Source of the DNA: an uncultured Spirochaetaceae bacterium
GTDB lineage: Bacteria > Spirochaetota > Spirochaetia > Sphaerochaetales > Sphaerochaetaceae
Length of the DNA: 37,623 nt
Direction of reading: 5' to 3'
Assembly (NCBI GenBank): GCA_944389105.1
Contig: CALXLD010000040.1
Location: 1-37,623 of the forward strand
The notes below the pieces were generated by a model. The model worked only from the letters and a program-made list of their open reading frames with translations, was not told the origin of the DNA and did no database searches. The translations under genes were made by a program, and so were the position numbers. The stretch's first letter is position 1. The number at the start of each line of letters is the position of its first letter. Below, piece after piece: positions 1 through 37,623 of the stretch.

Positions 1-7
1 GCAAGCA

Positions 8-53
8 CAAAAAGAAAAGGCATCTAATTACTTATACAGTAAGAAGATGCCTT
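8..53 (-). terminator. Rho-independent terminator of tRNA-Val
   Basis: Reading the minus strand, a 9-bp perfect stem (AAGGCATCT pairing with AGATGCCTT) encloses a second short stem (TTACT/AGTAA) and is followed by a T-rich run. It lies directly after the 3' end of tRNA-Val, so it most likely ends that transcript. Confidence 0.85.
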
Positions 54-55
54 AG

Positions 56-127
56 TGGGCGATGGCAGGATCGAACTGCCGACTTCCACGATGTCAACGT
101 GACACTCTCCCGCTGAGTTAACCGCCC
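56..127 (-). tRNA. tRNA-Val (anticodon GAC)
   Basis: The minus strand folds into a full cloverleaf. It has a 7-bp acceptor stem (GGGCGGT with ATCGCCC), a 4-bp D stem (ACTC/GAGT), an anticodon stem closing the loop TTGACAT, and a T arm GGCAG-TTCGATC-CTGCC, with discriminator A. The anticodon GAC reads GUC and GUU valine codons. The 3' CCA is not encoded: the bases after the discriminator do not read CCA. It has its own promoter and terminator and appears to be monocistronic. Confidence 0.95.
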
Positions 128-137
128 AAGCGAAGCT

Positions 138-167
138 ATGCTAGCACTGTTATATGAATAGTGTCAA
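138..167 (-). promoter_or_regulatory. Promoter of tRNA-Val
   Basis: On the minus strand there is a perfect -35 box TTGACA (162-167), an 18-nt spacer, and a -10-like TAGCAT (138-143), about 10 nt before the mature tRNA 5' end. It lies between the stop codon of the LytTR gene and the tRNA, so the tRNA is probably transcribed independently. Confidence 0.6.
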
Positions 168-179
168 TAGAAAACAAAT

Positions 180-914
180 CTATCTGTTTCTGAAAGCCCA
201 TCTGAAAAGCGTATCACGAAGACGACGGAAATCCCCTCGCTTTATGAGAATACCTGTCCCATCCTGCATTTCAATGCGGTTATTCGTAATAGTCCTTACC
301 TCATCAAGATTCACAATATATCCCCTATAAGGAACAATAAACTGCCCAGGTGAAAGAATTTCCAGTTCTGCAAGCATCTTGGAAAGGGGGTTCTTCGTCT
401 CTTCGTAAATACCATCTTTTGCATGAACAACTCTTCGATATCCGACACTTTCGATGAAAATGATATCAGCTATATCAATACTCCTGATAGCACCATTCTC
501 CATCTGGATCATCATCTTCGTCTCACCCTTTGCAGAAAAAGGTTCTAATGCCCTATTCATAGCCTCATCGAACTCATCAGTGGAATAAGGCTTTAAAAGA
601 TAATGAACCGCATTTATTGAAAATGCATCGATCGCGAAGTCCTTTGAAACAGAAAGAAAGATAATCTCTGTACGGCTGCTCCTCTCCCTTATGATCCTTG
701 CCACATCAATCCCGAGCATACCAGGCATGCATATATCAAGAAGAACAATATCCCAGCCGCCATTTCCATCTAAGTCCCTCAGGAAAAGCTCTGGGGAATT
801 ATAGCCCTTAACCTCAACCGAAAAGATTCCTTTTCCAAGAAAGAATCTATCCACTGAGGCATGGACTGACCTCAGCTGATCTTCCATATCATCGCATATA
901 GCGATACGAAACAA
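180..914 (-). CDS. LytTR-family response regulator (orphan)
   Basis: A 244-residue regulator of the AgrA/LytR type. The N-terminal receiver domain (about 1-120) has the acidic pair D8-D9, the probable phospho-acceptor D60 in LLDICMPG, and a conserved Lys in LLKPY. The C-terminal LytTR DNA-binding domain (about 135-240) has the typical IIFIES and FIVPYRGYIVNL segments. The start is TTG, chosen because AAGGAGG sits 7 nt upstream; there is no better ATG. No sensor kinase is adjacent: the upstream neighbour is a divergent LysR gene and the downstream one is tRNA-Val. These proteins usually bind direct repeats and control secretion or peptide signalling; the target here is unknown. Confidence 0.9.
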   Translation of the reverse strand: MFRIAICDDMEDQLRSVHASVDRFFLGKGIFSVEVKGYNSPELFLRDLDGNGGWDIVLLDICMPGMLGIDVARIIRERSSRTEIIFLSVSKDFAIDAFSINAVHYLLKPYSTDEFDEAMNRALEPFSAKGETKMMIQMENGAIRSIDIADIIFIESVGYRRVVHAKDGIYEETKNPLSKMLAELEILSPGQFIVPYRGYIVNLDEVRTITNNRIEMQDGTGILIKRGDFRRLRDTLFRWAFRNR

Positions 915-1103
915 TGCAGAACCTCCTTATGTATAAAAGGATAACATGAAGCTAAATACAGCAGAAAGCAGATTCATCGCTTTATAAGCATTATCCACAG
1001 CAAAAACACATGGGGAAAAGATGAGCCGACCACTGAAAATAATCAGATTTAAAATGGCAATTTTCTTATTTTTGCATAACAATAGCTTATAGCAGGAAGG
1101 AAA

Positions 1104-1967
1104 ATGCCGGAACTTTATCAACTGCGTGAATTAGCAGCATTCGGGGAAGCAGGGACAATATCAAAAGCCGCTGAAATCATAGGAATATCCCAGCCCGCGA
1201 TGTCCAGATCGATGAAACTCCTGGAAGAAGAGATCGGAGTACCTCTTTTCATAAGGACAAGCAACACGATCATGCTCAATGAAACCGGAAAGAAAGCTGT
1301 TGAATATGCAAAATCCATCACCAAAGAAGTCCAGAACGCAGTAGAAGCTATAAGAGCATTCGATAGACAGGGAAAAACGATACTTGTCGGATCAGAAGCC
1401 CCTGCGCCTTTATGGGCAGTAATATCAATGCTTTCAAACACCTACATTGATAAAACCATAGCAGGAGAATTAAAAAGCAGGAAAATACTCGAAGAAGGAC
1501 TCAGCAGCGGAACATACAGATACATAATAACGATGCAGCCGGTCCGCTTGACAGGGTTTTCCACATTCCGTCTCGGAGAGGAAAAACTCATGTTTCTCCT
1601 TCCCGACAGCCATCCTCTGGCAAAACGAAGAACACTTTCTTTCAGCGACATGGATGGCGAGAATATGCTTCTTTATGAACATATAGGCTCGTGGAAAGGA
1701 TTGCCTGAAAAAATGCTGCCACACTCAAAATTCTTCATACAAAGCGACAGGCTGGCTTTTGAAGAACTTGTAAGGAAATCAAGCCTGCCATCATTTGCAT
1801 CAGATCTGACAGACATAGAGGAAGACGGAAAAGCAGCAATACCAATATCAGACGATGAAGCAAAAGCAGAATTCTTCATCTCAGCAAGAACTGCAGATCA
1901 GAATACTCTGACAATGCTGTCAAAGCACTTCAGGGAGAACTTCAGAAAGGGAAGAACTGCAATATAA
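1104..1967 (+). CDS. LysR-family transcriptional regulator
   Basis: A 287-residue protein. Its N-terminal winged HTH (about residues 4-62; GTISKAAEIIGISQPAMSRSMKLLEEEIG) is a textbook LysR domain. The rest (about 85-285) fits the periplasmic-binding-protein-like effector domain, although it is weakly conserved. AGGAAGG lies just before the ATG. It is divergent from the LytTR gene across a 189-bp gap that contains no other gene. Its stop is 2 bp from the convergent DUF554 stop. LysR proteins often control the divergent neighbour and their own gene, but no regulatory link can be shown here. The effector is unknown. Confidence 0.9.
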   Translation: MPELYQLRELAAFGEAGTISKAAEIIGISQPAMSRSMKLLEEEIGVPLFIRTSNTIMLNETGKKAVEYAKSITKEVQNAVEAIRAFDRQGKTILVGSEAPAPLWAVISMLSNTYIDKTIAGELKSRKILEEGLSSGTYRYIITMQPVRLTGFSTFRLGEEKLMFLLPDSHPLAKRRTLSFSDMDGENMLLYEHIGSWKGLPEKMLPHSKFFIQSDRLAFEELVRKSSLPSFASDLTDIEEDGKAAIPISDDEAKAEFFISARTADQNTLTMLSKHFRENFRKGRTAI

Positions 1968-1969
1968 TT

Positions 1970-2698
1970 TCAGAACAGCTTTGCCCCAGCGAATGCCCAG
2001 ATAACAGCAACAATTACTGAAGGAAACAGGTTTGATACCCTGATATGCTTATCCCATACCATATTTATCCCCAGACTGGCTATCAATACGGAACCAACGA
2101 AAGTCAAAGAGGATATTGCTTCCGGAATCATAAAAGGCTTGATAATCCCTGCCAGTATTGTTATCAGGCCCTGTATGCCAACAACTGGTATAAAAGAAAA
2201 GATAGCTCCCTTTCCATGGGACAGAGTCATGAGGAGAATCAGGATCAGGTCAAGAATCGACTTTGCAAAAAGAACAGAGCTGTCTCCATAAAGCCCCTCA
2301 TTAATAGGCCCCAGAACAGCCATTGCACCTATTGAAACAACAAGAGAAGCTGAAACAAAACCATTAACAAAGCCGGCATCCCCATGGCTGCCTGTTTTCG
2401 CCTTCAGCCATTCACCAAAATGTTCCATATGCTTTTCTATGTTGATTGCCTCCCCTATTATCGCACCAAGCGTAAGGGAAGAAGCAAGCATAACAGAACC
2501 AGTGGTAGAGAAACCTCCATCTGCAAATTCAAGCATCTGTGACATAACACCGCCAATTCCGATAAAAAGAATTGAGAGACCACAGGCATCGAGCATGGAT
2601 TTCTGGAATCTTTCGGAAAACCTCTTACCGAAAACAAGCCCCAAAAGACCACCTATAATTATAAAAACAGCATCTACAACAGTACCTAGACCAGGCAT
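1970..2698 (-). CDS. DUF554 family membrane protein
   Basis: A 242-residue, very hydrophobic protein with about six or seven predicted membrane segments. The N-terminus (GTVVDAVFIIIGGLLGLVFGKRFSE) and the later blocks ASSLTLGAIIGEAINIE and SIGAMAVLGPINEGL match the DUF554 (YdfK-like) family as I recall it. These are inner-membrane proteins with a proposed transport role but no proven substrate. AGAGG lies 6 nt before the ATG. It starts 31 bp after the TetR gene on the same strand, so the two are probably cotranscribed and the TetR protein may control it. It ends 2 bp from the LysR stop with no visible terminator. Confidence 0.85.
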   Translation of the reverse strand: MPGLGTVVDAVFIIIGGLLGLVFGKRFSERFQKSMLDACGLSILFIGIGGVMSQMLEFADGGFSTTGSVMLASSLTLGAIIGEAINIEKHMEHFGEWLKAKTGSHGDAGFVNGFVSASLVVSIGAMAVLGPINEGLYGDSSVLFAKSILDLILILLMTLSHGKGAIFSFIPVVGIQGLITILAGIIKPFMIPEAISSLTFVGSVLIASLGINMVWDKHIRVSNLFPSVIVAVIWAFAGAKLF

Positions 2699-2729
2699 AA
2701 CAAACCTCTGAGACTGCTCTCTTATACTA

Positions 2730-3287
2730 CTAATTCTGTTCTTGGTACATTATCATCGGCTGAACAGAACAGACTGTTCTCCGGCAATACGGAGGAATGA
2801 AGCCACATCGTCTACAGTTATTTTCCTGTTTGATAGCATTGACTTTGTTAAGAAGCGCAATAAGTCCTCCTATGACAAATTCCATGAAGACAAGATTCAT
2901 CTTAACAGTGACATCAATTCCAAGAATCTCTGTAAAAACAATCTCCATACGGCTCTCAAATATGCTGAAAAATTCGTCTTCCAGACCTGCTTTACTCATG
3001 TTTATCGTCAGATTCGTATCACTGAGCTCGGTGAAAAGCCTTTGCCAGAATTCAGAGCCAGAACATAGCTTGCCTGATTTCAGATCATCCACTATACCGT
3101 CTAGGATATATGATGAATGGCGGAGAAGAATATCTTCCTTAGAGGAGAAATGACGATAATACGAAACTCGTGAAACAGCAGCCTTCTCCGTAATCTCTGT
3201 TATTGATATACGATCAAACGCTTTAACATTCAGCAAGCCCAAAAGAGCCATAGCAATCCGATGTTCGGCAACCGTTTCTCCCGCCAT
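2730..3287 (-). CDS. TetR/AcrR-family regulator
   Basis: A regulator of about 185 residues. The N-terminal HTH (about 20-55 from this start; ISITEITEKAAVSRVSYYRHFSSKEDIL) is clearly TetR type. The helical C-terminal ligand and dimer domain is not assignable to a subfamily. The reading frame is open further upstream (to 3377). I chose the internal ATG at 3287 because the purine-rich AGGAGGAGG lies directly before it and because TetR domains normally begin near the N-terminus. It probably leads a two-gene operon with the DUF554 gene. The last 15 residues contain an unusual Cys-rich stretch (NCRRCG, PYCRRTVC). Confidence 0.85.
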   Translation of the reverse strand: MAGETVAEHRIAMALLGLLNVKAFDRISITEITEKAAVSRVSYYRHFSSKEDILLRHSSYILDGIVDDLKSGKLCSGSEFWQRLFTELSDTNLTINMSKAGLEDEFFSIFESRMEIVFTEILGIDVTVKMNLVFMEFVIGGLIALLNKVNAIKQENNCRRCGFIPPYCRRTVCSVQPMIMYQEQN

Positions 3288-3431
3288 ACCTCCTCCTCTT
3301 CTATATCCTAACATTTTAAGAACCATCAAACAACAGAAAATATGTCCATTATCATCACTATTTACAATCTTCACCATCTCTTCATTCCTTCTTTGCCATT
3401 ACGTAATAGACTATGAAAAAGGAGAACAACC

Positions 3432-4151
3432 ATGAAATCAAAAGTATTGGCAGCAGCTGCTGCATTGATCATCGCACTTCCATTAAGTGCTGCAGAGATC
3501 CCAGAATTCATACCTACTATCTCGGTGTCGGGAAACTCAGAAGTTTCGATGGCTCCTGATACAGCAAGATTCACAGTCACGGCCTCGTTCCTAGAGGATA
3601 CGACAGCAGAAGCAAGGGAAAAAACAACTGAGATGATTGCAGACGCCGTCAGTATCCTGACTGAAAAATATGGAGTACAGGAAGAAGACCTCTCCACAGA
3701 ATACATCTCTGCCTACCCTGAATATCAGTATGTGGACAACGAGAAAATCCTCATCGGACAGAGGGCTACACAGGAGGTTGATATAACACTAAGGAACATT
3801 GACAATATCGGAGATATCTATACTGACCTGATGGCCCTTGATGGTATAACTCTTTCAGATGTGTCTCTGGATAAAGCTGACAAAAGCGAGGAATACAGAG
3901 AAGCTAGAATGAATGCTGTAAAGGATGCTTACGAAAAGGCATCATCATATGCAGAAGCTGCAGGCGTCAAGGTCGGGAAAATACTGTCTATTTCCGACAA
4001 TTCTTCATATGCAGCTCCTATATACAGATCAGCCAATCTAATGCTTGCTGCAGCTGACGCCTCATCAGCAAAGGCGGCTCCTATCACATACTACAGCAAT
4101 GATATTACTGTATCCTCATCGGTTTCGATTGTTTACGCAATTGAACAGTAA
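3432..4151 (+). CDS. Secreted SIMPL (DUF541) domain protein
   Basis: A 239-residue exported protein. Residues 1-21 form a Sec signal peptide (basic start, Ala/Leu-rich core, probable cleavage after LSAA). The mature part opens with ISVSGNSEVSMAPDTARFTVTAS and has the SIMPL features: an oscillating beta segment, then RATQEVDITLRNIDNIG, then the helix with AREARMNAVKDAYEKASSYAEAAGVKVG-like spacing, and a closing ITVSSSVSIVYAIE strand. The family (YggE-like) is periplasmic or outer-membrane associated and has been linked to oxidative stress, but its biochemistry is unclear. AAAGGAG lies 7 nt upstream of the ATG. It is followed by a strong terminator and is probably monocistronic. Confidence 0.88.
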   Translation: MKSKVLAAAAALIIALPLSAAEIPEFIPTISVSGNSEVSMAPDTARFTVTASFLEDTTAEAREKTTEMIADAVSILTEKYGVQEEDLSTEYISAYPEYQYVDNEKILIGQRATQEVDITLRNIDNIGDIYTDLMALDGITLSDVSLDKADKSEEYREARMNAVKDAYEKASSYAEAAGVKVGKILSISDNSSYAAPIYRSANLMLAAADASSAKAAPITYYSNDITVSSSVSIVYAIEQ

Positions 4152-4163
4152 TCCGTCCTTACA

Positions 4164-4203
4164 AAATACTCCGGATATCAAACCAGGCCGGAGTATTTCT
4201 TTA
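4164..4203 (+). terminator. Rho-independent terminator after the SIMPL gene
   Basis: A perfect 11-bp stem (AAATACTCCGG, 4164-4174, with CCGGAGTATTT, 4188-4198) with a 13-nt loop is followed by a short T-rich tail. It begins 12 bp after the stop codon and insulates the following amr operon. Confidence 0.88.
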
Positions 4204-4222
4204 TACTGCTGTAATTAATATT

Positions 4223-4253
4223 TTGTCAGCTGTTCTGATTATCATGATATCAT
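4223..4253 (+). promoter_or_regulatory. Candidate promoter of the amr operon, leaderless
   Basis: A -35-like TTGTCA (4223-4228), a long 19-nt spacer, and an extended -10 TGaTATCAT (hexamer 4248-4253). The -10 hexamer ends 6 nt before the amrB ATG, so transcription would start at or next to the A of the start codon. No Shine-Dalgarno sequence is visible, which agrees with a leaderless mRNA. Confidence 0.45.
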
Positions 4254-4259
4254 TGAACC

Positions 4260-5054
4260 ATGATCAGAAAAGCAGGATTCATGGGAACTTGGTACCCACA
4301 AGATAAAGCCGTGATGGATAAAACAGCAGGACCATTGGATTCATATGGGCCATACCGTATTGCAGTGCTGCCCCATGCAGGACTTTTCTTCAGCGGCAGC
4401 CTGATCAGGACGTTTTTTGAAAGCATACCAAAAGAAACCGAGCATGTGATTATCCTCTCTCCATCACATTACTTCAGGATGCCCGCATCCAGAATCGCAG
4501 TAGCTGAATATACCGAATCGGAAACACCATATGGCTGCATCAGGACAAAAAAGCTTGAAATACCGAAAAGCATCATCGACAACAATGCAGCTGCTGCAGA
4601 ACATGGAATTGAAATGTTCCTGCCATTTATCGGGAAAAAGGGACTCAGTGTTTCATATGGGATTATAAGCTCCTTATCTACCACAGAGGACGCGGCAACC
4701 ATAGCTTCGTTCATCAAGCCTTTCATTGATAACCATACTGTCCTCATTGCCTCTTCCGACTTCACTCATTATGGAAAAAGATTCAGATACGTACCATACG
4801 GAAATAATGCCAGGGAAAAAGTCATACAGCACGACATGGAATGTGCTTCAATCCTTTCTGTCGGAAAAGGAATCGAGGCATATAGGCAATATGCTGGTTC
4901 TACAATATGCGGTATAGCTGCAGCTTCAATTGCCGCAGAACTGGCAAAATCAATGAACATGACGGGAGAAACCGGAGATGGCTTCACCTCTGCAGATATT
5001 CTCTCCGATACCTCTGATGATTTTGTGTCATACAGAACCGTATTCTGGAGGTGA
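4260..5054 (+). CDS. amrB: AmmeMemoRadiSam system protein B (MEMO1 family)
   Basis: A 264-residue MEMO1/LigB-fold protein. Conserved family blocks are visible: MGTWYP at the start, VLPHAGLFFSG with H39, SPSHY with H70, EHGIEMFLPF, SSDFTHYG with H170, and STICGIAA with C217. H39, H70 and C217 correspond to the metal-site His, His and Cys described for human MEMO1. The fold is shared with extradiol dioxygenases, but catalysis has not been shown for bacterial members. It is the first gene of a three-gene operon with amrA and amrS. Its TGA is 2 bp before the amrA ATG, and the amrA ribosome site lies inside its last codons. There is no ribosome site of its own and a -10 box only 6 nt away, so it may be read leaderless. 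Confidence 0.92.
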   Translation: MIRKAGFMGTWYPQDKAVMDKTAGPLDSYGPYRIAVLPHAGLFFSGSLIRTFFESIPKETEHVIILSPSHYFRMPASRIAVAEYTESETPYGCIRTKKLEIPKSIIDNNAAAAEHGIEMFLPFIGKKGLSVSYGIISSLSTTEDAATIASFIKPFIDNHTVLIASSDFTHYGKRFRYVPYGNNAREKVIQHDMECASILSVGKGIEAYRQYAGSTICGIAAASIAAELAKSMNMTGETGDGFTSADILSDTSDDFVSYRTVFWR

Positions 5055-5056
5055 CA

Positions 5057-5578
5057 ATGGAAAAGGATAAACTGCTTAAAACTGCAAGGACTTCACTTGA
5101 AACTGCTTTCAGCGGCGGATATACAGAACTTCCGGAGTCATCAATCAGACGAGGAGCCTTCGTAACACTATACAAAGGTGGCAAGCTAAGAGGCTGTATA
5201 GGCTACCTTACCGGAATCGAACCTCTTTACAGAGAAATATACAATCTCGCCAGAGCCGCAGCTTTTGATGACTATCGCTTTCCTCCTCTGAAAGAAGAAG
5301 AACTCGATGAAATTGAAATTGAGATCTCGGTACTGACAGAACCAGAGATAATAAACAGCCTGGATGATTTCATATTGGGAAGGGACGGAATAATAATGGC
5401 ACTCGGCAATCATCGTGCAGTATTCCTCCCGCAGGTTGCAGATGAAACTGGATGGACAAAGAAAGAAATGCTTGAAGCACTCTCCGTAAAAGCCGGGATG
5501 GAAAAGGATGCATGGACCAGTGACGAAGCAATATTCTCAACATTCCAGGCGGAGGTATTCAGTGAGAGCCAGCTGTGA
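5057..5578 (+). CDS. amrA: AmmeMemoRadiSam system protein A (AMMECR1 domain)
   Basis: A 173-residue AMMECR1-domain protein. The family hallmarks are present: GAFVTLYKGGKLRGCIGYLTG (the LRGCIG motif), AAAFDDYRFPPL, and LDEIEIEISVLTEPE. A GTG in frame at 5051 overlaps the amrB stop. I chose the ATG at 5057 because GGAGG (5047-5051) sits 5 nt before it. Human AMMECR1 is linked to a developmental syndrome, and the molecular activity of the domain is unknown. The conserved RGCIG surface and the constant linkage to MEMO and radical-SAM genes suggest a shared modification pathway. Its 3' end overlaps the amrS start by 17 bp, so translation is coupled. Confidence 0.92.
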   Translation: MEKDKLLKTARTSLETAFSGGYTELPESSIRRGAFVTLYKGGKLRGCIGYLTGIEPLYREIYNLARAAAFDDYRFPPLKEEELDEIEIEISVLTEPEIINSLDDFILGRDGIIMALGNHRAVFLPQVADETGWTKKEMLEALSVKAGMEKDAWTSDEAIFSTFQAEVFSESQL

Positions 5579-6473
5579 TTTCTGTTTCAGGAAATGCTCA
5601 ATTGAAGAAGGTGAATACGGACAATGCCATGTAAGGAAAAACAGCGGAGGAAAAATAGTAAGCCCTCATTATGGAGAGATTCCTGCAATTGCGCTCGATC
5701 CAGTTGAAAAGAAACCTCTATACCATTTTCTTCCTGGAACAAAAACTCTTTCACTGGGCGCTTCTGGCTGCAATCTCTTCTGTGACTTCTGCCAGAACTG
5801 GACACTCAGCCAGAGAATAAGCAAGGGTGAGCATATAAGTGCTGAAAAAGCAGTTTCATATGCTATCAGAAACAGGATCCCATCAATAAGCTTCACCTAC
5901 TCTGAGCCGCTTGTCTGGCAGGACTTCATGATCAGCACCGCGTCAATGGCAAGGGAAAAAGGGCTCAGAACAGTAATGGTATCAAATGGAAGCTTCTCCG
6001 ATGAGGCCCTCAAAAGAATACTGCCCGTGATTGATGCATTCAATATAGATGTAAAGGGGGATGAAGATTTCTACAGGAAAATCTGTCATGGAAGTCTTGC
6101 ACCAGTACTGAATGGATTGGAGGGAATTGCTGGAAAGCATGTTGAAGTGACTACTATGATAATCGAAGGAATACATACTCCTTCCATGATAGAGAAAATC
6201 GGAAAAGAGCTTTACCAGCGAGGGATTTCTGTTTGGCATCTTTCCCGGTTTTACCCAAATTATAAAATGAATAATAGAAAGCCAACATCGGAATTATATC
6301 TTGCAAAGATAATCAAGATAGCAAAGACCTCCGGCGTTCCGTTCATCTATCCAGGGAACAGCTTTCTTAAAGCAGATAACCACTGTCCCCATTGCATGAA
6401 ACCTATATACACACCCCCATTATCAGGAGAGTGCCCCAACTGCGGCGAGAGAATATATGGAGTTTGGACCTGA
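5562..6473 (+). CDS. amrS: AmmeMemoRadiSam system radical SAM enzyme
   Basis: A 303-residue radical SAM protein. The N-terminus has a Cys cluster (C5, C8, C12, C22) typical of this PflA-like subfamily. The block DPVEKKPLYHFLPGT follows, then the [4Fe-4S]-binding CxxxCxxC at C70-NLF-C74-DF-C77. The C-terminus is a zinc-ribbon-like pair (CPHC ... CPNC). The frame is open back to 5508. I chose GTG at 5562 because GGAGG (5551-5555) lies 6 nt upstream and because the family starts with this Cys-rich segment. It is coupled to amrA. The substrate is unknown; the resemblance to activating enzymes suggests radical chemistry on a protein or small molecule. Its last 51 bp overlap the convergent Nudix gene. 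Confidence 0.92.
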   Translation: MRASCDFCFRKCSIEEGEYGQCHVRKNSGGKIVSPHYGEIPAIALDPVEKKPLYHFLPGTKTLSLGASGCNLFCDFCQNWTLSQRISKGEHISAEKAVSYAIRNRIPSISFTYSEPLVWQDFMISTASMAREKGLRTVMVSNGSFSDEALKRILPVIDAFNIDVKGDEDFYRKICHGSLAPVLNGLEGIAGKHVEVTTMIIEGIHTPSMIEKIGKELYQRGISVWHLSRFYPNYKMNNRKPTSELYLAKIIKIAKTSGVPFIYPGNSFLKADNHCPHCMKPIYTPPLSGECPNCGERIYGVWT

Positions 6474-6929
6474 TTTCTTCTGAACCAGTGGAAGAACTGC
6501 TTTCCTGAAAGCCTTCAGCTCATCGCGCAGAAGGATATCGCCATCTTCAACAACATAATCATCGGGAAGACAGATCCATGTTGCATCAATGTAATTATTC
6601 CTGCACTTAGGTTTCTTCATCGATGAAAGATGCTGTGCATAAAGGTGCATAGAAATTCTTCCTTCCTCAATATCCCAGAATTCTACGGCTCCTGATGAAA
6701 CAGGCATGAGCCCCAGCTCATCATGGGCAGCTCTTGCAGCCGCTTCCTCGCTTGTCTCATGCTCCGAAGCAGATACAACAGGAATCGAGAATGTATAGCC
6801 CCTACCAAGAATAGAGCTTTCTCTCCGCCTTGCAAGAAGCACCCAGATATCTCCATTCTTATCCGTGGTCCAGAAAAGCGTTCCGGCTCCGTTATATTCT
6901 ATTGAATTTGCAATTGTACTGAGATCCAT
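6423..6929 (-). CDS. Nudix hydrolase-like protein with a degenerate Nudix box
   Basis: A 168-residue protein with the Nudix fold pattern: an N-terminal strand with GAGTLFWTTDKNGDIWVLLARR, then a Nudix-box-like helix at about residues 53-74, then a strand carrying WDIEEGRISMHLYAQHL. In the box the usual REUxEExGU reads RAAHDELGL. The first Glu is Ala (A67) and the metal-binding EE pair is D70-E71, and the leading Gly residues are missing. It may still bind metal with altered activity. GGAGG lies 5 nt before the ATG. Its 3' end overlaps amrS by 51 bp on the opposite strand. No substrate can be inferred. Confidence 0.75.
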   Translation of the reverse strand: MDLSTIANSIEYNGAGTLFWTTDKNGDIWVLLARRRESSILGRGYTFSIPVVSASEHETSEEAAARAAHDELGLMPVSSGAVEFWDIEEGRISMHLYAQHLSSMKKPKCRNNYIDATWICLPDDYVVEDGDILLRDELKAFRKAVLPLVQKKSGPNSIYSLAAVGALS

Positions 6930-6998
6930 ATACGCCTCCTACCAATAATTTAGCCATGAAATCTGTGAAGATGGATAAAGTGTATATGGAGTTGCATG

Positions 6999-7029
6999 AA
7001 GAAAAGATGAGCCACGGATACCCCGTGGC
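6999..7029 (-). terminator. Rho-independent terminator of the outer-membrane protein gene
   Basis: On the minus strand GCCACGG (7023-7029) and CCGTGGC (7011-7017) form a 7-bp stem with a 5-nt loop, followed by a run ending in CTTTTCTTC. It lies 26 bp after the stop codon of the barrel protein gene. Confidence 0.75.
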
Positions 7030-7054
7030 CCAGACACAGCTGTAAAGCCCTGAC

Positions 7055-8182
7055 TTAGAAAGATACCGAAATGGAAGGTACGATCCAGAGGCCAGCTGCA
7101 GACTTGTCAGTTGCATAGTAGTTGTCATCATAAGCATATGATGTACCGCCGCCATACTCAATTCCAAGCTTGTATGTAACATTGGAAAGTGTATATCCGA
7201 TGTCTCCTCCGATATACCAGGAATCAGCAAACTCTGACAGGTTGTATGCACCGAAATACACATCAAGAAGCATGTTCTCAACAGCAGAGAAATCTACGCC
7301 TGTGTAGAGGAAATGCTCTGTTCTGTCGTTGCCATATGACTTGAGACCATACTGAGCTTCGAAGCCAACAGCATCAAAAGCACCATAAACAGCAGCTGCG
7401 AAGATATTGTTGTTATCTTCAAACTGATACTTCTCAGAAAGACCTACACCAAGGCTGAAATCAAGACCGATAAGAGTTGCAAGGTCAACATTGGCAGAAG
7501 CACCAATCATTCCATGGCCATAGTTGTTTGTTGCATTTGTGTCAACGCCAGAATCCTCGCCATCTCCCTTGAGGACGTATGTTGCGGATACTGCAAGACC
7601 ATCGAGAGGCTTGACAAGAGCAGATACCATGAAGTCTCCTTCCTGAGCTCCGAGATGTGCAAAACTATCTTCAACATCATCAACTGTTGCCGGAGAACCA
7701 CCGATCATCAAGTCGAAGAAATCTCCATAACCAAGGTTAAGGGCAACCTTAAGACCGCCATCTGCAGTTCTGATTCTGTCAAGGTTCTTCTGCATGCTAT
7801 AAGCTCTGAGACCTGTAAGACGATCATTTGCATAGAAAGAAAGATCTACGGACCAATCTGTTGTTGTACCGAAAGCTGCGGCAATGGACTTTGCAAGATC
7901 TACAGTGATGTCACCGGAAATCTCACCGGCCTCATCTGTAACCATAGCACCTTCAAGAGTTACATTCCAAAGGCCGTTATCATCGCCGATATTGAGATTA
8001 AGCGATGTAGTATTTGTATCCTCTCCATCATCACCCATGATGTGAGTTCTCCATTCGTTTTCACGGTTGTTGTACTGGAAAGCATATCCGGCAGTAAGTG
8101 AACCTGAGAAGTCTACTGCTGCAGAGACAGCTGACAGAGCCATCGCGAGAACAAGCAGCGACACAATTAGTTTTTTCATCAT
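7055..8182 (-). CDS. Outer-membrane beta-barrel protein
   Basis: A 375-residue protein with a clear signal peptide (MMKK basic start, hydrophobic core LIVSLLVLAMALSAVS, probable cleavage after AVSA). The mature part alternates hydrophobic and polar residues as in transmembrane strands (for example SLTAGYAFQYNN, LGVGLSEKYQFEDN, VTYKLGIEYGGG). It ends in SISVSF, a terminal-Phe beta signal for barrel assembly. It is rich in Asp, Gly, Asn and Tyr and has no Cys. It resembles the abundant porin-like proteins of spirochaetes and other diderms, but I cannot name a family. GGGAGA lies just before the first ATG. It is monocistronic with its own terminator. No confident promoter was found in the 176-bp upstream gap. 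Confidence 0.8.
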   Translation of the reverse strand: MMKKLIVSLLVLAMALSAVSAAVDFSGSLTAGYAFQYNNRENEWRTHIMGDDGEDTNTTSLNLNIGDDNGLWNVTLEGAMVTDEAGEISGDITVDLAKSIAAAFGTTTDWSVDLSFYANDRLTGLRAYSMQKNLDRIRTADGGLKVALNLGYGDFFDLMIGGSPATVDDVEDSFAHLGAQEGDFMVSALVKPLDGLAVSATYVLKGDGEDSGVDTNATNNYGHGMIGASANVDLATLIGLDFSLGVGLSEKYQFEDNNNIFAAAVYGAFDAVGFEAQYGLKSYGNDRTEHFLYTGVDFSAVENMLLDVYFGAYNLSEFADSWYIGGDIGYTLSNVTYKLGIEYGGGTSYAYDDNYYATDKSAAGLWIVPSISVSF

Positions 8183-8358
8183 TGATTCTCCCTTAAATTT
8201 GTTAGGTTACTTCAATTATCCGAGCCACCTATATAGCCCATACGACCTTAAACTGCGCGGAATATGGATAATAAGAAAGGAAATATGGTAAATATGGGAA
8301 TTTCATGAAGATTGAAACACTATTCAATCAGTACATGTCTGTATGATAAGCTATTGCC

Positions 8359-8904
8359 ATGAATTTTCTTATAGCATCGGATATACATGGCTCTGCTTCC
8401 AGAGCCACAGGACTTGCAGATATATACAGAAAAGGCGGCTTCAGAAAAATGCTTCTTCTCGGAGATCTTCTTTATCATGGTCCAAGAAACGACCTGCCAG
8501 AAGAATACAATCCAAAAGAAGTGATAAAGATCCTTTCGGAACTGAAGAATGAGATCATCTCTGTAAGAGGAAACTGTGAAGCAGAAGTGGACCAGATGGT
8601 CCTGCCCTTCCCGGTTCTCTCTGAAAGCAGCGTTGTCTTTGCAGACAATATGACGCTCTTTCTGACTCATGGGCACATTCACACACCTGAAAAGCATCCG
8701 GAAGGAATTGATGTATTTATCTCAGGACATACCCACATACCTGTTCTTGAGAAACGAGATGGGACAATCTATCTGAATCCAGGCTCTGTCTCAATTCCCA
8801 AAGGAGGTTTTCCGCCAAGCTATGCAATCTGGGACTATCCCGAGATAAAAGTTGTATCGCTTGAAGATGGAAAGAACCTCTTTACTTTGACGCTGGGAAC
8901 GTGA
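8359..8904 (+). CDS. yfcE: YfcE-type metallophosphoesterase
   Basis: A 181-residue calcineurin-like phosphoesterase of normal length for YfcE/MJ0936. The metal-ligand motifs occur in order: DIHG near residue 8, GDLLYHGPRNDLP near 35, the GNC motif (SVRGNCEAEVD), THGH, and GHTHIP, followed by NPGS. YfcE hydrolyses phosphodiesters in vitro with Mn2+; the cellular substrate is not settled. No ribosome site is visible before the ATG. A TATGAT box lies 11 nt upstream, so the untranslated leader may be very short. The gene ends inside the convergent histidine kinase gene with a 23-bp overlap. Confidence 0.9.
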   Translation: MNFLIASDIHGSASRATGLADIYRKGGFRKMLLLGDLLYHGPRNDLPEEYNPKEVIKILSELKNEIISVRGNCEAEVDQMVLPFPVLSESSVVFADNMTLFLTHGHIHTPEKHPEGIDVFISGHTHIPVLEKRDGTIYLNPGSVSIPKGGFPPSYAIWDYPEIKVVSLEDGKNLFTLTLGT

Positions 8905-10378
8905 GGGTAACAGAAACGACGCCATCGTTTTCGGAAATCATTACGCTGCCCTCATGCAATTCCATTATCTGATAGACAATCGGAAGGCCAAGTCCGGAAC
9001 CACCTGCGGTTCTGGAGGAATCTCCACGGGCCCATGGTTCGAAGAACTGAGGAAGAGGAGACGGAAGCGTACCCTTATTACGTACTGTAATCAGAACACT
9101 CTCGCTTCTCTTTTCTACTGAAGCGCTTATTGGATCTCCGGTCTTATATGATTCGGAATTTGAAAGGATTTCCTTAAGTGCTCTTGTAATCAGGAGGGGA
9201 TCTGCATAGATAACAGTATCATCATCAGGCAGCTGGATATCAAAGCCATCTTCTTCCGATGCTTCTTTAAGAAGGGAAAGAACGGAAACTTCTGTCTTGC
9301 TTACCTTTACATCAGGAGAAAGCAGGTAAGAATAGTAAGCGACAGACTGGATTCTCTGCATGAGCGTATCATTCTCTTTCTGCATGCTCTCTATAAGGTT
9401 CCTGTCTATCGGAAAAACGCCATCCAATGCTCCGCTGATGAGAATATTGAGGCTGGTTACAGGTGTATTGAGATCGTGGGAAATATTCCTGATCCATTCC
9501 TTTCTTGATTTCTGGTGTCTGGAAAGATCCTTTCCAAGCGCTGTGATGGATCCGGCTATCTCCGCCATCTCATCAGTATTCTGCTTCGGAAGATTGACAT
9601 CATAATAACCGCGCGAAAGCAGTGTCAGCGACTGCTGTATCTCCTTTACGCTTTTTGCGCTGTTCTTCGAGACAACAGCTGCAAGGATGACAGAGACTAT
9701 GAGGGCAACAGGCAGGGATATCAGGAAGGCAATGAAAAGCTCTTTTGTCGCAAAGAGCGTAGGAGCATAGTAATTCATCCTGTAGACAAGGACATCGTGA
9801 TACCCTGCAGTCTCCCCATTGACTTCTATCTTTATTGTTCCCGCAATATCCTGGTCCGCAACAATCGAAGGAAGCGATACCTGCATGTTTTCCTCTTCCT
9901 GGGTTTCTGAAAGAGACACCAGAACAGGAGCTGGGGTATCGGGGAAAGTCGTCATAGACAGCACATACCTTGCTCCCGGGATATCCCTGTCATCATAAGT
10001 GATGGAATCCTGATATGAGAGCTTAAGGCGTCCCTGCGGGATAGGAAGCGAGAAATTCCTCCGCTGCTCAGGCGATGGCATCTGCTCTCCTGCCGGAGAA
10101 GTTCCGAGAGAAAGAAGGAAGCGTCCATCCTTATCACGGACAAGGACTCCGGAAATTCTCTCTGTTGTGCGGGAAATCATGACGTTCATGACATTATCAG
10201 CATCATCGATATTGCCAATCGCGTTTTTCAGAGATGTTATAAATTCCTCAAAAACCAGATTCTTCCAGCTATTGGCAAGATGCCAGTTCCCGACAAACAG
10301 TACCATGCACTGCACGCATATAGCTGCAAATGCAATCAGTACTATTGACAGAAAAAGCCGGAAAAACTGATGACGCAT
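8882..10378 (-). CDS. Membrane sensor histidine kinase
   Basis: A 498-residue HisKA-type kinase. TM1 spans about residues 5-29, an extracytoplasmic sensor domain spans about 30-212, TM2 spans about 215-237, and a HAMP linker spans about 238-290. The phospho-acceptor is H301 in RNISHDLNTPVTSL, and the ATPase has an N box (EILSNSESY) and a G2 box (GGSGLGLPIVYQI). The G1 position usually holding Asp (DxGxG) reads NKGTL; Asn here is known in other kinases. The frame extends upstream to 10429, but the ATG at 10378 lies 1 nt after the regulator's stop with AAGAAGG nearby, so it is preferred. It forms an operon with the two regulators upstream. The signal sensed is unknown. Confidence 0.92.
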   Translation of the reverse strand: MRHQFFRLFLSIVLIAFAAICVQCMVLFVGNWHLANSWKNLVFEEFITSLKNAIGNIDDADNVMNVMISRTTERISGVLVRDKDGRFLLSLGTSPAGEQMPSPEQRRNFSLPIPQGRLKLSYQDSITYDDRDIPGARYVLSMTTFPDTPAPVLVSLSETQEEENMQVSLPSIVADQDIAGTIKIEVNGETAGYHDVLVYRMNYYAPTLFATKELFIAFLISLPVALIVSVILAAVVSKNSAKSVKEIQQSLTLLSRGYYDVNLPKQNTDEMAEIAGSITALGKDLSRHQKSRKEWIRNISHDLNTPVTSLNILISGALDGVFPIDRNLIESMQKENDTLMQRIQSVAYYSYLLSPDVKVSKTEVSVLSLLKEASEEDGFDIQLPDDDTVIYADPLLITRALKEILSNSESYKTGDPISASVEKRSESVLITVRNKGTLPSPLPQFFEPWARGDSSRTAGGSGLGLPIVYQIMELHEGSVMISENDGVVSVTLTFPASK

Positions 10379-10379
10379 C

Positions 10380-11072
10380 TTATGCCTTCTTCCCCGAGAA
10401 GCGATAGCCATAGCCACGCACTGTATCAATCCAGGAACCTGGCTTGAGCTTTGCCCTGATATTCTTTATATGCGTATCTACAACCCTTTCATAACTTTCG
10501 AAACTATAATCAAAGCATTCCTCAAGAATCTGTGAACGCGTAATAAGATTAGGAGCATTCGAAGCCAGATAGAAGACAATCCTCCATTCTGCTGCGGTAA
10601 GCGAAATAGGAGTTCCGTTTATAGAAAGGATATGCTCGTTATCATCAATCATAAGAACATTATCCTCATCCTTATAACTGAAGACATTGTCAGTTGAATC
10701 ATCGCTTTCATCGATTCTTCTGAAAAGAGCCTGAATACGGAGAACAAGCTCCTTCGGGCTGAAAGGCTTGGAAATATAATCATCGGCACCAAGTTCAAAA
10801 CCAAGGATCCTGTCTGATTCCTCGGTCCTGGCAGTAAGGAAGATTACCGGAAGTCTCGGGAAACGCTGCTTAATTTCCTTTACGAACGCAAAGCCATCTC
10901 CATCAGGGAGCATGACATCCTGAATCAGGAGATCAGGTACACGGTCTTCAAAAGCGGCCCTCACTTCTTCGATGTTCTTCTGCCCTACAGCCTCATAACC
11001 GGAGATAGCAAGGTACTGAACAACACCATTCCTTATTACATCATGATCTTCTACGACATATACCAGTTTCAT
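10380..11072 (-). CDS. OmpR-family response regulator (canonical)
   Basis: A 230-residue regulator. The receiver has acidic residues E8-D9, phospho-acceptor D52 in LIQDVMLPDGDGF, the Thr of FLTAR, and the Lys of ISKPF. The C-terminal winged helix carries the recognition segment VVDTHIKNIRAK and ends TVRGYGYRF. A TTG in frame at 11108 is possible, but I took the ATG at 11072 because it begins directly with the first receiver strand (MKLVYVVEDHD). It is followed 1 nt after its stop by the kinase start, so it is the cognate partner. It has the same length and layout as the atypical regulator just upstream and is clearly a paralogue. Confidence 0.92.
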   Translation of the reverse strand: MKLVYVVEDHDVIRNGVVQYLAISGYEAVGQKNIEEVRAAFEDRVPDLLIQDVMLPDGDGFAFVKEIKQRFPRLPVIFLTARTEESDRILGFELGADDYISKPFSPKELVLRIQALFRRIDESDDSTDNVFSYKDEDNVLMIDDNEHILSINGTPISLTAAEWRIVFYLASNAPNLITRSQILEECFDYSFESYERVVDTHIKNIRAKLKPGSWIDTVRGYGYRFSGKKA

Positions 11073-11156
11073 GTCTCTGAGTTTCGCGTAATGCAATGCT
11101 GTTGGCAATAAATCAGGCTCAAACTACACACGAAAAACAGAAAATAAAATACAGCT

Positions 11157-11849
11157 TCACGAATGGACCGAAGAACCTCGGAAACGATAGCCATAACCCC
11201 TGACAGTTTCAATCCACTCAACCCCGCCCGCACCAAGCTTCGCCCTGATATTCTTTATGTGGGTGTCTATTATCCTATCGTAGCTTTCAAGACTTTCAGG
11301 AAAGCACGACTGAAGAAGCTGCAGTCTGGAAACCAGGCTACCTGCATTGCCGATCAGGAATGAAAGTATCTTCCATTCAGAAGCGGTAAATCTTATTTCC
11401 CTGCCATCGATTGAAGCTGAATGGGCATCCCAGTTTATCGAGAAAGTCTGATTCCGAAGATACCACACTGATTCCGGAGAAACTCTCTTCTTGCGCCTCC
11501 GCAGAATGGAAACAGCGCGAAGCGTCACTTCCTTCATGGAATAAGGTTTGCCGACAAAATCATCACAGCCAAGTTCAAAACTCATTATCCTATCGCTTTC
11601 ACTTACCCTGCGAGAGGCAATCATTATCGGAAGAGGATATCGTATATGTGTTTTCCTCAGGAACTGGAAACCATCGCCATCGGAGAAATCCAGCTCCATT
11701 ATCAGCAGATCAGGCAGGAGTTTCTGCATAGCTTTTCCAAGGTCAGAAAGCAGTGAAAAACCTTCGACCGAAAAACCTTGAACTGAGAAATACTGCTGGA
11801 GCTTCAGCCTGGATTCTGAATCAGGATCAGCGATATAGATATATGCCAT
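11157..11849 (-). CDS. Atypical OmpR-family regulator, phospho-acceptor Asp replaced by Glu
   Basis: A 230-residue paralogue of the next gene. It has a full receiver fold and a winged helix (VRGYGYRF), but key receiver residues differ. The phospho-acceptor position is E52 (codon GAG at 11694-11696, context LIMELDFSDGDGF). The acidic pocket is IADPD instead of VEDHD, and the switch Thr is Ser (IASRR), while the Lys of GKPY is kept. Glu often mimics phospho-Asp, so the protein may be constitutively active or work as a phosphorylation-independent partner. The recognition helices of the two paralogues are almost identical (IIDTHIKNIRAK versus VVDTHIKNIRAK), so shared DNA sites are likely. No good ribosome site is seen. 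It is 84 bp upstream of the canonical regulator on the same strand. Confidence 0.9.
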   Translation of the reverse strand: MAYIYIADPDSESRLKLQQYFSVQGFSVEGFSLLSDLGKAMQKLLPDLLIMELDFSDGDGFQFLRKTHIRYPLPIMIASRRVSESDRIMSFELGCDDFVGKPYSMKEVTLRAVSILRRRKKRVSPESVWYLRNQTFSINWDAHSASIDGREIRFTASEWKILSFLIGNAGSLVSRLQLLQSCFPESLESYDRIIDTHIKNIRAKLGAGGVEWIETVRGYGYRFRGSSVHS

Positions 11850-12083
11850 TAAAATAGCAAATACAGCCGAAAATCTCCTTAATCAACACAAAGGGTTGAA
11901 ATTACACAGAAATGGGAGAATTATCAAGTTTCTATATCAATTCTTCACTGTTAAAACACTGCTGCAAAATGAAAAATCCATTATTTTCTATTTTTATAAC
12001 ATGCCAATAAACCCCAGATAAACAGAAGAATAAATCGGACAATCTTATTCCTCACATAGTACAAACAATGTATTATCATAAAA

Positions 12084-12431
12084 GTGAAACTGAGATGGCT
12101 TGGCGACGGAGCAGCAGCCGCTATTTATATTCTATCGATAATTCTGTCCCTCATGTCTGTTTCTTCCGGTGGAGATATCCTCACCGTAGAAACGGAAAGC
12201 GGGACATTTGCCTATTCGATGAATGAAAATGGAATATACTCCTTCGAAGGACCGCTGGGCATAACTGAAATAGAGATAAAAGACGGAAGAGCACGGGTAG
12301 TTTCCTCGCCTTGCAGAAACGGACTCTGCATGCAGTCAGGATGGTCAAGTACTTTATGCTGCCTGCCAAACAGGATAATAGCCACAACCAGACTGAATGG
12401 AGAAGGAGGAGTCGATGCTGTCTCAGGATAG
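12084..12431 (+). CDS. NusG domain II-like (DUF1312) protein
   Basis: A 115-residue protein with one N-terminal membrane helix (about 9-27, AAAAIYILSIILSLMSV) and a small extracytoplasmic beta domain. The family signature is present: a Cys-containing turn (SPCRNGLCMQSGW) followed by CCLPNRIIA. It is related in fold to the second domain of NusG but is membrane tethered. The start is GTG with no ribosome site. TATTAT/TATCAT boxes lie just upstream, so a leaderless mRNA is possible. Its 3' end overlaps the Gx-transporter start by 17 bp, and this pairing recurs in many anaerobes. The function is not established. Confidence 0.85.
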   Translation: MKLRWLGDGAAAAIYILSIILSLMSVSSGGDILTVETESGTFAYSMNENGIYSFEGPLGITEIEIKDGRARVVSSPCRNGLCMQSGWSSTLCCLPNRIIATTRLNGEGGVDAVSG

Positions 12432-13458
12432 GATAAGCCGTCTTGCGGCCCTTTCGCTCTTTCTAAGCGCAATAGAGCTGTTCATCCCGAGATTCCTCCC
12501 CTTCTTCAGATTGGGATTATCCAACATTCCACTGCTGATGGCTCTGGATCTGAACCCCTCTTCATTTATCGTTCTATGCCTGCTGAAAGGAATAGGAACA
12601 AGCTATACTGCAGGAAACCTCTTCTCAGTATTTGCCCTGATATCCCTTCTGCAGTCCGTTCTTTCAGGAATAGTGATGTATACATCTAATAAGGTAATGG
12701 GAAGGGCTTTATCGCGTTATGGGATTTCTCTTCTTGGTGCGCTTATCAGCTCAGTAACCCAGATATTCCTTGCAGCCCTTTATGCAGGAAGAGGAACTCT
12801 TGCATTTCTGCCAGTGATGCTCATGCTTTCCTTTCCAGCTGCAATCATCACAGCATACCTTTCCGGAAAGATTCCGGAACCGGAGATGCTCTTCCCTGAG
12901 TCCGGTACAGATACAGGGAAATCAAGGCTAAGCATCTTTCTGCTTATAGTTTCAGGCGCCGCAATGATGATGACAGAGTCTCTTCCCTTCCTTATTCCAT
13001 CCGTAATCGCAGCTTTCATCTTCCAGCATGCAGCAGGAAGGAAAATAAAGCCAATGCCGCACCTTATGATGCTCTTCTTTATGCTGCTGTCAGCTCTACT
13101 TGTACCCCATGGGAAAGTACTTGCGACAGTTTTTTCCTATCCCGTCACAGAAGGATCCCTGATTGATGGGCTCTCAAGAGGACTGAGATTGTCCGGAGGA
13201 ATTGCTATTTCCCAGGCTTTTTCCAGGATAATCAGACCGGGAAATGGCATTATAGGAAAATCTATTTCTATGTTCACAATGCTTTTATCATCATTCCGGA
13301 ACACGACAGGAAACTTATGGGACAGATTTCTGGAAGTCCTGCATTGCAAAGAAATCCAGAATACCGAAGAAAGCCATGTTAATGTTCCGGTTTTCACATC
13401 AATCTGCGTTTCAATCATTATAACTGCATTTGCAATTGCTGATTGCGTCTTTTTCTGA
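12415..13458 (+). CDS. Gx transporter family membrane protein (Hpre_diP_synt_I)
   Basis: A 347-residue polytopic membrane protein. Its first half (about 1-165) has the Gx/'heptaprenyl diphosphate synthase component I' pattern, with RLAALSLFLSAIELFIPRF, FRLGLSNIPLLMAL, LLKGIGTSYTAGNLFS and the SLLGALISSVTQI helix. The enzyme name is historical and the protein looks like an ECF-type substrate-binding membrane component. Most relatives are about half this length. The C-terminal half holds further helices and a segment LIDGLSRGLRLSGGIAIS that resembles the transmembrane (EcfT/CbiQ) coupling family, so this may be a fused transporter (inference). The ATG at 12415 has GGAGG 5 nt upstream; an in-frame ATG at 12397 lacks one. 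It is translationally coupled to the NusG-II gene. Confidence 0.78.
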   Translation: MLSQDRISRLAALSLFLSAIELFIPRFLPFFRLGLSNIPLLMALDLNPSSFIVLCLLKGIGTSYTAGNLFSVFALISLLQSVLSGIVMYTSNKVMGRALSRYGISLLGALISSVTQIFLAALYAGRGTLAFLPVMLMLSFPAAIITAYLSGKIPEPEMLFPESGTDTGKSRLSIFLLIVSGAAMMMTESLPFLIPSVIAAFIFQHAAGRKIKPMPHLMMLFFMLLSALLVPHGKVLATVFSYPVTEGSLIDGLSRGLRLSGGIAISQAFSRIIRPGNGIIGKSISMFTMLLSSFRNTTGNLWDRFLEVLHCKEIQNTEESHVNVPVFTSICVSIIITAFAIADCVFF

Positions 13459-13487
13459 AAGCATATATCTTTTTTCTTGGTTGAAGA

Positions 13488-13516
13488 TTGACACTCTTCT
13501 GTGATTTAACTATAAA
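13488..13516 (+). promoter_or_regulatory. Strong promoter of adhE
   Basis: A perfect -35 TTGACA (13488-13493), a 17-nt spacer, and TATAAA (13511-13516). An AAAGGAG ribosome site (13531-13537) lies 6 nt before the ATG. This is the most consensus-like sigma-70-type promoter in the window and fits a highly expressed fermentation gene. I did not recognise a clear Rex operator. Confidence 0.85.
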
Positions 13517-13543
13517 TCTTTATCGATAAGAAAGGAGCAATAT

Positions 13544-16204
13544 ATGGCAGAAGTCAATGAACTCTTCCCTGGACAGCTCGAACTCCAGGAAATGATCGAG
13601 AGAACAAAGCGTGCTCAGCTCATCTATGCTAACTACCCGCAGGAAAAGGTCGACGAGATTTTCCGTGCAGCAGCTATTGCAGCAAACAATGCACGTATCC
13701 AGCTTGCTATCGATGCTGTCGAAGAGACAGGAATGGGTATCATCGAAGACAAGGTAATCAAAAACCACTTTGCCGCTGAATATATCTTCCATAAGTATAA
13801 GGATGAGAAGACATGCGGAATCATTGAAAGCGATAAGGCTTTCGGTATTGAGAAGATCGCAGAGCCAAAGGGTGTCATCTGCGGAATCATTCCTACTACA
13901 AACCCTACATCAACAGCTATCTTCAAATCACTCATTGCACTGAAGACAAGAAACGCTATCATCTTCTCGCCACATCCGAGAGCAAAGAAATGCACCTGTG
14001 ATGCAGCCCGTCTTGTACGCGATGCCGCAGTTGCTGCTGGAGCTCCTGAGGATATCATCGGATTCATCGAAGAACCAACGATGGAAAAGACTGATTATCT
14101 TATGAAGCATCCTCTTATCAATCTCATTCTCGCAACCGGTGGTCCGGGAATGGTAAAATCAGCTTATTCATCAGGAAAGCCTGCTATCGGCGTAGGTGCA
14201 GGCAACACACCTGCTCTCCTTGATAAGAACTGCGACATAAAGATGGCAGTAGCTTCCATCCTTATGTCAAAGACTTTCGACAATGGCGTTGTCTGCGCTT
14301 CTGAGCAGTGCGTTATTGTCCACAAGGATATCTACTCTGAGGTCAAGAAGGAATTCAAGGAACAGGGAGCACACTTCCTTTCAAAAGAAGAGCTTTCCCT
14401 TCTCGAGCCAATCATCCTCGATCCGAAGAGAGGTTCTGTAAATCCTAAGATCGTAGGTCAGCCGGCTTGCAAGATTGCAGAGATTGCAGGCTTCAAGGTA
14501 CCTGAAGCAACAAAGGTCCTTATCGGAGAAGTCAAGAGAGTTGCGGCAGATGAACCATTCGCACACGAAAAGCTTTCACCTGTTCTTGGCATGTACTCAT
14601 GCAGCAATTTCGGAGAAGGTGCGGCAATGGCTGCAGATCTCATCGCACTTGGCGGTTTTGGCCATACATCCGTTCTCTACTGCGACGATAAAGAGCAGGA
14701 TAAGATCGATGCTTATGGAAAGGCAGTCAAGACAAGCCGTGTCCTTATCAATATGCCAGCATCACAGGGTGCTATCGGTGATATCTACAACTTCCGCCTT
14801 GAACCATCCCTCACACTAGGCTGCGGAAGCTGGGGAAACAACTCAATTTCCGAGAACGTCGGCCCGAAGCATCTTCTGAACGTCAAGACAGTTGCAGAAA
14901 GGAGGGAAAACATGCTCTGGTTCAAGCTTCCGCCTAAGGTATATTTCAAATATGGCTGTCTTCCTGTTGCTCTTCAGGAACTTGAGAACAAGAAGAGAGC
15001 GTTCATCGTAACTGACAGCTTCCTCTTCTCCTCCGGCATGATTGACCGCATCACAGAATCTCTCAACCAGATCGGCGTTGAAACTGAAGTGTTCCATCAG
15101 GTAAAACCGGATCCGACTCTCGGAACAATCAATACAGCTATGGAGCTTATCAATGCTTATAAGCCAGATGTGTTCATTGCAGTCGGCGGTGGTTCTCCAA
15201 TGGATGCTGCAAAGATAATGTGGCTTCTCTATGAGCATCCGGAAGTAAGCTTCCAGGGTCTTGCACTGAGGTTCATGGATATCAGAAAGAGAATCTATGC
15301 ATTCCCGAACATGGGAAAGAAAGCAGAGCTTGTCTGTATTCCGACAACATCAGGAACAGGATCTGAAGTAACACCATTTGCCATCATCACAGATGAGAAT
15401 ACAGGAATGAAGTGGGCTATTGCCGATTACGCAATCACTCCAACGATGGCTATCATCGACAGCGAGCTTGCAATCGGACAGCCAAAGGGACTCACAGCTT
15501 CCTGCGGTATCGATGTTCTTACCCATGCGCTTGAATCACTTGTTTCCTCTATGTGTACGGATTTCACAGCTCCGCTTTCACTTGAGGCTGCAAGAATCAT
15601 CTTCAAGTATCTTCCACGTGCTTATGCAGACGGAACAGACAAGAAAGCAAGGGAAAAGGTACACGATGCAGCTACAATGGCTGGTATGGCATTCGCAAAT
15701 GCATTCCTCGGTGTATGCCACTCCATGGCTCATAAGCTTGGAGCAGCATTCCACGTACCACATGGAATGGCTAATGCGCTTCTGCTTACAAACGTCATCC
15801 GCTTCAACGCAAATGACACACCTACAAAGCAGGCTGCCTTCCCGCAGTATGAGTATCCATCCGCTATCTCCCGCTATGCTCGTGCAGCTGATTACATCTC
15901 AATGGCTCTTAACGATACAAAGAACACTGAATATATCGTTACAACGCCGAAGATGAGCATGGAAGAGAAGGTACAGGTTCTTATCGACGGTATCGAGAAG
16001 CTCAAGAAAGAGCTTGGAATCCCTGCTTCCATCAAGGAATGGGGTGTCGATGAGGCAGAATTCCTCGCACAGGTTGACGAACTCTCTGTAAAGGCTTTCG
16101 ATGACCAGTGCACAGGTTCCAACCCACGCTACCCTCTGATCAGCCAGATCAAGCAGCTCTATCTCGATTCCTACTATGGAAGAGAGTGGAAGGAAACAAA
16201 CTGA
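13544..16204 (+). CDS. adhE: Bifunctional acetaldehyde-CoA/alcohol dehydrogenase
   Basis: An 886-residue fusion of full AdhE length. The N-terminal CoA-acylating aldehyde dehydrogenase (about 1-440) carries the nucleophile C251 in NGVVCASEQC and the NAD-site block IIPTTNPTSTA. The C-terminal iron-dependent alcohol dehydrogenase (about 450-870) has GGGSPMDAAK, the HALESLVS region and the iron-ligand block GVCHSMAHKLGAAFHVPHG. It converts acetyl-CoA through acetaldehyde to ethanol, reoxidising two NADH, and normally assembles into spirosome filaments. It has its own strong promoter and a terminator. Its Arg codons are often CGT/CGC, whereas neighbours prefer AGA/AGG, a sign of high expression. 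Confidence 0.97.
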   Translation: MAEVNELFPGQLELQEMIERTKRAQLIYANYPQEKVDEIFRAAAIAANNARIQLAIDAVEETGMGIIEDKVIKNHFAAEYIFHKYKDEKTCGIIESDKAFGIEKIAEPKGVICGIIPTTNPTSTAIFKSLIALKTRNAIIFSPHPRAKKCTCDAARLVRDAAVAAGAPEDIIGFIEEPTMEKTDYLMKHPLINLILATGGPGMVKSAYSSGKPAIGVGAGNTPALLDKNCDIKMAVASILMSKTFDNGVVCASEQCVIVHKDIYSEVKKEFKEQGAHFLSKEELSLLEPIILDPKRGSVNPKIVGQPACKIAEIAGFKVPEATKVLIGEVKRVAADEPFAHEKLSPVLGMYSCSNFGEGAAMAADLIALGGFGHTSVLYCDDKEQDKIDAYGKAVKTSRVLINMPASQGAIGDIYNFRLEPSLTLGCGSWGNNSISENVGPKHLLNVKTVAERRENMLWFKLPPKVYFKYGCLPVALQELENKKRAFIVTDSFLFSSGMIDRITESLNQIGVETEVFHQVKPDPTLGTINTAMELINAYKPDVFIAVGGGSPMDAAKIMWLLYEHPEVSFQGLALRFMDIRKRIYAFPNMGKKAELVCIPTTSGTGSEVTPFAIITDENTGMKWAIADYAITPTMAIIDSELAIGQPKGLTASCGIDVLTHALESLVSSMCTDFTAPLSLEAARIIFKYLPRAYADGTDKKAREKVHDAATMAGMAFANAFLGVCHSMAHKLGAAFHVPHGMANALLLTNVIRFNANDTPTKQAAFPQYEYPSAISRYARAADYISMALNDTKNTEYIVTTPKMSMEEKVQVLIDGIEKLKKELGIPASIKEWGVDEAEFLAQVDELSVKAFDDQCTGSNPRYPLISQIKQLYLDSYYGREWKETN

Positions 16205-16211
16205 CACACAC

Positions 16212-16235
16212 GCCCGGCACTAGCCGGGCTTTCTT
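16212..16235 (+). terminator. Rho-independent terminator of adhE
   Basis: A GC-rich 7-bp stem GCCCGGC/GCCGGGC (16212-16218 and 16223-16229) with a 4-nt loop, followed by TTTCTT. It begins 8 bp after the adhE stop. Confidence 0.92.
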
Positions 16236-16265
16236 AATTAAAAAGCTTCATGATAGGATTCAGCT

Positions 16266-16820
16266 ATGGATTCAAAAGCTAAGCGATACCTTACCCTCTT
16301 TCTATCTACTCTGGAAATCAGTGCTTTCACCTTCGGAGGAGGCTATGTAATCATCCCATTGATGAGGAAGAAATTCGTCGGGAAGCTGAAATGGATCGAT
16401 GATTCTGAAATGCTTGACATGACTGCAATCGCCCAGTCATCCCCAGGTCCTATAGCCGTCAATGCTGCAATCCTCATCGGATACAGAACAGGGGGAATCC
16501 CTGGGGCTCTTCTAAGCATACTTGGAGCGGTTCTCCCACCTCTGGTAATCATTTCGGTGATCTCTGTTTTCTATAAGGCATTCAGAGACAATAGATATGT
16601 ATCGCTTGTAATGTCAGGAATGAGCGCAGGAGTTGCGGCTGTTGTACTCGACGTCGTCATTTCGATGTCTGCGGATATAGTCAGATCAAGAAGAATACTT
16701 CCTGTAATAATGCTAATCACGGTCTTTATCCTAGCCTACTTCCTTGAGGTGAATATTATTTTCCTGATAATAGCAGCGGGAGCAGTCGGCTATATTGATG
16801 GAGCTGTCAGAAAATCATGA
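16266..16820 (+). CDS. Chromate transporter family protein, first half-size subunit
   Basis: A 184-residue membrane protein matching one CHR domain. Near the N-terminus it has FGGGYVIIPLMRKKFV, followed by the family motif AQSSPGPIAVNAAILIGYRTGGIPGALLSILGAVLPP. About five or six membrane segments are visible. Short CHR proteins occur as gene pairs that together correspond to one full-length ChrA, a proton-linked chromate exporter. Some members may move other oxyanions. It overlaps the next gene by ATGA (4 nt), so the two are coupled. Only a weak AGGA site precedes this start. Confidence 0.9.
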   Translation: MDSKAKRYLTLFLSTLEISAFTFGGGYVIIPLMRKKFVGKLKWIDDSEMLDMTAIAQSSPGPIAVNAAILIGYRTGGIPGALLSILGAVLPPLVIISVISVFYKAFRDNRYVSLVMSGMSAGVAAVVLDVVISMSADIVRSRRILPVIMLITVFILAYFLEVNIIFLIIAAGAVGYIDGAVRKS

Positions 16821-17371
16821 TATATCTTCAGCTGCTTTGGAGCTTTATTCAGATCGGGCTTTTCAGCATCGGCGGGGGCTATGCCGCAATGCCTCTTATC
16901 CAGCATCAGGTAATTGATATACACAGCTGGCTGACGATGCAGGAGTTCACAGACATAATAACAATCTCACAGATGACACCTGGGCCAATAGCAATAAACA
17001 GTGCAACATTTGTCGGGATACAAGTAGCGGGAATTCCTGGTGCTCTTATCGCTACTTTCGGCTCTGTCCTTCCATCCTCGATAATTGTCATGACACTTGC
17101 CTTCATCTACTACAGATTCAAAGGACTTGAAGTCATACAGAGCATACTGAAAGGACTGAGACCTGCAGTTGTCGCAATGATCGCATCTGCTGCTCTCTCC
17201 CTTACTGCAATGGCACTCTGCGGAAAAAGCACATTCACCGCAGATATAGATACAGTAAACGCAGCAATACTTATAGCCGCCCTGATAATCCTGAGAAAAT
17301 GGAAGCTAAGCCCGATGCTTGTCATGGCTCTCTCAGGTGGTATAGGTCTTCTTGCAGGATTGATACTCTAA
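16817..17371 (+). CDS. Chromate transporter family protein, second half-size subunit
   Basis: A 184-residue paralogue and partner of the preceding gene. The blocks FSIGGGYAAMPLIQHQV and ISQMTPGPIAINSATFVGIQVAGIPGALIATFGSVLPS mirror those in the first subunit. The two proteins probably form a heterodimer with opposite membrane orientation, as described for short CHR pairs. It starts inside the stop codon of its partner. It ends with a 4-bp overlap with the convergent panE gene and has no terminator. Confidence 0.9.
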   Translation: MIYLQLLWSFIQIGLFSIGGGYAAMPLIQHQVIDIHSWLTMQEFTDIITISQMTPGPIAINSATFVGIQVAGIPGALIATFGSVLPSSIIVMTLAFIYYRFKGLEVIQSILKGLRPAVVAMIASAALSLTAMALCGKSTFTADIDTVNAAILIAALIILRKWKLSPMLVMALSGGIGLLAGLIL

Positions 17372-18375
17372 TTCCTGAAAAGCTCCAGATTTGAGACAGC
17401 GGGCTTAAGTTCTCCTCTTTCTATCCTGTGAACTATCTCTATGGCCTTTTCAGTTACAGGCACGGGAATACCAGCAGATTCCGCTTCTCTTAGAAGAGCA
17501 CCGTCTATCGCATCGATCTCAGTCGTCTTCCCTTTTTCGATATCCTGCAGCATCGATGACCGGAGCTTCCGATGCCGTCTCATTGCAATTGGGATTATCG
17601 CATAGCAGAAGAACTTCTTTGCAGGGGATTTATAATCAGCAAGAATCTCAATATTCTTACCCTGCATCGGGGCAAAGCTTATCCCCTTTTCATGAGTAGT
17701 ATCCACACATTCTTTCATTATGAGCTGCACGATATGCCTTGCCCTGAATGAAGAAGAAACACCCCCAAAGGTCAAGCCGGTTATGGCAGAGACTGCAGAA
17801 AAAGAGGCATTGATAAGCAGTTTTGACCATCTTGCCCCCTGAAAATCATCAGATATATCGACCTGTCCCATCAAAGAGAATATTGATTTCAGCAGATAAA
17901 GACTTTCATCAGAACCTGATGGGAATCTTCCTATCGTGAATGTAAAAGTCTCCTCTCCGCTTGTAAGCTCTGCAATACCGGGAGCTATATATGAAGCACC
18001 CCATCCTATTATGCAGCCGTAAGTCCTTTCCTCTCCTATGATACCGGCAATCCCGGCTTCCGGAAGACCATTCTGGCATGTACAGATTATTCCATCTGGC
18101 TTCAGCTTTCCTGAAAGAAACTCTACAGTCTCTTTCTGCCCGATGCTCTTCGTCATCAGGATGATGACATCATAATCGCAAGCCATCTCAGATGGAAGAA
18201 AAGCAGAAACGGGGATGCAGAAATCCGCCTTCCCCGTAATATGAGCACCATTCTTTTTCAAAGCCGCAATATGAGCACTGTTCCTTGAAATAAGATCAGC
18301 GCTGAGCCCGCCTTTTTCCAGGTAAGCGCCAAGCACCGTTCCAAGACTGCCTGCCCCGTATATTGCTACTTTCAT
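17368..18375 (-). CDS. panE: 2-dehydropantoate 2-reductase (ketopantoate reductase)
   Basis: A 335-residue protein of the PanE/ApbA family. The N-terminal Rossmann motif is GAGSLG (7-12). ILMTKSIGQKETV, QNGLPE and the C-terminal domain block WSKLLINASFSAVSAITG contain the expected catalytic Lys region and substrate Asn. It reduces 2-ketopantoate to pantoate with NADPH for coenzyme A synthesis. Ketopantoate is made from 2-ketoisovalerate, the product of IlvD, which fits its place at the end of the ilv-leu operon. Its ATG overlaps the ilvB stop by 1 nt (TGATG), so translation is coupled. Other members of the family reduce different 2-keto acids. Confidence 0.88.
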   Translation of the reverse strand: MKVAIYGAGSLGTVLGAYLEKGGLSADLISRNSAHIAALKKNGAHITGKADFCIPVSAFLPSEMACDYDVIILMTKSIGQKETVEFLSGKLKPDGIICTCQNGLPEAGIAGIIGEERTYGCIIGWGASYIAPGIAELTSGEETFTFTIGRFPSGSDESLYLLKSIFSLMGQVDISDDFQGARWSKLLINASFSAVSAITGLTFGGVSSSFRARHIVQLIMKECVDTTHEKGISFAPMQGKNIEILADYKSPAKKFFCYAIIPIAMRRHRKLRSSMLQDIEKGKTTEIDAIDGALLREAESAGIPVPVTEKAIEIVHRIERGELKPAVSNLELFRN

Positions 18376-20060
18376 CAGTTCTCCAGCGGAACTTCCTGAT
18401 AGCCGATCATATCGGAAATCGAAGCTCCAGGAGCAACCATTGGATAGACTTTGTCATCCGAAGGTATGATAGCCTCAATCACAACTGCTTCATTGAGATC
18501 TATGGCTTTCCTGAGAATCTCCTCCGGATCATCATCCGGCATGATTCTCATTCCCTTGACACCATAAGCTTCTGCAAGCTTTACCCAGTCAAGCGGAGTA
18601 TCAAGCGTCGTCTCCGAATAGTGGCCATCATAGAAAAGGGTCTGCCATTGCCTTACCATTCCAAGTGCATGGTTATTCATTATGAGAATCATGACAGGGA
18701 GCTTATAGCGGGCAATTGTAGCAAGTTCATTTGCATTCATCCTGAAAGAACCATCGCCTGCTATATTTATAACCCTCTTATCAGGATGGGATACCTGTGT
18801 GCCTATTGCAGCACCTGTTCCATATCCCATCGTCCCGAGTCCTCCTGAAGTAAGGAAATGATGCGGCTGACGAGAATGCAGGAACTGAGCTGCCCACATC
18901 TGATGCTGGCCAACTTCAGTTGTCACATAGCCGTCTGCAGGAAAAAGCTTATCCAGAGCTTCGAGGATCTCCTTCGGACGCGCAGCATCCGACGAAACCT
19001 TCACAGGAAAGCGCTTTCTACCTCTTTCAACAGTCTCCATCCATTCGCGGTGATCAAGCTTCTCCCCGATTCTATCCATGATTGCCCTGAGAGCAACCTT
19101 GACATCCGCAACAACGTGTACGGATGAGATGATATTCTTATTGAACTCTGCAGGATCGACATCAATCTGCAGGATCCTTGCCTGCTTGGCAAATGTGGAT
19201 CCATTTGAGATAACACGGTCCGAGAATCTTGCACCGATTACAATAAGAAGGTCACAGCGGTTTATCGAAAGATTCGAAAGCCTTGTACCATGCATTCCTA
19301 TCATTCCGGTGAAACGCGGAGAAGAAGAATCAATAGCACCAAGCCCCATCAGGGAAGAACCAACTGGGGCATCTATCAAATCTACGAATTCCCGGAGTTC
19401 TTCAGCTGCTTCTGCCCTTATAACACCGCCGCCGATATAGCACATTGGCCGCTTTGCTGCTCTGATTAGAGCCACTGCTTCATCAATATCCTTATCCCTG
19501 AGGCGGACAGATACTCTTTCAGGTTCTGTAATTTTCCTGGCCGTATACTCATACTCCCCAACCTGTATATCCTTAGGGATATCAATAAGGACAGGTCCTG
19601 GACGGCCTTCCTTCGCAATCCTGAAGGCTTCCCTTATTGTATCTGCAAGCTCAGCTATATCCTTGACTATATAGTTATGCTTTGTGATCGTAAGGGTTAT
19701 TCCCCTGATATCGACTTCCTGAAAGCTATCCCTTCCAAGAAGCGGCAATGGAACATTCCCTGTAATTGCAACCATCGGGACAGAATCCATATAAGCTGTA
19801 GCAAGTCCTGTTACAAGGTTTGTTGCTCCAGGTCCTGAAGTTGCGATGCAGACACCTACCTTGCCTGTGGAACGTGAGTATCCGTCAGCGGCATGGCTTG
19901 CTCCCTGCTCATGGGCAGTAAGAATATGGCGGATTCTGGATCTGTTCTTGTAAATTGCATCATAGAGAGGAATAACCTGTCCTCCCGGATAGCCAAAGAC
20001 AGTATCCACCCCTTCTTCAATAAGACACTCGATTATAATCTCAGCACCTGTCATCTTCAC
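18375..20060 (-). CDS. ilvB: Acetolactate synthase large (catalytic) subunit
   Basis: A 561-residue thiamine-diphosphate enzyme. The N-terminal GAEIIIECLIEEGVDTVFGYPGG holds the catalytic Glu region (HEQGASHAADGYSR further on). GDGSFRMNANELATIARYKLPVMILIMNN is the ThDP-binding GDG...NN motif, and the central FAD-type domain is present. It condenses two pyruvates, or pyruvate and 2-ketobutyrate, in Val/Leu/Ile synthesis. I chose GTG at 20060 because GGAGG lies 9 nt upstream and the resulting MKMTGAEI matches usual family starts; an ATG at 20054 is the alternative. Its regulatory partner ilvN is at the other end of the operon, about 7 kb away. Confidence 0.93.
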   Translation of the reverse strand: MKMTGAEIIIECLIEEGVDTVFGYPGGQVIPLYDAIYKNRSRIRHILTAHEQGASHAADGYSRSTGKVGVCIATSGPGATNLVTGLATAYMDSVPMVAITGNVPLPLLGRDSFQEVDIRGITLTITKHNYIVKDIAELADTIREAFRIAKEGRPGPVLIDIPKDIQVGEYEYTARKITEPERVSVRLRDKDIDEAVALIRAAKRPMCYIGGGVIRAEAAEELREFVDLIDAPVGSSLMGLGAIDSSSPRFTGMIGMHGTRLSNLSINRCDLLIVIGARFSDRVISNGSTFAKQARILQIDVDPAEFNKNIISSVHVVADVKVALRAIMDRIGEKLDHREWMETVERGRKRFPVKVSSDAARPKEILEALDKLFPADGYVTTEVGQHQMWAAQFLHSRQPHHFLTSGGLGTMGYGTGAAIGTQVSHPDKRVINIAGDGSFRMNANELATIARYKLPVMILIMNNHALGMVRQWQTLFYDGHYSETTLDTPLDWVKLAEAYGVKGMRIMPDDDPEEILRKAIDLNEAVVIEAIIPSDDKVYPMVAPGASISDMIGYQEVPLEN

Positions 20061-20064
20061 TTTA

Positions 20065-21738
20065 TCAATCCTCCAGAACAATAGCACCCTGACGGGCAGA
20101 GGTTACGTGCTTGGAATACCTGTAAAGGTAACCGCTCTTAATAGGAACCTCGTGCGGGACAAGATTTTTCCTTCTCTCTTCGAGGGTTTTCTCATCAACC
20201 ATGAGATCAAGTCTTCCTGCCGGAATATCTATGGAAATCTCATCACCTTCTTCCACAAGAGCTATAGGTCCGCCAGAAGCTGCCTCTGGAGATACATGGC
20301 CGATTGAAGCACCTCTTGTTGCTCCAGAGAATCTTCCATCCGTTATGAGGGCAACTGTCTTATCAAGTCCCATACCGGCAATTGCTGAAGTAGGACTGAG
20401 CATCTCCCTCATTCCAGGGCCGCCTTTCGGGCCCTCATAGCGGATTATTATCACATCGCCGGATTTGATTTTCTTTCCGAAAATCGCAGCAATGGCTTCT
20501 TCTTCGCTATTGAAGACTCTTGCAGGTCCCTTATGCGTGAACATCTCCGGAGCTACTGCGCTTCTTTTTACCACAGCACCTTCAGGAGCAAGAGTTCCCC
20601 TCAGCACCGCTATACCGCCAGTTGCAGAATATGGGTTATCAATCGGCCTGATAACCTCAGGGTCGGTATTCCTGGCTTTATTCACGGATTCCCCGATTGC
20701 TGTCCCCATTACTGATAGCAGAGAAAGATCAAGAAGGTTCTTCTTTGAAAGCTCCTTCATTACAGCCATCACGCCACCTGCCTGATAAAGGTCCTCCATA
20801 TGATGCGGGCCTGCAGGTGCAAGATGACAGAGATTAGGAACAGATGCGGAAATATCATTGGCCTGGAAGATATCAATATCAATGCCCGCCTCATGCGCGA
20901 TTGCAGGAAGGTGAAGCATAGTATTTGTAGAGCATCCTAGCGCCATATCGACTTTAAGGGCATTCATGAATGCCTTTTCTGTCATTATCTGCCGTGCGCT
21001 TATTCCCTTTCTGAGAAGTTCCATCACCTGATAGCCTGCTTCTTTTGCCAGCCTGAGCCTCTCTGAGTAGACAGCAGGAACAGTTCCATTTCCAGGAAGC
21101 CCCATGCCAATTGCTTCAGTGAGGCAGTTCATCGAGTTTGCTGTATACATTCCGGAGCAGGAACCGCAGGAAGGACATGCACTGTTTTCCCACTCTAAGA
21201 ATTCAGCATCATCCATGGTTCCGGCAGCATGTTTTCCAACAGCTTCAAACATTGAAGAGAGAGACATACCCCGCTTATCACCTCCTTTTACATGACCGGC
21301 GAGCATCGGACCACCCGATACGAAAATCGAAGGAAGATCAAGCCTTGCCGCAGCCATCAGCATTCCGGGAACAATCTTGTCGCAGTTTGGAATGAATACA
21401 AGGGCATCAAAAGGATGTGCAGTTGCCATGACTTCAATCGAATCAGCAATAAGCTCACGAGAAGCAAGGGAGTACTTCATGCCCTTATGCCCCATCGCGA
21501 TACCATCACAGACCCCGATAACAGGAAAAGCCACTGGATTTCCTCCATTTTCCCTGACACCGGCTTTTACGGCATCTGCAATAAGCTGGAGCTGCATATG
21601 TCCAGGGATTATCTCATTATGAGCGCAGACAATACCGATTGTCGGCATGGCAATTTCCCTGTCAGTCCAGCCAAGGGCTTTCATCAACGATCTATGAGGA
21701 GCCTTATCATCCCCTTTCTTCATTGAATCAGATCTCAT
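20065..21738 (-). CDS. ilvD: Dihydroxy-acid dehydratase
   Basis: A 557-residue iron-sulfur dehydratase of normal length. The conserved blocks [31 protein letters not shown] and [19 protein letters not shown] provide the cluster cysteines. [21 protein letters not shown] is the C-terminal signature. It converts dihydroxyisovalerate and dihydroxymethylvalerate to the corresponding 2-keto acids. The ATG overlaps the leuB stop (ATGA) and has AGGAGG 5 nt upstream; the longer frame to 21768 is not needed. It is followed almost directly by ilvB. Confidence 0.96.
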
Positions 21739-22802
21739 TTTATCCTCCTGATTATCTCGCTGCCGCACTCTTCTGTGCCTACATATTCCGCATTGCTCGA
21801 TGCTATATCCTTTGTCCTTACTCCATCGGAAAGTGCGGAAGCAACAGCATCTTCAATTGCCTTGGCTTCCTTTTCAAGAGAGAATGAATAGCGAAGCATC
21901 ATAGCTGCGGAGAGGATTGTAGCAATCGGATTGGCAATGTTCTGACCAGCGATATCTGGAGCAGAGCCATGGATAGGTTCATACATTCCGAAGCTATCAT
22001 CCCTCAACGATGCAGAAGCAAGCATTCCGATAGAGCCTGTAATCATCGAAGCTTCATCGGAGAGAATATCACCGAACATGTTCTCAGTAAGGAGAACATC
22101 AAAATGCCTAGGGTCCCGTACAAGCTGCATCGAAGCATTGTCAACATACATGAAATCGAGAGCGACATCACTGTATTCCCCGGCTATTTCAGAAACTGTC
22201 TCCCTCCACAGCCGTGATGTTTCGAGCACATTTGCCTTATCCACGACAGTTACATGATTATGCCGTATCCTGGCAGCCTCAAATGCTTTCCTTGCAATCC
22301 TCTTTATCTCATCAGCAGAGTATCTCATAACATCATAGGCACTTTTTCCATCCTCGCTTCTGCCTTTCTCTCCAAAATATATACCACCTGTCAGTTCCCT
22401 TACGACAAGAAGATCGACTCCTCCGGAGATCACTTCAGGCTTCAGAGGAGAAGCAGATGAAAGCTCTGGATAGATTACAGCAGGCCGGAGATTGCAGAAG
22501 AGCCCAAGCCCGCTTCTCAGGCCGAGAAGAGCCTTCTCAGGACGAAGATTCCCAGGGACATGATCCCACTTAGGGCCTCCGACAGCTCCAAGAAGGACTG
22601 CATCGGATGCTTTTGCGCTCTCAAGAGCATCTTCTGTGAGAGGAACCTTGTATTTATCTATAGAGATTCCGCCAGCATCTATTTCCTTATATGAAATGGA
22701 ATGGCCATAGACAGAAGCGACTTTATCAAGAGTCCTGACTGCCTCCCTTACGATATCCGGTCCGATGCCATCTCCTGGCACCAGTGCAATTCTCATATCC
22801 AT
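21735..22802 (-). CDS. leuB: 3-isopropylmalate dehydrogenase
   Basis: A 355-residue enzyme of the isocitrate/isopropylmalate dehydrogenase family. It begins [14 protein letters not shown] and contains [40 protein letters not shown], the catalytic Tyr and Lys regions ([20 protein letters not shown]), and [19 protein letters not shown] for NAD binding. It oxidises and decarboxylates 3-isopropylmalate in leucine synthesis. The ATG overlaps the leuD stop by 1 nt (TGATG) with AAGGAG 8 nt before it. Confidence 0.96.
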
Positions 22803-23290
22803 CAGTAGTTCTCCTTGATATACGGGATAAGACCGCCTGCCTCAATAAGGCTCTGCATGAATGGAGGAAATGGCTCAGCCTTGTATTCCTTCCCCGTTGT
22901 CTCATCCTTTATAACACCTGTCGAGAAATCAACGGAAACCTTATCTCCTGCTTTTATCTCCTGAGAAGCTTCTTCGCACTCAAGTATCGGGAGCCCGATA
23001 TTAATTGAATTCCTGAAGAAAATACGTGCGAATGTCGTAGCTATTACGCAGCTTATGCCGGATTCCTTGATAGCTATAGGGGCATGCTCACGGGAAGAGC
23101 CGCATCCGAAATTCCTGCCAGCAACGATGATATCTCCGCTCTGGACACTTTTTACAAACGAGCTGTCTATATCCTCCATGCAATGCGAAGCAAGCTCTTT
23201 CTTATCCGAGGTATTCAGATAACGAGCCGGAATGATAACATCTGTATCAACATTATCTCCATAGCGGAATACCTTACCTTCAGCTTTCAT
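22802..23290 (-). CDS. leuD: 3-isopropylmalate dehydratase small subunit
   Basis: A 162-residue swivel-domain protein with [38 protein letters not shown] and [17 protein letters not shown], all typical of LeuD of the archaeal/bacterial short type. It forms the isomerase with LeuC. I chose the ATG at 23290, which has AGAGGAGG 6 nt upstream and lies inside the leuC end (11-bp overlap). The longer frame to 23359 would add an unrelated hydrophobic stretch. Confidence 0.95.
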
Positions 23291-24551
23291 AACCAACCTC
23301 CTCTGGATCAGCAATATATCCCATGACAGCACTTGCAGCAGCTGTCTCAGGAGAAGCAAGGTAGACCTCGCTCTTTACATGCCCCATGCGTCCGACAAAA
23401 TTGCGGTTCGTCGTAGATACGCATCTCTCACCTTCGGAGAGAATGCCCATATAACCTCCAAGACAAGGACCGCAGGTTGGAGTCGAGACAACACATCCAG
23501 CTTCCACGAAAATATCAAAAAGCCCTTCATGCATTGCTTCAAGCCAGATTTTCTGAGTTGCCGGGATAACAATGCATCTGACTCCATCTGCAATTCTGCG
23601 GCCTTTCAGGATTCTTGCAGCAGCCTCGAGATCAGAGAGGCGGCCATTTGTACAGCTTCCGATCACGACCTGATCAATCTTTATATCATGGCCCTCTTTT
23701 GCATCATGGGTATTCTCCGGCAGATGAGGATATGACACCGTAGGCTTGATAGAGGAAAGATCTATATCAATCGTCCTCTCATATTCTGCATCCTCATCGG
23801 AATAGAATATCTTCGGTTCTTTTGCCCCATGCTCCTTCAGATACTCAAGAGTCTTTTCATCAACAGGGAAGATTCCGTTCTTTGCTCCAGCTTCAATTGC
23901 CATATTCGCTATCGTGAACCTATCATCCATTGAAAGAGAATGTACACCTTCCCCTGTGAATTCCATCGTTCTGTAAAGCGCTCCATCAACTCCGATCATT
24001 CCGATTATCGAAAGGATCAGGTCCTTTCCTGAAACATGTTCCCGGAGCTTTCCCGAAAGACGGAACCGGATCGAAGCCGGAACTTTGAACCAGGCTTTTC
24101 CGATTGCCATTCCTGCTGCCATATCAGTTGAGCCAACACCCGTAGAAAATGCGCCGAGAGCTCCATATGTACATGTATGGCTATCTGCCCCGATTACAGT
24201 ATCCCCTGCTGTAACCAGTCCCTTTTCAGGAAGAAGCGCATGTTCTATGCCGACTCTGCCGACTTCAAAGTAGTTCGTTATTGATTCACTTTTCGCAAAT
24301 GCCCTTACGCATGCGCACTGCTCTGCAGCCTTAATATCCTTATTAGGGGTAAAATGATCCGGAACGAGAGCAATCTTATCTTTGTCAAAGACATGGTTCT
24401 TCCCGAATTTAGGAAACTCCTTTATCGCTACAGGGCTTGTAATATCATTGCCGAGCACCATATCAAGATCCGCCATGATAAGCTGCCCAGGATGAACTTC
24501 CTGCAGTCCTGCCGCATGTGCGAGTATCTTCTCAGTAATTGTCATTCCCAT
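23280..24551 (-). CDS. leuC: 3-isopropylmalate dehydratase large subunit
   Basis: A 423-residue aconitase-superfamily protein. [42 protein letters not shown] and [14 protein letters not shown] supply the three cysteines of the [4Fe-4S] cluster. With LeuD it isomerises 2-isopropylmalate to 3-isopropylmalate. The length and pairing with a short LeuD place it in the 420-residue subgroup. The ATG at 24551 overlaps the leuA stop (TGATG) and has AAGGAGG 7 nt upstream; a GTG one codon earlier is possible. Confidence 0.95.
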
Positions 24552-26146
24552 CACTCGACCTCCTTGTCGGTGTGGCCAACGAGCATATCGTTGTCAAAAG
24601 TAAGCGCAGAGATCTTGTTTCCTCCGGAAATTGAGGAACTTCCTCCCTCGAGCATTCTGTTTACAGCATTCAGGCAGGCAAGAATAGATGCCTCGATTAC
24701 GTCAGTGGAGACTCCACGGCCTCTGTAAACGCCAGTTCCATCGGAAATCTTTACAAGGGCCTCACCAAGCGCATCCCGATGTTCTGTAACAGCCTGAAGC
24801 TGATAATCATCGAGGGAAAATGGATGGCGGATAATCTTCTCGACTGCTCTAAGGGAGGCATATACCGGACCTGTTCCCGAAGCAACACCTTCGATTACCT
24901 TGTCACCGTTCTTCAGCGCGATACATGCAGTTGAGGTTATCTTGTTTCCGCTGTTCACAACATAGGAAGAGAGTGACCATGTCTGCTTTGCAACAGCCTC
25001 GGTAGACTCAACAAGAGCCACGATATCACGGTCGGAAACATTCTTCTTCCTGTCGCAGAGATTCTTGAATTCCTCGAAAAGCCTTGTTATCTCAGCCTCT
25101 GGAAGAACATATCCAAGCTCATCAAGCTTCTTCGAGAATGCATGCTTTCCTGAATGCTTTCCAAGAACATAATTGGTCTTAACAACTCCGACGCTTTCAG
25201 GGGTCATTATTTCATATGTCTTGGAATTAGCCATCATTCCATGCTGATGAATCCCTGATTCATGAGCAAAAGCATTGTCACCAACAATAGCTTTTGAAGG
25301 GAATATCCTTACACCTGTTATTGATGAAAGAAGACGAGCGGAACGGCAGAGCTCCTCAGTCCTGATACCTGTCTCTGTATCGTAGATATCTGGACGGGTC
25401 TTCATTGCCATCACAACTTCTTCAAGAGCTGTATTGCCAGCTCTCTCTCCAATACCGCAGAGAGTGCATTCAATCTGCCTTGCACCTGCCCTGACTCCTG
25501 CGAGGCTATTTGCTGTAGCCTGTCCAAGATCATCATGGCAATGCATTGAGATTATTGCCTTATCGATATTAGGAACACGGTTCATTACCGTGCTGACCAT
25601 CTCGGTAATATCTCCGGGATAAGCATATCCGACTGTATCCGGGAGATTTATTGTAGTAGCACCTTCGTTGATTGCAGTCTCGACTACACGGCACATATAG
25701 TCAAGATCGGTGCGTGTTGCATCTTCAAGCGAGAATTCGATATCAGGGCAGAGATTACGTGCATACCTGACCTGTTTCTGGATTCTGTCCAGAGCCTCTT
25801 CTCTGGACATCCTCAGCTTGTACTGAAGATGGAGATCCGATGTCGCAAGGAAGACATGGATACGTGGTCTGTTTGCTTTTTTCACTGCATTCCATGCGGC
25901 ATCGATATCTTTTTCAAGAGCACGGGCAAGCGAAGCTACAGTGACGTTATCGACACTTTTTGCTATTGCCTCAACGCTCTCGAAGTCGCCCGGGGATGAA
26001 ATGGCAAAGCCGGCTTCTATTATATCCACGCCTAGCGTCTCAAGCTGCCTTGCTACCCTGATTTTCTCCTCCAGGTTCATGCTATAACCAGGAGCCTGTT
26101 CTCCATCGCGGAGCGTGGTATCAAATATGTAAATCCTCTCTGCCAT
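24551..26146 (-). CDS. leuA: 2-isopropylmalate synthase
   Basis: A 531-residue enzyme. The catalytic TIM barrel begins [18 protein letters not shown] and includes [27 protein letters not shown] with metal-binding His residues, and [22 protein letters not shown] and [11 protein letters not shown] are in the linker domain. The C-terminal LeuA dimer and feedback domain (about 390-510) is present, ending near [22 protein letters not shown]. It condenses acetyl-CoA with 2-ketoisovalerate, the committed leucine step, and is usually inhibited by leucine. GGAGGGGAAGT precedes the ATG. Confidence 0.96.
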
Positions 26147-26164
26147 ACTTCCCCTCCGTCTCTG

Positions 26165-27169
<1,005 letters not shown>

Positions 27170-27706
27170 TTATCTTTCCCCTTCGTCTCCGAAGGTTGTT
27201 TCCGAAATTGGTCTTGCTCCGCGCTCAAGCGCAGTTATTCCAGTCCTGACAAGCTCTACAATCCCATAGGGCCTTGTAAGTTCCAGGAAAGATTCCAGCT
27301 TATCAAGGGAGCCTGTCAGCTGCATTGTCACTGTTGTCGGAGTAACATCGAGGATCTTTGCCTTGAAGATTTCCCCTATCTCAACGATTGCGCCACGGTT
27401 GGAGCCATCAGCCTTGATCTTGACAAGCACAAGCTCTCTCTGAAGAGATCCATGCCGGGTCATCTCATATACCTTGATAACATCTATCAGCTTCTCAACC
27501 TGACGGATAATCTGCTCAACTATCTGCCTGTCTCCGGTGACAACGATTGTTATGCGGCTTCTGGATGGATCTTCCGTTTCACCGACTGAGAGAGAGTCGA
27601 TGTTATAGCCACGCCTGGAGAAAAGAGCTACTACCCTCATCAGCACACCTGGCCTGTTATAAACAAGAATAGCTAATGTATAGCTGTCTTTGTTGTCGTA
27701 TACCAT
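27170..27706 (-). CDS. ilvN: Acetolactate synthase small (regulatory) subunit
   Basis: A 178-residue protein. The N-terminal ACT domain (about 8-82; YTLAILVYNRPGVLMRVVALFSRRGYNIDSLSVG) and the C-terminal ALS_ss_C domain (about 90-165; RELVLVKIKADGSNRGAIVEI, TGSLDKLESFLELTRPYGIVELVRTG) make it a complete IlvH/IlvN-type subunit. It activates the catalytic subunit and gives valine feedback control. It is the first structural gene of the operon, directly behind the attenuator, while ilvB is eighth. GGAGG lies 7 nt before the ATG. Confidence 0.96.
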   Translation of the reverse strand: MVYDNKDSYTLAILVYNRPGVLMRVVALFSRRGYNIDSLSVGETEDPSRSRITIVVTGDRQIVEQIIRQVEKLIDVIKVYEMTRHGSLQRELVLVKIKADGSNRGAIVEIGEIFKAKILDVTPTTVTMQLTGSLDKLESFLELTRPYGIVELVRTGITALERGARPISETTFGDEGER

Positions 27707-27723
27707 CTCAGAACCTCCAATAA

Positions 27724-27756
27724 TAAAAAATGCCCGCGATTCTCAACACCACGGGC
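27724..27756 (-). terminator. Attenuator terminator of the ilv-leu operon
   Basis: On the minus strand GCCCGTG (27750-27756) pairs with CGCGGGC (27732-27738), with one G-T wobble, followed by ATTTTTTATT. It lies in the leader between the small peptide ORF and ilvN, 18 bp before the ilvN start. Its 5' arm overlaps the 3' arm of the antiterminator, so the two cannot form together. Confidence 0.9.
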
Positions 27757-27789
27757 CTACATCAAAAAATGCTCAAACCGTGGTTTAGC
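27748..27789 (-). promoter_or_regulatory. Antiterminator and pause hairpins of the ilv-leu attenuator
   Basis: Segment ACCACGG (27778-27784) is perfectly complementary to CCGTGGT (27748-27754), forming a 7-bp antiterminator that would break the terminator stem. The alternative 1:2 hairpin pairs GCTAAAC (27783-27789, at the end of the leader ORF) with GTTTGAGC (27771-27778), with one bulged G. A ribosome stalled on the Leu/Ile/Val codons would block the 1:2 hairpin and favour antitermination. This is the classical peptide-attenuation logic, assigned from pairing only; no folding energy was computed. Confidence 0.85.
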
Positions 27790-27847
27790 ATGTAATGATG
27801 AGTACAGATAGAAGGAGAGATGATGAAATCAATGTAATCTTATTCAT
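27785..27847 (-). CDS. Leader peptide of the ilv-leu attenuator
   Basis: A 20-residue ORF in the leader of the branched-chain operon. Its ATG has AAGGAGG (27854-27860) 6 nt upstream. It encodes five Leu (TTG, CTC, CTT, CTA, CTC), four Ile and one Val, including LLLSVLII near the end. Ten of its twenty codons are thus for the amino acids made by the operon. The stop codon overlaps the 1:2 hairpin. It senses charging of the three tRNAs rather than having a protein function. It is too short for routine gene callers. Confidence 0.9.
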   Translation of the reverse strand: MNKITLISSSLLLSVLIITC

Positions 27848-27877
27848 TATTCTCCTCCTTTTGATATGATTTACCTT

Positions 27878-27907
27878 CTTATACGGCAACAGAGAGGACA
27901 ATGTCAA
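27878..27907 (-). promoter_or_regulatory. Promoter of the ilv-leu operon
   Basis: On the minus strand there is a perfect TTGACA (27902-27907), an 18-nt spacer and TATAAG (27878-27883). The start point would be near 27871, about 24 nt before the leader-peptide ATG. This gives a leader of roughly 165 nt before ilvN. Confidence 0.75.
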
Positions 27908-27955
27908 CAAAACATGATTAAAAATTGCAAGATTATCCGTTTCTATGAATATTCT

Positions 27956-28021
27956 TTACTGCTTTTTTACAATCGCCCAGATTATGATTCCTCCAAGGAG
28001 ACAGACTACGATAGCTTCCAT
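27956..28021 (-). CDS. Possible 21-residue single-span membrane protein
   Basis: An ATG overlaps the last base of the HAD stop codon (TAATG). The frame runs 21 codons to a TAA. It encodes ME, then a hydrophobic helix (AIVVCLLGGIIIWAIV), then KKQ. The layout (acidic start, about 16 apolar residues, basic end) is that of a small one-pass membrane protein with the positive side inside. An AAGG lies 8 nt upstream. It would be translated by coupling from the HAD gene. I know no named homologue, and chance cannot be excluded for so short an ORF. Confidence 0.4.
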   Translation of the reverse strand: MEAIVVCLLGGIIIWAIVKKQ

Positions 28022-28608
28022 TATAAGAACCTTGAGAAAAACTCCTCGGCCCTCTCCTCTTTGTCATCTCCGCTATACTTAAGCGTACTGATTCCAAGAG
28101 AAGCAGCAGCCTCTATATTTTCAGGAAGATCATCGATAAAGCAGGTATCTTTATAATCATAACCTTCGCTCTGGCAGATAATCCTCCAGAAGGCTTTTTC
28201 TGGTTTTGACATATGCATGATATGAGAGGCATACAATGCATCAAAATGATCCAGAGGCTTTTCGCTGAAGGTTTTCACATGGTCCCAGTGCGGACGGAAT
28301 GTATTTGAGCCTATAACACACCTGTGGCCTCTGGCTCTGAGCATATCGATCCTGGAAAGCATGGCTGTATTCACAGCAGGATGGAAGAATTTAACGAAAA
28401 GATCTTCTGTTATCCTGCACTGGTATTTATCTTCGAGGTGATGATAATAATCCTCAGCTGACATATATCCATCCATCAGGGCTCTGTCATAATAGGCATA
28501 ATCCGTGCGAATATCATGATAATCAGTACCAACATACTCCGATAGCTGTTTCAGCGTGCGGACTCCGAGGAGTATTACCTCCCCCATATCAAAAATGAAA
28601 AGACTCAT
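28021..28608 (-). CDS. HAD-superfamily hydrolase (subfamily IA, YihX-like)
   Basis: A 195-residue protein. Motif I is FDMGEVIL at residues 5-12 (nucleophile D6; the usual second Asp is not present). A helical cap covers about 20-85, motif II is VIGSNTF near 98-104, motif III Lys is in MSKPEKAFW, and motif IV is FIDDLPENIEAAASLGI. This is the pattern of HAD-IA sugar-phosphate or nucleotide phosphatases; the substrate is unknown. No ribosome site is seen. A TATAAT with an upstream TG lies 6 nt before the ATG, suggesting a leaderless mRNA. It is divergent from the amino acid ABC transporter. Confidence 0.85.
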   Translation of the reverse strand: MSLFIFDMGEVILLGVRTLKQLSEYVGTDYHDIRTDYAYYDRALMDGYMSAEDYYHHLEDKYQCRITEDLFVKFFHPAVNTAMLSRIDMLRARGHRCVIGSNTFRPHWDHVKTFSEKPLDHFDALYASHIMHMSKPEKAFWRIICQSEGYDYKDTCFIDDLPENIEAAASLGISTLKYSGDDKEERAEEFFSRFL

Positions 28609-28614
28609 GAATTT

Positions 28615-28623
28615 ATTATAGCA
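28615..28623 (-). promoter_or_regulatory. Extended -10 promoter of the HAD gene, leaderless
   Basis: The minus strand reads TGCTATAAT, an extended -10 with a perfect hexamer (28615-28620). It is followed by 6 nt and then the HAD ATG at 28608. No convincing -35 is present, as is common with extended -10 promoters. The start point would coincide with the start codon. Confidence 0.5.
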
Positions 28624-28643
28624 CAGGAAGAATAACTGATCTT

Positions 28644-28674
28644 ATGCAGAAAACTGCATGAAAATACGGTATTT
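28644..28674. promoter_or_regulatory. Two operator-like palindromes between the HAD gene and the ABC operon
   Basis: ATGCAG-AAAA-CTGCAT (28644-28659) is a perfect 6-bp palindrome. AAATAC-G-GTATTT (28662-28674) is a second one, with a further GTATTT half-site directly after (28677-28682). They lie just upstream of the ABC promoter and of the divergent HAD promoter, so they are candidate repressor sites. No regulator can be named. Confidence 0.35.
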
Positions 28675-28679
28675 CTGTA

Positions 28680-28708
28680 TTTAAATTCAGCTTTATTAAA
28701 TGTATACT
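28680..28708 (+). promoter_or_regulatory. Candidate promoter of the amino acid ABC operon
   Basis: TTTAAA (28680-28685), a 17-nt spacer and TATACT (28703-28708), with a GGAGG ribosome site (28719-28723) 4 nt before the ATG. The -35 is weak, and a palindrome lies directly upstream. Confidence 0.45.
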
Positions 28709-28727
28709 CCATACACACGGAGGACGT

Positions 28728-29537
28728 ATGAAAAAATTATCAACCATAATTCTCGCATCTCTCCTTTCCCTCACAGCACTTTTCGCTTCGGGTGCTTCAG
28801 AGTCAGGAGAAGACACATCGCTGCAGGATGTTCTTGATAAAGGAACATTCATTCTTGGTCTTGACGACTCCTTCCCCCCAATGGGATTCAGATCCGAAAC
28901 AGGAGAGATTGTCGGTTTTGATATCGACACAGCAAAAGAAGTCGCCTCACGCCTTGGCGTAGAGCTTATAACACAGCCGATTGACTGGAACTCTAAGGAG
29001 CAGGAGCTTGCGACAGGGAATATCGACTGTATATGGAATGGCTTCACAGTAACGCCAGAGAGGGAGAAAGTGATGATTTTCTCCGAACCATATCTGAGAA
29101 ACGCCCAGGTTGTGGTTGTTCGTGATGATAGCCCATACCAGAGTCTTTCAGACCTTGCCGGCACAGCTATAGGAGTCCAGGCAGGTTCTTCTGCACAGGA
29201 GGCAATTGACGATACTCCGGGCTTCAAGGATTCACTCGATGAAGTAATAGAATTCAAGGACAATCTCACAGCATTGATGGATCTTGAAATCGGAGGTCTT
29301 GAAGGCGTTGTAATGGATCTTGTAGTCGCAAACTACAGCATACAGACGTCGGGCAAGGATTTCAGAGTCCTTGACGAAACTCTCACCGAGGAAGAGTATG
29401 CTATCGGATTCAGGCTTAACGATGTGGCACTCCGCGATGCAGTAAACAGCGAGCTTGAGGCTATGGCTGCAGATGGAACGCTTGCGGAGATTTCCGAGGC
29501 ATGGTTCGGCTCTGACATCACAGTAGTAGGAAAATAA
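28728..29537 (+). CDS. Amino acid ABC transporter substrate-binding protein
   Basis: A 269-residue family-3 periplasmic binding protein. The signal peptide (about 1-21) has a Leu/Ala-rich core ending FASG. There is no lipobox Cys, so it is predicted to be a soluble periplasmic protein. The mature protein has the polar amino acid features FILGLDDSFPPMGFRSETGEIVGFDIDTAKEVA, the NIDCIWNGFTVTPEREKVMIFSEPYL block, and a C-terminal AEISEAWFG. The conserved Arg/Asp ligand-clamp residues are consistent with an alpha-amino acid ligand, but which one is not clear. It is the first gene of a three-gene import operon. Confidence 0.92.
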   Translation: MKKLSTIILASLLSLTALFASGASESGEDTSLQDVLDKGTFILGLDDSFPPMGFRSETGEIVGFDIDTAKEVASRLGVELITQPIDWNSKEQELATGNIDCIWNGFTVTPEREKVMIFSEPYLRNAQVVVVRDDSPYQSLSDLAGTAIGVQAGSSAQEAIDDTPGFKDSLDEVIEFKDNLTALMDLEIGGLEGVVMDLVVANYSIQTSGKDFRVLDETLTEEEYAIGFRLNDVALRDAVNSELEAMAADGTLAEISEAWFGSDITVVGK

Positions 29538-29546
29538 AGGGTTTAT

Positions 29547-30182
29547 ATGCAGGGTTTGATAATGCAGATGCTCGAGGGAACCGTAACCTCCCTCCAGATC
29601 TTCTTTCTCACCCTGATCTTCTCGCTGCCGCTTGGCTTTGTGGTAGCGAAAGGCAGGATGACGAGGATTGCTCCAATAAGATGGATAGTCGACTTATATA
29701 TTCAGATAATGCGGGGAACACCTCTCATCCTGCAGCTCATTTTCGTATATTTTGCCCCGTTCTATATCTTCGGGACATCATATGACAGATTTACAGCCTG
29801 CATCGTTGCGTTCGTCATCAACTACAGCGCATATTTTTCCGAAATCTATCGTTCCGGACTCCAGTCCATCGATAAAGGGCAGTATGAAGCCTCTAAGGTC
29901 CTCGGATTCTCAAAGGCTTATACTTTCTTCCACATAATACTTCCACAGGTCATAAAGAGAATTCTTCCAGCCCTTGGAAATGAAGTCATAACACTTGTCA
30001 AGGACACGGCACTTGCCCAGACGATAGGGGTTGCAGAGCTTTTCAGAGTTGCACAGACAGCCTCTTCAAGGGAATTCTCTACAGTACCTATTTTCATCGC
30101 GGGCATATTCTATTTCATTATGAACTACATAGTCTCTCGCCTATTTGCAGTGGGTGAGAAAAAGCTGGATTATTACAGGTGA
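29547..30182 (+). CDS. Amino acid ABC transporter permease
   Basis: A 211-residue permease of the HisM/HisQ type. It begins with a membrane helix near residue 15, has [14 protein letters not shown], and carries the EAA-loop signature [40 protein letters not shown]. About five membrane segments are visible. It probably works as a homodimer, since no second permease gene is present. It starts 9 bp after the binding-protein stop. Confidence 0.94.
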
Positions 30183-30186
30183 AGCT

Positions 30187-30945
30187 ATGGAGATGATCAG
30201 GCTCAAAGGACTGAAAAAGGCTTTTGGCGGCATTGAGATACTCAAGGATATCTCATTTACGCTGGAGAAAGGAAATGTCCTATCGATAATAGGACCATCA
30301 GGATCAGGCAAATCAACAACACTCAGGATAATCACGCAGCTTGAAAGGGCCGATGACGGAAATCTTGAGATAGCCGGGCACACGCTCTTTTCATCGGTGA
30401 ATGGAAAAGCTGTCTATGCAAAGCCGGAAGAAGAGAGGAAGATCGGGCTCAAGACCGGTCTTGTATTCCAGTCCTTCAATCTCTTCCCGCACTTCTCCGT
30501 ACTGAGGAATATAACTGAAGCCCAGAGGGCTGTCCTTCATAGAACAAAAGCCGAAGCAGAGGAAAAAGCAATCACGCTGCTTAAGAAGATGGGTATTGAA
30601 GACAAGGCAAAGCAGTATCCTTATCAGCTATCAGGAGGGCAGCAGCAAAGGGTTTCGATAGCAAGGGCCCTGGCACTGGATCCTGAGGTTCTTTTCTTCG
30701 ATGAACCCACTTCCGCATTAGACCCGGAGCTCACAAGAGAAATCCTCAAAGTAATAAGAGAGCTGGCGGAAGAGAGAATGACAATGGCTGTCGTTACGCA
30801 TGAAATGCATTTTGCCAGAGCGATATCCGACTGGGCAATATTCATGGACAAAGGCGTAATAGTCGAAGAAGGTGAACCCGATATGCTCTTCGGAGATCCA
30901 AAAGAGGAGAGAACAAAGAAGTTCATAGCCTCCTTCGAGGACTAG
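30187..30945 (+). CDS. Amino acid ABC transporter ATP-binding protein
   Basis: A 252-residue ATPase of the GlnQ/HisP type. Walker A is GPSGSGKST (36-44), the signature is LSGGQQQR (148-155), Walker B is [14 protein letters not shown], and the switch His is in [10 protein letters not shown] stretch of about 20 residues after the Walker A domain (around 68-90) looks longer than in typical family members. I took the ATG at 30187, which follows the permease stop by 4 nt with AGGTGA before it. The frame open from 30145 overlaps the permease. Its 3' end overlaps the D-aminoacylase stop by 4 bp. Confidence 0.95.
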
Positions 30946-32486
30946 AGCACCTCACCAGCTCTCGGATAATACCACTTTCCATTCATAAGGGAAGGCTTTC
31001 CAGATATCATAATCGCTTCGAAGCCTTTGTTGTAATCACCATCGGCTTCAAGCTTATCAGGATCAAAAAGCACCAGATCAGCTTTATACCCTTCTCTGAC
31101 GTATCCCCTATCCTTCAGTCCGAGCTTATCTGCATTCTCTCCTGTCATTTTCCTTATTGCCTCTGAAAGCGTCATCAGATGCTCCCCGACGACATACCTT
31201 GAAAGATATTCCACTGTCGAATGATAGGACCTTGGATGGGGCATCGGAGATGAGTAGAGCGCGTCTGTCCCGAAAGAGACAAGCGGATGCTTCATTATCA
31301 TGCGAAGAGATTCATCGGACTGCGTAACATCCGTCATCACAGCAAGCCCGGTCTCCTCCGAAAGGAGGTCGAAAAGAGCATCCAGCGCATCCTTTCCCTT
31401 ATCCTTTCCTATCTCTGACAAAGTCCTGCCATTGCATTCCTTATGGCTTTCAAGATAAAGAACACGGATATCATCAGGGCCAACCATTTCATAGACGCTG
31501 TCCCAGCCGGAAGGATGGATGATCTCATCCTTGAGTTCTTCCCTCTCACTTTCAAGAGACAGTGCAAGCCGCTGCTCAAACCTGGAAAGACCAAGTATAT
31601 GAGGAGGAAGAAGCGAGAAAAGGCTTGTTGAGCCATATGCATATGGGTACTGATCCGCCTTCACATCCACAGACCGTTTTCTTGCTTCTTCTATCATCCC
31701 AAGCATCTGCGGCACTTTTGCCTGATTGTCCTTTCCTATTGCCTTCAGATGGGAAATCTCAAGCCTTACCCCGCTTTTCTCAGCAAGCGAGAGCACCTCG
31801 CCAAGCGAGGCTATGACATCATTTCCCTCACACCTGTGGTGAACCGCAAAGAGCTTATCATGCCTCCTCACAACCCCGAGGAGAGCCAGGAGTTCCTTTT
31901 CGGAAGCAAAAAGGCAGGGTGAATAGTATAGTCCTGATGAAAAGCCCCAGAGCCCAGCATCCAGGAGCTCGTCAAGAAGCGAACACATCCTGCTTATCTC
32001 ATCATCACTGGCTTCCCTTCCTGCCTCAGGACCAAGGACTGCGTACCGCAGAGCAGTATGTGAGACAAGGAATGCCTCATTTATACCTATTCCATCGGAA
32101 AGGAGAAGCGAACGGTAATCCCCATAGCTTTTCCAGGACCAGGAGTCATAAACACCAAGAACATCTTCCACCGCAGTATGAAGAGCCTCTCCGGAATCCG
32201 GGAAAACCCCTATACCGCAGTTGCCTGATACATCAGTAAGAATCCCCTGATGAACCTTGGCTTTCATATCCCTGTCCCTCAGCACCTGAAGATCAGTATG
32301 GGTATGCATATCAATAAAGCCCGGAGTAAGGACAAAAGAAGAGGCGTCTACGACATTCTTCGCCCTTGTTATACCTTCCTTGCCAATGAAGGCAATCCTG
32401 TCACCGAAGATTGCAACATTTGCTCTATACGGCTCTTCACCACTTCCGTCAACGACCAGCGCATTCCGGAACATATGATCATACAT
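30942..32486 (-). CDS. N-acyl-D-amino-acid deacylase (D-aminoacylase)
   Basis: A 514-residue amidohydrolase. Metal and catalytic positions are recognisable: [12 protein letters not shown] near 57-68, VSGNCGIG (the Cys ligand typical of D-aminoacylases), [10 protein letters not shown], and [10 protein letters not shown]. The C-terminal strands carry [24 protein letters not shown]. It removes the acyl group from N-acyl-D-amino acids or, in some members, D-containing peptides or related cyclic compounds. Its start overlaps the end of the HTH/Fic-like gene by 8 nt and AAGGTG precedes it, so translation is coupled. A convergent amino acid importer next to it suggests the two serve amino acid salvage (inference). 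Confidence 0.92.
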
Positions 32487-33375
32487 TCTGCATCACCTTA
32501 TAGGAATCATGTATCTTACGTTCGATGAAATGAGTAAAGTCACCATAGTTTCCTCTTTTGACAGCAAGAGAAAAGGCGGCTTTAGCTTCATCTCCTGAAT
32601 CCTTGTCTAGAAGAGGAGGAAGTATTCCATTTCTCATAAGCTCTCCGGAAAGCATCATGTAGGCATACAGCGATGAGTATTCCTCATACGGCTGTATACG
32701 GAGCATCGCAGCATAAAGGAGGACCGCAGCTGTAATTCCCTGATAATTCTTCCAGGAATTCTCATACTGCATGAATGCAGTCTCCATCTCCTCCCCTATT
32801 GCGGCATTCTCACCGGGCCGGGATGGATAGACAGCATATCCTCTGCGGTAATTTCCTGAGTAGATATCATCGATACCCTGCAGAAGCCTGCAATACATTT
32901 CCCGGGAATCTTTCTCGCACCATCTCTCCTTGTTGCGTGCAAGAGCAAAAAGGATTGAGCGTGCATTGATTATTATCAGATGGGTTTCAAGAGGTACATA
33001 TGGAACAACGCGGCCAGAAAGAATTGCCCTGACATCCTTATCATCAACAGCTACCCCATCAGATTCAAGAAGAGTCTCAAGGCTCTCACGGATAATCGTT
33101 CGGAAGCCTTTGCTTTCAAGAAGCTCATCATTCACAGGGACCTTCTCCATCAGCCTGTTGAGTGCATCTACGTCCACTGTTCCCGGTCTGATATCAAGTG
33201 TCTTGAATTTTCTCAGGACCCTTCCATCCCTCGGTTTTGGAGTATCTGCCGGAATCGTCCAGGACCAGCCAAGCTTTATAGCACCATCGATTCTTCCCTC
33301 AGAACAGAGAAGCCTTATCCTTCTATCAGTAATGCCCCATTTTGCAGAAGCTTCTTTTACGTCAATATATTTCAT
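32479..33375 (-). CDS. HTH protein with a degenerate Fic domain
   Basis: A 298-residue protein. Residues 1-50 form an excisionase-like winged HTH (YIDVKEASAKWGITDRRIRLLCSEGRI ... WTIPADTPKPRDGR). Residues about 95-255 align with the Fic fold in order: LESDGVAVDDKDVRAILSG where Fic proteins have the EGN inhibitory helix, then YCRLLQGIDDIYSGNYRRG, then the catalytic region. There the usual HPFxxGNGR is replaced by QPYEEYSSL (Q228-L236): the catalytic His and the GNGR loop are gone. It is probably not an AMP transferase. It may have become a DNA-binding sensor. The ATG at 33375 was chosen over a TTG two codons earlier. It is coupled to the D-aminoacylase gene. Confidence 0.8.
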   Translation of the reverse strand: MKYIDVKEASAKWGITDRRIRLLCSEGRIDGAIKLGWSWTIPADTPKPRDGRVLRKFKTLDIRPGTVDVDALNRLMEKVPVNDELLESKGFRTIIRESLETLLESDGVAVDDKDVRAILSGRVVPYVPLETHLIIINARSILFALARNKERWCEKDSREMYCRLLQGIDDIYSGNYRRGYAVYPSRPGENAAIGEEMETAFMQYENSWKNYQGITAAVLLYAAMLRIQPYEEYSSLYAYMMLSGELMRNGILPPLLDKDSGDEAKAAFSLAVKRGNYGDFTHFIERKIHDSYKVMQNV

Positions 33376-33383
33376 ATACAAGG

Positions 33384-33412
33384 ATATTACACCGATTTCG
33401 GGCTGCTATCAA
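33384..33412 (-). promoter_or_regulatory. Promoter of the HTH/Fic-like gene, near-leaderless
   Basis: On the minus strand TTGATA (33407-33412), a 17-nt spacer and TAATAT (33384-33389). The ATG is 8 nt further, so the leader would be about 2 nt. No ribosome site is present. Confidence 0.5.
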
Positions 33413-33496
33413 TAATTAACTTTTAAATATCGTGTATTTGGACAATACCATTTGCCTAAAGTATAGCATTTATGCATAATCTTTTGGGAGAACAAA

Positions 33497-34783
33497 ATGG
33501 ATAAATATGATGCCATAATAGTCGGAACCGGTCCGGCGGGAATGGGAGCAGCTTTCTCGATCCTTGAAAACAGACCTGGTACTTCTATCCTCATGATTGA
33601 CAAAGCACCTGTATCAACAGGCGGTATGCGCAATGACTGCAAAATGAATTTCACATACCCTATCGGCTTTCCATACGAATACTGGCCGGAGAGTACAGCC
33701 AATCATTATCTCGAAAAAGTAAAAGCATTTCTCAAACCAGATATACTTCCGAAATCAAATATCGAGACGTATAAGACAAGAGCAGAGAAACTTGGCTGCT
33801 CGCTGCTTGAAATCCAGCAGACGCATCTTGGAACAGATGGAGGTCTTCGTCTTATCCAGCAGCTGATGAAACAGCTTACTGATCTCGGTGTTGATATCTC
33901 CCTGAAAGAAGAAATGCTGAGTATCAACAATGAACAGAAATTCATTACCACTGATTTAAGGGAGATTGGATACAAGACAATACTTATTGCTCCTGGCAGA
34001 CACGGTTTCCATTTTCTGCAGAACGTAATGCACCAGCTTGGCGTGAATTACATGGACAATATCCTCGATGTCGGAATCAGGGTTGAGACAAGAATCGAGC
34101 GCTATCCGATCGTCAAGGATTACTATGATCCGAAATTCTACTTCCCAGAAAAAGTCAGGACATTCTGCACGAACAGCGGAAACGCACATGTCGTAAAGGA
34201 AAAGTACATCACGGAGCGCGGAGATGTATGGTACTCTGTCAATGGTCATGCATACGCTCCAGATGCGGCAAAGAACAATGGTCTTGTGAATTTCGCAATA
34301 CTTAAGACAGTGCGTTTTACCGAACCTCTTGCTTCCGGGCAGGAGTTTGCAGAACATCTGGGTGTTATGGCAGCACTCATGGGCGGAGGACGCCCATTGA
34401 TGCAGAGAGTCGGAGATTTCAGGATGGGCAAGAGATCCAAAGCTGCAACATTCAATGGCGATCTCTATGACTTTGAACCATCACTGCGCGACTGCTGTCC
34501 TTCAGATATATCGCTTGCAATGCCATCAAAGATTCTCAGATATATCTGGTCCGGCATGAAAAAGCTTGATACAATCATTCCTGGAATTCTGCATCCTTCT
34601 ACAATCATGTACTATCCAGAAATAAAGCTCTATGCAAACAAGCCTGAATATAAGGATGAGCATTTCCTGGTTGCGCCTGGAGTGTATTTCGCAGGAGATG
34701 GTGCAGGAACAAGCCGTGGTATTACTGGTGCATGGGCTTCAGGAATCAGGGCTTCAGAAGGAATGATGGAGACTTTAAATTAA
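33497..34783 (+). CDS. FAD-dependent dehydrogenase (COG2509 type)
   Basis: A 428-residue flavoprotein. The N-terminal dinucleotide motif is GTGPAGMGAAFSI (10-22) after strand YDAIIVG. The family-typical SVSTGGM-like turn (APVSTGGMRNDCKMNF) follows, and the C-terminal FAD motif GVYFAGDGAGTSRGITGAWASG is present. It belongs to the uncharacterised FAD-dependent dehydrogenases sometimes annotated as NAD(FAD)-utilising; the substrate is unknown. GGGAG lies upstream of the ATG. It is followed by tRNA-Leu with no clear terminator. Confidence 0.88.
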   Translation: MDKYDAIIVGTGPAGMGAAFSILENRPGTSILMIDKAPVSTGGMRNDCKMNFTYPIGFPYEYWPESTANHYLEKVKAFLKPDILPKSNIETYKTRAEKLGCSLLEIQQTHLGTDGGLRLIQQLMKQLTDLGVDISLKEEMLSINNEQKFITTDLREIGYKTILIAPGRHGFHFLQNVMHQLGVNYMDNILDVGIRVETRIERYPIVKDYYDPKFYFPEKVRTFCTNSGNAHVVKEKYITERGDVWYSVNGHAYAPDAAKNNGLVNFAILKTVRFTEPLASGQEFAEHLGVMAALMGGGRPLMQRVGDFRMGKRSKAATFNGDLYDFEPSLRDCCPSDISLAMPSKILRYIWSGMKKLDTIIPGILHPSTIMYYPEIKLYANKPEYKDEHFLVAPGVYFAGDGAGTSRGITGAWASGIRASEGMMETLN

Positions 34784-34802
34784 CTCCTGATAAGTGTAGA
34801 AT
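34774..34802 (+). promoter_or_regulatory. Candidate promoter of tRNA-Leu
   Basis: TTTAAA (34774-34779), a 17-nt spacer and TAGAAT (34797-34802). It would start transcription about 1 nt before the mature tRNA. The -35 is weak, and read-through from the preceding gene is also possible. Confidence 0.35.
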
Positions 34803-34809
34803 AAAGTAT

Positions 34810-34892
34810 CCCCAGGTGGTGGAATGGTAGACACAAGGGACTTAAAATCCTTTGGCAGCAATGCCGTACGAGTTCGAGTCTCGTCCTGGGGA
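34810..34892 (+). tRNA. tRNA-Leu (anticodon TAA)
   Basis: An 83-nt class II tRNA. The acceptor stem is CCCCAGG with CCTGGGG, the D arm contains GGTGGAATGGTAGACAC, the anticodon loop is CTTAAAA (anticodon TAA) on a 5-bp stem, and there is a long variable arm (GGCAGCAATGCC) and a T arm with TTCGAGT. The discriminator is A at 34892 and CCA is not encoded. It reads UUA and UUG. It is the apparent integration target of the adjoining recombinase genes, since many islands use the 3' end of tRNA-Leu. Confidence 0.95.
34870..34892 (+). other. Probable attachment site at the tRNA-Leu 3' end
   Basis: The T arm and acceptor 3' half of tRNA-Leu lie 124 bp before the first recombinase gene in the same direction, the usual arrangement of an attL site. 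The exact core cannot be fixed because the other copy (attR) would lie outside the window. Confidence 0.4.
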
Positions 34893-34955
34893 CAAATTTA
34901 TGCTTACTATTTCCTTATGTAAAAAGAAATTACCCCGAACAGCCCTGCAAAGAAT

Positions 34956-34981
34956 GTTACTAAAAACGTTACCAAAAAAAC
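34956..34981 (+). repeat. Tandem direct repeat beside the attachment site
   Basis: GTTACTAAAAAC (34956-34967) is followed directly by GTTACCAAAAAAAC (34968-34981). Two A-rich repeats of this size between a tRNA att site and an integrase gene suggest arm-type binding sites for the recombinase or excisionase, but no such binding is shown. Confidence 0.4.
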
Positions 34982-35016
34982 TTGATTTCTCGATTTTAAG
35001 GAGAGAAAATCAACTT

Positions 35017-36258
35017 ATGGGAAGACACAGAAGTTCTGACAGACCTTACAAATTCAGAGCATGCAGCGGCAGACCGATAAGCGTGGAATTTGATTTCATG
35101 CCAGGAAAACGAATATCAACAGGCTGTTATGATATGCCTGGTGCAACACTCTTTGCAGAGGATTATCTCAGGCACGAGGGGATTGCGTTGCATTTTGAGA
35201 AGAAAATACCGACGCTGAATGAATTTGCAAAGGACTTTTTTATGAAAGAGGGTCCGAATACCATCAGAGATGTTGACAGGCTTTATAAAAGGAACAGAGC
35301 TCCTAAATACTATGAGAAGAAGCAGTCTATTCTAGATAATCATATTCTTCCTAAATTCGGGAACATCATGATTACTGCAATCACCGCAAAAAGCATAGAA
35401 GCATGGATCCCGACAATTCATTGCATTAATGGAAACGAAGCTGCAGATAATACAAAGAACAAGATTCTGGATACCTTCAGGATCGTTTTGGATGCCGCAA
35501 AGAAGGACGGTTATATAACAGAGAATCCAGCACGTGATGTCCAAAAGATCACAGCTGAAAGTATTGAACGAGAAGCTGTACCACCAGAACAGACAGCAAT
35601 ACTGTTCCCGGAAGATCCTGAAGAAAGAATAAAGATATGGCATGGGATAATGTGGGCTGTATATTTCTCAATAGCCTATGACACAGGCTGGCGGCATGGG
35701 GAGATAGCAGCACTCAGGGTATCTGATGTATGGGTCACGCAAAAAGGATACTATGTTACGGCCAATCGTACATTCAACCATGAAGCGAACCAGATCCTGG
35801 AAAGAGTCAAGACCTCGGGCAAGGGGCTGGAAAAACGCTCAGGGCTCCTATATGACGATACGGCAGAACTTCTTCTGAAATATATCGATGAGAGGAAGTT
35901 ATCAGGAGATGACCTTCTTTTTTCTGGCCCGAATAGTGGGAAGCCTCTGGTCTCAGAGACTACAAACAAGCATTTCAAGATGGTTATGAGAGAGCACGGA
36001 TTCTTTCATGAGGGCATTGTCCAGTATTGCCTCAGGCATTCATATGAAACAGACAGACGCGGTGATATGCCCGACAGCATCCTCGCCGTCTCAATGGGAC
36101 ACACTAAGCTGAGGAACGATTATGACCACAGAGGTGAGAAGGAAATGATAAGGCTCCTGGACAGAAACCGCGACAGCTTCTTTGAGAACAGGAAGAGACG
36201 TGGTCAGGAGCCTGGAGTAATCCCTCTGGATGAAGCCCTGAAGGAAGGAAAGGCATAG
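35017..36258 (+). CDS. Tyrosine recombinase / integrase 1
   Basis: A 413-residue tyrosine recombinase. An N-terminal arm-type domain (about 10-60) has a GRPISVEFDFMPGKRISTGCYD pattern. A core-binding SAM-like domain spans about 65-170, and the catalytic domain spans about 190-380. Catalytic residues are R226 (TGWRHGEI), R340, H362 (SMGHTK) and nucleophile Y369 (NDYDHRGE). The first residue of the HxxR motif is Y337 instead of His (YCLRH). The frame is open back through tRNA-Leu to 34852. I chose the ATG at 35017, where family homology should begin; AAGGAG lies 13 nt upstream, which is a long spacing. A second recombinase follows. Confidence 0.88.
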   Translation: MGRHRSSDRPYKFRACSGRPISVEFDFMPGKRISTGCYDMPGATLFAEDYLRHEGIALHFEKKIPTLNEFAKDFFMKEGPNTIRDVDRLYKRNRAPKYYEKKQSILDNHILPKFGNIMITAITAKSIEAWIPTIHCINGNEAADNTKNKILDTFRIVLDAAKKDGYITENPARDVQKITAESIEREAVPPEQTAILFPEDPEERIKIWHGIMWAVYFSIAYDTGWRHGEIAALRVSDVWVTQKGYYVTANRTFNHEANQILERVKTSGKGLEKRSGLLYDDTAELLLKYIDERKLSGDDLLFSGPNSGKPLVSETTNKHFKMVMREHGFFHEGIVQYCLRHSYETDRRGDMPDSILAVSMGHTKLRNDYDHRGEKEMIRLLDRNRDSFFENRKRRGQEPGVIPLDEALKEGKA

Positions 36259-36321
36259 TTCATATTCTGGCCTCCTGACACTGAAGCACCTTTCATCAAG
36301 ACTTTGGGCGGAGGTCAGAGA

Positions 36322-37491
36322 ATGACAGCAATAGAAGCAAAGAATCCATTATGGAAACGCAACGACTGCGGCGGGTGGTTTTATACGCTATACCACCCGG
36401 TAACTGGGAGAAGAATCAGAAAATCAACAGGAACCGATGATTACGATGAGGCAAGAAGAATCTACCAGAGAGCATTTTCGGATATGATAGCAGGGACTGA
36501 ACCCCTCACACTCATATCGCTGATAAGACTATATCAGAACACTGAGACGAATCCGAGATACAGAGCCGCTCTTACCGAAGGAACAAGCTACGGCAAGGCA
36601 TATGCAGAGGGTGTTGCAGGCAGGGCAAAGCATCTTGAAGCTCTTCTAGGGATACACACGCCGAAAATCATAAGGAAGGATATAAGGGATGTTACCAAAG
36701 GAGATATCCGTCTTATAAGACAGGCAATAATCGATGCGCGGGGCCAGACAAGGAGCTCCCAGCAGATGTTCTCAGAGCTTAAGACGATGCTCAGGCAGGC
36801 AAGCGAGGATGGTATCATAGACTTCTCGCCTGCACAGACCCTGAAGAATATAACATACAAAGAAAAGGAACGCATGTCGTTCACACCTGATATCATCCGC
36901 AATGTTCTTCTGATGAAGGATAGCTACCCCGACAAAGAGGAATGGTGGTTCTTTGCAGTCATAGCCACAACGGGCATGAGGATGAGCGAGGCTCTTGCAC
37001 TCTCAGATGGACAGATATACAAAGGGACACTCACGATAAACAGAGCAATAAAAACGAACAATCCAGATGATATAGGGCTGCCGAAGTGCAATCTTATAAG
37101 GATAATCCCGTTATCAGAGCTGACGCTTTCTGTGCTTTCGGAAATGGAAACAGATGAGAGCGGACGGTATTTCCATCACAGCAGAGCATGGGGCACAAGG
37201 ACATTCCGGAGGATAAGGGAAGCTGCCTGCTCCGCTTTTCCATCTTCCTCGGATGAATATAAGGCAATGACAAGCCACACGCTCCGGCATAGCCTGAATA
37301 CGAATCTCCTAGTGTCAGGCATCTCTCCCCTGCTTGCCGCTGAATATCTTTCGTGGAATCACCAGATGATCCTCGATATGCAGGAACGGTATACGCACAT
37401 CTATGCTGAATCCCTGCGTCCTGTAGCCGATAAAATAGATGAGCTATATCGTATTCCGGCAACAGCTGCAGCAATACAGTGTCAGGTATAA
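36322..37491 (+). CDS. Tyrosine recombinase / integrase 2
   Basis: A 389-residue tyrosine recombinase distinct from the first. The N-terminal beta domain has GGWFYTLYHPVTGRRIRKSTGTDDYDEARRIY, typical of arm-binding domains. The catalytic domain has R220 (TTGMRMSEAL), H319-TLR322 (TSHTLRHSL), a WNH motif (345-347) where most have GH, and nucleophile Y357 (ERYTHIY). All catalytic positions are filled. The ATG at 36322 has GGAGG 7 nt upstream; an upstream TTG at 36304 is less likely. It lies 63 bp after integrase 1 and is probably cotranscribed. It may act in the same island as a paired recombinase or be a second, stacked element. Confidence 0.9.
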   Translation: MTAIEAKNPLWKRNDCGGWFYTLYHPVTGRRIRKSTGTDDYDEARRIYQRAFSDMIAGTEPLTLISLIRLYQNTETNPRYRAALTEGTSYGKAYAEGVAGRAKHLEALLGIHTPKIIRKDIRDVTKGDIRLIRQAIIDARGQTRSSQQMFSELKTMLRQASEDGIIDFSPAQTLKNITYKEKERMSFTPDIIRNVLLMKDSYPDKEEWWFFAVIATTGMRMSEALALSDGQIYKGTLTINRAIKTNNPDDIGLPKCNLIRIIPLSELTLSVLSEMETDESGRYFHHSRAWGTRTFRRIREAACSAFPSSSDEYKAMTSHTLRHSLNTNLLVSGISPLLAAEYLSWNHQMILDMQERYTHIYAESLRPVADKIDELYRIPATAAAIQCQV

Positions 37492-37623
37492 GCCGTCGTG
37501 TTAACTCATAAATAAATCTAACCAAAGAAGCATATGAAAATCATAATTGAAATCTAACTTTCAGCAGATGCTTATGATCCAATATTATGCAGTGCAGAAG
37601 AGAACGATCTCCTCTGTACTGTC
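37492..37623. other. Unassigned end of the window
   Basis: AT-rich sequence after the second recombinase with no convincing ORF, ribosome site or hairpin terminator. It probably leads into the cargo of the island, or into a third recombinase gene outside the window. Confidence 0.4.

Follow-up and report, generated by a model that had tools for sequence, protein, structure and literature searches.

We found that a leader peptide rich in Leu, Ile and Val, together with three hairpins that compete with one another, very probably forms a ribosome-mediated transcription attenuator of nine ilv-leu-panE genes in the window, i.e. the whole stretch of 37,623 nucleotides that was analyzed. Sequence and comparison establish the leader ORF and the pairing segments with their order, and show that these recur in relatives and that the branched-chain amino acid (BCAA) codons keep fixed places. 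The parts of the leader region in the window are listed below.

27878 to 27907, minus strand: sigma-70-like promoter, TTGACA at 27907-27902, an 18-nt spacer and TATAAG at 27883-27878 (direct read)
27852 to 27860, minus strand: Shine-Dalgarno sequence (SD) AAGGAGGAG of the leader ORF, within the 5' arm of the predicted hairpin P0
27785 to 27847, minus strand: candidate leader ORF MNKITLISSSLLLSVLIITC, 20 codons, ATG at 27847, stop TAA (direct read)
27810 to 27859, minus strand: predicted hairpin P0, SD against leader codons
27794 to 27811, minus strand: main predicted sensing codons CTA TCT GTA CTC ATC ATT, -8 to -3 from the stop (virtual ribosome scan and conservation)
27760 to 27797, minus strand: hairpin 1:2 (anti-antiterminator), overlapping the stop codon (folding)
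27748 to 27784, minus strand: antiterminator 2:3, in which ACCACGG at 27784-27778 pairs with CCGTGGT at 27754-27748 over 7 bp
27725 to 27756, minus strand: terminator 3:4, stem at 27756-27732 and U6 at 27730-27725 (folding and terminator scanner)

All the attenuator parts named in the original prediction (promoter, SD, 20-codon ORF, hairpin 1:2 over the stop, 7-bp antiterminator, terminator with U6) were confirmed. The TTGACA/TATAAG pair was not listed under the strict promoter rule of the scanner, as TATAAG does not end in T; a -10-like hexamer with TTGACA recurred in many of the relatives whose upstream regions were compared. The direct read gave a strong SD and five Leu, four Ile and one Val codons in the leader ORF, and among the 44 small SD-bearing ORFs of the window just two had a Leu+Ile+Val content of at least 45%. 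The earlier count of five leucine codons was correct but their description as five different codons was not, as they read TTG, CTC, CTT, CTA and CTC in order and are of four kinds. Since the strand 27754-27748 is common to the antiterminator and the terminator, the two are mutually exclusive. Further upstream, a 21-codon ORF MEAIVVCLLGGIIIWAIVKKQ was seen at 28021-27956 on the minus strand, with its ATG overlapping the stop of an upstream HAD-family hydrolase gene (TAATG), and similar frames (ME..I..LL.G.I.WAL..K) preceded the leader in 16 of 39 regions. Judged by its sequence, this ORF looks like a small membrane protein and is perhaps translationally coupled to the hydrolase gene.

The leader is followed by genes in the order ilvN-ilvC-leuA-leuC-leuD-leuB-ilvD-ilvB-panE, with identities backed by NCBIfam.

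27170 to 27706, minus strand: ilvN, acetolactate synthase small subunit
26165 to 27157, minus strand: ilvC
24551 to 26146, minus strand: leuA
23280 to 24554, minus strand: leuC
22802 to 23359, minus strand: leuD
21735 to 22802, minus strand: leuB
20065 to 21768, minus strand: ilvD
18375 to 20087, minus strand: ilvB, acetolactate synthase large subunit
17368 to 18375, minus strand: panE, 2-dehydropantoate 2-reductase

The shared strand and the close spacing of the nine genes (gaps of at most 19 nt, or overlaps) bear out the nine-gene operon that had been proposed.

A scan of GTDB contigs gave Candidatus Ornithospirochaeta and uncultured Spirochaetaceae/Spirochaetales as the nearest named relatives, in line with the spirochaete origin deduced earlier from the letters alone. 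IlvN was present in 51 of the 60 genomes searched, the window's own among them, while the ilvN search found no match in 6 of the 35 same-genus relatives. We took 58 upstream regions and dropped 19 that matched another one exactly for 120 nt or more ahead of ilvN, leaving 39 distinct regions. A BCAA leader ORF was found in 38 of the 39 and the compact layout in 36, so that the Leu/Ile/Val-rich ORF, whose conservation upstream of ilvN had been put forward as a check, was indeed conserved, and peptide-dependent attenuation of the whole operon is still the best reading of the recurring layout. The sole exception (L026, genome G011, also L141) had ilvN without a BCAA leader; its ilvN-ilvC-leuA-leuC-leuD order was retained although the attenuator was missing. 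L026, L054 and L056 were kept out of the alignment because they have no compact leader, and the alignment therefore had 36 rows. Within the genus sample, 29 of the 30 ilvN-bearing genomes (own included) had the leader, and a BCAA-rich leader preceded ilvN in all 11 ilvN-bearing genomes of other family genera, four of them compact and seven longer. Nine longer leaders were examined (L171, L173-L177, L179, L054, L056): six end in SLIIL and the others in LIIL or VIL, most have a CCACGG/CCGTGG-type hairpin 3' of the stop, and in none could a clear U-tract terminator or a counterpart of the compact-form terminator be defined. The off-switch of the longer-leader genera may differ from that of the compact form.

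All 36 compact leaders had an SD and an open frame, 17 to 30 codons long, and the placement of BCAA codons relative to the stop was nearly fixed. They occupied positions -3, -4 and -8 in 36/36 leaders, -9 in 35, -5 and -6 in 34 and -10 in 32, and were sparse at -7 (10/36), -2 (4/36) and -1 (0/36). At the seven BCAA-rich positions, 243 of 252 residues were L, I or V, three were Ala, none was F, M, W or C, and the remainder were Ser or Thr; L, I and V interchange, so the BCAA class is conserved rather than a particular residue. All three amino acids occurred within codons -10 to -3 in 32/36 leaders, which supports the earlier suggestion that the leader senses all of them. Codon usage, drawn from the window and the fetched loci rather than from whole genomes, showed that CTA makes up 27.5% of the leader Leu codons as against 3.3% of those in genes sampled from these genomes, an approximately eight-fold enrichment, while CTG makes up 4.9% as against 19.2%. 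At least one CTA was present in 34/36 leaders, and it stood at -8 in 27. The enrichment of CUA suggests extra sensitivity to leucine.

In the mechanism that we propose, scarcity of charged Leu-, Ile- or Val-tRNA would stall the ribosome while one of the codons -8 to -3 occupies the A site; the stalled ribosome would cover segment 1 and leave CCACGG free, 2:3 would form and RNA polymerase would read through. With plentiful charged tRNA, the ribosome would reach codon -2 or the stop and cover CCACGG, so that 3:4 would form and transcription would end near 27724. When no ribosome is present, P0, 1:2 and 3:4 would form together and leave the operon off by default. We scanned the leaders with a virtual ribosome, masking its footprint along the leader and computing the probability of 2:3 before segment 4 exists. 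With a reach of 12 nt, mean P(2:3) for A-site codons -8 to -3 was 0.88, 0.91, 0.93, 0.93, 0.97 and 0.96, and it fell to 0.20 at -2 and to 0.00 at both -1 and the stop. The 5' side of the predicted sensing zone was blurred, with 0.80 at -9 and still 0.63-0.68 over codons -14 to -10, and setting the reach to 10 or 14 nt displaced the edge of the zone by roughly one codon. The scan predicts antitermination for stalls between -8 and -3 but termination once the ribosome has reached -2. This 3' limit of the sensing zone coincides with the point at which the BCAA run ends, although the two boundaries were obtained independently of each other. As a control, the scan of E. coli trpL peaked at Trp11 (0.49) and Arg12 (0.53), with merely 0.18 at Trp10; Trp11 and Arg12 are two of the three codons named in the available text of PMC1183508. 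The pheL leader gave a plateau across its Phe codons. The E. coli his, leu, ilv, ivb and thr leaders gave no comparably clear profile, so the scan is not generally diagnostic. The competing folds of the leader were also computed: without a ribosome, the off structure (P0, 1:2 and 3:4) of the full leader had -45.1 kcal/mol versus -33.6 kcal/mol for the antiterminator state. At the decision point, the ribosome-free P(2:3) was already 0.67 in the window (mean 0.38; above 0.5 in 14/36 leaders), hence a default-off state would depend on the order of folding, with 1:2 forming first.

These data bear on two other ways of reading the peptide. One is that the ORF product acts in its own right, as a small membrane peptide or one resembling a lipoprotein signal, and that the terminator has nothing to do with it. 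The product is a hydrophobic 20-mer ending in LIITC, which we take to be lipobox-like. However, the near-exclusive use of L, I and V at the seven positions, with three Ala and no F, M, W or C, the variability of the last two residues (TC, RS, TR, KR, NS, TN and others) and the agreement of the BCAA edge with the ribosome geometry all speak against this reading, which we consider very unlikely. The other is that the nascent peptide itself responds to a ligand by arresting the ribosome, as TnaC does, instead of its codons sensing charged tRNA. The C-terminal half LLLSVLVITC is conserved across much of the genus, as such an arrest would predict, but L, I and V interchange, residues -2 and -1 are not kept and the CUA enrichment fits codon sensing, which leaves arrest by the peptide highly improbable. 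Control of the terminator by a metabolite riboswitch, a T-box or an RNA-binding protein, with the ORF being incidental, would also account for a conserved RNA before a biosynthetic operon. The leader families of Rfam include the Leu, His, Trp and Thr leaders and ilvB-type motifs. A covariance search of the window found no leader, T-box or riboswitch family at the gathering score and had two matches, both tRNAs; none of 13 weak matches at 27600-28000 was a bacterial leader or riboswitch. As all 36 compact leaders also keep an open frame with fixed BCAA positions, this last alternative is scarcely credible, and sensing by the codons of the leader ORF is the reading that we retain.

Both the antiterminator and the terminator could be folded in all 36 compact leaders, and we asked whether their stems covary in relatives, a check named at the outset. 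The outcome differed between the stems. For hairpin 1:2, the native combination of arms was better than swapped ones, with only 13 of 5000 permutations being as good over the 36 rows and a median p of 0.002 (range 0.000-0.044) over 13 lineages. The evidence for 3:4 was weak, since 7 of 5000 permutations were as good over the 36 rows while the median p over the 13 lineages was 0.10. For 2:3, 1643 of 5000 permutations were as good, and its arms are nearly invariant, too much so for covariation to be read from them. The terminator was more stable than its shuffles in 35/36 leaders, and 1:2 at the 5% level in just 12/36; the best local fold of the 1:2 stretch was another pairing in 4/36 (L015, L016, L039, L045). 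Column-based RNAalifold on the 36-row alignment found the terminator alone, with five pairs, one of them with a change on both sides, and did not recover 1:2 because its 3' arm shifts by indels; pairing was therefore tested per sequence and by arm swaps. Among the features of a classical attenuator that could be tested on sequences, the leader shows all but a clear co-variation of the 2:3 and 3:4 stems.

Folding also predicted the additional hairpin, P0, between the SD and the leader codons, which is absent from the original prediction. In the window, the predicted partner of the SD runs from the last part of codon 10 into codon 13, of which it takes the first part, and so comprises Leu11-Leu12 with their flanks; the start ATGAA would pair with the codons immediately ahead of this stretch. 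The SD was predicted to pair inside the ORF in all 36 compact leaders, usually with codons -10 to -9 (CTC CTT serving as the anti-SD), and the start codon was predicted to be unpaired 0.21 of the time on average. Computed over the same length of 63 nt, the probability of the SD being paired within the ORF exceeded 0.9 in 36/36 leaders, but in just 6% of the 181 ordinary strong-SD genes that served as comparison. Swapping the SD and anti-SD arms between 13 lineages weakened the pairing from -14.72 to -12.35 (median p 0.000, worst 0.010), and swapping the arms of the whole P0 weakened it from -16.66 to -14.85 (median p 0.008, worst 0.072). When the codons were resampled synonymously, the mean stability was -13.96 kcal/mol as compared to -17.64 kcal/mol for the native leaders; P0 was more stable than its resampled mean in 34/36 leaders at printed precision, with one tie and one worse, and was individually better at the 5% level in 6/36. 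Much of P0 therefore comes with the peptide and the SD. This raises the possibility that P0 is incidental, a purine-rich SD pairing with any pyrimidine-rich Leu/Ser ORF, in which case the attenuator would be real but there would be no start gate. The small number of individually significant leaders, the pairing of the SD within the ORF (above 0.5) in three of seven E. coli leaders too (leuL, pheL and hisL) and the 35% of the 181 ordinary genes that exceed 0.5 are all consistent with an incidental P0; we regard it as a serious possibility, somewhat below an even chance. On the other hand, it sits poorly with the contrast between leaders and ordinary genes above 0.9 and with the weaker SD:anti-SD pairing after arm swaps between lineages. 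In genus g29, moreover, the peptide at the pairing region has been altered to largely non-BCAA residues (GPSLSA in L156, EPSG in L158), and yet the probability of SD pairing within the ORF remains 0.83 and 0.59, respectively. The predicted P0 has probably been selected. With less certainty, it might act as a start gate or as a polymerase-pause hairpin, favouring a single, early-loading ribosome per transcript.

The search was extended to the class with R1, a covariance model of the compact leader holding the terminator pairs only, which was run on 248 class genomes with E up to 0.01. There were matches in 26 genomes, one each: 17 within the family (13 of the genus and four of genus g29) and nine weak ones (E 2.7e-5 to 0.0044). 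R1 misses the longer-leader genera of the family, and the compact leader was found in the genus and in g29. Eight of the nine weak matches were rejected, having no ilv or leu gene downstream within the fetched locus. The ninth (L166, ~1400-1700), in another family, has a BCAA-rich frame IFPVIIILLGVIIII and a terminator-like hairpin before a leuA-like gene. We also scanned the upstream regions of ilv genes in other families (27 regions, 20 genomes), leaving out L138 (315 bases), for frames in which 8 or more of 12 codons are BCAA codons and which precede a terminator of -15 kcal/mol or lower; these thresholds were chosen after the results of a preceding scan of the regions. A still earlier scan, in which an SD was required, had picked up many frames far from ilv genes and was replaced. 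Nine of the 27 regions (L112, L113, L114, L115, L117, L120, L122, L130, L132) were positive under these thresholds, whereas none of the 126 control ORFs taken from these loci was. The positives precede ilvB in 7 of the 20 genomes, one genome in each of seven families. Two genomes each have two ilvB loci with distinct BCAA leaders and terminators (L120/L130 in G059, L114/L132 in G057). We tentatively put forward, at only a little short of an even chance, a four-hairpin attenuator in which the leucine codons would sense leucine (through the rare CUA), encode the peptide and form the anti-Shine-Dalgarno that closes the leader's own start, so that the signal would be read only by a ribosome loading before ~60 nt are transcribed; in that case, the control of ilv operons by BCAA attenuation would be widespread and old in the class Spirochaetia.

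The attenuator is new to the family, within the literature searched. Judged by titles, we found nothing on attenuation in the literature on Sphaerochaeta leader peptides and nothing on regulation in that on Ornithospirochaeta. According to the available text of PMC2965389, leader-peptide systems were until then known in Proteobacteria and Actinobacteria only, and none of the spirochaete terms sought occurs in that text; PMC4833913 counts leader genes in Spirochaetales, and 'ilv' is absent from its available text. Apart from a motif in Leptospira, our search found no leader-peptide attenuation of amino-acid biosynthesis in spirochaetes, although the Lopatovskaya 2010 survey, cited in PMC4833913, could hold one. 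The original statement that spirochaetes have no established example was too strong, because the Leptospira ilvB motif, with its uORF as described in the available text of PMC10272879, is an earlier computational precedent; novelty for the family stands as searched. Leader-peptide attenuation is extended here to a spirochaete family whose members are mostly uncultured and is pointed to in seven other families of the class, and operon behaviour can be predicted for organisms known from assembled genomes only. The orthologues, which far outnumber the seven of the Leptospira motif, open two questions to sequence and reporter work: why attenuators use rare CUA codons, and whether the start sites of leaders are gated to leave the decision to a single ribosome on each transcript.

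Like the trp, his, leu, ilv and phe leaders of E. coli and Salmonella, the spirochaete leader has an ORF with regulatory codons, the 1:2/2:3/3:4 logic and a terminator before the first gene, and rare CUA codons also occur in the S. typhimurium leu leader, as given in the available text of PMC1183508. It differs from these leaders in sequence and in having a mixture of Leu, Ile and Val among its control codons as far as -3; moreover, predicted pairing of the SD inside the ORF is common to all 36 spirochaete leaders as against three of the seven from E. coli. The Leptospira ilvB motif (WRC-14-1) was first published as a weak riboswitch candidate and re-read in 2023 as a BCAA-rich uORF, and it shares with our leader the phylum, an ilv gene and such a uORF (available text of PMC8632094 and PMC10272879). 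Compared by description in those texts, it differs in having seven representatives, all in Leptospira, in standing before ilvB and in being also Thr-rich. The Corynebacterium ilvBNC leader (ilvB-II motif) likewise has a BCAA uORF and a terminator before ilv genes, and its hairpin H1 was proposed to shield the initiation site and to pause the polymerase; its start is leaderless without an SD, and H1 doubles as the anti-antiterminator (available text of PMC11857589). In the spirochaete leader, by contrast, P0 is a hairpin distinct from 1:2, and the SD:anti-SD pairing is the predicted shield.
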